NCBI GenBank assembly: GCA_028015205.1
Contig: CM051512.1
Span: forward strand, 5,702,755 to 5,766,754
Length of the DNA: 64,000 nucleotides
Direction: 5' to 3'
Source of the DNA: Mytilisepta virgata
Lineage: Eukaryota; Mollusca; Bivalvia; Mytilida; Mytilidae
The notes under the pieces are model-generated. The model saw only the letters and a program-made list of their open reading frames with translations, made no database searches and was not told the DNA's origin. Of this stretch, positions 1-64,000 are shown piece after piece (the first letter of the stretch is position 1; every line of letters starts with the position of its first letter). Position numbers and translations under genes: made by a program.

Positions 1-110
1 GTATGCGAAAAGGAACAAGTTGGCAAGGGGGTTGGGCTCACAATTAGTACCCATAGGAATGCCAATTGTATGTTGGGAAACACGTCCAGTAAAATGTGTT
101 GTATAAAAGG
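1..110 (-). pseudogene. Penelope-like reverse transcriptase fragment (edge)
   Basis: On the minus strand the sequence reads a peptide like TIGIPMGTNC followed by a P-LANLFLFAY-like stretch, with frame changes. This is the finger/palm region of the Penelope-like or related RT that is also present, better preserved, at about 4.3-5.3 kb on the plus strand. It is cut by the window edge and is a dead fragment, sitting downstream of the transporter exon in a probable intron. Confidence 0.5.
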
Positions 111-252
111 AGATAAATGATGGTGGACTACGGACAACCGACATCTAGAGGTCTTTACAGCTCACATTAACATGGACTTTTGACATAGGAAAGCTATTTT
201 GTTAATTCTGGAATTTGTTTAAGGAATTAACAGTACACAATACTATACCTAC

Positions 253-348
253 CAAACGTCCAAATAAAGGGGATGCAACAAATTGTGTCAATGCAAATAT
301 TCCAAAGATCCATCCTGATATTGTATCACTAACATTCTTAGCAGCAGC
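253..348 (-). CDS. SLC18B1-like second coding exon
   Basis: This 96-bp exon lies between TTTTTCCAG and GTAGGT. It is phase 0 at both ends and encodes the motif-bearing loop and second transmembrane helix of an MFS protein (ends in FGRL). It joins in frame to the exon ending at 2087. Confidence 0.65.
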
Positions 349-2446
349 CTGGAAAAATAGTGGATTCAATACATTATATGTTTATTTTTATTATTATATA
401 ATTACAAACTTTTAATCCAAAACTGATACTCACAACAATAAATGAAACCATCATGTAATCGGCTTTACTCTAGTAACAGTAACAGCGTACAGACGTTGTG
501 CATATTATTTAAAAACACTTAATTCGTGAACGTTTACATTTTTCTGTTTATTTACAAGTATACTGCATGATGTCAGTGCTACATATATTCTGTAATTATT
601 ATGTTTAAGAATCCTTTTGAAAAGGAATGTTGATCCTGAAAACCCAACTATCTTTGAGACTATGAGTTCTCTATGGTTCGAAACAGAAAGGACTTAATCA
701 CCCAAGTTACAAGTTAATCATTATATTCGATAAAAATAAACAGGAATAACCTTACTATTAAATATCTCATGATGCCGATAACACAACTCCTAAACACATC
801 TTTACAGTGAAAGTATTGAAATAATAGTTTTCTTATACATTAGATGTTGATAGGTGAACTACATTTTTGAGAGTTAAAATCGACCATTGACATCTAATAT
901 TATTGATATTTGATAATATGAACATGATGAAACAGAATACAATTATCTGGTATATCGGCACACATGATAAATGTGTTATTTTAGTGTCACATAAGGAAAA
1001 CGGTACGTACCTAATTTCAAAAATTGTACAAATCATACATTTTGTGGGTAAGGACAAAATATTCGTTATTGTAAAATGTATAACTGACCACAAATGACAA
1101 ATGAAGATATAACAATAATCACAGATACGGAGGTAAAAATTACTTTATTGGATTATAGATATTCAAAAGATACAAGTTACACTATATAAGAAATAATTTC
1201 GCTGTAATCGTTGTAGTCAGAGATTTCTCTGAATTCATTCAAACAACCAGTTATAATTGGACGAGTGACGTCAGAACGGAGTATAAAATCGGCACTTTTC
1301 AGTGCTTGAGCACTAATACATATATTTTCTACCCCGTCAAAACCCTATGTACTACATTTCTATAAACATTTAGCTCTGAAATGTGCCCGTACTATTAACA
1401 AATAATCATTTAGGAACGGATGATGTATTTGTATCGGCTATTTTTTCTCCTTGACCAGAAATGACTATCTTAATTTTTGGAAATACTACATGTACTTAAA
1501 TGGTCATGGAAGCATATTTACTGGGTTTTCTTGGCAAAAATTTGTATGGAGTGGTCTGATGTTTCTCCGCGGTACAGCCATGGCCTTGATGCAAAAAAAT
1601 GAAAAGAAAAAGGTACAGTTTTACAGACACATTATTGCTTTCCAATTCAAACCCTGCTTTACACAAGTTTTTCGGACATTTTGAGATTTGTTAGTCTTTC
1701 ATATTACTAAACTGTCCGTTGTATATAAAAACGTTTGACCGTAATTTTTCAGACACGTTTTCCTTCATGTGTACACACATTAATTGTCCAATTCCCAAGC
1801 GCAACTTAATGCCAAACTTGAGACTGATTTTACTTATACAACAAATTAAGACCGAGGAAAAATAAACCTAAGAAGAAAATAAAAAAAACCCAATCCATTG
1901 GACATACAAGCAGGGGAAGACAAATGAACATTCACAAGCACAACAAATAAACACAAAAAACTAAAAAAACAATTAACAACACGAACTCCTATAAAAAAAA
2001 GGTGTGAATCCGGGTGGCCCGGAAAGGTAAGCAGTTTCTGCTGTGTATACGGCACCCGTCATGAAGTTAAGAACATAAAAAATTACCTCTTTTGGAAAAA
2101 ATGGAGCTATGAGTGATAGAGAGAGATAGGACAGGAAGCAACACAAACACAAACTTATAAGTATCAATTTATGTCTGTTTCCAAGGGAACGGAATGAAAA
2201 CGAAGGCACTGGACTTCCTGTAATAGATTCTGAATCTTCCGAAGTCTCTTTTGGAGGTGTTTGTGGGCTATCTTCTATTGATTCTGACGCAGAACACTCG
2301 TCATACTCGTTACTTTTAGGAGCAATTTCCCACATTCTGCAACTAGAACTAATATCTATGTTGTCATTTTGTTTTTTGGAAGAGTTGGAAAACACGCTGT
2401 TGCTAACTGTGGTTCTTTGAGAATTCGTATGAATATATATAGTCAT
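253..2446 (-). CDS. MFS transporter, SLC18B1-like (5' part, two exons)
   Basis: Coding parts are 2446-2087 (120 codons from ATG) and 348-253 (32 codons); both junctions are phase 0 with canonical GT/AG sites, and the gene continues off the left edge. The first exon encodes an acidic, Ser-rich cytoplasmic N-terminus, then a basic step (GNRHK) and the first membrane helix ending in APFFPKE. The second exon continues with a loop and helix 2 (SDTISGWIFGIFALTQ, then a SPLFGRL motif). This matches the start of SLC18-type major facilitator proteins, closest in my judgement to SLC18B1, a vesicular polyamine transporter family; the assignment is from recognisable helices, not a search. The 1.7-kb intron holds repeat remnants. 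Other MFS subfamilies are possible. Confidence 0.62.
349..2086 (-). other. Intron of the transporter gene
   Basis: No coding exon is visible. It is AT-rich sequence with one repeat tail near its right end (about 1925-2062). Confidence 0.4.
1925..2062 (-). repeat. Penelope-associated 3' tail repeat, reverse copy
   Basis: Shares the (reverse-complement) motif set 'ACTCTTCCGGAGCACCTG ... GGTTTTTTTGGTGGG ... TTTTAATTGTAGTG' found at the end of the RT remnants at 5.3 and 48.1 kb. The copy is diverged and truncated. Confidence 0.5.
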
Positions 2447-2537
2447 CTTGAACTGATATTACAATCTCATTTTCCTCATTGGTATTTTGTTCATCATTAG
2501 ACATCCTTTCATTTTCAAATCGTTCATCGATATCTAC
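2087..2537 (-). CDS. SLC18B1-like first coding exon with 5' leader
   Basis: The exon appears to start at 2537, after a TTATTTCAG acceptor, and ends at 2087 before GTAATT. Translation from the ATG at 2446 leads directly into the transporter helix. The preceding 91 bases are open in a different frame (acidic peptide with its own ATG, starting MSNDEQN) that overlaps the main start and stops near 2403. So this is either a 5' leader with an overlapping upstream ORF, or a frameshift separating a longer natural N-terminus. Confidence 0.5.
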
Positions 2538-4310
2538 CTGAAATAATAAACTTAGAATTGAAAGTTCCATAGAACAATAGTGTAGCTTCTTTCCATTATG
2601 CAACGATTAAGGAGTAGCTAGAATAGGGAATTTGTACGCCTAAGTAAGTAATTTGATTAAATTAAAGCCTTTTTTATTGGACTAGTGTCGATTACAATAC
2701 ATGAAAATAAAACAAGGTCATGTTTCTTCAGATAAAAAACCAGTTCAACAATTTATCAAACACAATTCAAATAGGGGTTGGACTGGACACAAAGAGGACC
2801 GATTTTGACTGCGCATAATGTAGAAGAGTGGATGATTTGGGTAGGGGCGGATTATTTAGCCTTAACTAGGGCCATTGGCCTACTTAGCCTACTCTTATGG
2901 AACACTACAGAAGTGTTTTGTATCGTGAGTGGACGTGGCATTCTCCAAATACGTTACCAACAATGGTCCGCTGTTAGGCTTTTCATATAATGAGCTGACA
3001 ACCTCCCAATGATAGTGTCTCGCCTATTCGCCAACAGGAACGTGCTGTCTGCTCTGTGGGGTTAGCTCCCGCGAGAAACCGAGAGAAAGGTATAATATTT
3101 CAGCTCAATATATTAACATATTTAACTTCCGAGTAGAACTGTTTGGTCTGTCTCCCTTTTTAACAGTAACATAAAGCCACCATCCTATAGTGTTGTATCT
3201 TACAATTGTTTCGTTACTGCCGTTCATATACTTAGCTATTGTCTAGGTAAGGCAATGATGTTGTCACATAAACTTATAAGGATAATACTCAGTCCTTTTT
3301 TATTTCATCACTTCAAAAAATGTACCGTCGTTATCACGAAATGTTTGGAGAATACGAAGTTTCTATCTCATGAATGAGACTATATATTTCGCGTCTTATT
3401 GTAATTGACACCTTAACGGACTTCGCACTTCACCGGTAATGTGACGGGTCTCATTATCATATAACCCTTTTGCATCAATTGATATCAGTCTCGGTATTAA
3501 GTGAGAGTTCACATTGCTGATGTTTTATTTTCTACTATGACTTGCTATGACTTGTTATAATTCTGTTAGGTTTAGTTTTTTCTTTTACTTTTACTTGTAT
3601 CCTTATGGACTCTGTCTGTCATGTTGCATTGTGATGAGATTTTCTTGCCTTTTGATTTTGATATTTCCGATTTCGATCCACTGTTCTGTCGCTTCTTTTA
3701 CAGACATTTATCTTTCAGTAAAGTCTTTTGCAGGTTTAGAAGGAGTTGCAGAGAGCAGAAAATGTGATGACGAAGGCGACGACGACGAAAAATGACGAAT
3801 AGTGATGCATTTGCTTCGACACTTCTATGCAGCCGACATAATAATATATACATATGTATGTATTACCAGAGATGTCATCTTAATACCGACATTTTGTGTG
3901 GAGGATTGAGATAATTTGAAGCAAAAGTATTAGCAATTCATCATAACTATACTAATGATTTCTAGTATTTCTACACTGCGGTTGTGAATGCGAATTCTCG
4001 CAAGTAGTTGTATTCAATTCCAATCTCATGCTGATAAAAAATGATCGGTTTTCCTCCTGTAATCAATATAATAACATTGTTCGTGTTTGTTATCAAATTT
4101 GGAATATTCAGTATTATATGATCTTCGCGTATTTTTGCAGGTTTCCACAAAACCAAACGTTCTTATAGACATATGTATCTGTATTAGAAGTTCCGTTTAC
4201 TCAATCAAAATATAGTTAAAATATTTTACATTTTAAATATTTTCTATTTTAACATCTGTCAAAACAGGCCTCCAAAGTTATTGTGATACAAGCTGTTCAA
4301 GAAGTTGTAT
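2538..4310. other. No gene recognised
   Basis: AT-rich sequence with short open frames only. I see no conserved protein motif, RNA gene or clear TIR element here. Confidence 0.4.
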
Positions 4311-4315
4311 CAATC

Positions 4316-5520
4316 AAATGTGGATTTATATTAAAGAACTCCAAGAGTTAAAGGATATTTTACGATCTCGGTCCATTTCAGTCTGTAACAGCATGAAAAC
4401 ATTTGATTTCTCTACTCTCTATACCACTATTCCTCATTCACAACTGAAGGAGAGGTTGGAAGATCTAATGCATTGATGCTTTCAAAATAAAAATGGCAAC
4501 AACAGATGCACATACCTTGTCATTGGTAGAGATAAATCATACTTTGTTAAAAAAAACACTCTAAATCTAAGAAAAAATATACAGACGACGAAATTGTCCT
4601 GGTGATTGAATTTTTGTTCGACAACATATTTGTTAAATTTGGTGGACGTGTTTTCTAACAGACAATTGGCCTTCCTATGGGTACTAATTGTGCGCCACTA
4701 CTGGACAACTTGTTACTTTACTCATACAAGGCACACTTCCTTGACGGGCTTCTTAAGGAAAAACAGAAGAAGTTATAGCCTTTACCTTTAATTTCAGCTT
4801 CTGCTACATAGATGATGTTTTTTCACTCAAAAATTAACGTTTTGGGAATTTCTTACATCTCATCTATCCCAATGAGCTCGAAATTAAGGATACCACAGAC
4901 ACTGCCAAGTCTTCATCTTATCTTGACCTTCACCTCGAAATTGACACAGAGGAAGGTTGAATACAAAACTTTACGACAAACGGGATGACTTTAACTTTCC
5001 AATCGTCAGCTTTCCACTTTTGAGCATCAATATTCCAGAAACGCCGGTGTATGGAGTATATTTCACAACTGATATGTTATTCCAGAGCTTGTGACATATA
5101 CATTTACTTCCTGGACAGAGCCAGACTCCTGACAGAAAAGTTGCTCAGACAGGGGTACGTTCTCATAAGCTGAAGTCATCCTATTAAAGTTTTATGGTCG
5201 TCATCATGACTTGGTTGACTGGTCTGAAAAAACCGTTTCCCAAATGAAAATGGACCTATTCCATTGATATTATCCCTTCCTCATACCGGATTTGACTTGG
5301 GCAGCATGGCGGGTAGTCCCTGCAGAAGCAGGGACTACTTACTCTTCCGGAGCACCTGAGTCTACCCCCGGCTTTTTTTGGTGGGGTCCGTGTTTTAATT
5401 TTTTAATTGTAGTGAATGTATTGTTTTGGTCTTGTCTTCGTTGTTTCCGGAGTTTGTCAGTTGTTACGATTTTTCTCTCCTTCGAATATCCCTTTGTTAT
5501 TTCTTGACTTTACTTACAAA
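4316..5520 (+). pseudogene. Decayed Penelope-like reverse transcriptase and 3' tail
   Basis: Broken frames in order give an RT palm segment (MKTFDFSTLYTTIPHSQLK), the TIGLPMGTNCAP-like finger motif (about 4660-4700), a YIDDV-type catalytic motif (about 4805) and an SSYLDLHLEI motif, as in bivalve Penelope-like or related RTs. Several stops and frameshifts make it non-functional. The 3' end (about 5290-5510) is the tail repeat seen again in reverse at 1.9, 13.2 and 15.9 kb and forward at 48.0 kb. I see no GIY-YIG endonuclease downstream. Confidence 0.7.
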
Positions 5521-6465
5521 CATAAAATGGCATTTGATAAATAAATATTGTTATTAACTGTATAACAAACTTATATCTTTGTTAATTACATCTATACTTA
5601 CATTAAAATCTGTATTCAAATATATTCAGCACATGTGAACTATTTCCGAAAATGTCAAAAATGAAATGTCCTGTCATTCTGAAATCATCTGTTAATATGT
5701 GATCACATATCCAAACAATAACCATTCAAAAATGATTAATATTGTTACGATTTTGGTGATAGATGAAACAGTTTTGAATATGTTTTTGATCTTTTAAATA
5801 ATAATCGTTTTTTTTATATTGTTCTTTTCTTTTGAAGTCATAACCAGGTGTTGTATAGAAGGAATCATGCTGCAGTAAAATTTCCACTCTATCATCATTA
5901 ATTTGTTATTTATATAACAACAGATTTGTATGGCCTTGACCATTTTAACTCTACTATTATAATTTGATATTTGACCTTAATCATTTTAACCCTCTACTAT
6001 TCTACATATAATCCGGTTTCCTTTGATATTTGACCATTGAGTTGTATGGAGTTGCTTAGTCTTGCAATGGATTTGTTTTCTCTATTATCCATTTATTTTA
6101 ATTTTCAGTATTTTTGTATATTTGTTCAATTCTGTTCCTGGGTTGTTTTCGGATTTATGTCTTTTTAATTTTTTCAGATTTGTGTATCTTTATTCTATAT
6201 TATTTTTATTGTATCTACATATCTTAAAAAAGTAACAAGTGATTTAAAAACCAGATGCAAGTTCAATTCGAAGTCATCGAAATATATTTGAAAGTGAAAA
6301 ATCCAGTTACAAGATCGTTAAAAGAGGAGTAATTTCAATTCGATAATTTAAAAAAAAGATGAACAATTTATCAAATTTAAACCATTAAACGAAAGAAACA
6401 TCACAATTTTAAAAGCTTTTAACATGTAAAATCCTTGACGTTTTCATGATTAGCTCTGCATGGTG
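5521..6465. other. No gene recognised
   Basis: Low-complexity AT-rich sequence without coding or structural signals that I can support. Confidence 0.35.
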
Positions 6466-6719
6466 GATCTTAGGTCCCCGAGGGTATTCGCCAACCCAGT
6501 CGTCAGACTTGTCTGACATGATTATTCATTGATTTCTTACAGAAATTACCAGTATTTAGCAAAATTCAAAAATAATAGAAATACTAAGGGTTCATTCCTT
6601 GTAGTGCATAAGGTAGATCTCCTTAGGTGAACTTTGGATTCCTGTTTCGGTATTTTTGGTTATGAGTACTTCTTGTTTAAAATAAGTTTGGTTTTTGGTC
6701 TTCCAAATGTTTCGGTTTT

Positions 6720-6769
6720 AATGCTGCTGATGCAAGATAACCCCTTGAAATGCGTCGTATACAGCATTG
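6720..6769 (+). ncRNA. Hammerhead ribozyme, decayed core
   Basis: Layout is helix I strand ATGCTG, CTGATG-C (A9 replaced by C), a weakened stem II, GAAA, TGCG, GTC cleavage triplet, then CAGCAT closing helix I. The core substitution should abolish cleavage. Confidence 0.55.
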
Positions 6770-7084
6770 AATAAATTTACTATATCTAATATTAGTATCT
6801 TTGGATTGTTATTTTGAAACTCCAGGGATGATGCCTAGGTCCCCGAGGGTATTCGCCAACCCAGTCGTCAGACTTGTCTGACATGATTATTCATTGATTT
6901 GTTACAAATATTTCCAGTATTTAGCAAAATTCAAAAATAATAGAAATACTAAGGGTTCATTCTTTGTATTGCACATGGTAGATCTCTTTAGCTGAAATTT
7001 GGCTTCCTGTTTCGGTATTTTTGCTTATGAGTACTTCTTGTTTAAAATAAGTTTGGCTTTTGGTCTTCCAAATGTTTCGGTTTT

Positions 7085-7133
7085 AATGCTGCTGATGAGA
7101 TGTAACTCCTTGAAATGCGTCGTATACAGCATA
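7085..7133 (+). ncRNA. Hammerhead ribozyme, intact core
   Basis: CTGATGA and GAAA cores and the GTC cleavage site are intact, and helix I is ATGCTG/CAGCAT. Stem II carries one mismatch relative to the copies at 31.8 and 43.0 kb. Helix III is minimal (one A-U pair with a short TGCG cap), as known for Penelope/retrozyme hammerheads. Confidence 0.65.
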
Positions 7134-7769
7134 GAATAAATTTACTATATCTAATATTAGTATCTTTGGATTGTTATTTTAGATACAAGAATTGCTTTGT
7201 GATATTGTATTCGCTTATCAATATTGATCCATCGTAAGCAATATAATAATTTTGAAGAAGTATATAAATAAGCTTCTAAAATAACTCTAGCCCACTTTTT
7301 TAATACCTTTTCCAGTCTTTCAATGCTGCTTAAATTACAGTTACATCATATTGTGCAGCAGTAATCAAACAGTGGAAGAATACATGCATTAGAATAAATT
7401 AAACGTATATATGCATAGGGTAATATTTTCGAGTATTATGTAACAAATTGATTCTTTTTTAAGACATCTTATTTATTTGTTCTATCCAGTTCAAATTATT
7501 ATCAATATACAAATCAAGAAGCTTTTTATGCATAACATTATCTATATGTTCATATGGGACGATGCCTCTGAGTTTTACATATTTATAACAGTAAATTTAA
7601 AGTATCAATTTCACACCAGGATCGAAACACTATCAAGTAAAGTCAAGAAATACCAATAACTGATCTGGTCATACCAATGTAAGGCTAATACAAATATAGA
7701 TAACAAGAAAAATAAATGGAAATGGTGAGCTGTCAAAAGGGGCGTAAAACGACTAAAATGTATGAAATA

Positions 7770-7910
7770 CACAAGTCGAACAAAATAAAATATAAAATCG
7801 TAAAAAACAACAACAAACTAAAAAGTTAAAAATACTCAACGTTTCGACCAATATGGTCTTGATCACGAGTATGTAAAAAATAAAAATAAAAATGTATTGA
7901 CATACAAATA
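7770..7910 (-). repeat. Retroelement terminal fragment
   Basis: The minus strand reads '...GACCATATTGGTCGAAACGTT...', a motif frequent at ends of mollusc Penelope-type repeats. Only this fragment is recognisable. Confidence 0.35.
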
Positions 7911-8148
7911 TAAGAGAAGGAATAAACCTTTGATATAAATAAATAGAATAAGAACAAAACGAATAACAGGAATGGCCAATATTGGCTCATGAATCAACTG
8001 ATGCCAACTAACATGCAGAACCCAGCATATAATATAACATTAAAGAGCACAAAACACAACCATAAATACTCAACAGAGATTTAGGATACTCAGACTTGGT
8101 AGAGATACTGAACATTGGTGGTATTAAATCAGTTTAATTAATGGGTTC

Positions 8149-8164
8149 CCCCCCCCCCCCCCCC
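8149..8164. repeat. Poly-C tract
   Basis: Homopolymer of about 16 C; its length may be unreliable in assembly. Confidence 0.8.
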
Positions 8165-8634
8165 ACAACACCTCCCCGTTTAACCTGATATCGTTCCTTG
8201 GACAATGTCGTTCTATTAAACGAAAATACCAGAAATACCACTCCCATAAATGGTTTAATGCTATCTCATCATACAGTATTCGGGACAGGAGAGTATGAAC
8301 TTAAAATATTCATGTCTTTCGGAGAAAGAGCAATTTTGCAGAATTACAAAACTTAATATTTTTAGCACTTACTTCGAAAAGATCTAAGTAACTTTTAAGA
8401 TTGTGGGTTACTGTCCAGATGTTGGCATTTATTCACGATATAACAAAAGAAACTAGGATGTGAAAATCCGTTCATTAATTTTCTGGAAACCGGGTATTTA
8501 GCTGAATGATGTTGATAAGTATTATAAAACTTTTAAAAGCATTAAGCAGATTGTGAAATCTAAAACTATGTAAAAGAAGAAACCGTATGGTCTCGCTCAT
8601 TAAAACATGGTCATGGGGTATTAATTAATCTGCG

Positions 8635-8700
8635 TTAAAATGCCAAGCAGGCATTATCATGATAATGCCCGTGGGCATTTCCACACGGTAATGCCTCCTT
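8635..8700. repeat. Short palindromic GCATTATCATGATAATGC element
   Basis: Contains the perfect palindrome GCATTATCATGATAATGC; related to the larger hairpin at 9.1 kb by the shared 'ATCATGATAATGCCC' core. Confidence 0.5.
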
Positions 8701-9096
8701 GCAATTTAGAGTTACGTCACCTTTTTAAAACGCAAATGTGATGCAGCAGTTGTTATTTAAATTCTAGACAATTCTAGATGAAATGTTGGTTTCAATGAAA
8801 TAAAAACAATACTTGCTCAAATAGTATTGTTGTGATATCATATAACAGGGTGCCTTTTTTATGTACTTAGTAGGTATGCATATTTCGAATATAAATAAAT
8901 TCTTGTCAGTAATGTTTGAAGTAGAAAAAAGAATATATATGAGGAACTTCCATGAATATACCAGCATAGCACCAAAAGTAATGACAGAAACATAAACACA
9001 CATCCAAAGGTCATCATGAGGTATTCAACATACATGTACATGTAAGGAACCCACACCCAGCAAATTTATATTCTTCAATCAAATAAACACATATTT

Positions 9097-9259
9097 GCTT
9101 ATATAGAGGGCCTTATCATGATAAATTGACTGCCCTCGCGACAGATATTGCCTGAAACATTGATAATGCCCGAGCCGCAGGCGAGGGCATTATCAATGTT
9201 GAAGGCAATATCAGTCCCTTGGGCAGTCACCATATCATGATAATGCCCTCTATATAAGC
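9097..9259. mobile_element. Palindromic MITE (GCTTATATAGAGGGC termini)
   Basis: Terminal inverted repeats GCTTATATAGAGGGCcTTATCATGATA / matching right end, with an inner palindrome ending around GAGCCGCAGGCGAGGGC. About 163 bp, foldable almost along its whole length and non-coding. Confidence 0.6.
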
Positions 9260-9289
9260 AACTATTGTATAATTAAGCCTTACACCTTA

Positions 9290-9910
9290 CCGGATAATGC
9301 TGACGGAAAGCACAATTTTCTATCCGTTCTTCTCCGTTAACATACCTTTGTCGTTCGTTCCTTATTCGACGAATGCGTTACTTGTCCGGGGAAGTTTGGT
9401 GAAGTCCGTTCATTTCGGTGGAAAATTTTGAACATGTTCAATACTTGGAAAGGACCATCACCGAATAGAGTGACCGTTGAATGTACGGTTATTTAAGGTA
9501 CTCGTTCATTCCTTTTCCTTTTCTTTTCCGTTACTTGTCCTGTTCACATCCGTTGGTTTAAGGTGGACCGTATTCACGAAACGGACTATTAACGGACCGA
9601 CAACGGATTAAACGGATGTGTTCCGAATACTGACGGCATGTTAAAAGAACAAAACGGACGAAAACGCATAGAAATATCAAGTGAGAAACATCAACTTCTA
9701 GATGATATAAAATTTTAATTCACATGTCATTGAGTAATTATTAATTATATTTGTGTCACACGACAGATACAAATACGTGTTATATCTTTGTAAATTCGTC
9801 TTAAATCCGTTTTATTCCGTGCTCGTCCGTTTCATTTACGTTTGTACGTTCGTTTAAACCGAGACTAGTCCGTTACTTGTACGTTTCATTTTCGTTTTAT
9901 TGATAAAATT
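9290..9910. repeat. Degenerate CCGTT-rich dispersed repeat
   Basis: Dense in CCGTT/AACGG words in both orientations, so the block is loosely palindromic. Element ends are not clear. Confidence 0.35.
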
Positions 9911-10257
9911 GATATCTGTGTTGAAGTAACTATAGACGAGGGCTTGATATTTTATTGAAATCTGAGAAAACGAAAGATGATTGTTTTGAAATGGTTAAAT
10001 GTCTGCAACATAAGATATATTACAAATTTGAAATATTTCACTTATCTGCCCTGTAACCTTATTTTGTTTTCCCTTCTTTGCCAGAAAGATAATGTTGAAG
10101 AGATAAAGATAAAGGCTGACGATAATCTTGCAAATTACATGTACATTTGAACATGAGTAAGTTGTCTCAACATAAGTGTCTGCATGGTATATGTACTCTC
10201 TCTGGTTTGATCTCTAAATGTCGATTTTATCAGATTATTTCATCGTGTTCATGGTTA

Positions 10258-10531
10258 AGGTATCCGGACCATAATAGATCATGATCGAAAATTGTATCTC
10301 TTTTTGACCGTGAATGGCTGAACCAAACGATTTAAAGCTGGAACTTTATATATATATTTTTCTCAAGTTGAAACCCACTTTGTTGTTTATATGCAGAGTC
10401 TGTAAAAATAATTTAGTTATATTGTCATTTCCGAAGTTTGCCGATAATTACCGAGGTCATTTCAATTGCGTTGTATGGAACATCCGGGAACTTTTGAATA
10501 ATCACGTGGTCATTTATGGTCCGGATACCTT
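10258..10531. mobile_element. MITE with AAGGTATCCGGACCATAA termini
   Basis: Perfect 18-bp terminal inverted repeats AAGGTATCCGGACCATAA (10258-10275) and TTATGGTCCGGATACCTT (10514-10531) bound a 274-bp non-coding element. The small internal ORF (74 codons) has no family resemblance. Confidence 0.7.
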
Positions 10532-11607
10532 GATATAAATTTCTGTAAATCTGAGTTTATTCTAGGAAAGTGAAGATAAAAGTTTGAAAAGTGTTCACCA
10601 GTTTGCTGTCAGCTTGTTGGTAATCGAACAGTATTGGTTTGTATAGTATGTTTTAGGATCCGGATAGTTAAATGGTGTTTGTGTTTAAGTGTCCATACCT
10701 ATTTGACTATTGACTATTCTTACCCTACATTGTGCTTTGTGCACTTCCACATGTGTTTTGGTATAAGAGTTATATATATATAATTCATAATCAAGGACAC
10801 GGCCAGTTGGTCATCATTTCAATTTGAAAATTATTGTATAATCTTTTAGTCTTTATAACTGATCATTGGAATTACAGTGCTGGATAATATTGTATATTAA
10901 GTGCTTTTCTTTATTTTATCTGTTGGTATATTTCTCGAAAAATCTGTGAAATCATGGAATTTAAAGTGCTAGCCTTGGATACGACTTTAAAATTTGATTA
11001 TTTAACTATCGAGATTTGATAAATCTGATATGGCGCAAGTTACAATGTAATAATTATAGTCTGGTTCTTTAACTATTATCAAATAAATTTTGATATATAA
11101 GACCCAAATACACTTTTAACGCCTCCGTATTCCTGACTTTTACATCATACAGTTGAATAATAATATGTCATACAGTTGAAAAATAATATGTTTATATGTT
11201 TCTTAATGATCGTCATTGCTGTTATCAATGGATTCCGGGGAGTTCGAACGTAAAAACTAATCTTCGACTGAGTTCACATGTTGATTAAATTTTGATAAAC
11301 AACTGAATTAAAGGGGTAAATTTACCAAAAAAAAATAGAGAAATAATAGCGGATCACAATAGTGTGATGCTAAATACAGGATATCCATGGACCAAAAATT
11401 CTGGAAAATAATCCCTTATACGTGTTATAAGAATTACGCGTTGCACACAATAGCCAAATCATAAAACTTTCGATTCTTAAGAATTACTCTGTGACTAGAA
11501 CTTTTTTGTGACCTTCTTGCGTGTTCGACGTTCAGCAGCAAAGGTTTTGGGGAAAAAATCTAGTCTGTGAATCGACTATAATAAAGTGAACTTAATCTGA
11601 CTTCCGA

Positions 11608-11815
11608 AGGATGGATGGACTGATTATTGGTTAGCCTCCAGTGGCAATTAGTAAATGAATATCAGGACGAGAACATGTTGATGTGTTGTGTTTATACTAG
11701 ATTGACACATTGAGGCAGGTTTTTAACGTACATCAAAGTAACAGCCTCACCCCACATTATTCTTGCTCCGAGCCGAACAGTCTTTACACTTACTCCTTAA
11801 TGCCGCGTGAAAATA
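11608..11815 (-). mobile_element. Diverged SINE fragment (same family as 16.1 kb)
   Basis: In reverse it reads the CGCGGCAT-GAGTAAG-GGCTCGGAG body and the CAGGACGAGAACATGTTGAT / GTTGCCACTGGA-type tail of the SINE at 16,068-16,396, but with many changes. Confidence 0.55.
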
Positions 11816-13180
11816 AGATTATAAACATCCTGTGTAATATACCATAACTTATGGCAGTATGTTTTTATTATACTGAATGCCTTGATCTCATCTGAATTAG
11901 TTGATGCGGAATATACAATACTGTATCTCAATTAATTAACTGTATTTTAAGTCAACAATAAAATATCAATAAAAACAGCTGCGGACAATAGTGGTGCTGC
12001 AGAACCAACGCCTGGTGGGGTTGTGGCAATATAATGACCTGTTATAGTATTTTAAAAAAAAGCATGTACTTTTCAAGTTCAAGATGAAAACAATAAGAAT
12101 CATACAGTGACAATGACCAAAATGACACTACGCAGTACCCTAGCAACATGTGATAATTTTGCATAGCAACGAAAATATAATATCACATTCCGAGACCGAA
12201 CATTACCGCACTCGAAAAATATCACCCTTTCCAGTCGAGTTTTACCGATTAGTATTTTACTTCCGCCCAAGCTGACAAACATCAGACGGCAAGTTGGTTG
12301 TCTTGATTTTCAAGATTGATAACCTATTTCCATTATTCTGCAGGTATGGCATTTGCAGACGTGCCTGAAGAGACAATTCAAGAAATTAATACACAATAGA
12401 ATAAAACAAAAAACAAAACAAAAAAGACAAAATACCACATTCTGAAACACCATGCAATGAAATAATTGGATTACATAAGAAATTAGCATAAAGTATAATA
12501 GTGTCAGTTATCAAATACATATACCAAGCATTTGTAATGAGCTAAGGTAAGCGGTCTATTTTCATATTCAAGTTATAATAACCTGTTTTCAATTTCCTAA
12601 TAAAATATAGGCTGACGTACGGCCAAGACAAGCCTGGATGTGTTTGGACATGTGTGCTTAAGATAGTGGATTAATACAAATCGAACCTAGGTATATCCTC
12701 ATTTGATTTCTACCCATATGAGGTTTTGGGATGACACCCGATCTGATATGGATTACTGTATGACCTTTTCAGAATTGCTTGTCGTTTTTCCGGATCTTTG
12801 TCAAATGTTTCTATGAAATGAATGTAAAAAGTATAAGTTTACTTTTTGTTTCCGATATTTGGAATTATAAATTGTCTATTCCACTGCTGAAATGTCATTT
12901 TGTGTATGCAAATCATTTATTTGTGCCTAAAATATGACGTCACCACAAACAAATGCAAAGCTGATGCATATGTGCAAGGATTGTTTCCACAAACATTAAC
13001 TCTAATTAAGTCCGAAGGTTTTTACCAGGAAATCAGTTGCCAATGTACATGTATGTGGGACAAAAAGTTATTCATGTATTAATCAATATTTATGGATGAA
13101 TACCGTAAGAGCTTTCTGTGTGCTTTACTTTCTTTTCGCATTTTAATAAACGGCTCATATGATTGTAAAATTACCGACTT
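11816..13180. other. No gene recognised
   Basis: Short ORFs only, and no motif or hairpin that I can support. Confidence 0.35.
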
Positions 13181-13184
13181 TTGT

Positions 13185-13435
13185 CAAGAAATACCAAAGG
13201 GATATTCGATGGAGTGAAAAATCGAAACAACTGACAAACTTCGGAGAACAACGAAGACAAGACCAAAACAATACATGCACTACAATTAAAAACTAAAAAC
13301 ATATGAACAACATGGACCCCACCAAAAAACCAGGTGTAGACTCAGGTGCTCCGAAAGAGTAAGTAGTCTCTTCTTCCTGCAGGGCACACGCCATGCTGAC
13401 TATATCAAATCCGGTATGAGGAAGGGGTAACATCA
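13185..13435 (-). repeat. Penelope-associated 3' tail repeat, reverse copy
   Basis: Reverse complement of the 5280-5510 tail: ACAACTGACAAACT, AAAACAATACA, CCACCAAAAAA, TCAGGTGCTCCG and the ATCAAATCCGGTATGAGGAAG segment all recur in order. Confidence 0.65.
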
Positions 13436-13719
13436 ATGGATAAATGACGATTTCCCATACACTGCACTAACGTTACCCTTCTTCATTGTAAACTATATAT
13501 GTGTGTGATTTAATACACTGTTGCTTCTATGGGGCGGAAGAATGTTTGTTTATCTAGTATTTGGTCAGGAAAAACCCATTCTTATATTAAAAATTAGTTA
13601 CTTTGAAGCTGATTTTGCAAAAAGGCTAGAAATTTTATTCCACAACAATTTTTGTTCAGTTGAAATGATTTTAACAGAGTAATGGTGGTTTTATGGATAT
13701 ATACTCAATTAACTGTCCG

Positions 13720-14110
13720 TTTTTTGCTCACCTGTGAGCTTTTGTCTTCACTTAGCGTCCGTCGCCGTCCGTCGTCCGTTAACTTTTCACATTTTAATCT
13801 TCTCCTTTGAAACCACTGGGCTAAATGGAATTACATTTTGGCAGGAAGCATCTATGTAAAGTCCTTTATAAAGATTGCTCATTTCGTCCAGATAGGACAA
13901 CAAACATGGCCGCCATGGGCAATTGTTGTTTCTGATTGACTGAGTTTTCAAAAAAACTGCGGGGAAAAATGGAACAAAACTTGACAGGAAGCATATATGG
14001 GAGGTCCTTTATAAAGTTTCCTCATTTCGTCCCGATCGGACTACAAGTATGCCCGCCATCGGCAGTTCTTGTTTCTGATTGGTTGATATAAAAAAAAATC
14101 TTCTCCTCTG
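13720..14110. repeat. Dispersed mollusc repeat (CCGTCGTCCGTTAAC...CCACTGGGC)
   Basis: Contains GTGAGCTTTTGTCTTC, the GTCCGTCGTCCGTTAAC block and GAAACCACTGGGC. The same word order appears near 50.4-50.6 kb and 54.2-54.3 kb. Internal copies of 'TATAAAG-TCATTTCGTCC' lie about 160 bp apart. Confidence 0.5.
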
Positions 14111-14259
14111 AAAAAACCAAGATTTCTGTCGTAATAAAACATTATTTCTCCATCCTTTACAGTGGGGAAATATCGTTTTCGTTCGGTTCGTCTGTCTATC
14201 TATCTTTCCTTCCCGATTATTATCATTGGATTTTCCCATTATGCGTTTGCCAGTTGAGA

Positions 14260-15700
14260 ATTCGTCAAGAGACTACGTGCACTCATTGACTACTTGTTTT
14301 TTTCGGATGTCATTTCTCAGTTGACATACAATATCCCATTGAAGAATGTACAGTAGGTAACAGCAACCTCTTCTGTTTAAAAGACAGGCCTGTTACTATA
14401 CATGAACCTTTGTATGCAATTTTATTTGTTCTTTTAATATATATTTCATTTCAACATTTATTGGACATATTGCTGATTACTTATCGACTTTGGCATGATC
14501 ATGATGAAGTAAGATAATTAAAATTTTCTTGAATTCGTGGAATCGTAGTCATAGAAAATTCACGAAAATTATAGCACCAGGAATGATCGTTTATTCTTAT
14601 CTGAAAGTCGCCTTGATTGACAATAACGTAGTAGCAGGACAGTTGACTCAATCTATCTACTAGCATCTCAAAACTCCTCATATTTAAAATTTACATTATA
14701 TTTACTCCTGATATCTCGAAAGTCCTGTTAAATAGAATGATTTTGACTGTCTCTTGAGCTCTGAGATAATGAGGGTGAACTCTTATATTTAAGACAAAAA
14801 AAAAATTATTGATTGTGAAATGTATTTATTAATTATGTCATCTGATGGGATCTGTTTGAGCTGTTGGGGACGTTCTGAAAAGGTTAAAATAAATGTGAAA
14901 TGTTTTCATTGTGTACAAATTAAGAATTTTTTATTGACATACACCAATTTAAAAAAAAAATAAAAGCAATGCATTATCTAAGCAGAAGCTAAGGCATTTT
15001 AGAAATTATTGTGAGTTAAGGAAATAACTACGTGAGTTTCATTGGTAGTCAGGGAAGGAATTTGAAAAAAAAATTCAAAAATCAAAATTGGTAAAAAAAA
15101 AAAAAATGGGTTTGAAAAATTTATTTCAATACGATTAAACATTATCTACGTTGAATACTTACTGAACTGTTTATTCCGTATTAATTTCAGACGACAGAAA
15201 TCTCGTGAAAAAATCCTTACATATATATTTTGACTTCTTTTCACTTTCTGTTGGACTGGAAGTAAACTTTTTCTACGTTTTGATATTTAGCACATTTCTA
15301 CTTCCATTTTCAGATAAAACTGAATTTACTAATTTTTGCGATGTCCAAAGAATAAAGAGGCTTAATGGGGTGGAGTGTGGGGGTTATGACTCAACGGAAT
15401 ATAGTAAAATTAAGAAGGAATGTCATTAAAAGAATACCAAAGCATTCAGACATGTAAACGACATTTATCAATTTAAAGAATTTCACCCGAACCTATGCTA
15501 ATGACCGTCTTGACCTTCAGTTGATTAGGAGATGTTTATCTTTATTGGAGCCTCACTATGACTTTAAGGTGAGGAACAGAAATTAAAGAGATATTCCGTT
15601 GCTTTGACTACTTTTGTTACGTATAAATAGGGATTTAGTATTAATCATTTATCCTTTCTTATTTATAAGAAAGACATCAAAACCAAAATCATAATACAAG
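14260..15700. other. No gene recognised
   Basis: AT-rich with several poly-A runs. The longest open frame (15205-15429) has no recognisable feature. Confidence 0.35.
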
Positions 15701-15859
15701 GTAAAACCATAAGGTTAGTTGATTGATTGGCTATTAAACGCCAAAATGGCGATATAACAGGCAATATCAAGGCGAGAACTATTTAGAATAAAAACTTCAA
15801 GCCATAAGAACAAATGTTATAACATAGCTAAATCCAATAAAACACATAGCAAACTAAAA

Positions 15860-15950
15860 GGAAACAGAAAACAACACGAAACTAAAACATTAGTAAAAAA
15901 AAATGATGATAACGCCAGGTGCTCCGGAATGGTAAGCATATCCTGCACCA
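15860..15950 (-). repeat. Short copy of the Penelope-associated tail
   Basis: GCCAGGTGCTCCGGAATGGTAAGCA matches the reverse of the 5.3/48.1-kb tail; only about 90 bp remain. Confidence 0.4.
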
Positions 15951-16067
15951 TTAATAATCATTGTATATATAACAAATAATTTAAAATTTCACCTATATAT
16001 CTAATATTGTTTTTATTAAATTTCGTACTTTTAGATTTATATAGAAACAATGTGTTTTAAACTAGTC

Positions 16068-16396
16068 TCGTGGTAGCGTGCTCGCCCGTGGAAGGTCGCG
16101 GGTTCGATCCCCGCCGGGTCAAACCAAAGACATTAAAATTGGTATTTGCTGCTTCTCCGCCAAGCGCGCGGCATCTATGAGTAAGAGCAAAGTCTGGTCG
16201 GCTCGGAGTCAGTATAATGTGTCTGAGTGAGGTGATATGTCTTCCTGTGGAGAGTTACCTCATGAGCTAGCACATTCAAAATCCGACTAAGCGTGTCGGC
16301 CTAGTACAAAGCAGGGATACTCATTATCATATTAACATGTTCTCGTCCTGATATGCACCTAGTTGCCACTGGACGTTAAACAATAATTCATCTTTC
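16068..16396 (+). mobile_element. tRNA-derived SINE, full length with TSD
   Basis: The head is tRNA-like (GTGGTAGCGTGCTCGCC as A-box region, GGTTCGATCCC as B-box), followed by the unrelated body and a tail ending GACGTTAAACAATAATTCATC. It is flanked by the 9-bp target-site duplication AAACTAGTC at 16059-16067 and 16397-16405. It should be mobilised in trans by a LINE. Related copies are at 33,636 and (reverse, diverged) 11.6 kb. Confidence 0.8.
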
Positions 16397-16405
16397 AAAC
16401 TAGTC

Positions 16406-17950
16406 CATATTTTGTGATATTGCAAGGTGAACTATTTTTAGAAATAGGTTATTTCCAATTCATGCTCGTTAAATTGGAATGTAATAAATCAAATATAGCA
16501 CGTCACTGTCGTACAATATCATGTTTTATGGATCATTTAAAGTAATAATGTTGCTGCTAAAGTAATAATATTGCTGTTGAGTGGTATTGCTATAGAATTA
16601 TAAGAAACTTTAAATCTAATAGAAGGGACAATTTTGGATAGAACAAAAGAGACGGGTGTCGAGTTCCAAATGGGGTAGGAGTCTGTATCGCTCACATACA
16701 TTTCATTTGTCCACCTTAAGCAAAAATGGATATTTTATTGTGGCTGGTAGATGCAATATTAAAACAGGATTATATATGAACCATTACTGCCAAGTTTAGC
16801 TAGCTATAGAATGTTCATGTTTACTTTGGCTGTGATAGCCATCTTGATTGGCTGTCCACCTCGTCGGATAGAATTTGAAAAGGAAAAACCTAATTGCTGC
16901 CAGGTTTGATGTATTCAGACAAGACTATATTTAAAGTTAATTTTCCAATAGTTTTCTATGTTAAACTAACGTTGCCTTTATCGGTCGTGTTTATGGTAGT
17001 TCAGATCAAAAGACATAACGTTGAAATAATTACATGCTGCCACTGTTGGGTGGCTAAGTAATTTCAGAAAAGGGAATCTTTAAGTGAATTTTCCCATAGG
17101 TTCCAATGTTAAACTAGATTCGGCTATGACCGCTATTCCGGTTGTCGGCCACGCTCCGGATACATTTTTGAAAAAGGCCACTTAAACCCCATTCCACTCA
17201 AACCATTCCCTAAAATGGCCCAGAGAAAACGTTTAAATCTCTCTTTGATGTTTTTTTTTTCTTTTCATACCGGTGGTCACATTGGTGTGTCGCACAAATC
17301 TACTGACATATTTTTGAAAGGGTACTAGCCAAACACTATTCCTCAAAATTTTGGTTGCAATTCGACTTGTGGTTTCAGAAAAGAATAACGACGCGTGACG
17401 GACGCTAAGTGATGGTAATAGTCCACATGGCAAAAAAAAAGTAAACCTTGCAAACTAAGTTAGTAATCAACCTGTTCATAACTATAAAAACTGATACGCT
17501 TTTTTTGCACGTAATCCTGATTTTCATATTTAAAAAACAAATTTGAATTTGCAGTATTTTAAAATTGATATTGCGTAAAAAGGTGGCCGCGTCACAATAT
17601 CCAAAATATGTTACCCTGTACAAACTGGGTCGAAGTGTTCGTGTTCGTTATATTTTGAATAAAATTATCAATTACACAAACCTCGGAGCGCTTGTACCAT
17701 TTTTAATCTAAAGTACATAAATGGTTTTAGAAAGTAATTAATAATTTTAATTTTGTCTCGCCATTATCCTAAAGTATTGAGTCGGTAGGTTTCCCATGTC
17801 AAGCCATATGTGCCTGTCATTCAGAATGTTTCTGACGGAGTTGTTTGTTGTCATATATGTAACTATATATTCGATATCTATAAAAAAATATCATTGTTGA
17901 AAATATTTGTTTTAATTATCACGTAATGTTAATCTGAATAATTCTATGTA
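16406..17950. other. No gene recognised; diverged dispersed repeats
   Basis: Scattered similarity to the 'CATTTTTGAAAA...CCCATTCC' repeats of other mollusc dispersed elements. No coding signal. Confidence 0.3.
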
Positions 17951-18010
17951 ATTTAACTAGACATGTTTTTTTTTACTTAACATTCTTTTAATTAATACAT
18001 AAATTACACG

Positions 18011-18249
18011 GGGCCTCGGTGGCCGAGTGGTCTAGGTAGTTCGTCATGACTACTACTGATCACTAGCTTGTCAACGCTGGGGTTGTGAGTTCGAATCTCA
18101 CCTGTGCCGGGGTGTGTTCGACTCCGATCTTAATTGATAAGGGTTGCCAATTTTCCTACCGAAGGTCGGTGGTTCTCTACGGGTACTCCGCCGCGATATG
18201 GCCAAAATGTGCTGAAAACGGCGTTAAACCCCAACTAAACAAACACTAA
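18011..18249 (+). mobile_element. tRNA-derived SINE (copy 1)
   Basis: The head GGCCTCGGTGGCCGAGTGG resembles a Ser/Leu-type tRNA A-box arm, and GAGTTCGAATCTC is the B-box. The tail ends in CCCCAACTAAACAAACACTAA. The 14-bp TSD ACATAAATTACACG lies at 17997-18010 and 18250-18263. A diverged reverse copy lies at about 55,260-55,530. Confidence 0.8.
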
Positions 18250-18524
18250 ACATAAATTACACGAAATACCAAAACCTCATTTATAGACCCTATATTATCA
18301 GTGGCCGTTCGTGTCATTGATGCGACATAATTACGCGTAAGTAGAACTTTCTCGTTAAAACTCAAAATTCACGCGTAAATATAAGGAAATAACACGTCAT
18401 TGAATTAAAATTACGCGTAAAATAAAATAAAATAACGTGTGAATATTTGAAATAACGCGTCGTTCATTTAACTAGACATGTTTTTTTTACTTAACATTCT
18501 TTTAATTAATACATAAATTACACG

Positions 18525-18763
18525 GGGCCTCGGTGGCCGAGTGGTCTAGGTAGTTCGTCATGACTACTACTGATCACTAGCTTGTCAACGCTGGGGTTGT
18601 GAGTTCGAATCTCACCTGTGCCGGGGTGTGTTCGACTCCGATCTTAATTGATAAGGGTTGCCAATTTTCCTACCGAAGGTCGATGGTTCTCTACGGGTAC
18701 TCCGCCGCGATATGGCCAAAATGTGCTGAAAACGGCGTTAAACCCCAACTAAACAAACACTAA
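18525..18763 (+). mobile_element. tRNA-derived SINE (copy 2, by segmental duplication)
   Basis: Same element with the same TSD (18511-18524 and 18764-18777); it was copied with the 515-bp unit rather than by a new insertion. Confidence 0.8.
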
Positions 18764-18812
18764 ACATAAATTACACGAAATACCAAAACCTCATTTATAG
18801 ACCCTATATTAT

Positions 18813-19291
18813 CAGTGGCCGTTCGTGTCATTGATGCGACATAATTACGCGTAAGTAGAACTTTCTCGTTAAAACTCAAAATTCACGCGTAAATATAAGG
18901 AAATAACACGTCATTGAATTAAAATTACGCGTAAAATAAAATAAAATAACGTGTGAATATTTGAAATAACGCGTCGTTCATATTTACGTGTTAACTTTGA
19001 ATTATAGCGTGTATGTATTTTATTATTATGCAATATTTATTCTTTATGACGCGTTATTTATTTTTGGGGAAATACCATTTATTCCGTGCGAATTACGAAC
19101 ACCTATGCGATATAATGTTGAATTAAAGCGTAAGTACGACTTAACCGATATTAATTTCAATTTACGCGTAATTATTTATAATTCACACGTATATTTTTTT
19201 ACAATATACGCGTGACTTTCCAGTTTTCTCGCGTAAATTTTACTTACGCGTAATTTTATCGCGCCAGTGACATGAATGGCCACTCTCACTG
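18813..19291. mobile_element. MITE with CAGTGGCC termini and ACGCGTAA repeats
   Basis: The left end CAGTGGCCGTTCGTGTCATTG and the right end (reverse complement CAGTGAGAGTGGCCATTCATG, then TCACTGGCGCGATA) form imperfect terminal inverted repeats followed by TTACGCGTAA on both sides. Inside, TTACGCGTAA-like words recur at least eight times. The flanking 'TAT' on both sides fits a short TSD. A left-half copy (18298-18465) lies in the upstream duplication unit. Confidence 0.65.
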
Positions 19292-19375
19292 TATGTCAGG
19301 GTTGGTGTGAAGAAAGGGAAAGTTAATAGCAAGAAAAATTAAAATCATCAGAAATTTTGATTTAGGTCGTTGGGT

Positions 19376-19384
19376 TTTTAATAA
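19376..19384 (-). terminator. Possible poly(A) signal of the collagen-like gene
   Basis: ATTAAA on the minus strand about 160 nt after the stop codon; no better AATAAA is close. Weak evidence. Confidence 0.3.
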
Positions 19385-19541
19385 GTACATATCAATTCAA
19401 TTAGAATTAAAATGAAGAATGCAAAAACTTGGCCAACATTACCACCTGAAATTTAGGAAAAAAAACGAAGTACGTTTGTGACTTAAGTTAGAGTATGATT
19501 GAAAATATATTTTAAATATAACATATAACAATTAATACATT

Positions 19542-19642
19542 TTAGATAGAGCATGAAATAGATCCAGCTATTAATGTACAATTTTGTCCTGCCGGACATG
19601 CAGTTGGACACTCACATGTTACTGGTTCATCACATCCGGCAT
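19542..19642 (-). CDS. Collagen-like gene exon 7: Cys-rich C-terminus and stop
   Basis: Starts after TTTCATTTTAG in phase 1 and encodes (D)[20 protein letters not shown] followed by [12 protein letters not shown] and TAA. Six Cys in about 33 residues suggest a disulphide-linked trimerisation or cross-linking tail, with one N-x-T sequon (NCT). The first residues complete GDA-GCD triplets. Confidence 0.8.
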
Positions 19643-22600
19643 CTAAAATGAAAGAAACCAAATAAATTACTGTGTCAAAAATTCTAAATTTCATGCAAGC
19701 CAAGGATTTTTATCTGACACTAATTTTTTTTTCAAAAACTTTCCTACCAAACAATCATCATATTTTTTTCTCTTTTTTTTTTCGCAATGAAAAACCAGAT
19801 GCATGGAGTGGTATGCTCATTGGATGGCCTTCCTTTGACTTAAATTATTTTTATAGCGTTGTGTCTCAAAGATTTAAATACAAAACAAAAATGTATATAT
19901 CCAGTCTTAAAGCAATATAAATAAACTGTTTTGTTTGAATTTGTCTTCGTCTGCGGCGAAATAAAAATTTCGAGATTTTGCTAACTACATGTATGACTGC
20001 TACTCCTTATTAGAGTTGTTCCCTTTGAACAGTTAACTGAACCAGTTAATGATAAAGGACATGAAACAAGTAGTATAGACCTGTCTTTTCGACACATAAT
20101 TATCTGAAGCCTTGTACTTGAAACTGACATGAAAGTCAAAGGTCAGGTCACACTTTCCCTTTAACATTAAGCCTAAGTTATCTCTTTCTAAAATCGTGAA
20201 AGTTGGTTGATGAAATGTGTTCGGGATAAGAATATAACTTTCTCTCACCACGAGAGGGTAAGACAACTTGTGCCGGTGTAAGAAATCCATGTGGAATATC
20301 ACTTTCTCTCATTAAAAGCGGTTGAAGACAATGTTTGCCGATGTGAGACACCCATGTGAATTTTCCTTGTCTTACATCACGTGACACAAAATGTAACGTC
20401 ACAGTACAGTCAAACCTGCTTTAAAGGGCACCTCTATATAACAAATCACTGTCTATAAAGGGCACAGTGAAAAAGTCCCATTTATGAACAAAGCGTGTAA
20501 ACCTAACCTCAGTATAAAGGGCACCTGCTCATACAGGACACTTTTTTCTGGTACATTGGGTGCCCTTTATAGACAATTTTGACTGTACATGATTCTCATT
20601 TAGAATTAAATTTCAAGTTTTATGTCCATTCTAATTTTTAATCTATTTCTTTACATTTTTACGATATGCAATGAGAGAAAATGTATCATTCATACAGAAA
20701 GATGTAGGATAAGGGAATTCCATCCTCAGGGTCGCATTTTTTATTGTCTGACATTCGGCAAGCCTCGTGTCTGACAGAAAAATGTGACCATCCGGGTCGA
20801 ATTCCAATATCCTCCATCTTTGTGTATGAACGATAGTTATAATCCTTCATGCAGATTTATGTAGGATAGTGGAATTCTATCAAAGGGGTCACATTTTTCT
20901 GTCAGACAAGAGGCTCACCGAGTGTCTGACAATAAAAAATGTCATTTCGAGTGTGAAGTTCAATTATCCTACATCTTTCTGTATGAATGATAAATTTTCT
21001 CTCGTTACAGACCAAACAGACAAGAAATTTCAAAGAAATAGATCGGATGTTAAAATGGTCGAAAACATAAAAATCGTTCTATAATCTTAAGGATTCTAGA
21101 TATATAAAACAAGCCAATTTGGTTCTAAACCAAAAGTATAAATCTTGGAACTAAATGTTAAATGGTAATCACCCAGTAGTTTTATATTTACAATTCTAAT
21201 ATGACATGCTTCAAACGCTTTCGGTCTACATCCGTGGTAAAACATGGATATATTGGCTCCAACGCCAGACGCCAGACTGCTTGTTTGAGAACGTCATAGT
21301 AAAGTTTCTCACAAGCTTTAACGACGTCATAGTATAACTTGCATTGTGTAATGACGTCTTCGTGTCTGAATACCTATGTTGCAGTGTTTCAAAATGTCGT
21401 AGAAACTGTCCTATTAGAATTGAAATAATTCAGGTGGCTTGAAAATAGCCTGATTTTACCATGGCCATTTATGCCGATATTTTACCACTTCCTTTCGCTC
21501 GTGGCAAAATATTTGGCATAACTAGCCTACCTGTTGTAAAATCAGAATATTTTGAGGCCATCTTTACTAATTTCTGAAGCAATTTCTTTTTTGAAATCCG
21601 GGAAAACTGATGTCTTCTTGAAATTTTGACATTCTGTCGTCAATATACTGTGTTGTGACGTTTTGTATCACGTGATATAAAGTAGGGTCTTCTTCTAATG
21701 ACACATGTCTTCCATCCCATGTAATGAGAGAACATTATATACATAAACTGTTGGCAAACATATTTTTGTTTTGTAAGAGCCTAAGAAAGTAAACGAAAAG
21801 CTATTCTACGGCGAAATTTTCTTCTGTTTTGAAGGAGTATATGTTTGCGCAAGAAAACAAGTGTCATTTCGTTTGGTTGATTATTTTGCTGTCTACAGAT
21901 TACCAGTAATTCGTTCATTGCCCTTCTCTTAACACGGGATCGGGGTACTTAACTATAGAGTTTAAGTGTATACAGATACATACATGTGATATATGTGCGT
22001 TGTAGTGGAAGTGAAAGCAATGTAGATATATACATGTATTCATCTTGTCAATACAAAACTTTGGCGGGTTAATTTTGACAACTCTCTAACAGAATGAGTG
22101 TCTCTTGATCCAAAAAGCGGTACTATTAATCATCTACACGCATGCTCGGGAATGTATTATCTGATAACAGGTGAATTTTACACTCTCATAATATAAGTTA
22201 ACAGCGATGAGCAGCGCGGAGCAAGAGATGAGCAGCGATGAGCAGCCCGGAGCAAGAGAAGAGCAGCGAAGAGCAAAAGAAGAGCAACAAAGAGCAAGAG
22301 AAGAGCAGCGATGAGCCATAAATATACGAAATGTACACATCTTGTACAGTAATAAAACTGAAATAAAAATTTTATTTTAATACAGACTGGTCACTTTCTT
22401 TCGTCCTCCTTTATTCTGACGAAAAAAACCAATGTTGGTGTAGAAATTCTCCTTTTTTATATCGATTTGTGTATGTCGAATCTATCATGATCCTTCTTGG
22501 CTTTCGTAAAATTACATATTAGTTACCATCATATGTATTATAATAAGCTGTCCCAAACTAACTTTAGATTTTAAAAAATGATTTCGGAACCTGTACATCG

Positions 22601-25600
22601 CTGATTAAAATGGTTAAATTTAAAAATGTTTTAAAAAATGAGCAACATAATTTTTGCACCAAATTCTGAATAATGACCCATTTAATTGTCATTATTTATT
22701 GAATATTAAAAAAATGAATTATTTCATAAGTTTTTTTTAAAATTTAACTTTAAATATTGCATTTTTGCTTTATCAACGAATTTTGATTAACGAAAATGCC
22801 TCTTTATTCATGCTTCAAATTATAATTTTAGAGTCAGAATCGTGATACCGGAAATGAGTTTCTGAAAACGGGCTATAGACATGATAGATCTATGTGCTAC
22901 CACTTTTCTTAGGTGTTATTTTTACAAAATGGTTACGTGAACCCATGAAGCCAGTCTGTCCAGAAAAGACCTTTTTGAAAAATAGGATTACATTTTTCGG
23001 AAGTTTAAAGGGAAAAAAGACATCCTAAGCATACCCTTACTGTTCAAAATCGTTTGAATATGCTATCAACTTGAAGTTGTTTACATCTACTTTCAACAAA
23101 TGAACATTAATTTATGAATATTGTGAATTCATTATACTTTCCCGTTATTACAAAAACGAAAAATACCTCCTTTTTCTCCCTTCATTCCTTTTGCACCAGG
23201 CATTCCAGATGGTCCAACTGGTCCGGGTTCCCCTTTCATTCCAAGATCACCTTTCTGTCCAGGCACTCCCGGTGGTCCTGCATTCCCTTTCATTCCATCA
23301 GTTCCTGTCATTCCTTTTGGTCCAAGTTCACCTTTCATTCCCGGTTCACCTTTTGGTCCAAGCGGTCCAGATGGTCCAGCTTCCCCTTTCTGTCCATGTG
23401 GCCCAGGCGGTCCTGCTTCTCCTTTTGGTCCATGCGGCCCAGGAGGTCCTGTTTCACCTTTCGTTCCGTTTAACCCTGCTTCACCATTAATTCCAGGTTC
23501 ACCTTTAGGTCCTTGTGGTCCTGGTGTTCCAGCATCCCCTTTAATTCCATCGGTTCCTGGCATTCCTTTTGGACCGAATTCACCTTTCATTCCCGATTCA
23601 CCTTTTTGTCCATGCGGCCCAGGTGGTCCTATTTGCCCTTTTGGTCCATTTGGTCCAGGAGATCCTGCTTCACCTTTCGTTCCGTCTAACCCTGCTTCAC
23701 CTTTCATTCCAAGTTCACCTTTGAGTCCGGGCGGTCCAGGTGGTCCTGTATTCCCTTTCATTCCGTCCGATCCTGGCATTCCTTTTGCTCCTAGATTCCC
23801 TTTCATTCCCAGTTCGCCTTTTGGTCCATGCGGCCCAGGTGGTCCTGCCTCTCCTTTCGGTCCTTGTGGCCCAGGTGGTCCTGCTTCCCCTTTTGGTCCA
23901 TTCGGTCCAGGAGATCCTACTTCACCTTTCGTTCCGTCTAACCCTACTTCGCCTTTAATTCCAGGATCACCTTTAGGTCCATCCGATCCAGTTGGTCCTG
24001 GTTCACCCTTCAATCCATCAGTTCCTGGCATTCCTTTTGGCCCTAGTTCACCTTTCATTCCAGTATCACCTTTCGGTCCAAGCTGTCCGGTTGGACCTGC
24101 TTCACCCTTCATTCCATCGGTTCCTGTCATTCCTTTTGGTCCTGGCTCACCTTTCATTCCTGCTTCACCTTTTGGTCCATGCGGTCCAGGTGGTCCTGTT
24201 TCTCCTTTCGTACCGTTTAATCCTGATTCACCTTTCATGCCATTGGGTCCAGGTGGTCCTGCTTCACCTTTCATTCCATCAGTTCCTGACATTCCTTTTG
24301 GTCCTAGCTCACCTTTCATTCCTGCTTCACCTTTTGGTCCATGTGGTCCAGGTGGTCCTGTATCTCCTTTCGTACCGTTTAATCCTGATTCACCTTTCAT
24401 TCCATTGGGTCCGAGTGGTCCTGCTTCACCTTTTATTCCATCAATTCCTGGCATTCCTTTTGGTCCTAGCTCACCTTTTATTCCCGGTTCACCTTTCGGT
24501 CCATGTGGTCCAGGTGGTCCTGCATCCCCATTCGTTCCGTTTAATCCTGGTTCTCCTTTCATTCCGTGAGGTCCGGTTGGTCCTACTTCCCCTTTCATTC
24601 CATCAGTTCCTGGCATTCCTTTTGGTCCTAGTTCACCTTTTATTCCTTGTTCACCTTTCGGTCCGTGCGGTCCAGGTGGTCCTGCATCCCCATTCGTACC
24701 GTTTACTCCTGGTTCACCTTTCATTCCGTGAGGTCCAGTTGGTCCTACTTCCCCTTTCATTCCTTCAGTTCCTGGCATTCCCTTTGGTCCTAGTTCACCT
24801 TTTATTCCTTGTTCACCTTTTGGACCGTGCGGTCCAGGTGGTCCTGTATCCCCATTCGTTCCGTTTATTCCTGATTCACCCTTCATTCCGTGAGGGCCGG
24901 TTGGTCCTACTTCCCCTTTCATTCCATCAGTTCCTTGCATTCCTTTTGGTCCTAGTTCACCCTTTATTCCTTGTTCACCTTTCGGACCATGCGGTCCAGG
25001 TGGTCCTGCTTCACCTTTCGGTCCATGCGGTCCAGGTGGTCCTGAATCCCCTTTCGTTCCGTTAAATCCTGGTTCACCTTTCATTCCACTTTCACCTTTC
25101 GGTCCATGAGGTCCAGGTGTTCCTGCTTCACCTTTCATTCCATCTGTTCCTGGCATTCCTTTTGGTCCTAGTTCACCTTTCATTCCAGGTTCACCTTTTG
25201 GTCCGTGCGGTCCAGGTTGTCCTGCTCCTCCTTTCGTTCCATTCAACCCTACTTCACCTTTTATTCCAGGTGCACCTTCCGGTCCCTGCGGTCCAGGTGG
25301 ACCTTCTTCTCCTTTCGTTCCGTTTAACCCTGGTTTACCGTTCATTCCAGGTTCACCTTTCGGACCGTGAGGTCCAGGTTGTCCTGCATCACCTTTCATT
25401 CCCTCAGTTCCTTGAATTCCTTTTGGTCCTAGTTCACCTTTCATTCCAGGTTCACCTTTTGGTCCGGGTATTCCAATTGGTCCTGAAGGTCCTGGTTCCC
25501 CGATTGGTCCCTCAGATCCCGGTTCTCCTTTTGCGCCATCTGGTCCACTTGGTCCTGCTTCTCCTTTAGGTCCATCCAATCCTTGTTCCCCTTTCATTCC

Positions 25601-28600
25601 AGATGGTCCAGACATTCCTTTTGGTCCTGTAGGTCCTGGTTCTCCTCTTGGTCCCTCAGATCCTTGTTCTCCTTTCGTACCAGTTGGTCCTATTGGTCCT
25701 GCTTCTCCTTTTGGTCCATCTAATCCTTGTTCGCCTTTTATTCCAGATGGTCCAGGCATTCCTTTCGGCCCTGAAGGTCCTAGTTCCCCTTTTAGCCCGT
25801 CTGATCCTTGTTCTCCTTTCGTGCCAGGTGGTCCTATTAGTCCTGCTTCTCCTTTCGGTCCATCTAATCCTTGTTCGCCTTTTATTCCAGATGGTCCAGG
25901 CATTCCTTTCGGCCCTGAAGGTCCTAGTTCCCCTTTTGGCCCGTCTGATCCTGGTTCTCCTTTCGTGCCATGTGGTCCTATTGGTCCTGCTTCTCCTGTC
26001 GGTCCCTTTAATCCTTGTTCACCTTTCACTCCAGATGGTCCAGGCATTCCCTTTGGTCCTGAAGGTCCTGGATCCCCTGTTGATCCATTTGATCCTTTTT
26101 CTCCTTTCATGCCAGGTGGTCCTCCTGAACCTGCTTCTCCTTTCGGTCCGTTTAATCCTTGTTCACCTTTCATTCCAGATGGTCCTGGAATTCCCTTTGG
26201 TCCTGTGGGTCCTGGTTCCCCTCTTGATCCGTCTGATCCTTGTTCTCCTTTCGTTCCAGGTGGTCCTTTTTGCCCTGCTTCTCCTCTCGGTCCCTTTATT
26301 CCTTGTTCACCTTTCATTCCGGATGGTCCAGGCATTCCCTTTGGTCCTGTAGGTCCTTGTTCTCCTGTCGGTCCCTGTAATCCGTGTTCACCTTTCATTC
26401 CTGAAGATCCTGTCAAAATACAAACATGATGCCTGAAACCATTTTTATTATTCAAATTGTCTTTTTCAACTCATACATTTTATAAACAAATGATAAAAGG
26501 GTTAGTGAGTTGTCGAATAGTCTACGAATGATTATTCCAGACATGAAAATTGATTCAAGATACAAACAGCAATAAAACTTAAACGGCTCATTCTATCGGT
26601 GTACAAGTCTTGATCACTAAAATAAAGCAGAGTTAGTTGTTAAAATTTTATCACTTTTAATTTATCTTTTCTTTAATTTTTAATTTTCTTTTGGTTTGGT
26701 TTGTTTTTTTTATGTTTTTCATTTTTTTGTTTGGTTTGATATTTACTTATTGTTTATTTTCAAAAACATTATTAAAATTCAAAACAAAGACCGACGAAGT
26801 CTTTTTGCTAATTTCATCTCTACCATTATGGTGCGAGACCAGACACGTAGAAAAGATTAAAATTACTGAGTGCCCTGAAAATAATTTAAATTATTTTCCA
26901 AGAATTTATGTTTTTGTTTTTTGTTTTTTTTGGGTTTTTTTTTTTGGGGGGGGAGGTGTTTTTGTTTTTATTTTTCTATGTTTGTGATTCTGTTTTGGTT
27001 GTGTGTTTTTTAGAGGGGGAGGGGGATTTTGACATATTGATAAATAAATGTGAGGAAAAACGGTTACAAAGAAAGCACAAAATCAGAAGTATATAACCAA
27101 ACAAACATTCAGCGATCACAACTTGGTCTTCATGAGTGGAAACCGCACCATGCCGCAAGCCCTGAATGGCCCCAAATTAATTAATAAATAGTTACATGTA
27201 TGTCCAACTGTACAATATCATGTGAGAATATCAATAAATAAACGAAATAAGATTATTTTTACCAAAATTTTCCCAAGCTGGTCTAGAGAGGAAATATTAG
27301 AAACATTTGTTTCACTGTTTTCCTGTTTTATTGTTCCTATATCTGGACCTGGGAGATTTTTTTGAGAAGTTAAATCGCACAGATTTAAAATTCTTGTTAT
27401 TTCTGCTGTAGGTTTGAAAATTGTTCAATACACTCAAAGTCCCTCATATGAATGTATTCAGACGACACAATTATATAATAAAACATAGAGAATATTCTCT
27501 CAAAAGTTGGTCAAAATTGGCCAAACAGTGTCCGAATATCTTACTTTAAATGTTTATCATGTTTGAGTTATGGTGTACATTACATGTTGATCCACTTGCT
27601 GGACTATAGACACATGGTTTCCGACGGGCCATTGCGCCAAAGATTTGGTTTCAATGATATTTTAGAATATTTTTAGCTATTTCAATTTTTATTAACAGTG
27701 GCCATATTGGTGCAATGTCCGGACAACTGGAAAAATTTATGAAAGGTTAACACCTATTGCCAAATTCACCAAAGGTTTTCTCTTGAATTTTTTATTGTCT
27801 TTGAATTGGCAACTTCAAAAATGTGTGAAAAAATAAAAAGGATTTCATAAACGTTTGTCAAATACCATTTTAAGGTATATATGATTGAATTATAAAAGAA
27901 AAAGTCGGGGTTCATAGGCAAAAAATTTAATGTTTAAGAAATGGATAAAACCCGAGGATTCCGAAAATATGACAAAAAGACCAAAACATGAATAGCGAGC
28001 ATCCTTAAATGCTTCGTGTCTATTGGTTTAACTTACAAACACTTCCTGTGTATTCTTCGTACAGATAAACCCTTTAAATTTTACAGAATGTTACAATAAG
28101 TTTCTTTTATTATATTTCATTAATCTTGTTTTATTTTATTTATTTTTTTATATATTCAAGAAAACATTTGTTGTAATTCATTAAACACGATTAATTATTA
28201 GAAATTTATTTCGGTTTACCGCTTATACATGTACAAAAAATTACGTTCATTGTTGATATTAAATGGGCAATTTGCAGTGTCATAAATTGCTAGTAAACAG
28301 TATAATTATTTATACATCCTCCTTGATTACAGGACACAACAGTTGTTCGTTTTGCTTCTAAATCTAGTTCAAATATCTTTTAGAAATTCAATAAAACTGT
28401 TCATGGACATTTCAAATTGAAAAAAATGTCGTAGATAATTAATAATCATAATAATTTGATAGTTCCTTAAGACTTCTTAATTTAATATATTTCTGAAATT
28501 TTCATTTGAGTATTGATAGTTCCTTAAGACTTCTTAATTTAATATATTTCTGAAATTTTCATTTGAGTATTTTGATTAGTTGAGAATCGACTGAGGGTCT

Positions 28601-31600
28601 CAGCAATTTACATTTGTACAGTTTTTTAACTGATTAATTGAAGTGTTGAAGACCATTACAGGTAAACCTCTAGCCTTGGTAAGTCTTGTTTGTGTGTTTT
28701 TTTTTTAAATTTCGGTTCATTTTTGTTTCTGAGTTTAGTGTGTCGTCTATTTTGCTGAACTAGTATACAATATTATTTAGGGGACAGCTGAAGCCCGACC
28801 CTCGGTGCGGGATTTTCTCGCTGCGTTGTAGACCCATTGGTAGCCTTGAGCTGTTTTCAGCTCTTTGGTCGGGTTGTTGTCTCTTTGACACATCCCCCGT
28901 TTCTATTCTCTATTCTAATCTCTTTGACACATCCCCCCTTTCCATTCTCTATTCTATTCAAAAGTATTTGCATTGGTAAATGTGCGAAAATTGATGAATT
29001 CTTCTATTGTAATGCTGCCGTTTATCAAGTTGGGAAGACAATTAATTAAAACATGCATACTATTGGGGCATCATCGGTTGATAAAAACAATACACACGTT
29101 AACTTCGGAATAAAACACCTCCATGTTAAAAGTAAAGAATAAAATTTTATACGAAAATGGTCATTACTTCTTGTGTTTTTTTGTTTTAAGATTCTCTTGA
29201 CATCATTGAAACGCTTATAAATGACGTAGCATTAAGGGAGCAACCATTTGAATTTAGGGATGGGAAGGGGGGGGGGGGTTATAGGCATGATCAAACATGC
29301 CTACCCCCTCCCCCTTTTCCCATAAAGTCTAAATGGTTGCTCCCTAACATACGGTACTACCCCAGTTCCCAGTGCCGTAACGTGGAATTTATCATTAAAA
29401 TGTTATGTAAATTTTTCAAAATATAGAGGAAAGAGGGGGGATTACGTGAAGAATACAAACGCAATATTGGTTTTACATGTACCGGTATTGAAAGAATTTC
29501 ACGTCTTGGAATGTGCAGTGCGTCAAACGTTTTTGTCAAAACGATATTAGATAATTTAATCGGTGAAAGAGTACTGAGATAATAGGATGGTGGTGAAAAC
29601 ACAAGTATAATTGAGAATATTAACACAGAGAAAAAATACAACATCGATACAACGAAAAGAATACTAAAACGTAAGAGAACACAAACAATACCAGGAAATT
29701 GGGAACGAGACATTCACATTCACAAGGAGTGACACCAGTTACTACGAAATGGTAAAAATGCCGAACTACAATTATCATAGCATCGATTTTTTTTAAATGA
29801 TAATATGGTTTCTGACGCTTCCAGGCATAAGTAGTCATGGCAGTACCTTTTTGTCCTGGTAATCCTATGCCAGGTGGTCCACGTAAACCTATGCCAGGAT
29901 CTCCATCCCTCCCAGGTGGTCCAGGAAAACCTCTGCCAGGTGGCCCAGGAACACCTATTCCAGGCGGACCAGGAGGTCCGGGTAGTCCAGGGGCTTCTAC
30001 AATAAAAGTAAAATATGGCATAGCAACAACCTTACAGCAAAATGCGAACGGCAGATACATTCCTTCATAATGTTATTTCTAATATAACGCGGCATCTTAT
30101 CTTTTGTGACAAAATTAGGCATTGACAGATTTTTAAATACTTTTGTTGAAATTGGAGTTGAAATATTCTGTGAAAAGTGAGTTTCAACTATTTTTTCCTA
30201 AGGCAAAGTTATCTGGATTTTTAACTATTTATAATTATATTGATCACAGTGTTTTGGTGTTATATTTTTTTTTTCAATTATTTATTTTTTTTTTATTTAC
30301 TTGTTTATTTATTTATTTATTTTTTTTTTTTTTTTGGCTTTCCAAAGTTATATGAGCTTATTTTACAACAGACAGGAAGCATTTTTCCTGACTAAATTTT
30401 ATTGCTTACACTACAAAATGTATATAACAATAAAAATTTTTTAAAAGTGCAAGGTGCCTGTGTTTTGTGATTCTGAATAGAAGATATAAATTTAACAGAA
30501 TATCAATACTCACCAATTATTTTGTATATAATATGGTCTGAAAAACGAAAACAATAATTTTTTGACTGCTGTACATTTTTTAAATTTTTTTTTTTAAAGA
30601 AATAAAAAAGAGATGAGCAATATAAGAAATAGACATAGACAAAATTTGGTTACACTAACTTATTATGCAGCATGTGTCTTGCAAATGGCAGTCAATCGCG
30701 AGAGCTTTTCATAAATAAAAATACAGGCTTGACTCTATAGCCCTCTCCAGAAACTCATTTTCGGCACCACGAATCTGACTCAAAAATTCCGTTGCTGGGG
30801 GAGCAGTACTGGTTCGCTGCAGTGCAGAGCAACCGGTAGGAAGTAAATAGAAATTATTTATTACTTTGATATACACATATTCCAGTCTTATAATCAAGTT
30901 TGATTATAAGTATGTTGGAAGCAAAAAATCTTAAGTAGTTCCCAAATTTATATAAACCAAACATTTCGTGCAAATTAACAAGTTTTAAAAACAATTGATC
31001 ATTTGCTCTTCATTGCAGTGAACCAGTACTGCGTCCCAGCAAGGGAAATAACTTGCCTCATATTATAATTTTAGGGTCGGAATCGTGATACCGGAAATGA
31101 GATTTTAAAATGGGATATATGATATAACCGTTGTCACTGAGCTATTCCATGTTAAAAGTAGTTTGACATTTTGGTGGGCAAACGATTGTAAACGTGTGAA
31201 CAGATCTAATTGTAAGAAAAAACCATAAAGCTTTTTTACGGGTTATTTATTTACTTTGTAAACTAATTTGCTTGGAGTGCTTTGATCCGTTTTAAATTCA
31301 AACTTTAACATTATTAAATTATAGTACTTACCACCATAATTATCTGTAAATGGACCCGGATACGTCTCCTGGGTCTGGATATCAGTGTTTGTCAGTTCAG
31401 TTATATGATTGTAGGTATTGGGACCACTGTATACATTAGTGTCAGTGTTTATGCCATAGTCAGTTTGTATATTATTTTGACTGTATATTCCATAGTCAGT
31501 TTGGACGTTATCGTGACTGTACACACCATAGTCAGATTGACGTTTTACACGGTGATTTTCCTGCTTCAAATAAAAAGATATCTTTTTATAAAACAAACCA

Positions 31601-34600
31601 TTTATGTTTTGTTGGAAGACCTGTTAAAATGCAATAAAAGTCAAGCATTAACACATTAACATTTGTATCACAGAATAATTAATATTAACACTGCTGGTGG
31701 ACTGAATTTCTTCGTTAGCATCAACGGCTCAGTTGCAAGCATTTCTAGTGTGGCATTGATACGTTTTTCGACATAGGATATTAACAAAATAACAATCCAA
31801 AGATACTAATATTAGATATAGTAAATTTATACTATGCTGTATATGACGCATTTCAAGGAGTTACCTCTCATCAGCAGCATTAAAACCGAAATATTTGGAA
31901 GACCAAAAACCAAACTTATATTAACCAAGAAGTACTCAACCAAAAATACCGAAATAGAAAGCCAAATTTCAGCTAAGGAGATCTACCATGTGCAATACAA
32001 GGAATGAACCCTTAGTATTTCTATTGTTTTTGAATTTTGCTAAATACTGGTAATTTCTGTAACATATCAATGAATAATCATGTCAGACAAGTCTGACGAC
32101 TGGGTTGGCGAATAACCTCGGGGACCTAGGGTCCACCAGCAGAGGCATCATCCCAGGAGTTTCAAAATAACAATCCAAAGATACTAATATTAGATATAGT
32201 AAATTTATACTATGCTATATACGACGCATTTCAAGGAGTTATCTCTCATCAGCAGCATTAAAACCAAAACATTTGGAAGACCAAAAACCAAACTTATATT
32301 AACCAAGAAGTACTCAACCAAAAATACCGAAATAGAAAGCCAAATTTCAGCTAAGGAGATCTACCATGTGCAATACAAGGAATGAACCCTTAGTATTTCT
32401 ATTGTTTTTGAATTTTGCTAAATACTGGTAATTTCTGTAACATATCAATGAATAATCATGTCAGACAAGTCTGACGACTGGGTTGGCGAATAACCTCGGG
32501 GACCTAGGGTCCACCAGCAGAGGCATCATCCCAGGAGTTTCAAAATAACAATCCAAAGATACTAATATTAGATATAGTAAATTTATACTATGCTATATAC
32601 GACGCATTTCAAGGAGTTATCTCTCATCAGCAGCATTAAAACCAAAACATTTGGAAGACCAAAAACCAAACTTATATTAACCAAGAAGTACTCAACCAAA
32701 AATACCGAAATAGAAAGCCAAATTTAAGCTAAGGAGATCTACCATGTGCAATACAAGGAATGAACCCTTAGTATTTCTATTGTTTTTGAATTTTGCTAAA
32801 TACTGGTAATTTCTGTAACATATCAATGAATAATCATGTCAGACAAGTCTGACGACTGGGTTGGCGAATACCCTCGGGGACCTAGGGTCCACCAGCAGAG
32901 GCATCATCCCAGGAGTTTCAAAATAACAATCCAAAGATACTAATATTAGATATAGTAAATTTATACTATGCTGTATACGACGCATTTCAAGGAGTTAACT
33001 CTCATCAGCAGCATTAAAACCGAAACATTTGGAAGACCAAAAACCAAACTTATTTTAGCCAACAATTCATCAGTTATGGACTTTTAATACATTGTAATAA
33101 GATCAATAATTTATGTAACGACCTCGTTTAATGATATCGACCGAGGACTTACATTATATATGGGCCTAGTAGAATGATATCGAGCGGCGACTTTAGTCCG
33201 AGGTTGATACCATTCTACCAGGTCCATATATAATAAATTGACCGCATCAAAGGTCCTTAATTATAATATTACATATGCACCGTCTGTTTTCAATCAGCAC
33301 TTTCAAACCAAAATATGTAAAATGTGCATTTTGATAGTTCTCAGCCTTCTGTACAACAGGTAGACGATGAAACATAAAGTTAAACAAAATTGAAACAAAT
33401 CAACATTTTGACAATAGTGAGACATTTTACGAACAAATCCGCATATTAGTTTAATAATATGGAGAAAATATTCTTTTACGGTGTCAATATGGTTTTACAA
33501 GAGCTTCAATACATGAAATATCCTGGAAATCATGTGACCAAATAAACCCGTGAGAAAACGAGAAAAACACCGAATGTGTAATATTATACAATCATAGTCA
33601 GTTTTAGAGGTAGATGTGAGTTTCAAATAGACCTGATCCTCGGCCGGGTTAAACCAAAGACATTAAAATTGGTATTTGCTGCTTCTCCGCCACGCACGCG
33701 GCATCTAGTAGTAAGAGCAAAGACTGGTCGGCTCGGAGTCAGTATAATGTGTCCGAGTGAGGTGATATGTCTTCCTGCGGACAGTTTCCTCGTGAGCTAG
33801 CACATTAAAAATCCGACTTAGCGCGTCGGTCTAGTACAAAGCAGGGACCATATTCATTATCATATCAACATGTTCTTGTCCTGATATGCACCTGGTTGCC
33901 ACTGGACGTTAAACAATAATTCATCCATCCAAATAGACCTGAAAAATTAATTTTTAGGTCTGTTCAAACTTATATCGACCGATACAAAAGACTGTAACTC
34001 CGTAATTTTAAATCACTCTTTAATATTTTCAATCAATACATATCTCCCCAAGAAACCGTCTTCTTTATTAATTCATATTTTATAATTCAAAAATGGAATG
34101 TACATACATGCAATTTCAGGAGACCAATTAGATCATCTCAATAAAATTATTATGTAATACATGCAATTATTCTTTGATATTTATATCTCAAAATAACAAT
34201 CCAAAGATACTAATATTAGATATAGTAAATTTATACTATGCTGTATACGACGCATTTCAAGGAGTTACCTCTCATCAGCAGCATTAAAACCGAAACATTT
34301 GGAAGACCAAAAACCAAACTTATTTTAAAACAAGAAGTACTCTTAACCAAAACTCCGAAATAGGAAGCCAAATTCCAGCTAAGGAGATCTACCATGTGCA
34401 ATACAAGGAATGAACCCTTAGTAATTAAACTACTGATATCTCTCTCATTTCCTGGTCCCAAGATAATTTAAAACCTACTCCAACTGACATTAAAGTGCAA
34501 AATAGAATATTGAAGGTTATCACCATGAAATGTTCTTTTATGAGCAAGGACCTCACAACTTTTAGGAAACAGACGTATACACTTCAAAGATTAAACTGCC

Positions 34601-37600
34601 CTGCTCAGGACAAATTTAATAATTTAACTGAAAATAAACAAAAGTCACCATTTTAGAAAAACAAATTCTTTAGATTTTTCATCAAAAGCGATATCAGGAA
34701 AAGCCAACAGTGACATTATACCAATATGCTACTTCACTTAGTGCAATAACATGTTTTATGAACCAATTAACAGCAATTTTGCCCAAGCCCAATGGCCGCT
34801 GGCATTATTGCTTTCAGTGGTCAATAACACATGACATTTCACGACAGTGAAGTGCTATAATTGTTTTATTACATTACACTCTGAATTGGAAATCACCTTT
34901 TCTAAACATAGATTCTAAACATATCACTTATCACTGTGCAATATCACAAAATACGGACCAGTTTGAAAAACGTTGTTTCTATATATATCTAAAAGTACGA
35001 AATGTAATAAAACAATTAATGAACATAATCCTATCAAAATACTTCAGACAAATAATAAAATAGAAGAGAAAAAAACAAAAACATAAAAAAGCAGAGAGTC
35101 AGGATATACTTACGTGGTACTGACCAATTTTATACAATTATGGTCTTTTTAGAGGTTGATATGAGTTTTAATAGACCTAAAAATTATTATTATTGACCGC
35201 CGCTGTAATTGGCATATAGGATGAACGAAAAATGAACAAAAAGACATGCACCTTGTACCGGCAATTGCTGTTTTAACTATTTGCACGAAACAAACGAATA
35301 TCTGCCATCAAATTCGAAAACAAGTGATATAAAAAACTGCAAAAACGTTGCACGAAAAATAACCTTGAACGATCCGCATAATTTTATTCATCTTGGTTTA
35401 CGTCTGCGATCGTTCTTTCAATCTGACATTTTTTCAGTTAATCAAAGCGCTGAAGATACAACAAATCTAGTTGGATGATGAATGAAATGAAATTGATTCT
35501 GATTGGACGGCTTTTTTAATTAGATTATCTCAATAAAATCATTATGTAATAATATGGTTAACCCATATCCAGCTATTTCTGTCATCATGTGACCTCTGAT
35601 GGTACATAGGTGTCAAATAATGGCTGTCGATTTATCAATACAAATCAATGGGACTTGTTAATTAAATGCCCATTACTTATTTGTTATCGTGTGTTTGACA
35701 CCATCCAATATCTCATTGTATAGCTTATCACTTGGTCGTTTTCGAAATGTACTTTAAATCAGTCCAAGGCATAACATTTCTGCTTCTAATTTCATTTGAA
35801 TTTTTCTTGTTTAACGCCTAATAGATACATATAACATACGTGAATTTTGCATAAGGACTCATTTTAAAAAAATAATTTCGATGATTTCCTCTTGATATTT
35901 AATACCATCCAACCCCACAAAATAAAGTTAATATATGATAGAATATCATCATGAAGACCAATTCATTTCGGGTCCCATTTGTCTTGCTTCCAATTAAGGT
36001 TGAAATGTGTTATTTTTTACGATTGTTGTGACATTATTCAAAATGGCATCCATCCCAACCAGCTTCTACCTTGTTATAACGAAGTAAATATCGTTCAGAC
36101 GAGTAAATATAGAACAAATTATATAATATATCAAATGCTTACAATGTGTAAATACCAAAAAACGATAAATTATTAACTTCAAATAAATCAAAATATTACT
36201 TATCTGACATTTGAAATTATATTTCATCTCTGCATTCTTTGTGACCCCCCCCCCCCCCCTTTTTACAAACACACGCCTTTATTAAAATGCTGCATTAAAT
36301 ATAAGGAAAATTGAGCGTGAAAAATGGAATCACGCTTATTTTGGTCAGGAAACGGTTTAACTGTATACATATAATGTACCTATGTACCTTAATTACGGGT
36401 TCGAACAATAAACATCCTGACAGTCAAGGTACAATATACATGTCAAATCGTTAATTAGTTATAATTACCTGAAACACACAGCATGTTAATAGCGGAGAAT
36501 ATATGTCTTTACATGTAAATCCACTTCAGATAAAACTCAAATAAATTTTACCAAAAAAAAAATCGATTTTTTTGTGGCTTAAAAAAATGGAAAAAAAACT
36601 TGCACCGTAATCCTTTATCACGTGTAATTATGTTCTTTTGCCAGTTTTTATAAATTGGTGATCAATTTCATATTATTAATTATTGTAAAAATTTCATATA
36701 TTGCAATTATAATCGATGTGAAATGTTAGTACATATTTCAAATGAAAAGTTTTTTTAAAGTGAAGACGAGGAGTACAAATGTACGTGCTATAATCAATAC
36801 AGAGTTATCGAACTATGATAAATGCCTGGCATGAACGGGACCAGTACACAATAATTGGGTAACCACTTGATAAGTCTAAACAGAGTTACCTAACTTAATT
36901 ATGGCCGAAATAGTTGCATATGAAAACTCTAGCTCATCTATCCTGATCCTCTGGTGCATTAAGCATGCTATAAAAGCTTAAATAATACAGTATGCAACTC
37001 TAGCTTTGAATGCTAGAATTGCCTGAAAGATACAACTGAGGAGTCGTAAATCGAAGAAATGAGCACATCTTGTGCATCAACATTGGTATCAAAGGATTTT
37101 ATTTAGATAACAGGGTTAGAATTTGCCCGTAAAACTAGCTGGAGCTGTCAAAGCTACTGGTCGGATAAGTCACTTTATGAAACGAAAAAAGTCAGAAATA
37201 ACACACCCATAGAGGGGTTTTTGCTATCTTGTCATGGAGTTCAATAGAAATCGGAGGTATCCGAGAGAGACTATCAACATTTAATGTCTTCAAGTCATTG
37301 TTATAAAAAGCAATTCGGTTATTCCGTAAAATTTCATATAAGTAGCCTTACTGTGGAAAGATCTTAAGGTAATGCCGAATGACTATAGGACACATTGTAT
37401 TGTAAAATATATTACCCTGTAGTAAACGTATTTTTAAGGTAAAAATAAGAGAGAACATGTTGATATCTTATTCACCAAAATAATATGTTACTGTATTACC
37501 TGTTCCGCTGGCTGAATAGCTGAAAAATTGAAGAAAATAAACTCCACATATAAATATTACAATATATAGATATATTTTTTCTTAATCGAACTTCCACGTC

Positions 37601-38288
37601 ATGTAAATATCGATACGTTTTTTTTTTCAAACATTGAAATATGACCATAAATAAGTGTAATGATGTCAACAATGTCTGTTTCAAAACGGTTGGATCATAT
37701 TGACTTTTAGGACTTTTGAGAGGTCTTCGTATAGGATATCTAGGAGAGACAGTAGAATGTAAAAAAATGCACAAGAATGTCTTTAAATATAATTCAGATT
37801 TCTTATTTAACGTGTACGAAATAACCTGCTTTGAGGAATTTTGTGAAGACAGACGGTATCATCCTGATCCTCCCACGTTTGATACCTTATTAAATATACT
37901 AATTAGGGAATGTTGTGATAGTACTTATAGTTTATTTCTGATAAAGTTTACGTGAAATTTACCATTTATACTAGATAAAATAAAATTCAAAAAAATAAAT
38001 ATTTATTTTATTATAGTGTCACATGTTGATTGAAAAAATATTTACATATCACAGTATTCAATAAGACAATCAATACCCAGTCATAAATTTGACTTATGAG
38101 ACACTTAACACATGCTATGTACATATCAATATAGTTTCACAATAAAATTCATAAAATTATCATCAAAAAATTAAAACATGTTTATGAATTTAAAAGCATA
38201 TATATTTTGAGCAAAAAATAAAAATCTGAAACATGTCTGAAGTGAAAGTGTTTAAGCCAAAAGTATATATATATATATATATAAAAGA

Positions 38289-38372
<84 letters not shown>

Positions 38373-41053
38373 AGATATATGTATATAATATTTATATTTT
38401 AAGCTTGATGTAATTTTAATAAATACTGTTAAATCTCTAAATTAAATGAAAATTTTGCCAATTTAGAGATGGATGTTGACTTTTTATGTCATATTTTAAC
38501 TATTTGAAATTACAAATAACATTGAATAAGCATCTTAGATTTAACATTTATATGAAAGGGTTGAAAAATTATTTGATTAAATAAATTATTTACTTAAAAT
38601 GCAGGTGTATTTAATTGACATGACAAGTAGGCCGGACAATAATTTTCGCTATATTATGCATGCCGTAAGTTTTCTTGGGCTTATCTTTAGAAAAAATAAA
38701 AATGCAGCTGGTGTAGCCGAGAAGCTTAAGATCCTCTTTACTCAGCTTGGTCCTCCAAAGATTTTGCAATGTGACAAGGTCGTGAATTTGTAGACACTGT
38801 TTTAACAGAACTAAAAAATACATGATTGATCTGCTTGTCATTCATGGACGTCCGAGACACCCACAGTCACAAGGATAAAGAGGGAGCTAATGGTATTCTA
38901 GAAATCAACCTTGGTAAATGGATCCAGGATAACCAAAAAGGCTAGAGTATTGGCCCACCTTTAGTTGTTTACGGGATGAATACCACATTATCATAAAAAA
39001 ACGAGACTACACCTTACGAGATAGTTTTTGGACAGCATCCAATCTCATCCATCGCAATGGTTGGGAAACTGGCAGATAAATGGATCGTTAATGAGGAGGA
39101 TTTGCTTACTAAAATACAAGAATCACTTAATAGCTCCCTGGATCTGACTCTGCTGTAACAGAAGCCGCTAACGGTAAGATAATTTCAAATCGCATATTAA
39201 TAACTAGTTTGGTTCAAATTAGCACAGTGGTTTTTGTCAAGAAGATTAAAATGGACGGACGGACAGACACCGGACCCTTAGCCATGACAACAGTTTACAT
39301 GGCCTATGGCCAATTTTGACGAGTTTCTCAGTGGTGATCAATTTGTTGCTTGGGAATTGCAAGATGCAATGAAACTAGTAGTTCTGTCGGATTCGAGGCA
39401 CAATGCGATCAGAGATACTGCCACAGTTAACTACATGTATATGTGAGGTGCTATACGTCGGCGTATTTGTCACGAGTCCGAGCCATCCATGATAAAAAAT
39501 ACTTCCGTTGGCATTAGATACGAAATATCACACATTCAAGCGTGTCAAACAAATCGCTCAGTAAATAAAGACTGTCAACTTGCACCCGTATGCAACTGTG
39601 CTAGTAAACGTAATACTATGCGATATTCTTGTCAAAAATCCAAAATCTCTTGTTCTACCAAATGCCACAGACAAAATGTTAGCAAATGTTGCAATAAATA
39701 AAAGACCTTTTTTCAGAATCATATAGAAAAATATCATACTATGTGACTTTATTGTTTTAGCATGTCAACATGTACTGTTTGTATAAATATGTTACACAAC
39801 ATATTTATGTTCAAAACTAATTTTCACATTTTTTAAATTTCAATAATATCCAGAATCATACTAACTAAAATATCTAATATGATTCTATATGTAGATCCTA
39901 CTAGAAATTCAGTAGGATCCAGGATCCTCCTACCACAAATCTAGATATCTCACTCTGCCATAGTAGAAATTGGAATTCCAATCTGTACTCGGTTTAAATC
40001 AGTACATTTCTACTAGTACAAATTAGAATTACAATTTGTAATATATGTATAATTTGTAATATATATATATGTAATATATATAATTTTTAATATATATATT
40101 TGTAATATATATAATTTTTAATATATATATTTTTAATATATATATTTGTAATATATATAATTTGGTTCAAATTAGCCCAGTGGTATATATATATATATCA
40201 TCTGTGACTATATGACAGTATTTTAAATATTAATGGTAATAAAATACATTTGAAAAAAACAATGTCCTGATAAAAAAATCCTACTTCAATCTCCCCGTGT
40301 TGAGCAGGGTGCAACAGCTCTACATATTATATATAATATGTATTTATATGTAGTGTCTGGCAAAGGAAGATGTTTATCATATTTAGTAGTGGCAATGTAT
40401 CATGAAGTCGCGGTAATGTGGCACTATTAGTCGCGGTAATGAAAATTTCATAAAAGTATCGGTAATGTATTGCGTCCAATGAGAAACCAGAGTGAGTTAT
40501 ATTTTCCTAACCAATGTAGGTAAGGGACATAATAAATTTGTCTCCCTTTTAGCCTCAGAACAAAAGGGAGAGAATTTAATTATCCCCCTTACCTACATTG
40601 GTTAGGAAAAGATAACTCACTCTGGTTCCTCATTGACCATACCTACATGTACTTGACCATCATATTATATACCTGTGAGATCAACAATAGTATTGTTTTC
40701 TAAATTTGACAAAAAAAAACCATTAATCTAAGCTGCGAAGAACGATTAAATAATTTCTTTTCAGAATACCTCTTGCTAAATAAGAACTTGTTCCAGATAA
40801 ACTTACACTTTGCGGCACGTTCCATGAACATCGAGATAGTATATCTGTTATATTAAAATTTTGATTTATCAATACAAAATTTTACTATAACAACCGGTTG
40901 TTATAGTAAAAGTTTGTATTGATAAATCAAAATTTTAATATAACATATTTCACAAATAATATTAAGACACTTACCAAGTCTAACAGATCGTGGATCTACA
41001 TTCAAAAAACAGAAACTTATAACTGCATAAACAATTACATGTTTGCTAAACAT
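19542..41053 (-). CDS. Secreted collagen-like protein, complete seven-exon gene
   Basis: Exons: 41053-40975, 37519-37500, 31560-31332, 30537-30514, 29996-29847, 26409-23167 and 19642-19542. All junctions are GT/AG, phases match (1,0,1,1,1,1) and the total is 3846 bp (1281 residues plus stop). Layout: hydrophobic signal peptide; short propeptide ending in a furin-type RVKR site; Tyr-rich segment with three DYG-containing repeats; Gly-X-Y domain of about 377 triplets, interrupted only in its first 50 residues; C-terminal Cys-rich tail of six Cys. Gly-X-Y continues across junctions 5/6 (GQK-GSS) and 6/7 (GEK-GDA-GCD), strong support for the model. It should be a secreted homotrimeric extracellular collagen. 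There is no fibrillar COLFI or C1q domain and no His-rich or silk-like precollagen flanks. A byssal, periostracal or shell-matrix role is speculation. Confidence 0.85.
20405..20587. mobile_element. MITE with TACAGTCAAA termini
   Basis: Starts TACAGTCAAACCTG and ends ATTTTGACTGTA, with inner 'TATAAAGGGCAC' repeats in both orientations. The TA at each end fits a Tc1/mariner-type target. Confidence 0.6.
20673..21004. mobile_element. Nested hairpin element, two related palindromes
   Basis: Outer arms GAGAGAAAATGTATCATTCA and its reverse complement near 20,985-21,004 enclose two similar hairpins, each with GTCTGACA-flanked cores and TACATCTTTCTGTATGA-type arms. Confidence 0.55.
21432..21566. mobile_element. 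Palindromic MITE
   Basis: Arms around 'AGCCTGATTTTACCA' and its complement, with an inner GCTCGTGGCAAAATATTTGGC arm. Non-coding. Confidence 0.5.
22202..22318. repeat. GAGCAGCGA / GAGCAAGAG minisatellite
   Basis: About 117 bp built from 8-12-bp GAGCA-containing units (GAGCAGCGAT, GAGCAAGA). Confidence 0.75.
22319..23160 (-). other. Intron 6 sequence near the giant exon
   Basis: No exon seen. The block 'ATAATTTTAGAGTCAGAATCG...ATACCGGAAATGAG' (about 22,825-22,860) recurs at 31,063-31,103. Confidence 0.4.
23167..26409 (-). CDS. Collagen-like gene exon 6: giant 360-triplet Gly-X-Y exon
   Basis: 3243 bp, phase 1-1, bounded by TATTTTGACAG and GTATTT. It encodes 1081 residues, exactly 360 triplets plus one Gly, with no interruption seen. 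Very rich in K-G-E/D, GPKG and GPPGP[HN]; no Cys, Tyr or RGD. It has two internal higher-order repeats: about 48 residues (16 triplets) in the N-terminal third and about 54 residues (18 triplets) after it. The high complementarity of Gly/Pro codons creates long but meaningless open frames on the opposite strand. Confidence 0.92.
28458..28571. repeat. Exact 57-bp tandem duplication
   Basis: Two identical units (28458-28514, 28515-28571) beginning GATAGTTCCTTAAGACTTC. Confidence 0.9.
28780..28965 (+). repeat. Dispersed repeat tail with ATTCTCTATTCTA repeats
   Basis: GTCGGGTTGTTGTCTCTTTG, then CTTTGACACATCCCCC in two copies 46 bp apart, each followed by CCATTCTCTATTCTA-like sequence; the form of a non-LTR/SINE-type 3' end. 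Confidence 0.45.
29235..29345. mobile_element. Hairpin MITE (AGGGAGCAACCATTT)
   Basis: The 15-bp arm AGGGAGCAACCATTT is inverted at 29,331-29,345. The interior is G-rich then C-rich and folds back. Confidence 0.65.
29847..29996 (-). CDS. Collagen-like gene exon 5: first Gly-X-Y exon
   Basis: 150 bp, phase 1-1, bounded by TTATTGTAG and GTACTG. Gly-X-Y with four one-residue-short interruptions (GI-GVP, GR-GFP, GI-GLR, GI-GLP) that should make this end of the helix flexible. Pro-rich GPPGPPG here may help nucleation. Confidence 0.85.
30514..30537 (-). CDS. Collagen-like gene exon 4: 24-bp microexon
   Basis: Bounded by GTTTTTCAG and GTGAGT. It is phase 1-1, encodes (D)HIIYKII, and joins the Tyr-rich exon to the collagen domain in frame. 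Being 24 bp and phase-symmetric, it could be skipped without a frameshift. Confidence 0.65.
30781..31045. repeat. Inverted repeat pair around CAGTACTGGTTC
   Basis: TTGCTGGGGGAGCAGTACTG (30,793 region) is inverted as CAGTACTGCGTCCCAGCAA at 31,025-31,045, with an AT-rich interior; probably a degraded TIR element in intron 3. Confidence 0.4.
31332..31560 (-). CDS. Collagen-like gene exon 3: furin site and Tyr-rich repeats
   Basis: Starts [12 protein letters not shown]: the basic RVKR motif is a proprotein-convertase site. Three imperfect repeats follow ([36 protein letters not shown]) and then a Thr/Asn-rich stretch. About ten Tyr in 70 residues is unusual. Flanked by TTTGAAGCAG and GTAAGT; phase 0 to 1. 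Confidence 0.8.
31834..31882 (-). ncRNA. Hammerhead ribozyme, intact
   Basis: Minus strand: ATGCTG-CTGATGA, stem II GAGG/CCTT with TAACT loop, GAAA, TGCG, GTC, then CAGCAT. All core residues are present. Confidence 0.7.
32211..32260 (-). ncRNA. Hammerhead ribozyme, intact core
   Basis: Core intact; stem II is GAGA/CCTT (one pair lost) and helix I TAGCAT differs by one base from other copies. Confidence 0.65.
32589..32638 (-). ncRNA. Hammerhead ribozyme, intact core
   Basis: Same as the preceding unit, one period away. Confidence 0.65.
32967..33016 (-). ncRNA. Hammerhead ribozyme, intact core
   Basis: Core intact; stem II reads GAGTTAACTCCTT, where an alternative GAG/CTC pairing is possible. 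Confidence 0.62.
33151..33236. mobile_element. Hairpin element (TTATATATGGGCCTAGTAGAATG)
   Basis: Left arm TATATATGGGCCTAGTAGAA and right arm TTCTACCAGGTCCATATATA pair imperfectly around a TCGAGCGGCGA centre. Confidence 0.55.
33636..33930 (+). mobile_element. 5'-truncated SINE with TSD
   Basis: Same body and tail as the SINE at 16,068 but lacking most of the tRNA head. The 11-bp TSD AAATAGACCTG lies at 33625-33635 and 33931-33941. Confidence 0.8.
34187..34428 (-). mobile_element. Single retrozyme-like unit with hammerhead
   Basis: A partial unit that includes an intact hammerhead (about 34,238-34,285: CTGATGA, GAGG/CCTT stem II, GAAA, GTC). Also in intron 2 and sense to the collagen-like gene. 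Confidence 0.65.
34429..37499 (-). other. Intron 2 of the collagen-like gene, left part
   Basis: No exon or clear element beyond a poly-C tract (36,246-36,259) and diverged repeats. Confidence 0.4.
37500..37519 (-). CDS. Collagen-like gene exon 2: 20-bp microexon
   Basis: Bounded by CAATTTTTCAG and GTAATA. Read after the phase-1 end of exon 1 it gives (A)IQPAEQ and ends in phase 0, exactly the phase change needed between exons 1 and 3. No other nearby candidate offers this. The main doubt is its size. Confidence 0.6.
38265..38368. repeat. (TA)n microsatellite
   Basis: About 100 bp of almost pure TA, interrupted by AAAAGAAGA. Confidence 0.9.
38599..39705 (+). pseudogene. Integrase-like (KRBA2/GIN-type) relic, antisense in intron 1
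   Basis: The frame at 38599 reads [20 protein letters not shown], an integrase-core start with the first catalytic Asp, then [20 protein letters not shown] (second Asp region, degraded). After a stop and frameshifts it continues with [11 protein letters not shown] and a region near the expected Glu. Further on, 39,500-39,701 encodes a Cys-rich tail (CNCASKRN...SCSTKCH...CCNK) as found at the C-terminus of such mollusc integrase proteins. Multiple stops make it dead. Vertebrate KRBA2-type integrases derive from DNA transposons; exact family uncertain. Confidence 0.6.
40020..40200. repeat. TAATATATAT-rich low-complexity block
   Basis: Repeats of AATTTGTAATATATATA; no other content. Confidence 0.7.
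40475..40637. mobile_element. Palindromic MITE (TCCAATGAGAAACCAGAGTGA)
   Basis: Arms of about 50 bp (CCAGAGTGAGTTAT...CCTAACCAATGTAGGTAAGGG and its inverse) around a central CTCCCTTTTAG/CAAAAGGGAG hairpin. Confidence 0.7.
40846..40945. repeat. Nearly perfect 100-bp palindrome
   Basis: Two 50-bp arms with one mismatch and no spacer, centred on CAACCGGTTG at 40,895/40,896; only 30 bp inside intron 1 from the exon 1 donor. Confidence 0.85.
40975..41053 (-). CDS. Collagen-like gene exon 1: signal peptide
   Basis: Encodes [18 protein letters not shown] then a polar DPRSVRL stretch, a typical signal peptide with cleavage likely soon after the hydrophobic core. It ends in phase 1 at CTTG|GTAAGT. 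The ATG at 41053 (context ACCATGT) is preferred over an in-frame ATG at 41083, which lies only a few bases downstream of the TATA box and so probably is not transcribed. Confidence 0.75.
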
Positions 41054-41088
41054 GGTTCTCTCCCAAGAAAAGAATAACTGCATGCAGC

Positions 41089-41096
41089 CTTATATA
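41089..41096 (-). promoter_or_regulatory. TATA box of the collagen-like gene
   Basis: TATATAAG on the minus strand, 36 bp upstream of the chosen ATG; transcription would start near 41,066, giving a 5' UTR of about 10-15 nt. Confidence 0.6.
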
Positions 41097-41099
41097 AAT

Positions 41100-42952
41100 A
41101 AATCTGTTTACACTTTGTAGTGATATTTTTTTTTCATTTATTCTTTTAAATCGTTTATCTGCGAACACTTACTTTATCATCTTTTCACGTTAAATAAGCA
41201 GTTTTTATGTGAATATTTTCCGCTTATTACAACATTATATGCAATCAAATATCAATAATACATTAGAATTAAACATCAAAAGATGAATAAAGAAAACAAT
41301 GTAATTATTCTTTGTTTTAACGATAACAACTGTTATAGAAGGCGAGAAAAATTTTCACATTCTCATATTTTCATATCTAAAGGAATGTATAGGTTTGTCA
41401 TTAATGGATATCAAGTACCCATTAAGTGTGACAAAATGTACAAATGCAGTACATATGTCAACCTGAGAAGGACAATGCCTTTTAATTCAGCATAAAAACT
41501 GTCTTTTTAAATAAGAATTTGAAGGCCACAAACAAATGTATTTATTTGTTAATGTATGTTGATATTAACTTGTATCCGTGATACCTAACTCCATGACCAC
41601 ATTGAATAGAAGGTAACACCCAAAAGACGGTACAACATTTTATTTCAGAGTTTTGCTGCTTTCAAGAAGAGAAAACTTGGGCGAGGTCAGAACCCTATTG
41701 ATTATTAAAGAAAAGACGTGTTTCAACTCGACCTTTTTTTAAAACATGTATTTCAATATCCCGAAAAATATACATGTTTAAAATAATCACTGTCCTACCC
41801 GTAAACATTCAAGTTTCCTCGTAAAGATTAGTTTCCACATATTCGAATGTTGCATAGTTTTTCTTGTTATGGTAATCTTTCATTGAAAAACCAAAAATGT
41901 ACCGTCTTTCCGACGTCACCGTTTGTAAACGGTGATAATTACAATATGAATTTTTAGATTAACCTTCATCTGGCACTCTCGTTATCAAAACTCTGCAAAG
42001 CCCAAAAAATAATAAAACAGAACGGTATAAGCAATAGAACATGATCTACATTAATAAATTCCGCTAAACTATTGATAATGAACTTGCATGATTTGGACCT
42101 TATTGTGACTGTAAGATGAAAAACAGCAATAAGAACGTTTTAAATGTTGCTTACTCTTCTTGTAATGGCCGCTTGATATCCTTCTTTTGGCCTGTTCAAT
42201 TCAGAAATGAGAAGTTATCAATTATCCAAATCCCTTTCCTTTCAATTACAATATATGATGAATTTTAACAAACAAATATTTGGAAAAACTCATTTGTTAG
42301 TGGTGTCTTGTTCCAATTCCATTGGATTAGTTTTGGGTTTTTAATCATTTTTAGTATTCATTTGTTATGTTTCCATTAATTCGCCTTGTCTTTTAACTTT
42401 GTTCTTTTGGACTTTCACTAACAGGGGCGGGTCCGGGTGAGGGCGTAATGGGCGTACGCCCCCCCCTTTTAAAAAAAATAAAAAAATAAAAAAAACTGTC
42501 GTAATCTGCTTATATTGTATTGAATATGGCAATTTATCATATTCATTAATTAAACACATATAAAAATACATGCTCCAAGTCAGGAACCGTTACATTAGTG
42601 CATTTCACAATTATTTTATGCTTTTTAGCAAAAAAAAAAAAAAGGTCCAAAAATTTTTTATTATACGCCACCTTTCAAATATCCTGGAAACGCCCTCTGA
42701 CTAATGTGTTGTCACTTCGGTAGTCTGTCTTCAATTTGACACTATACTCGTCAGTGTAAGTAACAAAATTTAAACAAAGGAACATGCATCACATTGAAAT
42801 TAGGGATGATCCTTTAGACAGAAGAATAATCCCTCATTTCACTTACTGTTAAGTTGACCCATGGCACTGATTGAAGTGGGTTCTTTATGAACACGTGGCA
42901 GCTCTGTAAATGGATCTCTAAACATGTGCAAGTGGTATTTATTAAGTGGATG
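41100..42952. other. Upstream region of the collagen-like gene; no gene
   Basis: No recognised gene. About 42,424-42,470 is a GC-rich mollusc repeat start (GGGGCGGGTCCGGGTG, GGGCGTACGCCCCCCC). Confidence 0.35.
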
Positions 42953-43445
42953 TTCTAAAATAACAATCCAAAGTAATTATATTAGATATAGTAATTTTAT
43001 ACTATGCTGTATATGACGCATTTCAAGGAGTTACCTCTCATCAGCAGCATTAAAACCGAAACAGTTGGAAGACCAAAAAACCAAACTTATTTTAAACAAG
43101 AAGTACTCATAACCAAAAATACCGAAATAAGAAGCCAAATTTCAGCTAGGAAGATCTACCATGTGCAATACAAGGAATGAACCCTTATTATTTTTATTAT
43201 TTTTTAATTTTGCTAAATACTGGTAATTTCTGTAACAAATCAATGAATAATCATGTCAGAAAAGTCTAACGACTGGGTTGGCGAATACCCTCGGGGACCT
43301 AGGGTCCACATGCAGAGGCATCGTCATAGGAGTTTCAAAATAACAATCCAAAGATACTAATATTAGATATAGTAAAATTTATACTATGCTGTATACGACG
43401 CATTTCAAGGAGTTACCTCTCATCAGCAGCATTAAAACTGAAAAC
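42953..43445 (-). mobile_element. Retrozyme-like repeat, two units
   Basis: Core GACGCATTTC at 43015 and 43398 (period 383 bp). Both units carry hammerheads (about 43,004-43,053 and 43,385-43,434) with intact CTGATGA, GAGG/CCTT, GAAA and GTC. Confidence 0.7.
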
Positions 43446-43564
43446 CGAAAACTGTTTTCCTTATATATAAATTTTAAGTCTTATCAAATTTGTACAATTT
43501 GTTTTGTTAGCATTCCAATGCGTTTCCTTTGGATTTCTCCCATTATCTTATTGCTTGGATATTG

Positions 43565-43710
43565 AACAGATATATCATGTTAAGGAGGGGTATTTGCGAA
43601 AAATACCAGTCGAGAGAATGTTAAATTTCGCAAGCCGTAAGGCGAGGGAAATTCATTCTCAAGACTGGTATTTTTCGCAAATACCCCTCAAGAACATGCT
43701 ATATCTGTTT
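43565..43710. mobile_element. Palindromic MITE (AACAGATATATCATGTT)
   Basis: Arms of about 45 bp including GGGGTATTTGCGAAAAATAC and its inverse. Confidence 0.7.
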
Positions 43711-45556
43711 AATTACACCGAATGTTAACGTACAAAACGCATTGATGATCGTGACATTACAAGCGTCCAGTCGGATAGAGTATTGTTTGGCAAATACCAC
43801 GACAGAGAGGGTAAAAAGGCATATCCTTTTTGCATATACCCCGGCGCTGTTTAAAAATGAACGATATACATTTGATAAACGTAAATTGGTGAAAAATACA
43901 CTGGCTATCAACCAATCGAAACCCAGGATTCTTACATAAGGTGTAATTATATACTGAAGTCATGCATTTTCATGAAACTATTGGTGAGATATTTTGCAAA
44001 ACAACACATCGTTTGCCTGACAGAGAAATAAAACACTTTACAGATATTAAGTCAACCACACGGCATTCAAGAAAACTAAAAGAATGCTTGTCAAAAGACG
44101 CGAAAAAGAAAATCGTGGGAAGTGGGCGTGTATTGTCTGCATCAAGTTGCTCAAGGTTGATTAAATTTTTACATGCTTTATTTGATATTACATAAAATCA
44201 AAAAACATATGAAATAAGAAAATAAACACATAAATAAGATTAAAAGAACAATAGCAAATAAACAAAAAAAGTCTTTGTTTTTATATTCCGTTTAATTTCA
44301 TATCAAGTGAGTACAGGAGGGGTAAAGGGAGTCAGCTCAAAGACACATGCACAAGCATATCTTCCTAATTACATTACATTACATCATTTGTTTCCGGAAG
44401 CATTTACCTTTTTTCTAATATATTTACGTTTGTATAAAATATCAAGGTTATGATAAACAAATAAAATAAAACAGAATGAAACTTAAAAGGAAAATAGAGT
44501 TGCTTTCTAAAATCAGTTAATGTGGTGGAAGATGGTTTAATCTTGTGAATAAGTCCCTACAGACGTCTTTAAAACACTATCTGTTTATCTCAGTCCAGTG
44601 AGTTTTTCCCTAAATTTGAGGACATTCACCGATGTAAGTCGTCTAATCGCTTTGCTGGGAGATGCAGTTAGATAAGTCGTAACTTAAACAATCGAATGGT
44701 TTTGTTCAATCCTGTCTTCGTAAGTGAGAAAGAAAAAAAAACTTTGCTTATACCATTTTCATTGTGAAGGGGAAATAACTCTTCATATGAAATTTTATTA
44801 AATGACATGAAAGTATTAATACTTCCATGTGTTGCCAAAAATGTGCAAAAATTGCAAGAAAAATATTGAAGTAATGGTTTTACAACTGATGAATAAATAA
44901 TACACTCTACGTACCAGGGAAAATTCCTAATGTAAAATAAACTCTTGTTGGAGTTACAGCCTTAGTTTCTCGGTGCAAAATGCCTGAATGTGACACAAAG
45001 ACGGAGAACATCGATAAAAGAATTGTTACTTTGAGTGCTTGAATACTTTTGTAAATTGGGAATCGAATGGCAGAAAATGGAAAAGGTTTTTGTTCCCAGA
45101 GTAATCTGAAGCATTCAGTAATGTCGTTAAAAAGGGTTCGACATCATGTAGAAAATTATATATATGTAATTGTAAGTTTTCAGTTATTTTAAAAATCCAC
45201 GTGTGATTCAAATTATTAGTATAGATATGAAATACATTATTTTGTAATTAGAGTTTGCTGAGGCCACCCTTGTAAAAGTTATTTAAATTTTAACAGAAAA
45301 TTAAAGACAGTGACAAAGACTTACTCTTATTTGAAACACCAGTGAATTTTTATACTTTAAAATAGAGTTCATTCATGTCTCTGTATTACATTAATATGAT
45401 GTTAAAAGGATAAAGTGAACTGGTATCTTCCTGTATTTCAGAGGAAAAAATGAAATGACCATACTGGAAACCAGTATTTTCCAGTATCTTCCAGGATTGC
45501 GGATACTGGAAGATACTAGTAGCAATATTAGTACAAAAATTTCGCACAGTACTGGT
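43711..45556. other. No gene recognised
   Basis: Short open frames (for example 43,962-44,195, Lys/Arg-rich) without family resemblance. A small palindrome lies at about 43,785-43,850. Confidence 0.35.
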
Positions 45557-45562
45557 AATACC

Positions 45563-46184
45563 TACAAAAGCCCATTTAGGACCCAACAAAAAAAAATTGG
45601 AAGAATTCGTTATAACATATTAAATTCGTGATAACGAATTTTCGGGATTAGTTATAACAGTTTTTGTAATTCGTGATAACGAAATGTATAAATCATGCTA
45701 ACGAATTGTTATTACAGGTTAAATTCTTTATCACGAATTTGTAGAAATAGTTATCACAATTTTTTTTTGTAATTCTTGATAACGGATTAAATTCATTATT
45801 ACAGACTGAATTCGTTATAACAGTTTTTTTTTAAATTCACGATAACGAATTTATGGAACTCATTATCACCAATCTAATTCGTTATTACGCATTATACAAT
45901 TTGTTATAACGATTTTAAACCGTTATCACGAATTGCCAAAAAAACTGTGATAATGGATTTAATCCGTGACAACGAATCATACAATTCGTAATCACGTTTT
46001 TCATCCGTTATCACGAATTACAAACAAATTGTGATAACGAGTTTAATCCGTTATTACGAATTAAAAAATATGTTATATTAAATACCAGAAATTCGTGATC
46101 ACGAATTTAATCTGTGAATACGATTTTAATTCGTGATATCAAATTCAAATTATATTTTTTGAAGGTCCTAAATGGGCTTCCGTA
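45563..46184. mobile_element. 622-bp TIR element filled with AATTCGTGATAACGAATT words
   Basis: Terminal repeats share AAGCCCATTTAGGACC. The 6-bp TSD AATACC lies at 45557-45562 and 46185-46190. The interior is more than twenty variants of 'AATTCGTTATCACGAATT' in both orientations, a satellite-like palindromic array. No ORF. Confidence 0.7.
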
Positions 46185-46768
46185 AATACCAGTATCGCGG
46201 TTGTATTCGCCACATTATCCATTCTATTAATATTTCTCCTTAAACATTTGACGTACAATTTCAAAGTTATATAATATGCAATAATAAAAATTAAAAAAAA
46301 GAAAATAGATTTCTTTGTAATTGCTTACTGATGTGGAAAACGGTATAAATGATTATCGTCTGTATTTTATGAGAAAAAATCTATAAAAAGGGTACTAAAG
46401 AAACGCTAATTAGTACATTCCAACTGTATAAGCATCATCTTTATAGCCACTATCAATCATAAACTTAATTCAATGAAAGTACCTTTCTGTCATATTTGAT
46501 TTTTTTGTCCCCCCCATACCCCCTGCTTCCCAAGATACAAAATTTAGTACCACTTTTAATGTAGGTTTTAGTAAAGGATCTAGAAAGAAAATTCTTTGCA
46601 TCATACATGATCTTGAGTTATTTTTTAAATTTCATTTATAAAAAAACGACCTCATATGAAAACCAAGAAAGAATCCAAATTAATTCTTTGGAGGACTGTT
46701 TCTTTCCAGATCTGTAGGAGGTCCAAATAATACGGAGCCCCACAGGGGACACGATAAGAAAAAAAATT

Positions 46769-47162
46769 ATATCGTTATCTCGATTTAATATATCGTTATC
46801 TCAATTTATCATATCGTTATCTCGATTTATTATATCGTTATCTCAATTTATTATATCGTTATTACGGTTTATTATATCGTTATTTCAATTTGTTATATCG
46901 TTATCTCAATTTATTATATCGTTATCTCGATGTATTATATCGTTATTACGGTTTATTATATCGTTATCTCAATTTATTATATCGTTATCTCGAATTATGA
47001 TATGGTTATCTCGATTTATTATATCGTTATCTCGATTTATGATATGGTTATCTCGATTTATTATATCGTTATCTCGATTTATGATATGGTTATCTCGATT
47101 TATTATATCGTTATCTCGATTCATTATATCGTTATTACGGTTTATTATATTGTTATTTCGAT
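46769..47162. repeat. 21-bp tandem repeat, about 18 copies
   Basis: Unit ATATCGTTATCTCGATTTATT with variants (CAATTT, TTACGG). The open frame through it (YYIVIS repeats) is a by-product of the period being a multiple of three. Confidence 0.85.
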
Positions 47163-47799
47163 GAAATTAGTCACATGGATGTCGACAAAGTATGGCGGCT
47201 ACTGGCGACATAAAAGACAACATCGTAAGTAAACATCGAATATCAAATATAGTGTAAGTGTTAATCTATTTTTTTTTAAAACACACACATGAAACACCCG
47301 ATCTTCTCATCACATCAGATTTCATATAAAATGATATGAGGTAAGTCTCAATGGTCTAGACACCAACCCTTCATACAAAGGGATACCAATTGAAAAGTTA
47401 CATACGGTGCTCTAGTATTGCCTTCAACAATGAACCGAAACTCACGCCATACTACCAGCTGTAATTGGTCACAAAAAACAAAGTTTTAAAGATTCAGCCA
47501 AATCAATCTAATAAAATTAAATCCTACATTTTATTTTTCTGTTGCTCGTATAGGATCTTAATTTTAATTAGACTGCAACCAAATTAACCGAACAATTCTA
47601 TTTACCGATGTAGATTATCTTTATATCTAAACTATAATCAATAATATTAATTTTCTGTAGGATATAACCACAATATCTGTGCGACGTCTGCTCGTAATAT
47701 ATGTATTTCATTCGGCTCGGAAAAATTTTCTTGGTTTTTATTTTCTCCAAATTTTTAAACCTAACACACAAACTTTAATAATTGAAAGATATCAAGCGG

Positions 47800-48245
47800 C
47801 AACATTCCAGAAGTACCGGCATTTGGAGTGTATATATTTCACAAGTCGTACGTTATTCCAGAGCTTGTGACATTATACATTGACTTCCTGCACAGAGCCC
47901 GGCTCCTTACAGAACAGTTGCCCAGACAGGGGTATGATGCTCCTAAGTTGGAGTCATATCCTTATTAAAGTTTTATGGACGTCAACAGGTATGAAAAATC
48001 TGTCTCCCAATTCCATTGATGTCCCTTCCTCATATCGGATTTGACATGGACAGCCTGGCGGATGTCCTGCTTGAAGCAGAGACTGCTTACTCTTCCGGAG
48101 CACCTGAATCTACCCCCGGTTTTTTTGGTGGGCCATGTTGTTCATATGTTTTTAGTTTTTAATTGTAGTGCTTGTATTGTTTTGGTCTTCTTTGTTCATG
48201 TTGTTCTCCAGAGTTTGTCAGTTGTTTAGATTTCCCCCTCCTTCG
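47800..48245 (+). pseudogene. Penelope-like RT remnant 3' end and tail
   Basis: Matches the 5030-5510 segment: GTGTATATATTTCACAA, CAGAGCTTGTGACAT, the GACTTCCTG-ACAGAGCC block, CTTACTCTTCCGGAGCACC and the GTTTGTCAGTTGTT tail. Frames are broken. Confidence 0.65.
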
Positions 48246-48760
48246 AAAACATATCGTTTTTGGTATTTACTAACTAGCAAATGTGCATACACCATTGACT
48301 TTGTACACGTAATAAGTGTTTTTTAAATTTTTTAACCAACAAGAAAAGCTAATTATTTTTGGTAAAATTGACTTGATTTTTATCTGAAGTAAATTTACAG
48401 GCAAAGAAATTTCTTATCTGCAACATGTCGTGTGTTTCAGTTACATGTGATTATAACTAATTAACCATTTGATATGTATATTGTACCTTTGCTGTCCGGA
48501 TGTTTATTGTTCCAACCCTTAACGTACACAGGTACATTGTATGACCGAAAACAGCGGGATTTCAATTTTTTAACGCTGAATTTTTTTTAATAATTAAATG
48601 CAGCATTTTAATAAAGAGGTATCTGTGTAAGGGGTAATCACAAATTTGAATGCAGCTAGATGAATTATAATTTAAAATGTCAGATAAGTAAGATTTTATC
48701 TTTATCTTTTTGGTATTTAGATACTGTTAACATTTTGTATATTATGTGTCTTGGAGATTA

Positions 48761-48948
48761 CTAGTCCTATAATATATGCCTTCGCATTATATATTCACTA
48801 TTTAACGTTTTCATGCTGATATTTTCATTTTTTATTTTTTTTAATGCGAAGGCACATTGATAATAAAAAAAAAGAAAAATAGCAAAATCAGTAGAAAGAA
48901 AATAGAAACAGAAAATAATGCCCCCGAGTTCATATATTATAGGACTAG
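48761..48948. mobile_element. Palindromic MITE (CTAGTCCTATAATATATG)
   Basis: Outer arms CTAGTCCTATAATATATG / CATATATTATAGGACTAG and inner arms CCTTCGCATT / AATGCGAAGG. Confidence 0.65.
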
Positions 48949-49142
48949 GAGATTACTACTGAATACTAACAAAACTGAACAATTTTACCTCTTACACATG
49001 TTACATTTATCTTTGTTTGTGCCATATAAGTCAATCTGTGTTTAATATGGTGGACCCTATGTCATGTATGTAGTACCATTTTTAACATGTTTAAAGAATG
49101 AGTTGATTTAAACTTTTTACTCTGTATAGTAGTGCTCCAATA

Positions 49143-49280
49143 ATGGAGGAAGTTTTGTCTACAGATTACAGATCTGTATTGTTTAAAGTTGTTTCCTTCC
49201 CCCAGCTTTCATCATGGAACGGTAACGAAAAATCGGAGAAATACAAATTATGTACTGTAGGTCGCTTGAGTGGATATAAT
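49143..49280 (+). CDS. Candidate exon 1 of the SAM-HECT gene
   Basis: ATG then 46 codons (MEEVLSTDYRSVLFKVVSFP...) up to AAT|GTAAGG, a good donor in phase 0, matching the next exon. Not a family that I recognise; exon 2 has its own possible ATG at 52379, so this exon could belong elsewhere. Confidence 0.4.
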
Positions 49281-52200
49281 GTAAGGTTTGTGGGTCGCTA
49301 TATATTGGATTAAAATTTGTCAGATCATGACACATGGGTGCTATTTAAAGTTAAAGTTGTTGGCATTGTCAAACGGGTGCAAGACAATTCGGACCGATTA
49401 TAAAGACAATTCGGATCGACTATGAAGACAATTCTATGGAGAAATTCGGACTGTTAATGACCGTGAATGAATTTGTAGCGGTGTTTATGACTCAGTCATG
49501 CACTATACATAACAAATTATAAACAATAGAATTAGAATTAAAATTTCTTTATTTGTCAATTAAAGACGCCATAGTAAGGCAGAGCAAATCAAATACAATT
49601 ACAATATTTACAAATGATTACAATTATTATGTTGACTAGCAATTTTGACAAGTACAGTGACCTCAATTCATGATACTGATATTAAGAAGCACATAATTAA
49701 TCAAAAGCACTAAGAAATAGCACAAGTCATGCATTTTACATATAATAAATTGAAGTATAAGGTCCATAAATACTGGCACATTTCTTCAAAAGACAATAAA
49801 TCATGCTGGACTGGGATATGTTTTTATAGACCAGACAGGTTTTTGTGATAAGAACTATCTTTTAAAAAGAATTGTATTTGATCAGTTTATTACATCTTGG
49901 TTTAGTGAAATATCATACTCATCAAGAGGGCAATTTTATTGTTTATTCAAGAAAAAATTTGGACTTGAAAATTATTTAACAAGATTAAGTGAAAAAAAAA
50001 AACAGAATTTGGATTACAAAACTAAGAGCTTCCATACCAATAGAGATGGGCAGGTGGCAAAATGTTCCAAAAAATGCTAGATTATGTACTATTTGTAGAA
50101 AGGAAATCAGATATGAATTTCATTTATTGTTTAAATGTAAAAATCATAATATAATTGCCCAATTAGATATAAATATCTGCCAGCATATTATATAAAAAAA
50201 GACCAAGTATTAAGTAATATAGTTTAACTTTTTCAAACATGGTCCGAATTGTCTCAATAGACGAGCCGAATTGTCTTTGCAGTCGGTCCAAAATGTCTTG
50301 GTCCGAATTGTCCTATATTCTGAACAGCTATGTCGAAAATACACCAATGGTTTATACACGAATTAAAAGTTATTATTTATTATAAGCTCACACTGCATAA
50401 AAGGCCATGTGAGTTATAGCAAAAGCTTGGCATCCGTTGTCCGTTGTCTTCGTCGGGCGTAAACTTTACTTTAAACACTGTTAAAGATCTTCTTCTCTGA
50501 AACCACTGGGCCAGTTGGGATCAAAGTTTGGTGGAATGGTCCTTGGGTTGACCCCTTCCAACATTATATCTGGCATTCCCCACTTCAAACCGACATGTCT
50601 GCTGTTACTAAAAATAGAAAAGGGGAAGTGAAATTAGTCTTCTATAAAACTACATGGCCAATTGGAACCAGACTTGGCAGTAATTTATAGCCAATATGGG
50701 AATTTATATATTATAATCCAACTAAACTCTGTGAAAAAATTATGTACTTATAATAAGTAGTTTTTGTGTAATAAAATTTTCAAATTTTATAACCAATCTG
50801 GTCAGTGTCATTGGCCAAAATGTTGAGAAAATGGGTGAAGGGTACAAAGAAATGATTTACCAAAAATATGTACATCCCATATCAATTTTTCTTTTTGAAA
50901 TTCTTTAATATGTATTTTTTCAATCATTTATAACAAAGAAGTTGAAATTATATGCTCTGTTCCAAAAAAAAATGAGAAAAACTCCAAATTTACTAAATTG
51001 CAATGCATGGTCAATTTCACACTAAAAAAACACAACAAAATTTTATAAAACTTTCTTATATTAACACCTACCTATAGTTTTTTAAAGTTAAATTTATTCA
51101 GATTGCTACACTTCATCTTTAGGGAAAGTATGAATAGAAGTTTAATGGTAGAACTGTGGAACTTATGATAATAGCCCCCAAAAAATTGGTGATAAATGGG
51201 AAAATCATCAAAACTGGAGTACTTTCAAATGACCGTAGCAAAAAAAGAAGTCCACCAATATATGATTTTTTTGTTCATAAATTACTTTCTTAGTCATATA
51301 AACCCAACAATAAGGTTAAGAAAAAAAGTTTAATACAAGAAATTTTTGGCTCCTCAGAGGTGTACATCCTTAACACGTTAAACAATTATTTTTCGTGATA
51401 AAAGCTTTTTTTATTTACCACAATAAAAGTTCACAATTTGTGCCATTTTTTTATGTGTTAAATATTTTTTAGACTTATATGTTATAAACAGATGAATTGT
51501 GACACAAATGAATAAAATATGTAGATTTTAGCGCATTAGCATATCTTCATTTTTAATGACTTGAATTAAAGCCGAAAATATTAAGATTATTTTACACAGC
51601 GATAAACTGGTCATTTAATATTTTCATACCTGTAAAGGTGTGAAACAATTATATTTTCATCACAACTTTTTGAAAATTGATTGAAAATCAAACAGTTAAG
51701 TTTTTTTATGTAATCTGCACATACTGAATTTTATATTTATATCTATTGGTGAGAACATACAATTTTAATCCTTATACAAATTGAGATAATATAAGTTGTG
51801 CAAGTTTTATCCCAATTCAAATTTAATATAGTGATTTCTCAACAATTATAATATGGGAGTTCTTAAAAAAATTTTATGGATAAACAATGAAATATCTGGA
51901 AAATGAATACCACAAAAGCATATCTACAGTGCATTTAGGAAAAACAGGTAATTTAGCATGTAAAAGGTACAGTGGAATAATTTAAAGTAAACACATTATC
52001 AAAAGTCTCAAATTCATATTTCAGATCTAAGCTAATAAAACCTTTTACAAAATTAATGTTCTTTACAGTTTTTATCACATAGGTGATATTTACCAAGCAC
52101 TGAATGTCATTTTCATGGGTAATTTAAGTTACCATTATACCCTGTGAAAATTATAACTTCATCTTTGAATTTGAAAATAGGGAATTAATACTCTAGGGAC

Positions 52201-55200
52201 CCAAGTCAGTTTTGTAAAGATGACTTTGGTCCAGGTCAAGAGCAATTATAGTCTTGAAGCAGCAATTGATATTATTATAAGTACTAAAGCAACTACAGTA
52301 GAAATACAAATGTATGTATATTCAAATTTAGATGTATGTAGTTTACACTGTAGGCCTTTTGATGTTTTGTAGAATGAAATGGAAGAGGCGAGTGTTTTGG
52401 AGGTGGTACATTTCCTTGAAAAGAGGGGTGTGGAGAAGAAATATTTAGATTGTATTAAAGAAGAAAAGGTGAGAGAATATTTTCATTCTTCATAGGGGTG
52501 TATGATACTAGTTTTTCAGGATCCGATGATTTTCATGATTGATTTTCAGGTCTAAATGTGGATCAGTATCAATTTCATCCAATTCACATCACAATACTTT
52601 AAACATACATGTCAGAATATAATAATTTAAATGAAACGCAGCAATCAGAGATTGCACATCCCCCCGCTCCCAGCAAAGTCGGAATGCACAAAGTCTGAAC
52701 CCCTCATAATTTCAAATTGCATAAATAGAGAAAAAGTTTGACACTGATCTTTGGATATCAAGAAACAACACAGAAATATGAAATTGGACTTCTACTGCTC
52801 GGACAAAGTCGAATGCAAAAGTTTTAAGATGGATAAAATTGAAATGGCCTACATCAAATGAATGTAAGTCTTAACTTGTCATGCCCACTAAGAATATATA
52901 TGGTTTAGGGGTGGGGATCTCAACTGTTTTTGAGATAACTTGTAATTTTGTAAATGAGGGGGGTGGGGCCGACCCCCCGGGGATGACCATTCAACTGGTC
53001 TTGTCATGCCCACTAAGAATATATATGGTTTAGGGGTGGGGATCTCAACTGTTTTAGAGATAACTTTTAATTTTCTAAATTAGGGGGGTGGGGCCAACCC
53101 CCGGGGATGACCATTAAACTTGTCTTGTCATGCCCACTAAGAATATATATGGTTTAGGGGTGGGGATCTTAACTGTTTTTGAGATATCTTGTAATTTTCC
53201 AAATGAGGGGGGTGGGGCTGACCCCCGGGGGTGACCATGTAACTCGTCTTTAAATGTGGAATAAAAATATATATGGTTAAGGGGTGGGGATATGAACTGA
53301 TCTTACCATATTTTGAGATTTTACATATTAGGGTGTAGCCCCACCCCCCGGGCAAAAATCAAAATTCCGAAACCTTTGGCACAGACAACTCTTCAAGTGT
53401 TACTAGTGTATCTAATTTCATGTTTCTATCTTCTACGGTGTAGGAGGAGTTCTTGGACAATCGTTTTTAGACATTTTTTAACTCCTTAGGGCATTGCCCC
53501 TAGGGGCGGGACCAAAATTTTGATACCCTCTTTCAACTTGGGAAAGGCAATATAAGTAGTGACATAAGTTCCAATATCCTAGCTTTAACACTTTTGGAGA
53601 TATCTCCATTTATTGGATATCGCGAAATTCGTTTTTCGCTCATAATTTGGCCCCAAGGGGTCGAATTCCAATTTTAAGGGGTCTATTCCCTAGTGGGTCA
53701 TATACTCTTCCATGATGCCAAATTTCAAGTTTCTATCTTTTACCGTTTCAGAGATATGCCTTGCCACTACAGACGTACGTACGTACGGACGGACTGTATT
53801 ACATGATCCCCCCGCTTTCGCCAAGTACAAGGAAATAATTATAAAGCAAAGGAACAGTGTTTTTGTTGCTATTTTTTATCTTGATATTTGCTGTAAGGTC
53901 TTCAGTAATGAGTAAAACACTCATACCTTAGATCAAGATAAAGAGGGCCTCTAATTTCAGCATGGGAAGTATTCTATATCGATATCTGCTACACATAATA
54001 AATAATAACTGATTTTACCATGTTTTAATTCAATAATAAAAGTTATCTTTTTATTCAAAGTTGGATAGTTAATGACATTAAAAAAAATAATATTCAGGAA
54101 GAAGGCATCAGATCATAATATTGTCTTATACCTTCTTCCTGATTATAAAAATCGTTCTGGAGGAATTTGGATAGATTCTTAGCTCACCTGGACCAAATGT
54201 GATATTTTGCCACTGCTGACCATCCGTTGTCTGTTAACATTTGCATTTTAATCAACTTCTCTGAAACCACTGGGCCTGTTTGAACCAAACTGCTGGAATT
54301 GACCACTGTTACTAAAAATAGAAAATACAACAAAAATCAATTAAAAATATTACTTTGGCTATTTGGGACAAACTTTGGTGTAATAGTCTTTTAATGGTTA
54401 AAATTCTCATTCAAAATGATATCCTATGTTATGAAAAATAGATAAATTGACAAAAAAATTCTTTATAAAAAATTTCTTTTCTGAAGGATGATTTTATTTC
54501 AGTTATTTTTATACTGGAAAAATTTTTCAAAACCTTTTAGAAAAGGTTCAATCTGTTATAAAATGACAATTTTGAGAAAATACCCCCGCCCCCCTGCTTT
54601 AGTTATGTTTTTACCACTAGTAAAACCATCTCTTGAAGCTACATTGGCATTTTGGACCAATCATTGATGGAATGTTCCTTGGATGGTCTCCTATTAGAAA
54701 TGTTTCTTATGACATAGCGGCCAACCAAGAAGGCTGTCGTCACTAAAATTAGAACAATTTGACCTAGGAATCCATTAAGAATCTTCTTTTGTGAAACTGC
54801 TTAGGGAGGACATCAAAAGTTCAATTCAGGATAAAAAACTTAATTCAAATAGTTTGGGGGTGTGGGGTTAAAATTCCTGCAAGTTTTGCTATCCGACATC
54901 AATTTTCGGATTTAAAAATATGGATTCAAGTGATGTATAAATTGTTCATAATGAAAAGTAAATATTTTATTACAGAACAAACATACATTGTTGAGGAAAA
55001 ACAGGACCCATGATACAAAAAGTATACTCTCATAGCATATGCCCATATTGGTCAATCAATTTTTCCCAAACTAAGTTAAGAGGGGGGGGGGGGTGGGGAG
55101 GGGGGTCAGTGAAAAAACTATGTGAATTAAGTTTTTTTATCCTACATTGAACTTTTGATCTCGTCCCATAGCAAGTTGAGACCAAAATTTGTTGGAATGG

Positions 55201-57601
55201 TTCTTATGTGACCCCCTTTCAGACTTATCTCCAAGAACCCAAGGCACCATTCAAGGTGTTTGTTTGTTTGTTTAGTTGGGGTATTAAGCTGTTTTCACCA
55301 CATTTGGCAATTTTTGCGGCGGCAAGTCTTTATTTGTGGAGGAAGCTGGAGTACCTGGAGAGAACCACCAACCTTCAGTAGGAAAATTGGCAATCCTTGT
55401 CAATTAAGATCGGAGTCGAACACACCCCGCCACAGATGAGATTCGAACTCACAACCTCAGTGTCAACAGGGTAGTTATCATTAGTAGTCATGACGAACTA
55501 CCCCTAGACCACTCAGCCACCGAGGTCCCCAAATCAAGATGAAAATAGAAATTAATGCATGCAAAGGCTTGTGACATATCATAAGACTTAACTTGAAACA
55601 GAAAATAGGGGTAGTGATGTTTTTCTAATAAAGGCAGACTTTACAGGTGTATGTGTCTTGGTTGTACATATTTTTCCCACTAATTATTGGATGGTTCTCG
55701 CTGATTCCAAGAAAAGATTATGGCTAATACTGCACACACATGCACATTTCAGTATGGTAAAAACTTCTTTCTCTCACAAAATCATATTTTAATAGCAATT
55801 GTCAAGTTGGACAGGTTTTTAATTATATTACATGTCAAGACCTATAGTTTCTGCATGTAATATCAGTGTATATTGTAAAAAGTAAGTCAATATGAATACA
55901 TTTATCAGAAATTTTATTGTTTTCAGATTGACCCACAGACTCTTCTGGCAATGTCAGATGACCAACTGCATGTTTACATACCTGCTTATGGGGATATTTA
56001 TGCTGCAAGGAGATATTTTAAAGAACAGATGAAAAAAGACCAGAAAAACAAAAGAACTGAAACATTATTCCAAAGATTAAGAAGGAAAATGGGACAGAAA
56101 GACAAGTCATCAGACAGTGAAGAAGAAGTTAAAAAAACTTCCAACAAGAGGTTGCCCAAAAAAACAAAAACATCAAACAGCACAATGGAACTCTCAATGA
56201 GCAGAAGTGAAAAACTTAAAGGAAATGACAACGCAGTGAAAGGACATAGGAACATCGAAATTGGTTGGTTTGATTATGATTATTCTGACAACATGTTTCA
56301 CCAAGTGAAAACTAATAAAGGAGGAGGTACACGAGATGTAATTGCACCCAAATCGTGGATTCCAGTTGATATCATAGAGCAAGGAAAGAAACTTTTTTTT
56401 CTTAATGGAATTTCAAAAAAGGGAACTGTAAGCAACTTCAGCTTTGAGTTAAGAAATTTTATGGGTGAACCAATAGAAAACAATTGCACTATTGGTAATC
56501 TATATGAGATAACAGGGTCCAAACTGCTCAGGTTTTATATATACACAAAGAAGATGAGTACAGCTGTTACAGAGATAGAAGCTGATCATGATATGTCAGA
56601 TGACAGTTTGCCAGACCCAAAACTTTTTTCTTGTAAACGATTTTCAAATAGAAATGTACAGTCAACTACAACATTGCCTGATGCAGGCAAAGCTTCAACT
56701 CCACCCCATAATCACCCAGATACATCTTCATCAACAGCTTCGTCTGCTTTAGCAGGGATTACTTCCAGTAATCTTTCATCACCAGCCTCAAAAACATCAA
56801 CAGTGGTAACAATTAAAATGAAGGATGATGATGGTACCATATTTTGTCCTAAAGATAGTGATGATTACCAGTTTACAGAGTCTTTAAATCCGCAAGCACA
56901 GATATTTCCATCTGAGAGCTGTTTAGAATTTTCTGTAGGAGAAAATGATGAAACATTACCATTGTACAGTCCTATATTACAGCAAGTACTTCTTACTGAT
57001 TCATCAATGCTTTCTGATCCATCATCCAATACGTACAATTATGTGATTAATATTCCAGATGATTTGAGTACTTCACCACAAAAGGTTATTAGAATACATA
57101 AAAGTCACACCTTTTCAGAAATGTTAGAATTATTTTGTGACGAAAACATGGATTTTGATGAAAAAGTATGTAAAGTAATAAGAGTAATGCCAAATGGTCA
57201 AGATGAGAAAGGTGAAGGGGTTGGATTTTTAAAAGATGTATTTTGTGAATTTTGGGACAGCTTTTATACCAAATGTTGTGATGGAGTGAATACAAAAGTT
57301 CCTATTCTTAGACACGACATGCAGGAGCCTGAATGGAAATCAGTTGCAGCCATCATCTGCAATGGATACAAAACTGTTGGTTATTTTCCAGTACACATCT
57401 GTCAAGCTGTTATTGAAGATGCCATATTTGGAGCTTCAAATACTGATCTGATAAACTGTTTTATGAACTACATACCCAAGAATGATAAAACTGTCATTCA
57501 GACAGCTTTGAATAACTTTGATGATGTGTATTTAGGTGATCTAATTGATATCCTTGAAAGTTATGATTGCAGAAAATACCCAGCAAAGCAAAATATTAAA
57601 G
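49143..57601 (+). CDS. SAM-domain and HECT-like protein, interrupted by LTR element
   Basis: Exons: 49143-49280 (tentative), 52373-52468 and 55927-57601, all joined in phase 0. The SAM domain spans the exon 2/3 junction (VLEVVHFLEKRGVEKKYLD, then IDPQTLLAMSDDQLHVYI). A basic linker and a conserved beta-rich module follow (EIGWFDYD, KGGGTRDV, ELFF-like, LLRFYIYTKK), then a Ser/Thr-rich disordered stretch. The last part resembles the N-lobe of HECT ligases of the G2E3-like group (EGVGFLKDVFCEFW, KSVAAIICNGYKTVGYFP). The C-lobe with the catalytic Cys is absent because a Gypsy LTR begins at 57,606; the residual open frame to 57,639 is LTR sequence. Many bivalve and fish paralogues of this architecture exist. 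It may be a pseudogene or continue beyond the insertion. Confidence 0.65.
49381..50313. mobile_element. Inverted-repeat element around LINE debris
   Basis: Left end AAGACAATTCGGACCGATTA and a second GACAATTCGGATCGACTATG; the right end has GGTCCGAATTGTC twice and GAGCCGAATTGTC in inverse orientation. Inside are a reverse LINE-type tail (49,520-49,620) and a forward LINE C-terminus (49,800-50,195). Confidence 0.5.
49800..50195 (+). pseudogene. Non-LTR retrotransposon C-terminal fragment
   Basis: Open frame ending WITKLRASIPIEMGRWQNVP, then a CTICRKE...FHLLFKC zinc-knuckle-like motif typical of the end of LINE RT proteins. Only this C-terminal part exists. Confidence 0.6.
50395..52372 (+). other. 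Intron of the SAM-HECT gene
   Basis: Begins with the CCGTTGTCCGTTGTC / GAAACCACTGGGCCAGTTGG dispersed repeat; the rest is AT-rich without signals. Confidence 0.4.
52373..52468 (+). CDS. SAM-HECT gene exon 2 (first half of SAM domain)
   Basis: Lies between TGTTTTGTAG and GTGAGA and encodes (NE)MEEASVLEVVHFLEKRGV and onwards to IKEEK. Phase 0 at both ends. Confidence 0.7.
52875..53350. repeat. About 125-bp tandem repeat, nearly four copies, G-rich
   Basis: CTTGTCATGCCCACTAAGAA at 52875, 53000 and 53124, with a diverged fourth unit from about 53,240. Each unit has a GAGGGGGGTGGGGC run followed by CCCCCGGGG, able to form G-quadruplex or hairpin structures. Confidence 0.8.
53351..55256 (+). other. 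Intron with dispersed repeats
   Basis: GTACGTACGTACGGACGGAC near 53,770 and the CCACTGGGCCTGTTTGAACC repeat near 54,260. No coding signal. Confidence 0.4.
55257..55530 (-). mobile_element. tRNA-derived SINE, reverse, diverged
   Basis: Reverse of the 18.0-kb SINE: TTTGTTTAGTTGGGGT tail, CAATTAAGATCGGAGTCGAA, GAGATTCGAACTCACAACC (B-box) and CCACTCAGCCACCGAGG (A-box region). Confidence 0.75.
55927..57601 (+). CDS. SAM-HECT gene main exon
   Basis: Starts after TTGTTTTCAG with IDPQTLLAMSDDQLH and stays open to the LTR. The sequence AAAG|GTAT at 57601/57602 could be a genuine donor (phase 1), in which case the LTR sits four bases into the next intron. Confidence 0.75.
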
Positions 57602-57605
57602 GTAT

Positions 57606-57823
57606 TGTCGCGTTCGCGTGGGCCAAGGGTGACACATGACAATTACCTTATAACAGTCGTTGTCAGGTTGGTGACTTCAAGTGGACGACGAACGCTCAAC
57701 GAAGGAATCGACGTGTTTCTTGCTTGGAATCTCGACTTGAAGTGCCTCGTTTTCCGTCAGGGAATTGTGGGTAATTTCCGGTGTAGCCTTCTCCTAGTAT
57801 GGAGCACCGCCAGGTCTACGACA
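57606..57823 (-). repeat. 3' LTR of the Gypsy element (218 bp)
   Basis: Starts TGTCGTAGACC directly after the polypurine tract and ends ACGCGACA, giving 5-bp terminal inverted repeats TGTCG/CGACA. The adjacent host bases are ATACC (57,605-57,601, minus), the expected TSD position. The other LTR is outside the window, so the ends rest on these signals only. Confidence 0.7.
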
Positions 57824-57832
57824 TTCCTCCCT
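57824..57832 (-). promoter_or_regulatory. Polypurine tract
   Basis: AGGGAGGAA immediately before the LTR's TGTCG; the plus-strand primer site for reverse transcription. Confidence 0.65.
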
Positions 57833-57961
57833 ATTCCATCTATTTTGGAAACGTCTCACTACCGTTGTCAGGTGGCTCCACCAGGCTGGTCACTCTCTGG
57901 ATTCAGTGGTGAAATGTGGCCATTTAATTTTTTAGTAATTTTGAATTCAAATATTCAAAAC

Positions 57962-58007
57962 TTCAACTTGCAAGGGTCAGAGCATCTGGCACGTCCTGCA
58001 AGCTGAA
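57962..58007 (-). ncRNA. Conserved-loop RNA hairpin 4 (3' UTR)
   Basis: Apical 20 nt identical to hairpin 3 (57,994-57,975). The 13-bp stem TTCAGCTTGCAGG/CTTGCAAGTTGAA includes two U-G wobbles valid only on the sense strand. Non-coding. Confidence 0.75.
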
Positions 58008-58530
58008 AAATTCTCCTAATAAGCCAAAACTAGTCAAGCCAAATGAGTACCAAAGTGAAGTGTGCAGCATTAATCTGGACACTAGTGTCAAATCAGTTAA
58101 AAGATTGCAGTATTTTGGTGTACTGCAAATGGTACATAAATTTATGAATCTTAATGACATATGGTAAATGATGCAATATGAATAGCAATTACAGCACTAG
58201 AGGTCAATCCAAGTAATCATATTGCAAACAGTATTTTGTGGATGAAATAATACATTACACAAAAAATCAGTATCAGACAAATCATCAAGATCAATACAAA
58301 TGCCATCAAATAAAATCTTGAAGTGTGAGAATAATACAAACACACTTCAACATAAACAAAATCATCAAGATCAATACAAAAATCAATAGATAGCAAAATG
58401 AAGTGTGCAACAAAGTAAAAAGTACACTTCCACAATACAAAATCAACAAGATTCAAAATAATATCAACATATCTTGTTGATAGACAGGATTAATTACAAC
58501 ATAATAAAATAAGCACATTGTCATTCAGTC

Positions 58531-60039
58531 TTATTCCAACCGGTATGTCCTCCTTACGTTTCGGGTGGACACTTTCAGGACCTCCTCAATTGGAATTTGA
58601 ATTACCCTGGAGACTTCGTTGGCCACATAATAAACTTGGTAAGGACTACCCTCCTGTTGTTCTGTTGAGATATATGGTGCATCGGATTCTAAAACAATTT
58701 TGTTAATACCATGGTGAGCCAAAAATTCTGTGATGGTTGATTTCTTTCTGTTATGGAGGATGAAAGGAGTGATGCCAAACACAATATTTGAAAACTTTTG
58801 AACTGCAGAGGTGTAAACTGCTGAATTTCCCAAAAAACAATGCCAATGGATAGGATGCTGAGGTTGAAGATGTACTGACAGGGTCTCCACGATGGTCTGG
58901 TGGAGTCTAAAGTCACCTCTGCAATGGATAACAACAGGAAGGTTCATCTCATGGGCAAGTTCCAGCTGTTTTTCCAGGAAGCGAATCTGGCGATGGTAAT
59001 TCCTGGTTGCAGGACTGTCTGTGGTATCCAGGCCACATTCCCCAATAGCCACTGTCCTAGTTGACTTGCAGATAGATTTCAGACTGTCAAACCATCCCTC
59101 CACGACATCAGTTTTGGTTGAAGAAACAAGTCGGGGGTGAAGTCCATAGGTGAAATAGATCCGCTCGTCCCTTCGGATGTTGGAACGCTGGAGCGCAGAA
59201 GGGAATGTGTCTGGATAGCAGTAGTTGGTTACCAGATACTTCAGGTTCACTCCTGGAAACTGCACACTGGAGTTCAAATCATCCAACTCATGAAGGTCAG
59301 AGCATCTGGCACGTTTCATGAGTTGGTCGAGATGAAAGTGTGCGTCGGCTATGGGCAGTATTCCTGATGGTTTCACTGCTAGGCTCCCAATCGTCACTCC
59401 CTGATGATTATTTCTCTCTTCAAAGGTGGCATACATCCCTCTGACTTCCTCATCTAGCTGGTGAAGTACAGCTTTGGTTACCTTCCAGTGGATAAGAGAA
59501 TCTATCCGGAACCCAGTGGTGGATTTAATGGTGGGATAGACTCTACTCTCTGGAAAATTAGCCGACAAGAACAATCTGGCCAGGGAACGCTCCTTCTCAG
59601 TAAAGCCAGCAGGAAGCTGGTACTTCTTGGGGTCCAAGATCTGGTTGACTCTCTGCACAAGTCCCTCAGGGTAAGAGACGCCTAATATACTGGCGAGATC
59701 AAAGAAGAGGCCCGTCATCAGCTCTACCCATTTCTGTCCGTGAACTTCCTCGGAAAACTGGGCCTGGTCCACAGAATTGGCATGACAGTCTCGTATATGT
59801 TGAAGAGCAAACTTCTCCTGGCCTTCCTGCATTCCACATTTCCAACATGCAGTATGTGGAGCGAAGTACCAGGGAAGATGCGCTGTCAAGGTGTGTCTGG
59901 CCGGGTTGGAAAATCTAACCGAGGAGTCACAAAGGAAACAGGGTCTCTGTCGAGTCCGTGTTGCCACGCCTCTAACAAATGGAGGAATCCGGTCGTCCTC
60001 ATCCAGCTCCAACTCAAATGCATCTACTCTGTCGGACAT
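58531..60039 (-). CDS. Retroelement ORF3: zinc-finger TatD-type hydrolase
   Basis: 502 residues from the ATG at 60039, the first ATG after a strong splice acceptor at 60,060. The N-terminus is acidic (FELELDEDD). Two C2-H2-like motifs follow: C34-x2-C37 with H49/H54, and C65-x2-C68 with H81/H86. From about residue 230 it is a TatD amidohydrolase barrel: ADAHFHLD (H234, H236), YGLHP, GECGLD (E334), VIHCRG (H372), WHCF (H400) and ESDAPY (D453), i.e. all expected metal ligands. The TatD family acts as Mg-dependent 3'-exonuclease/DNase; TATDN2-like proteins are numerous in bivalves. Here it sits where retroviruses carry env. A role in trimming cDNA or damaging host DNA/RNA sensors is speculation. 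Confidence 0.85.
   Translation of the reverse strand: MSDRVDAFELELDEDDRIPPFVRGVATRTRQRPCFLCDSSVRFSNPARHTLTAHLPWYFAPHTACWKCGMQEGQEKFALQHIRDCHANSVDQAQFSEEVHGQKWVELMTGLFFDLASILGVSYPEGLVQRVNQILDPKKYQLPAGFTEKERSLARLFLSANFPESRVYPTIKSTTGFRIDSLIHWKVTKAVLHQLDEEVRGMYATFEERNNHQGVTIGSLAVKPSGILPIADAHFHLDQLMKRARCSDLHELDDLNSSVQFPGVNLKYLVTNYCYPDTFPSALQRSNIRRDERIYFTYGLHPRLVSSTKTDVVEGWFDSLKSICKSTRTVAIGECGLDTTDSPATRNYHRQIRFLEKQLELAHEMNLPVVIHCRGDFRLHQTIVETLSVHLQPQHPIHWHCFLGNSAVYTSAVQKFSNIVFGITPFILHNRKKSTITEFLAHHGINKIVLESDAPYISTEQQEGSPYQVYYVANEVSRVIQIPIEEVLKVSTRNVRRTYRLE
59283..59326 (-). ncRNA. Conserved-loop RNA hairpin 3 (in ORF3)
   Basis: Apical 20 nt ACGTGCCAGATGCTCTGACC (59,314-59,295) within a perfect 12-bp stem CCAACTCATGAA/TTCATGAGTTGG. 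Encodes KRARCSDLHEL just after the HFHLD motif of TatD. Confidence 0.75.
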
Positions 60040-60058
60040 TCTCAATGCTCTATTAAAA

Positions 60059-60075
60059 CCTGAAAAAACTAGAAG
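60059..60075 (-). promoter_or_regulatory. Splice acceptor upstream of ORF3
   Basis: CTTCTAGTTTTTTCAG|GTTT: a polypyrimidine run and AG at 60,061-60,060, 67 bases after the pol stop and 20 before the ORF3 ATG. Suggests a spliced subgenomic mRNA for ORF3, with the donor in the 5' part outside the window. Confidence 0.65.
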
Positions 60076-60141
60076 AACATTTTCTCTCATTAATATATCA
60101 CTTCTATGTACACAATCATATAAAAATATATATATATATAA

Positions 60142-63100
60142 TTAAATGTCTATATCATAGTCACGGAGATAACCCGGAGGTTTCCGAACTCTCTTGTCCC
60201 TTCTTTGAGGTGAAGATTCCTCTTTAACGTTTTCTACATCGGAATCCTCTATCCCGTAGAGAAAGGTTTCATCCAGATCCTTACTATCTAGATCTGCTAA
60301 ATTATTTACAAAAATTCTATCTGTACCGGTTTTATCAGAATCAGTGACAGTCCGCTTGCAGAGGTCAGAGCATCTGGCACTTTCTACAAGCTCGCTGTCC
60401 CTGATTATTTCCTCTATGGGGTCCAAATGTGCCATATCGGTGGCAGAATCGGTCAATGAGTTCATACAGGGGTCAGAGCTTCTGGCACTTCCTATAGACT
60501 CATTAACGGTATCATCTGTATTTCGTTGAAAAAAGGCCGGAATGGATTGTTCTACATCCTCTTCTTTTTCTGCAGTGTCCTCTTGTTGATCATCATTTTG
60601 ATTAAGGATTTGATGTTTCTTCCTCTTCAGCCAAATGGGTATGTGTTTATCATGACAAGGTTTTAGTTGATCATGATGGATAACTGTTTCTCTCTTTCTA
60701 TCGACAATTCGGTATAAAACTGGAGATACAACTTCTGTGACTAAGAATGGGCCTTGCCATGGCGACTGCAGTTTTTTACTTTGCCCAATCCGTGTGGCAG
60801 AATTTATTCTGTAAACCAAGTCACCGACTGCATAGGACTTTTGGTTGAGTCTAACATCATAATCTCTTTTCTGACGGAATTGTGCCCCAGATATGTTTTC
60901 TCTTGCTACTCCATGTATTTGCTCTAGAGTGTCCCTTAAACCACTTACGTATTGTGAAGGGTAAAATTCTCTCCTGTTGATTTCATAAATGCCGGTTAAC
61001 AAGTCGATTGGATATGTTACTTCTCTTCCTAGCATCATCATGTTGGGGGTGAAGCCCGTGTGCCGATTTTCTGAGGCTCTTATGGCTCCTGCTAGTTGTT
61101 GAATATATTTGTCCCAATCTTTTTGTTTGTTCTTCAAATAACACCGAACAGACTGTAATATAACAGAATTATACCTCTCACATTGTCCATTTGAGCATGG
61201 GTGGTAAGGAGTAGTTCTGGTTTTAGCAATTTCCAATAACTTACAAAGTTCCGTAAAAAGATTTCCTGTGAAATTTTTACCCTGATCTGTATGGATTTCA
61301 ATGGGACAACCAAATCTTGAGATGAATCCATCGACAGCTGTTTTAGCTATTGTTTCTGCATTTTGGTTTGGTAAAGGAAAAAACTCTATCCATTTTGTAA
61401 ATTGGTCTATGATGACTAATATGTATTTATTTTTATCTGTGCTTTCTGCCAAAGGCCCTAAAATGTCCAAATGTATTCTTTCAAGGGGTACTCCAGAGTG
61501 AAATTGTCCAAGTTCTGCTTTTGCTTTCAAATTTGGTTTTTTATTCCTGTTGCAAATCTCACAACTTTTTACATATAATCTTGCATCGAGTTGTAATCCT
61601 CTCCAAATAAATCTCTGTTTCAGTCGACTAACTGTTTTGTTTTGTCCAAAATGACCTGCAGATTTGGCGTCATGGCAACCTTTTAATACGTCATTTTTCA
61701 TAGATGTAGGAACAAGTAACAAAAGTCTAGGTTCAATTGGATCCAACCATCTGTAGCAAAGTACATTTTTAGCAAAAGAAAGTTGTGTGCGACAATTCCA
61801 AAACTGTTTCACTGCAGCACTACAGAGTTGTAATTCATGTTCTGAAGGTTCTACATCATTTTCTAGCCAAAAAATCAGCTTCTTTAGATCAGGATCCCTT
61901 CTTTGTTCTTTGGCAACTTTATCAACAGATTCTATGCCAACCCAGTTTTTACTTGTAAGATCTTGTTCATCTTGGCTATCTTGTTGTTGAATTTGCTCAC
62001 TGATACTACGAACAGCAAGAGGAACTACGTCATCAACATCTGTCTCAAATCTTTCCCAGTTTCTTTGGGCTCGGGTGCAATATGCACATCCACCACAAGG
62101 TAGTGATTGCAAAGTTGCTCCTGCATAATAACAATCACACTTTTGCATTTCATCTGGACGTCTAGAAAGTCCATCTACATTACCATGTTTCTTTCCAGCT
62201 CTATGCTGAACAACCATATCATATTCTGACAGGGCCTCTAACCAACGGGCTAATTGACCTTCTATTGTTTTGAAGCGTAGTAACCATGTTAAGCTGTTGT
62301 GGTCAGTTCTTACCACGAATTGGTTTCCTAATAGATAATTCCTAAACTGTTTGGTAAATGTTACTACTGCCAAAAGCTCTTTTCTGGTGGTACAATATCT
62401 CCTTTGTGCAGGTGTTAATACCTTACTGGCGTAGCAAATTACATATTCTTTTCCGTTGTGTACTTGAATCAGTTCAGCGCCTATGGTGTCATTTGATGCA
62501 TCCGTGTCGAGAATAAAGGGGTCGTCAGGATAAGGATAGGCTAAGGTGGCTGAATTTAGTAATGCTTTTTGAATGGTTTGAAATGCTTCTTGATGTTCTT
62601 TTTCCCAATGAAAGGTACCCTTCTTCTTAGTCGTTTCATACAGTGGAGCAGCTAATTTTGCATAGTCTTTTATATGTTCGCGGTGGTAATTGGCGAAGCC
62701 CAAAAATGATTGAACGTCTCTTTTGCGTTTTGGTACTGGCCATTTCATAATGGTTTCTTTGTTTTCTGGATTGATTGACACACCATGTTCATTAACGAGT
62801 TTGCCTAAAAATAATACTTCAGTCTGAAAAAACGAGCATTTCTTCGGTTTTAATTTTAAGTTGTTGTCTCTAAATCTTTGTAGGACTTTTTTAAGGTTTT
62901 CTAGATGGTTTTGAAAACTGTTTCCTAATACTATAACATCGTCAAGGTACGCTAAACATTCTTTCCAGGTTAAGCCTGTCAGAATTAGCTGGATCATGCG
63001 TTGAAAAAATGCTGGGGAGTTGCAGAGTCCGAAACTGAGTCTTATATGTTCAAATAAGCCATATTTGGTCACAAATGCAGTTTTATGTCGATCGTTCTCA

Positions 63101-64000
63101 TGAATTTCGGCCTGATAATAACCGGAGGCCATGTCGAGGCACGAGAAAAATTGTGAGCCTCGAAGAGTGTCGATACAGGACTCGATTCGTGGCAATGGAA
63201 ACGCATCTTTCCGGGTACAATCGTTTAACTTTCTGTAATCAATGCAGTATCTTAGCTTACCATCTCGTTTCCTTACTAGTACAGGTGCAGCAGCCCATTC
63301 AGAACTAGAAGGTTGAATTATCCCTTTGTCTAATAATTGTTGAATATGTTTCTCTTCCTCATCTTCGAAACCAAATGGGGTTCTTCGCATTTTTTCTCTA
63401 ACAGGTGTTGCATTTCCAGTATCAATCCTGTGCTTGATCTTAGTAAAGTGGCCAATGTCAAAATCATCTTTGGCAAATGTGTCCTGAAACTCTATCAGTA
63501 ATTTTGCTACTTCAGTTGCTTGTGTTGAAGTTAAATGTTGAATTGATCTTTCATACAAATCTTGAAGATGTGATTGTAATTGTTTTGAAGTTGAACTTTC
63601 TTGATTAATATTTGTTTCCTCTAGTGTCACTTGACGAACTTCTTTCTCATTTTGAATATTGTCCTGGATAATATGGTCTATTTCCATTGCTGTCCCTAGC
63701 TCTGTGTCTCTTTTCAAGTAAATATGTTTGTCTGTAAAATTCTTTAAAGTAATTGGTACTGTCTTGCTGTTTTCAGCTAATATATACGGCATGACAAGTC
63801 CATTTAATGATTTTGAAGGTTGAATAATTAGCTCTCCATTAAGTTCTCCAAACAACTTTGCTGGTAACTGTACTGTTGATTTAGGTTCAACGACCAATTT
63901 CTTTTCTAATTTCACTCGGCATACTTTCGTAGATTTCTCATTATTACTGAAGGCATTTATTGGAATTCTGTCCTTCCCAATCGTGATGGAATAATCATTA
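60142..64000 (-). CDS. Gypsy Pol polyprotein: RT, RNase H, integrase (N-terminus outside window)
   Basis: Open from the window edge, about 1285 codons here. Counting from the GTG at 63915 as 1: RT about 150-400 with LRYCIDYRKLN, FSCLDMASGYYQ, FGLCNSP and YLDD (323-326); RNase H with DTDAS (about 471), RKELLAV and RTDHN; a Cys-rich insert (CDCYY...CGGCAYC) at 593-613; integrase HHCC (H748, H755, C785, C788) and D,D-35-E (D816, D877, E913); a GPY/F-like module (SPWQGPFLV); and a 140-residue acidic Ser-rich tail ending RKPPGYLRDYDIDI. All catalytic residues are present. Two copies of the conserved hairpin lie in the tail region. The GTG is not a start; the frame continues upstream. Confidence 0.95.
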   Translation of the reverse strand, partial: NDYSITIGKDRIPINAFSNNEKSTKVCRVKLEKKLVVEPKSTVQLPAKLFGELNGELIIQPSKSLNGLVMPYILAENSKTVPITLKNFTDKHIYLKRDTELGTAMEIDHIIQDNIQNEKEVRQVTLEETNINQESSTSKQLQSHLQDLYERSIQHLTSTQATEVAKLLIEFQDTFAKDDFDIGHFTKIKHRIDTGNATPVREKMRRTPFGFEDEEEKHIQQLLDKGIIQPSSSEWAAAPVLVRKRDGKLRYCIDYRKLNDCTRKDAFPLPRIESCIDTLRGSQFFSCLDMASGYYQAEIHENDRHKTAFVTKYGLFEHIRLSFGLCNSPAFFQRMIQLILTGLTWKECLAYLDDVIVLGNSFQNHLENLKKVLQRFRDNNLKLKPKKCSFFQTEVLFLGKLVNEHGVSINPENKETIMKWPVPKRKRDVQSFLGFANYHREHIKDYAKLAAPLYETTKKKGTFHWEKEHQEAFQTIQKALLNSATLAYPYPDDPFILDTDASNDTIGAELIQVHNGKEYVICYASKVLTPAQRRYCTTRKELLAVVTFTKQFRNYLLGNQFVVRTDHNSLTWLLRFKTIEGQLARWLEALSEYDMVVQHRAGKKHGNVDGLSRRPDEMQKCDCYYAGATLQSLPCGGCAYCTRAQRNWERFETDVDDVVPLAVRSISEQIQQQDSQDEQDLTSKNWVGIESVDKVAKEQRRDPDLKKLIFWLENDVEPSEHELQLCSAAVKQFWNCRTQLSFAKNVLCYRWLDPIEPRLLLLVPTSMKNDVLKGCHDAKSAGHFGQNKTVSRLKQRFIWRGLQLDARLYVKSCEICNRNKKPNLKAKAELGQFHSGVPLERIHLDILGPLAESTDKNKYILVIIDQFTKWIEFFPLPNQNAETIAKTAVDGFISRFGCPIEIHTDQGKNFTGNLFTELCKLLEIAKTRTTPYHPCSNGQCERYNSVILQSVRCYLKNKQKDWDKYIQQLAGAIRASENRHTGFTPNMMMLGREVTYPIDLLTGIYEINRREFYPSQYVSGLRDTLEQIHGVARENISGAQFRQKRDYDVRLNQKSYAVGDLVYRINSATRIGQSKKLQSPWQGPFLVTEVVSPVLYRIVDRKRETVIHHDQLKPCHDKHIPIWLKRKKHQILNQNDDQQEDTAEKEEDVEQSIPAFFQRNTDDTVNESIGSARSSDPCMNSLTDSATDMAHLDPIEEIIRDSELVESARCSDLCKRTVTDSDKTGTDRIFVNNLADLDSKDLDETFLYGIEDSDVENVKEESSPQRRDKRVRKPPGYLRDYDIDI
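60354..60391 (-). ncRNA. Conserved-loop RNA hairpin 2 (in pol tail)
   Basis: Apical 20 nt AAGTGCCAGATGCTCTGACC (60,382-60,363). The 9-bp stem GCTTGTAGA/TCTGCAAGC includes one pair that is G-U on the sense RNA but a C-A mismatch on the other strand. Encodes ESARCSDLC. Confidence 0.7.
60456..60503 (-). ncRNA. Conserved-loop RNA hairpin 1 (in pol tail)
   Basis: Apical 20 nt AAGTGCCAGAAGCTCTGACC (60,490-60,471). The stem is ATACAGG-type plus an outer ATGAGT/ACTCAT helix separated by an internal loop. Encodes GSARSSDPC in pol. Confidence 0.6.

Follow-up and report, generated by a model that had tools for sequence, protein, structure and literature searches.

In retroelements, the usual place to look for packaging determinants is the leader between the 5′ LTR and gag. 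In dispersed packaging signals of the MS2 type, many hairpins of the genomic RNA carry one short recognition motif while their other parts vary (PMC6281560; PMC numbers here and below refer to excerpts of the papers). Such signals are further characterized by binding of the coat or Gag protein and by a requirement in assembly. In yeast Ty3, cis-acting signals lie at the 5′ and 3′ ends (PMC4974528, PMC11381356); RNA packaging relied on UTR or POL sequences that were not precisely defined, and, provided that proteins came in trans, nucleotides 429 to 4979 were not needed (PMC4974528). A retroviral constitutive transport element (CTE) acts by binding NXF1/TAP and brings about export of unspliced RNA. 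Described retroviral export elements include the MPMV CTE and the direct repeats of RSV and ALV: in RSV, two hairpin-bearing direct repeats flank src; in ALV, a single one lies immediately before the LTR; and for MLV, putative export elements have been placed in the 5′ LTR, in pol, and in the packaging sequence (PMC9143442).

Here, we analyzed a 10.9-kb Ty3/Gypsy LTR retrotransposon of Mytilisepta virgata, which carries eleven predicted hairpins and extends beyond the 64-kb stretch of DNA under study (the window). As in the MS2-type signals, several hairpins share one motif along a genomic RNA, although here the structure is predicted, the carrier is an LTR retrotransposon, and protein binding is only predicted; moreover, 13 of the 20 core positions are invariant across the 11 copies, a far tighter constraint than in MS2, whose loop motif is (x)xYA (PMC6281560). 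With the retroviral export elements the hairpins share the repeated, structured character and a copy shortly before the 3′ LTR, but there are eleven of them, four in the leader, against two direct repeats in RSV, and they have no match in Rfam. Ty3 belongs to the same broad element class; a repeated hairpin family is not mentioned in the excerpts of PMC4974528 and PMC11381356 cited here.

The carrier element and its hairpins

The assignment to Ty3/Gypsy is based on the LTRs, a target-site duplication, and a gag with a zinc knuckle that is followed by PR, RT, RNase H, and integrase. The element is young; its 5′ LTR (G000:C5:5771087-5771304) is identical in sequence to the 3′ LTR, and ATAC flanks the element at both ends. 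The purine-rich tract next to the 3′ LTR is likely the second-strand primer. The features, in order of position, are as follows.

57606..57823, minus strand: 3′ LTR, 218 bp, TGTCG...CGACA
57824..57835, minus strand: purine-rich tract AATAGGGAGGAA, read by eye, adjoining the 3′ LTR
57961..58008, minus strand: hairpin "UTR", non-coding, between the ORF3 stop and the 3′ LTR; core 57975-57994; stem of about 14 bp
58531..60090, minus strand: ORF3, cysteine/histidine-rich N terminus and TatD nuclease domain (PF01026, 149.5 bits)
59283..59326, minus strand: hairpin "ORF3", in the TatD frame directly after the HFHLD motif; core 59295-59314; perfect 12-bp stem
60142..63999, minus strand: pol reading frame (RT, RNase H, integrase), running past the window end into protease
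60340..60405, minus strand: hairpin "pol2", pol tail; core 60363-60382; 9-bp stem and two outer 5-bp helices
60452..60507, minus strand: hairpin "pol1", pol tail; core 60471-60490; triloop AGC
G000:C5:5767152-5767432: three further hairpins on the pol/protease side, beyond the window

All four 20-nt words that the sequence-only reading had placed on the minus strand are the cores listed above, and the single T-to-A change it had noted does lie in the word at 60471-60490. A chance word is ruled out by an expectation of 0.00 in 100 shuffles and by the genome-wide core counts given below. That reading had spoken of four hairpins; all four fold (z from −2.95 to −4.44), but the true total is 11. 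Outside the window lie seven more, of which four are in the 5′ leader and three follow gag; those in the window are the two of the pol tail and one each in ORF3 and the 3′ UTR. Each site is built as an outer stem enclosing ANGUGC, CAG, five bases, CUG, and RCC in that order. The stem of hairpin "pol1" has 17 pairs, interrupted by two one-base bulges on its 3′ side, and hairpin "UTR" scores 55.6 bits with model R1, whose training set included this hairpin.

The apical part, CAG-N5-CUG, was also compared with the iron-responsive element, in which a five-pair stem with a bulged C carries a CAGUGN apical loop, and that candidate was rejected, Rfam giving no match. Rfam 15 returned 0 matches for the whole window at the gathering threshold and 0 for five loci (4,913 bases, covering all 11 hairpin types) at E values up to 1. 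The core sequence was not found by text search of the paper library used, nor was a paper on the hairpin motif among those listed there, as judged by titles and the beginnings of abstracts.

Distribution in the genome and in relatives

The core pattern matches 59 places in the 1.03-Gb genome, 55 of which lie within the element or its diverged relatives; the reversed control pattern matches 2. The core is thus largely confined to these elements, as a count proposed with the first reading was to establish, and the suggestion of a tiny mobile hairpin is not supported, the copies not being scattered outside a carrier in the manner of a free mobile hairpin or MITE. Two of the four matches outside elements score 15.8 and 13.1 bits and the other two are absent from the model-match listing, so that no host RNA with the full hairpin was found; among leader-type matches, 2 of 25 lie outside elements (C3, C12), both without a full model match. 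In diverged relatives, the core is identical at 126 of 140 aligned bases over seven chosen pairs, compared to 775 of 987 in the surroundings. The stem is lost in some relatives.

A protein search with the pol tail gave one relative. Viral contigs gave no match to ORF3 and pol searched as single proteins and five loci at 25-33% identity when searched with a TatD alignment; the one exact viral-contig match, which aligns to the model at just its core positions 11-29 (23.8 bits), was taken as chance.

Stem pairing and codon choice

The stems had been described as unrelated, which does not hold: the 5′ arm, compared over 9 nt, reads RYYYRYRRR in all seven non-leader copies (four in the window, three outside), and the 3′ arm reads YYYRYRRRY in six of the seven. 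Because of this common purine/pyrimidine pattern, the non-leader stems look descended from one hairpin. They differ mostly by transitions, and only the four leader hairpins, all outside the window, have a different stem. One might therefore regard the repeats as duplicated segments without function, since the non-leader copies seem derived from one another and four more full copies of the element have 5′ flanks >99% identical to those of the copy studied here. We consider such neutral descent very improbable, as both sides of the stem have changed and yet remain paired, and the cores are nearly fixed even in comparison with relatives whose longer aligned pieces mostly show 69-77% identity.

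Across the 11 distinct hairpins, 93.7% of stem cells are paired, compared to 68.3% with shuffled partners and at most 39.2% with slid partners; 43 cells are altered on both sides, compared to 16.2 after shuffling; and the covariation score is 0.796, compared to 0.285 after shuffling (the observed score being reached in 0 of 500 shuffles) and at most 0.144 after sliding. Adding nine hairpins from relatives (20 rows) leaves 89.9% paired and a covariation score of 0.681 against 0.250. Two of the five measures used do not clearly beat shuffling, namely how many pairs have both sides altered (matched or exceeded in 66 of 500 shuffles for 11 rows and in 178 of 500 for 20) and the number of further pair types (20 of 500 and 282 of 500, respectively), and none of these tests is on independent events, because the copies of one element share their descent. 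For each of the nine outer pairs adjoining the core, one copy or more shows a change of both partners; 3 of the 11 copies hold just seven of the nine. The fourth inner pair is A-U in five of the seven non-leader copies, C-G in the four leader copies, and G-G in 2 of the 11. Among 10,276 positions examined, 12 have nine-of-nine stems, and seven of these are the element's hairpins. G-U was said to occur where the opposite strand would have A-C; counted over the inner nine pairs in all 11 hairpins, the ratio is 11 to 4, which leans toward RNA but is not decisive alone.

Six of the 11 copies are coding and five non-coding. In the window, the three coding copies have the third codon positions of their cores in common, and the fourth copy, at 57,975, lies beyond the ORF3 stop and is non-coding, as first noted. 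The repeats could nevertheless represent a conserved short peptide with hairpins as a by-product, given that all six coding copies use one frame (ARCSD, ARSSD, ARFAD, ARSAG) and that in copy 5b alone the pairing is accounted for by the peptide (p 0.55). However, the residues beside the core vary while pairing is kept (FMG/PHE, SIG/PCM, LVE/LCK, LMK/LHE), and the six coding copies hold 49 pairs, while 20,000 synonymous samples had a mean of 37.6 and a maximum of 47. Codon choice in the coding copies favors pairing beyond what the peptide needs, and peptide conservation is insufficient, as had been argued; together with the non-coding copies, the synonymous test largely refutes the peptide explanation, to which we assign very little likelihood.

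Candidate binding partners and wider meaning

Covariation among the 11 hairpins, codon choice, core conservation in relatives, and the copies in the leader and 3′ UTR support the original proposal of a repeated cis-acting RNA element. We propose that the eleven predicted hairpins, whose pairing is kept while their letters change, are a likely docking site, predicted to serve the element's own Gag in gathering and packaging genomic RNA, an assignment that we hold with about even confidence. The protein would read the invariant internal loop (ANGUGC opposite ACC) between the variable outer stem and the short inner stem; assembly would begin at the four sites of the 1.5-kb leader, and the other seven may spread Gag along the RNA, as proposed for dispersed packaging signals of some RNA viruses. 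Gag is the most likely partner, and a host export factor the next. We favor Gag because of its zinc knuckle and helix-hairpin-helix domain, because four copies lie between the 5′ LTR and gag with the others along the RNA as in the dispersed-signal model (PMC6281560), and because packaging of Ty3 RNA depended on UTR or POL sequences (PMC4974528). Two points speak against this assignment: given the dispensable interior of Ty3, Gypsy elements related to it may lack internal sites, and several hairpins lie toward the 3′ end, where export elements also sit (PMC9143442).

Alternatively, the hairpins could be putative docking sites for a host factor that exports or stabilizes unspliced RNA, similar to the repeats of some simple retroviruses. 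The conserved loop in variable stems, the copy about 140 nt before the 3′ LTR, and the RSV, ALV, and MLV arrangements described above are in line with such a role; on the other hand, eleven copies are many for an export element by general comparison, and neither Rfam nor the host matches provide a counterpart, so that we regard it as unlikely though credible. Less probable still is that the ORF3 protein acts on its own element's hairpins by binding or trimming them, a putative role to which its conserved C..C..H..H region followed by TatD and the one hairpin inside ORF3 itself would lend themselves.

More broadly, and on balance doubtfully, Gypsy elements of this group may write an RNA docking code along the entire element genome, with its coding regions, and the hairpin would dictate residues of the integrase tail and others directly next to the metal-binding motif of TatD, so that the varied five-residue stretch of Mytilus-type TatD would be a base-pairing fossil, with each lineage having its own hairpin. 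A variant core predicted for another lineage from the peptide DSSAV had 0 matches in the M. virgata genome, compared to 14 for a control pattern, a negative outcome. At the ends of the 120 pol relatives listed of 4,383 matches, a loose peptide pattern occurred at least twice in 7, with the element's repeat in none, as judged by eye. Of 121 pol proteins (those without the RT landmark skipped), 21 have repeated peptides at their ends, and 12 of the 21 hold a word able to code a short hairpin, a count without a control, which makes the P0074/P0075 case weak.

If the docking reading is true, an RNA-recognition signal of an LTR retrotransposon would be readable from sequence, as one motif at eleven sites whose natural variants mark the bases that matter, and the hairpins would be a ready substrate for finding the binding protein. 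They would also test whether Gypsy elements assemble on dispersed signals, as proposed for some RNA viruses, and would caution that short conserved peptides of retroelements may mirror RNA structure rather than protein function.

Eleven hairpins along one Gypsy element

The minus-strand word A[C/A]GTGCCAGATGCTCTGACC, noticed from the sequence alone, indeed occurs four times in the window against an expectation of 0.00 (100 shuffles), and these copies belong to a set of 11 hairpins in this element: four in the 5′ leader, three after gag and four in the window. The covariance model R1, built from seven hairpins and with E-values that are only rough, picked up the four leader hairpins, absent from its training set, at 24.1 to 30.3 bits. 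With E up to 0.1 allowed, R2, built from all 11, returned no additional site in the window or in the extracted loci L033 and L035, which jointly span the element from 3′ LTR to 5′ LTR.

Hairpins and LTRs of the element (window positions unless prefixed G000:C5, a contig of the M. virgata genome)
57606-57823: 3′ LTR, 218 bp, TGTCG...CGACA, from flank comparison
57975-57994, minus: core of the 3′ UTR hairpin, fold z -2.95
59295-59314, minus: core of the ORF3 hairpin, fold z -4.14
60363-60382, minus: core of the pol2 hairpin (pol tail), fold z -3.69
60471-60490, minus: core of the pol1 hairpin (pol tail), fold z -4.44, one mismatch to the word
G000:C5:5767152-5767189: hairpin after gag
G000:C5:5767311-5767348: hairpin after gag
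G000:C5:5767395-5767432: hairpin after gag
G000:C5:5770059-5770096: leader hairpin, found with R1
G000:C5:5770198-5770235: leader hairpin, found with R1
G000:C5:5770358-5770395: leader hairpin, found with R1
G000:C5:5770476-5770513: leader hairpin, found with R1
G000:C5:5771087-5771304: 5′ LTR, 218 bp, 100% identical to the 3′ LTR

The element is ~10.9 kb long, is flanked by ATAC on either side and encodes, on the minus strand of the window, a Pol with RT, RNase H and integrase and an ORF3 whose TatD nuclease domain matches PF01026 at 149.5 bits. Beyond the window come the protease and a gag with helix-hairpin-helix, Retrotrans_gag and zinc knuckle. Comparison of five copies with two LTRs showed no difference between the LTRs in four of them and a single-base difference in the remaining one; measured against the copy in the window, the 5′ flanks of the rest are 99.3-99.5% identical. 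Such similarity marks the element as young and means that its copies do not count as independent evidence. A sixth copy (G000:C6:30795253-30797858) has the 3′-half hairpins, and leader and post-gag hairpins are absent from the 8.5 kb upstream examined.

Several further features accompany the element. A 562-aa open frame without a Pfam match (window 55951-57639, plus) extends into the 3′ LTR; read by eye past the ATAC duplication, the host frame meets no stop within the first few codons, so the element may sit in a host exon. The first domain of Gag (L033:828-2912, minus) is a helix-hairpin-helix (HHH_3, 35.2 bits), which is unusual in retrotransposon Gag. The end of gag likely carries a site for -1 frameshifting (L033:794-837, minus; G000:C5:5767493-5767536): one codon ahead of the gag stop, the gag frame reads U UUA AAC, after which comes an 11-bp stem (z -3.61 over a region of 111 nt). 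By eye, the loop GACGACCA might pair with downstream UGGUCG into a pseudoknot. Three diverged direct repeats ~80 bp apart (family D3) lie in the 3′ UTR (window 58276-58472).

Pairing against chance, peptide and descent

Across the 11 hairpins, 93.7% of cells are paired, compared with 68.3% when 3′ partners were shuffled (0 of 500 as high) and 19.1 to 39.2% when they were slid; their covariation score of 0.796 compares with 0.285 after shuffling and no more than 0.144 after sliding. Two of the five covariation measures, pairs changed on both sides (66/500 as high) and further pair types (20/500), are not clearly above shuffling. All nine outer pairs are altered on both sides in at least one copy (eight under alternative tie-breaking), as is the fourth inner pair (A-U in 5, C-G in 4, unpaired in 2). 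Outer-pair scores out of nine are 9, 9, 9, 7, 9, 8, 7, 7, 9, 9 and 9, and nine-of-nine pairing around a 20-base gap occurs at 12 of 10,276 positions in the element stretches, 7 of these 12 being hairpins of the set. With nine hairpins from relatives added, some of them decayed (of 24 forms, this set omits five near-duplicates and C8 ORF3, which is decayed), 89.9% are paired and the score falls to 0.681, against 0.250; the both-sides count and further pair types were as high in 178 and 282 of 500 shuffles. The sequence-only reading had also pointed, in at least two copies, to positions that are G-U on the sense RNA but C-A on the antisense; the inner nine pairs hold 11 G-U and 4 A-C, which agrees in direction but is only a lean, because the one-sided binomial is ~0.06.

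Conservation of the peptide could also preserve such sequences, and all six coding hairpins share one reading frame. When synonymous codons were re-drawn around the fixed cores of these six, the mean number of pairs was 37.6 and none of the 20,000 draws exceeded 47, whereas the actual sequences have 49 (per-copy p: 5a 0.019, 5b 0.55 and 5c 0.11, after gag; pol1 0.045, pol2 0.002, ORF3 0.018). Since the observed pairs exceed every draw and 5 of the 11 hairpins are non-coding, peptide conservation alone is insufficient, as had been argued, and RNA pairing is maintained beyond peptide need, copies taken together.

The stems had been called unrelated, which holds only in part: the leader stems differ from the seven others. 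Those seven share a common pattern, RYYYRYRRR in the 5′ arm (7/7) and YYYRYRRRY in the 3′ arm (6/7), and so appear to be of common descent, altered mostly via pair-keeping transitions.

Confinement and diverged relatives

The 18-mer, allowing one mismatch, has 29 matches in the 1.03-Gb genome and its reversed pattern none. The broad pattern GTGCCAGN5CTGACC matches 59 times (control, 2), 55 of them within the element or its relatives, so the core is mainly confined to this family. A leader-type pattern has 25 matches (control, 0); those on contigs C3 and C12 show no full hairpin and no element protein trace within ~10 kb.

Diverged elements with hairpin members lie on C11 (L034/L047), C8 (L046) and C5 at 44.99M (L048) and 46.4M (L059). 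The C11 element is 69-77% identical to that of the window wherever aligned pieces exceed 90 bases; for the pieces of gag from L048 and L059, protein identity is 40-56%, one 21-residue piece at 86% being the exception. In seven chosen orthologous pairs (C11 UTR, pol2, leader 1 and leader 2; C5:44.99M leaders 1 and 2; C8 UTR; omitting C11 leader 3, C11 ORF3, C8 ORF3 and the L059 forms), 126/140 core positions are identical, against 775/987 in the rest of the local alignments. Stems are decayed in C11 ORF3, C8 ORF3 and C5:44.99M leader 2 and interrupted in C8 UTR, and the best fold of C11 leader 3 differs from the hairpin.

Related proteins and a possible reader

TatD relatives, mostly from Mytilus where named, hint that like hairpins are coded elsewhere, as judged from protein sequences. 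Five-residue words matching ARCSD permit reverse-complementary codons (residues 1/5 and 2/4) in 13 of 40 distinct cases, against a background of 2.4% over all words; with partners shuffled the mean is 6.0, and 13 was reached in 3 of 10,000. This offset ranks top of 80 by Watson-Crick pairing, followed by a neighbouring offset at 15% (28% vs 33% with G-U allowed). The anchor motif is present in only 55 of 71 TatD proteins, some words come from related proteins, and ARCSD of the window itself and of P0001 fails the complementarity. In P0074 and P0075 (74% identical to the window pol over residues 120-620), DSSAV is repeated before the protease, and the pol tail of P0075 has DSGAV, able to code a similar hairpin in an uncontrolled check that many unrelated repeats also pass. 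A search of the M. virgata genome for a DSSAV-type core, the sole DNA test of this hint, was negative. The Gypsy pol relatives P0072, P0090, P0128 and P0085 have repeats of short peptides (FKVRDQ, SSALLN, VGLRPPRKPPD, TSDxPM), placed ahead of the protease, in the pol tail or in both.

The core in three spellings gave no match in the literature searched, and the titles and abstract starts of the matches listed for repeated hairpins in Gypsy elements contain nothing alike; neither is proof of being unpublished. PMC9143442, PMC6281560, PMC4974528 and PMC11381356 serve as comparison for a mechanism. The motif, its copies, their pairing potential and their confinement are computational results; the fixed internal loop would be read by a protein. 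The putative reader is Gag, in competition chiefly with host export factors and ORF3, and the hairpin sites would then serve packaging or assembly.
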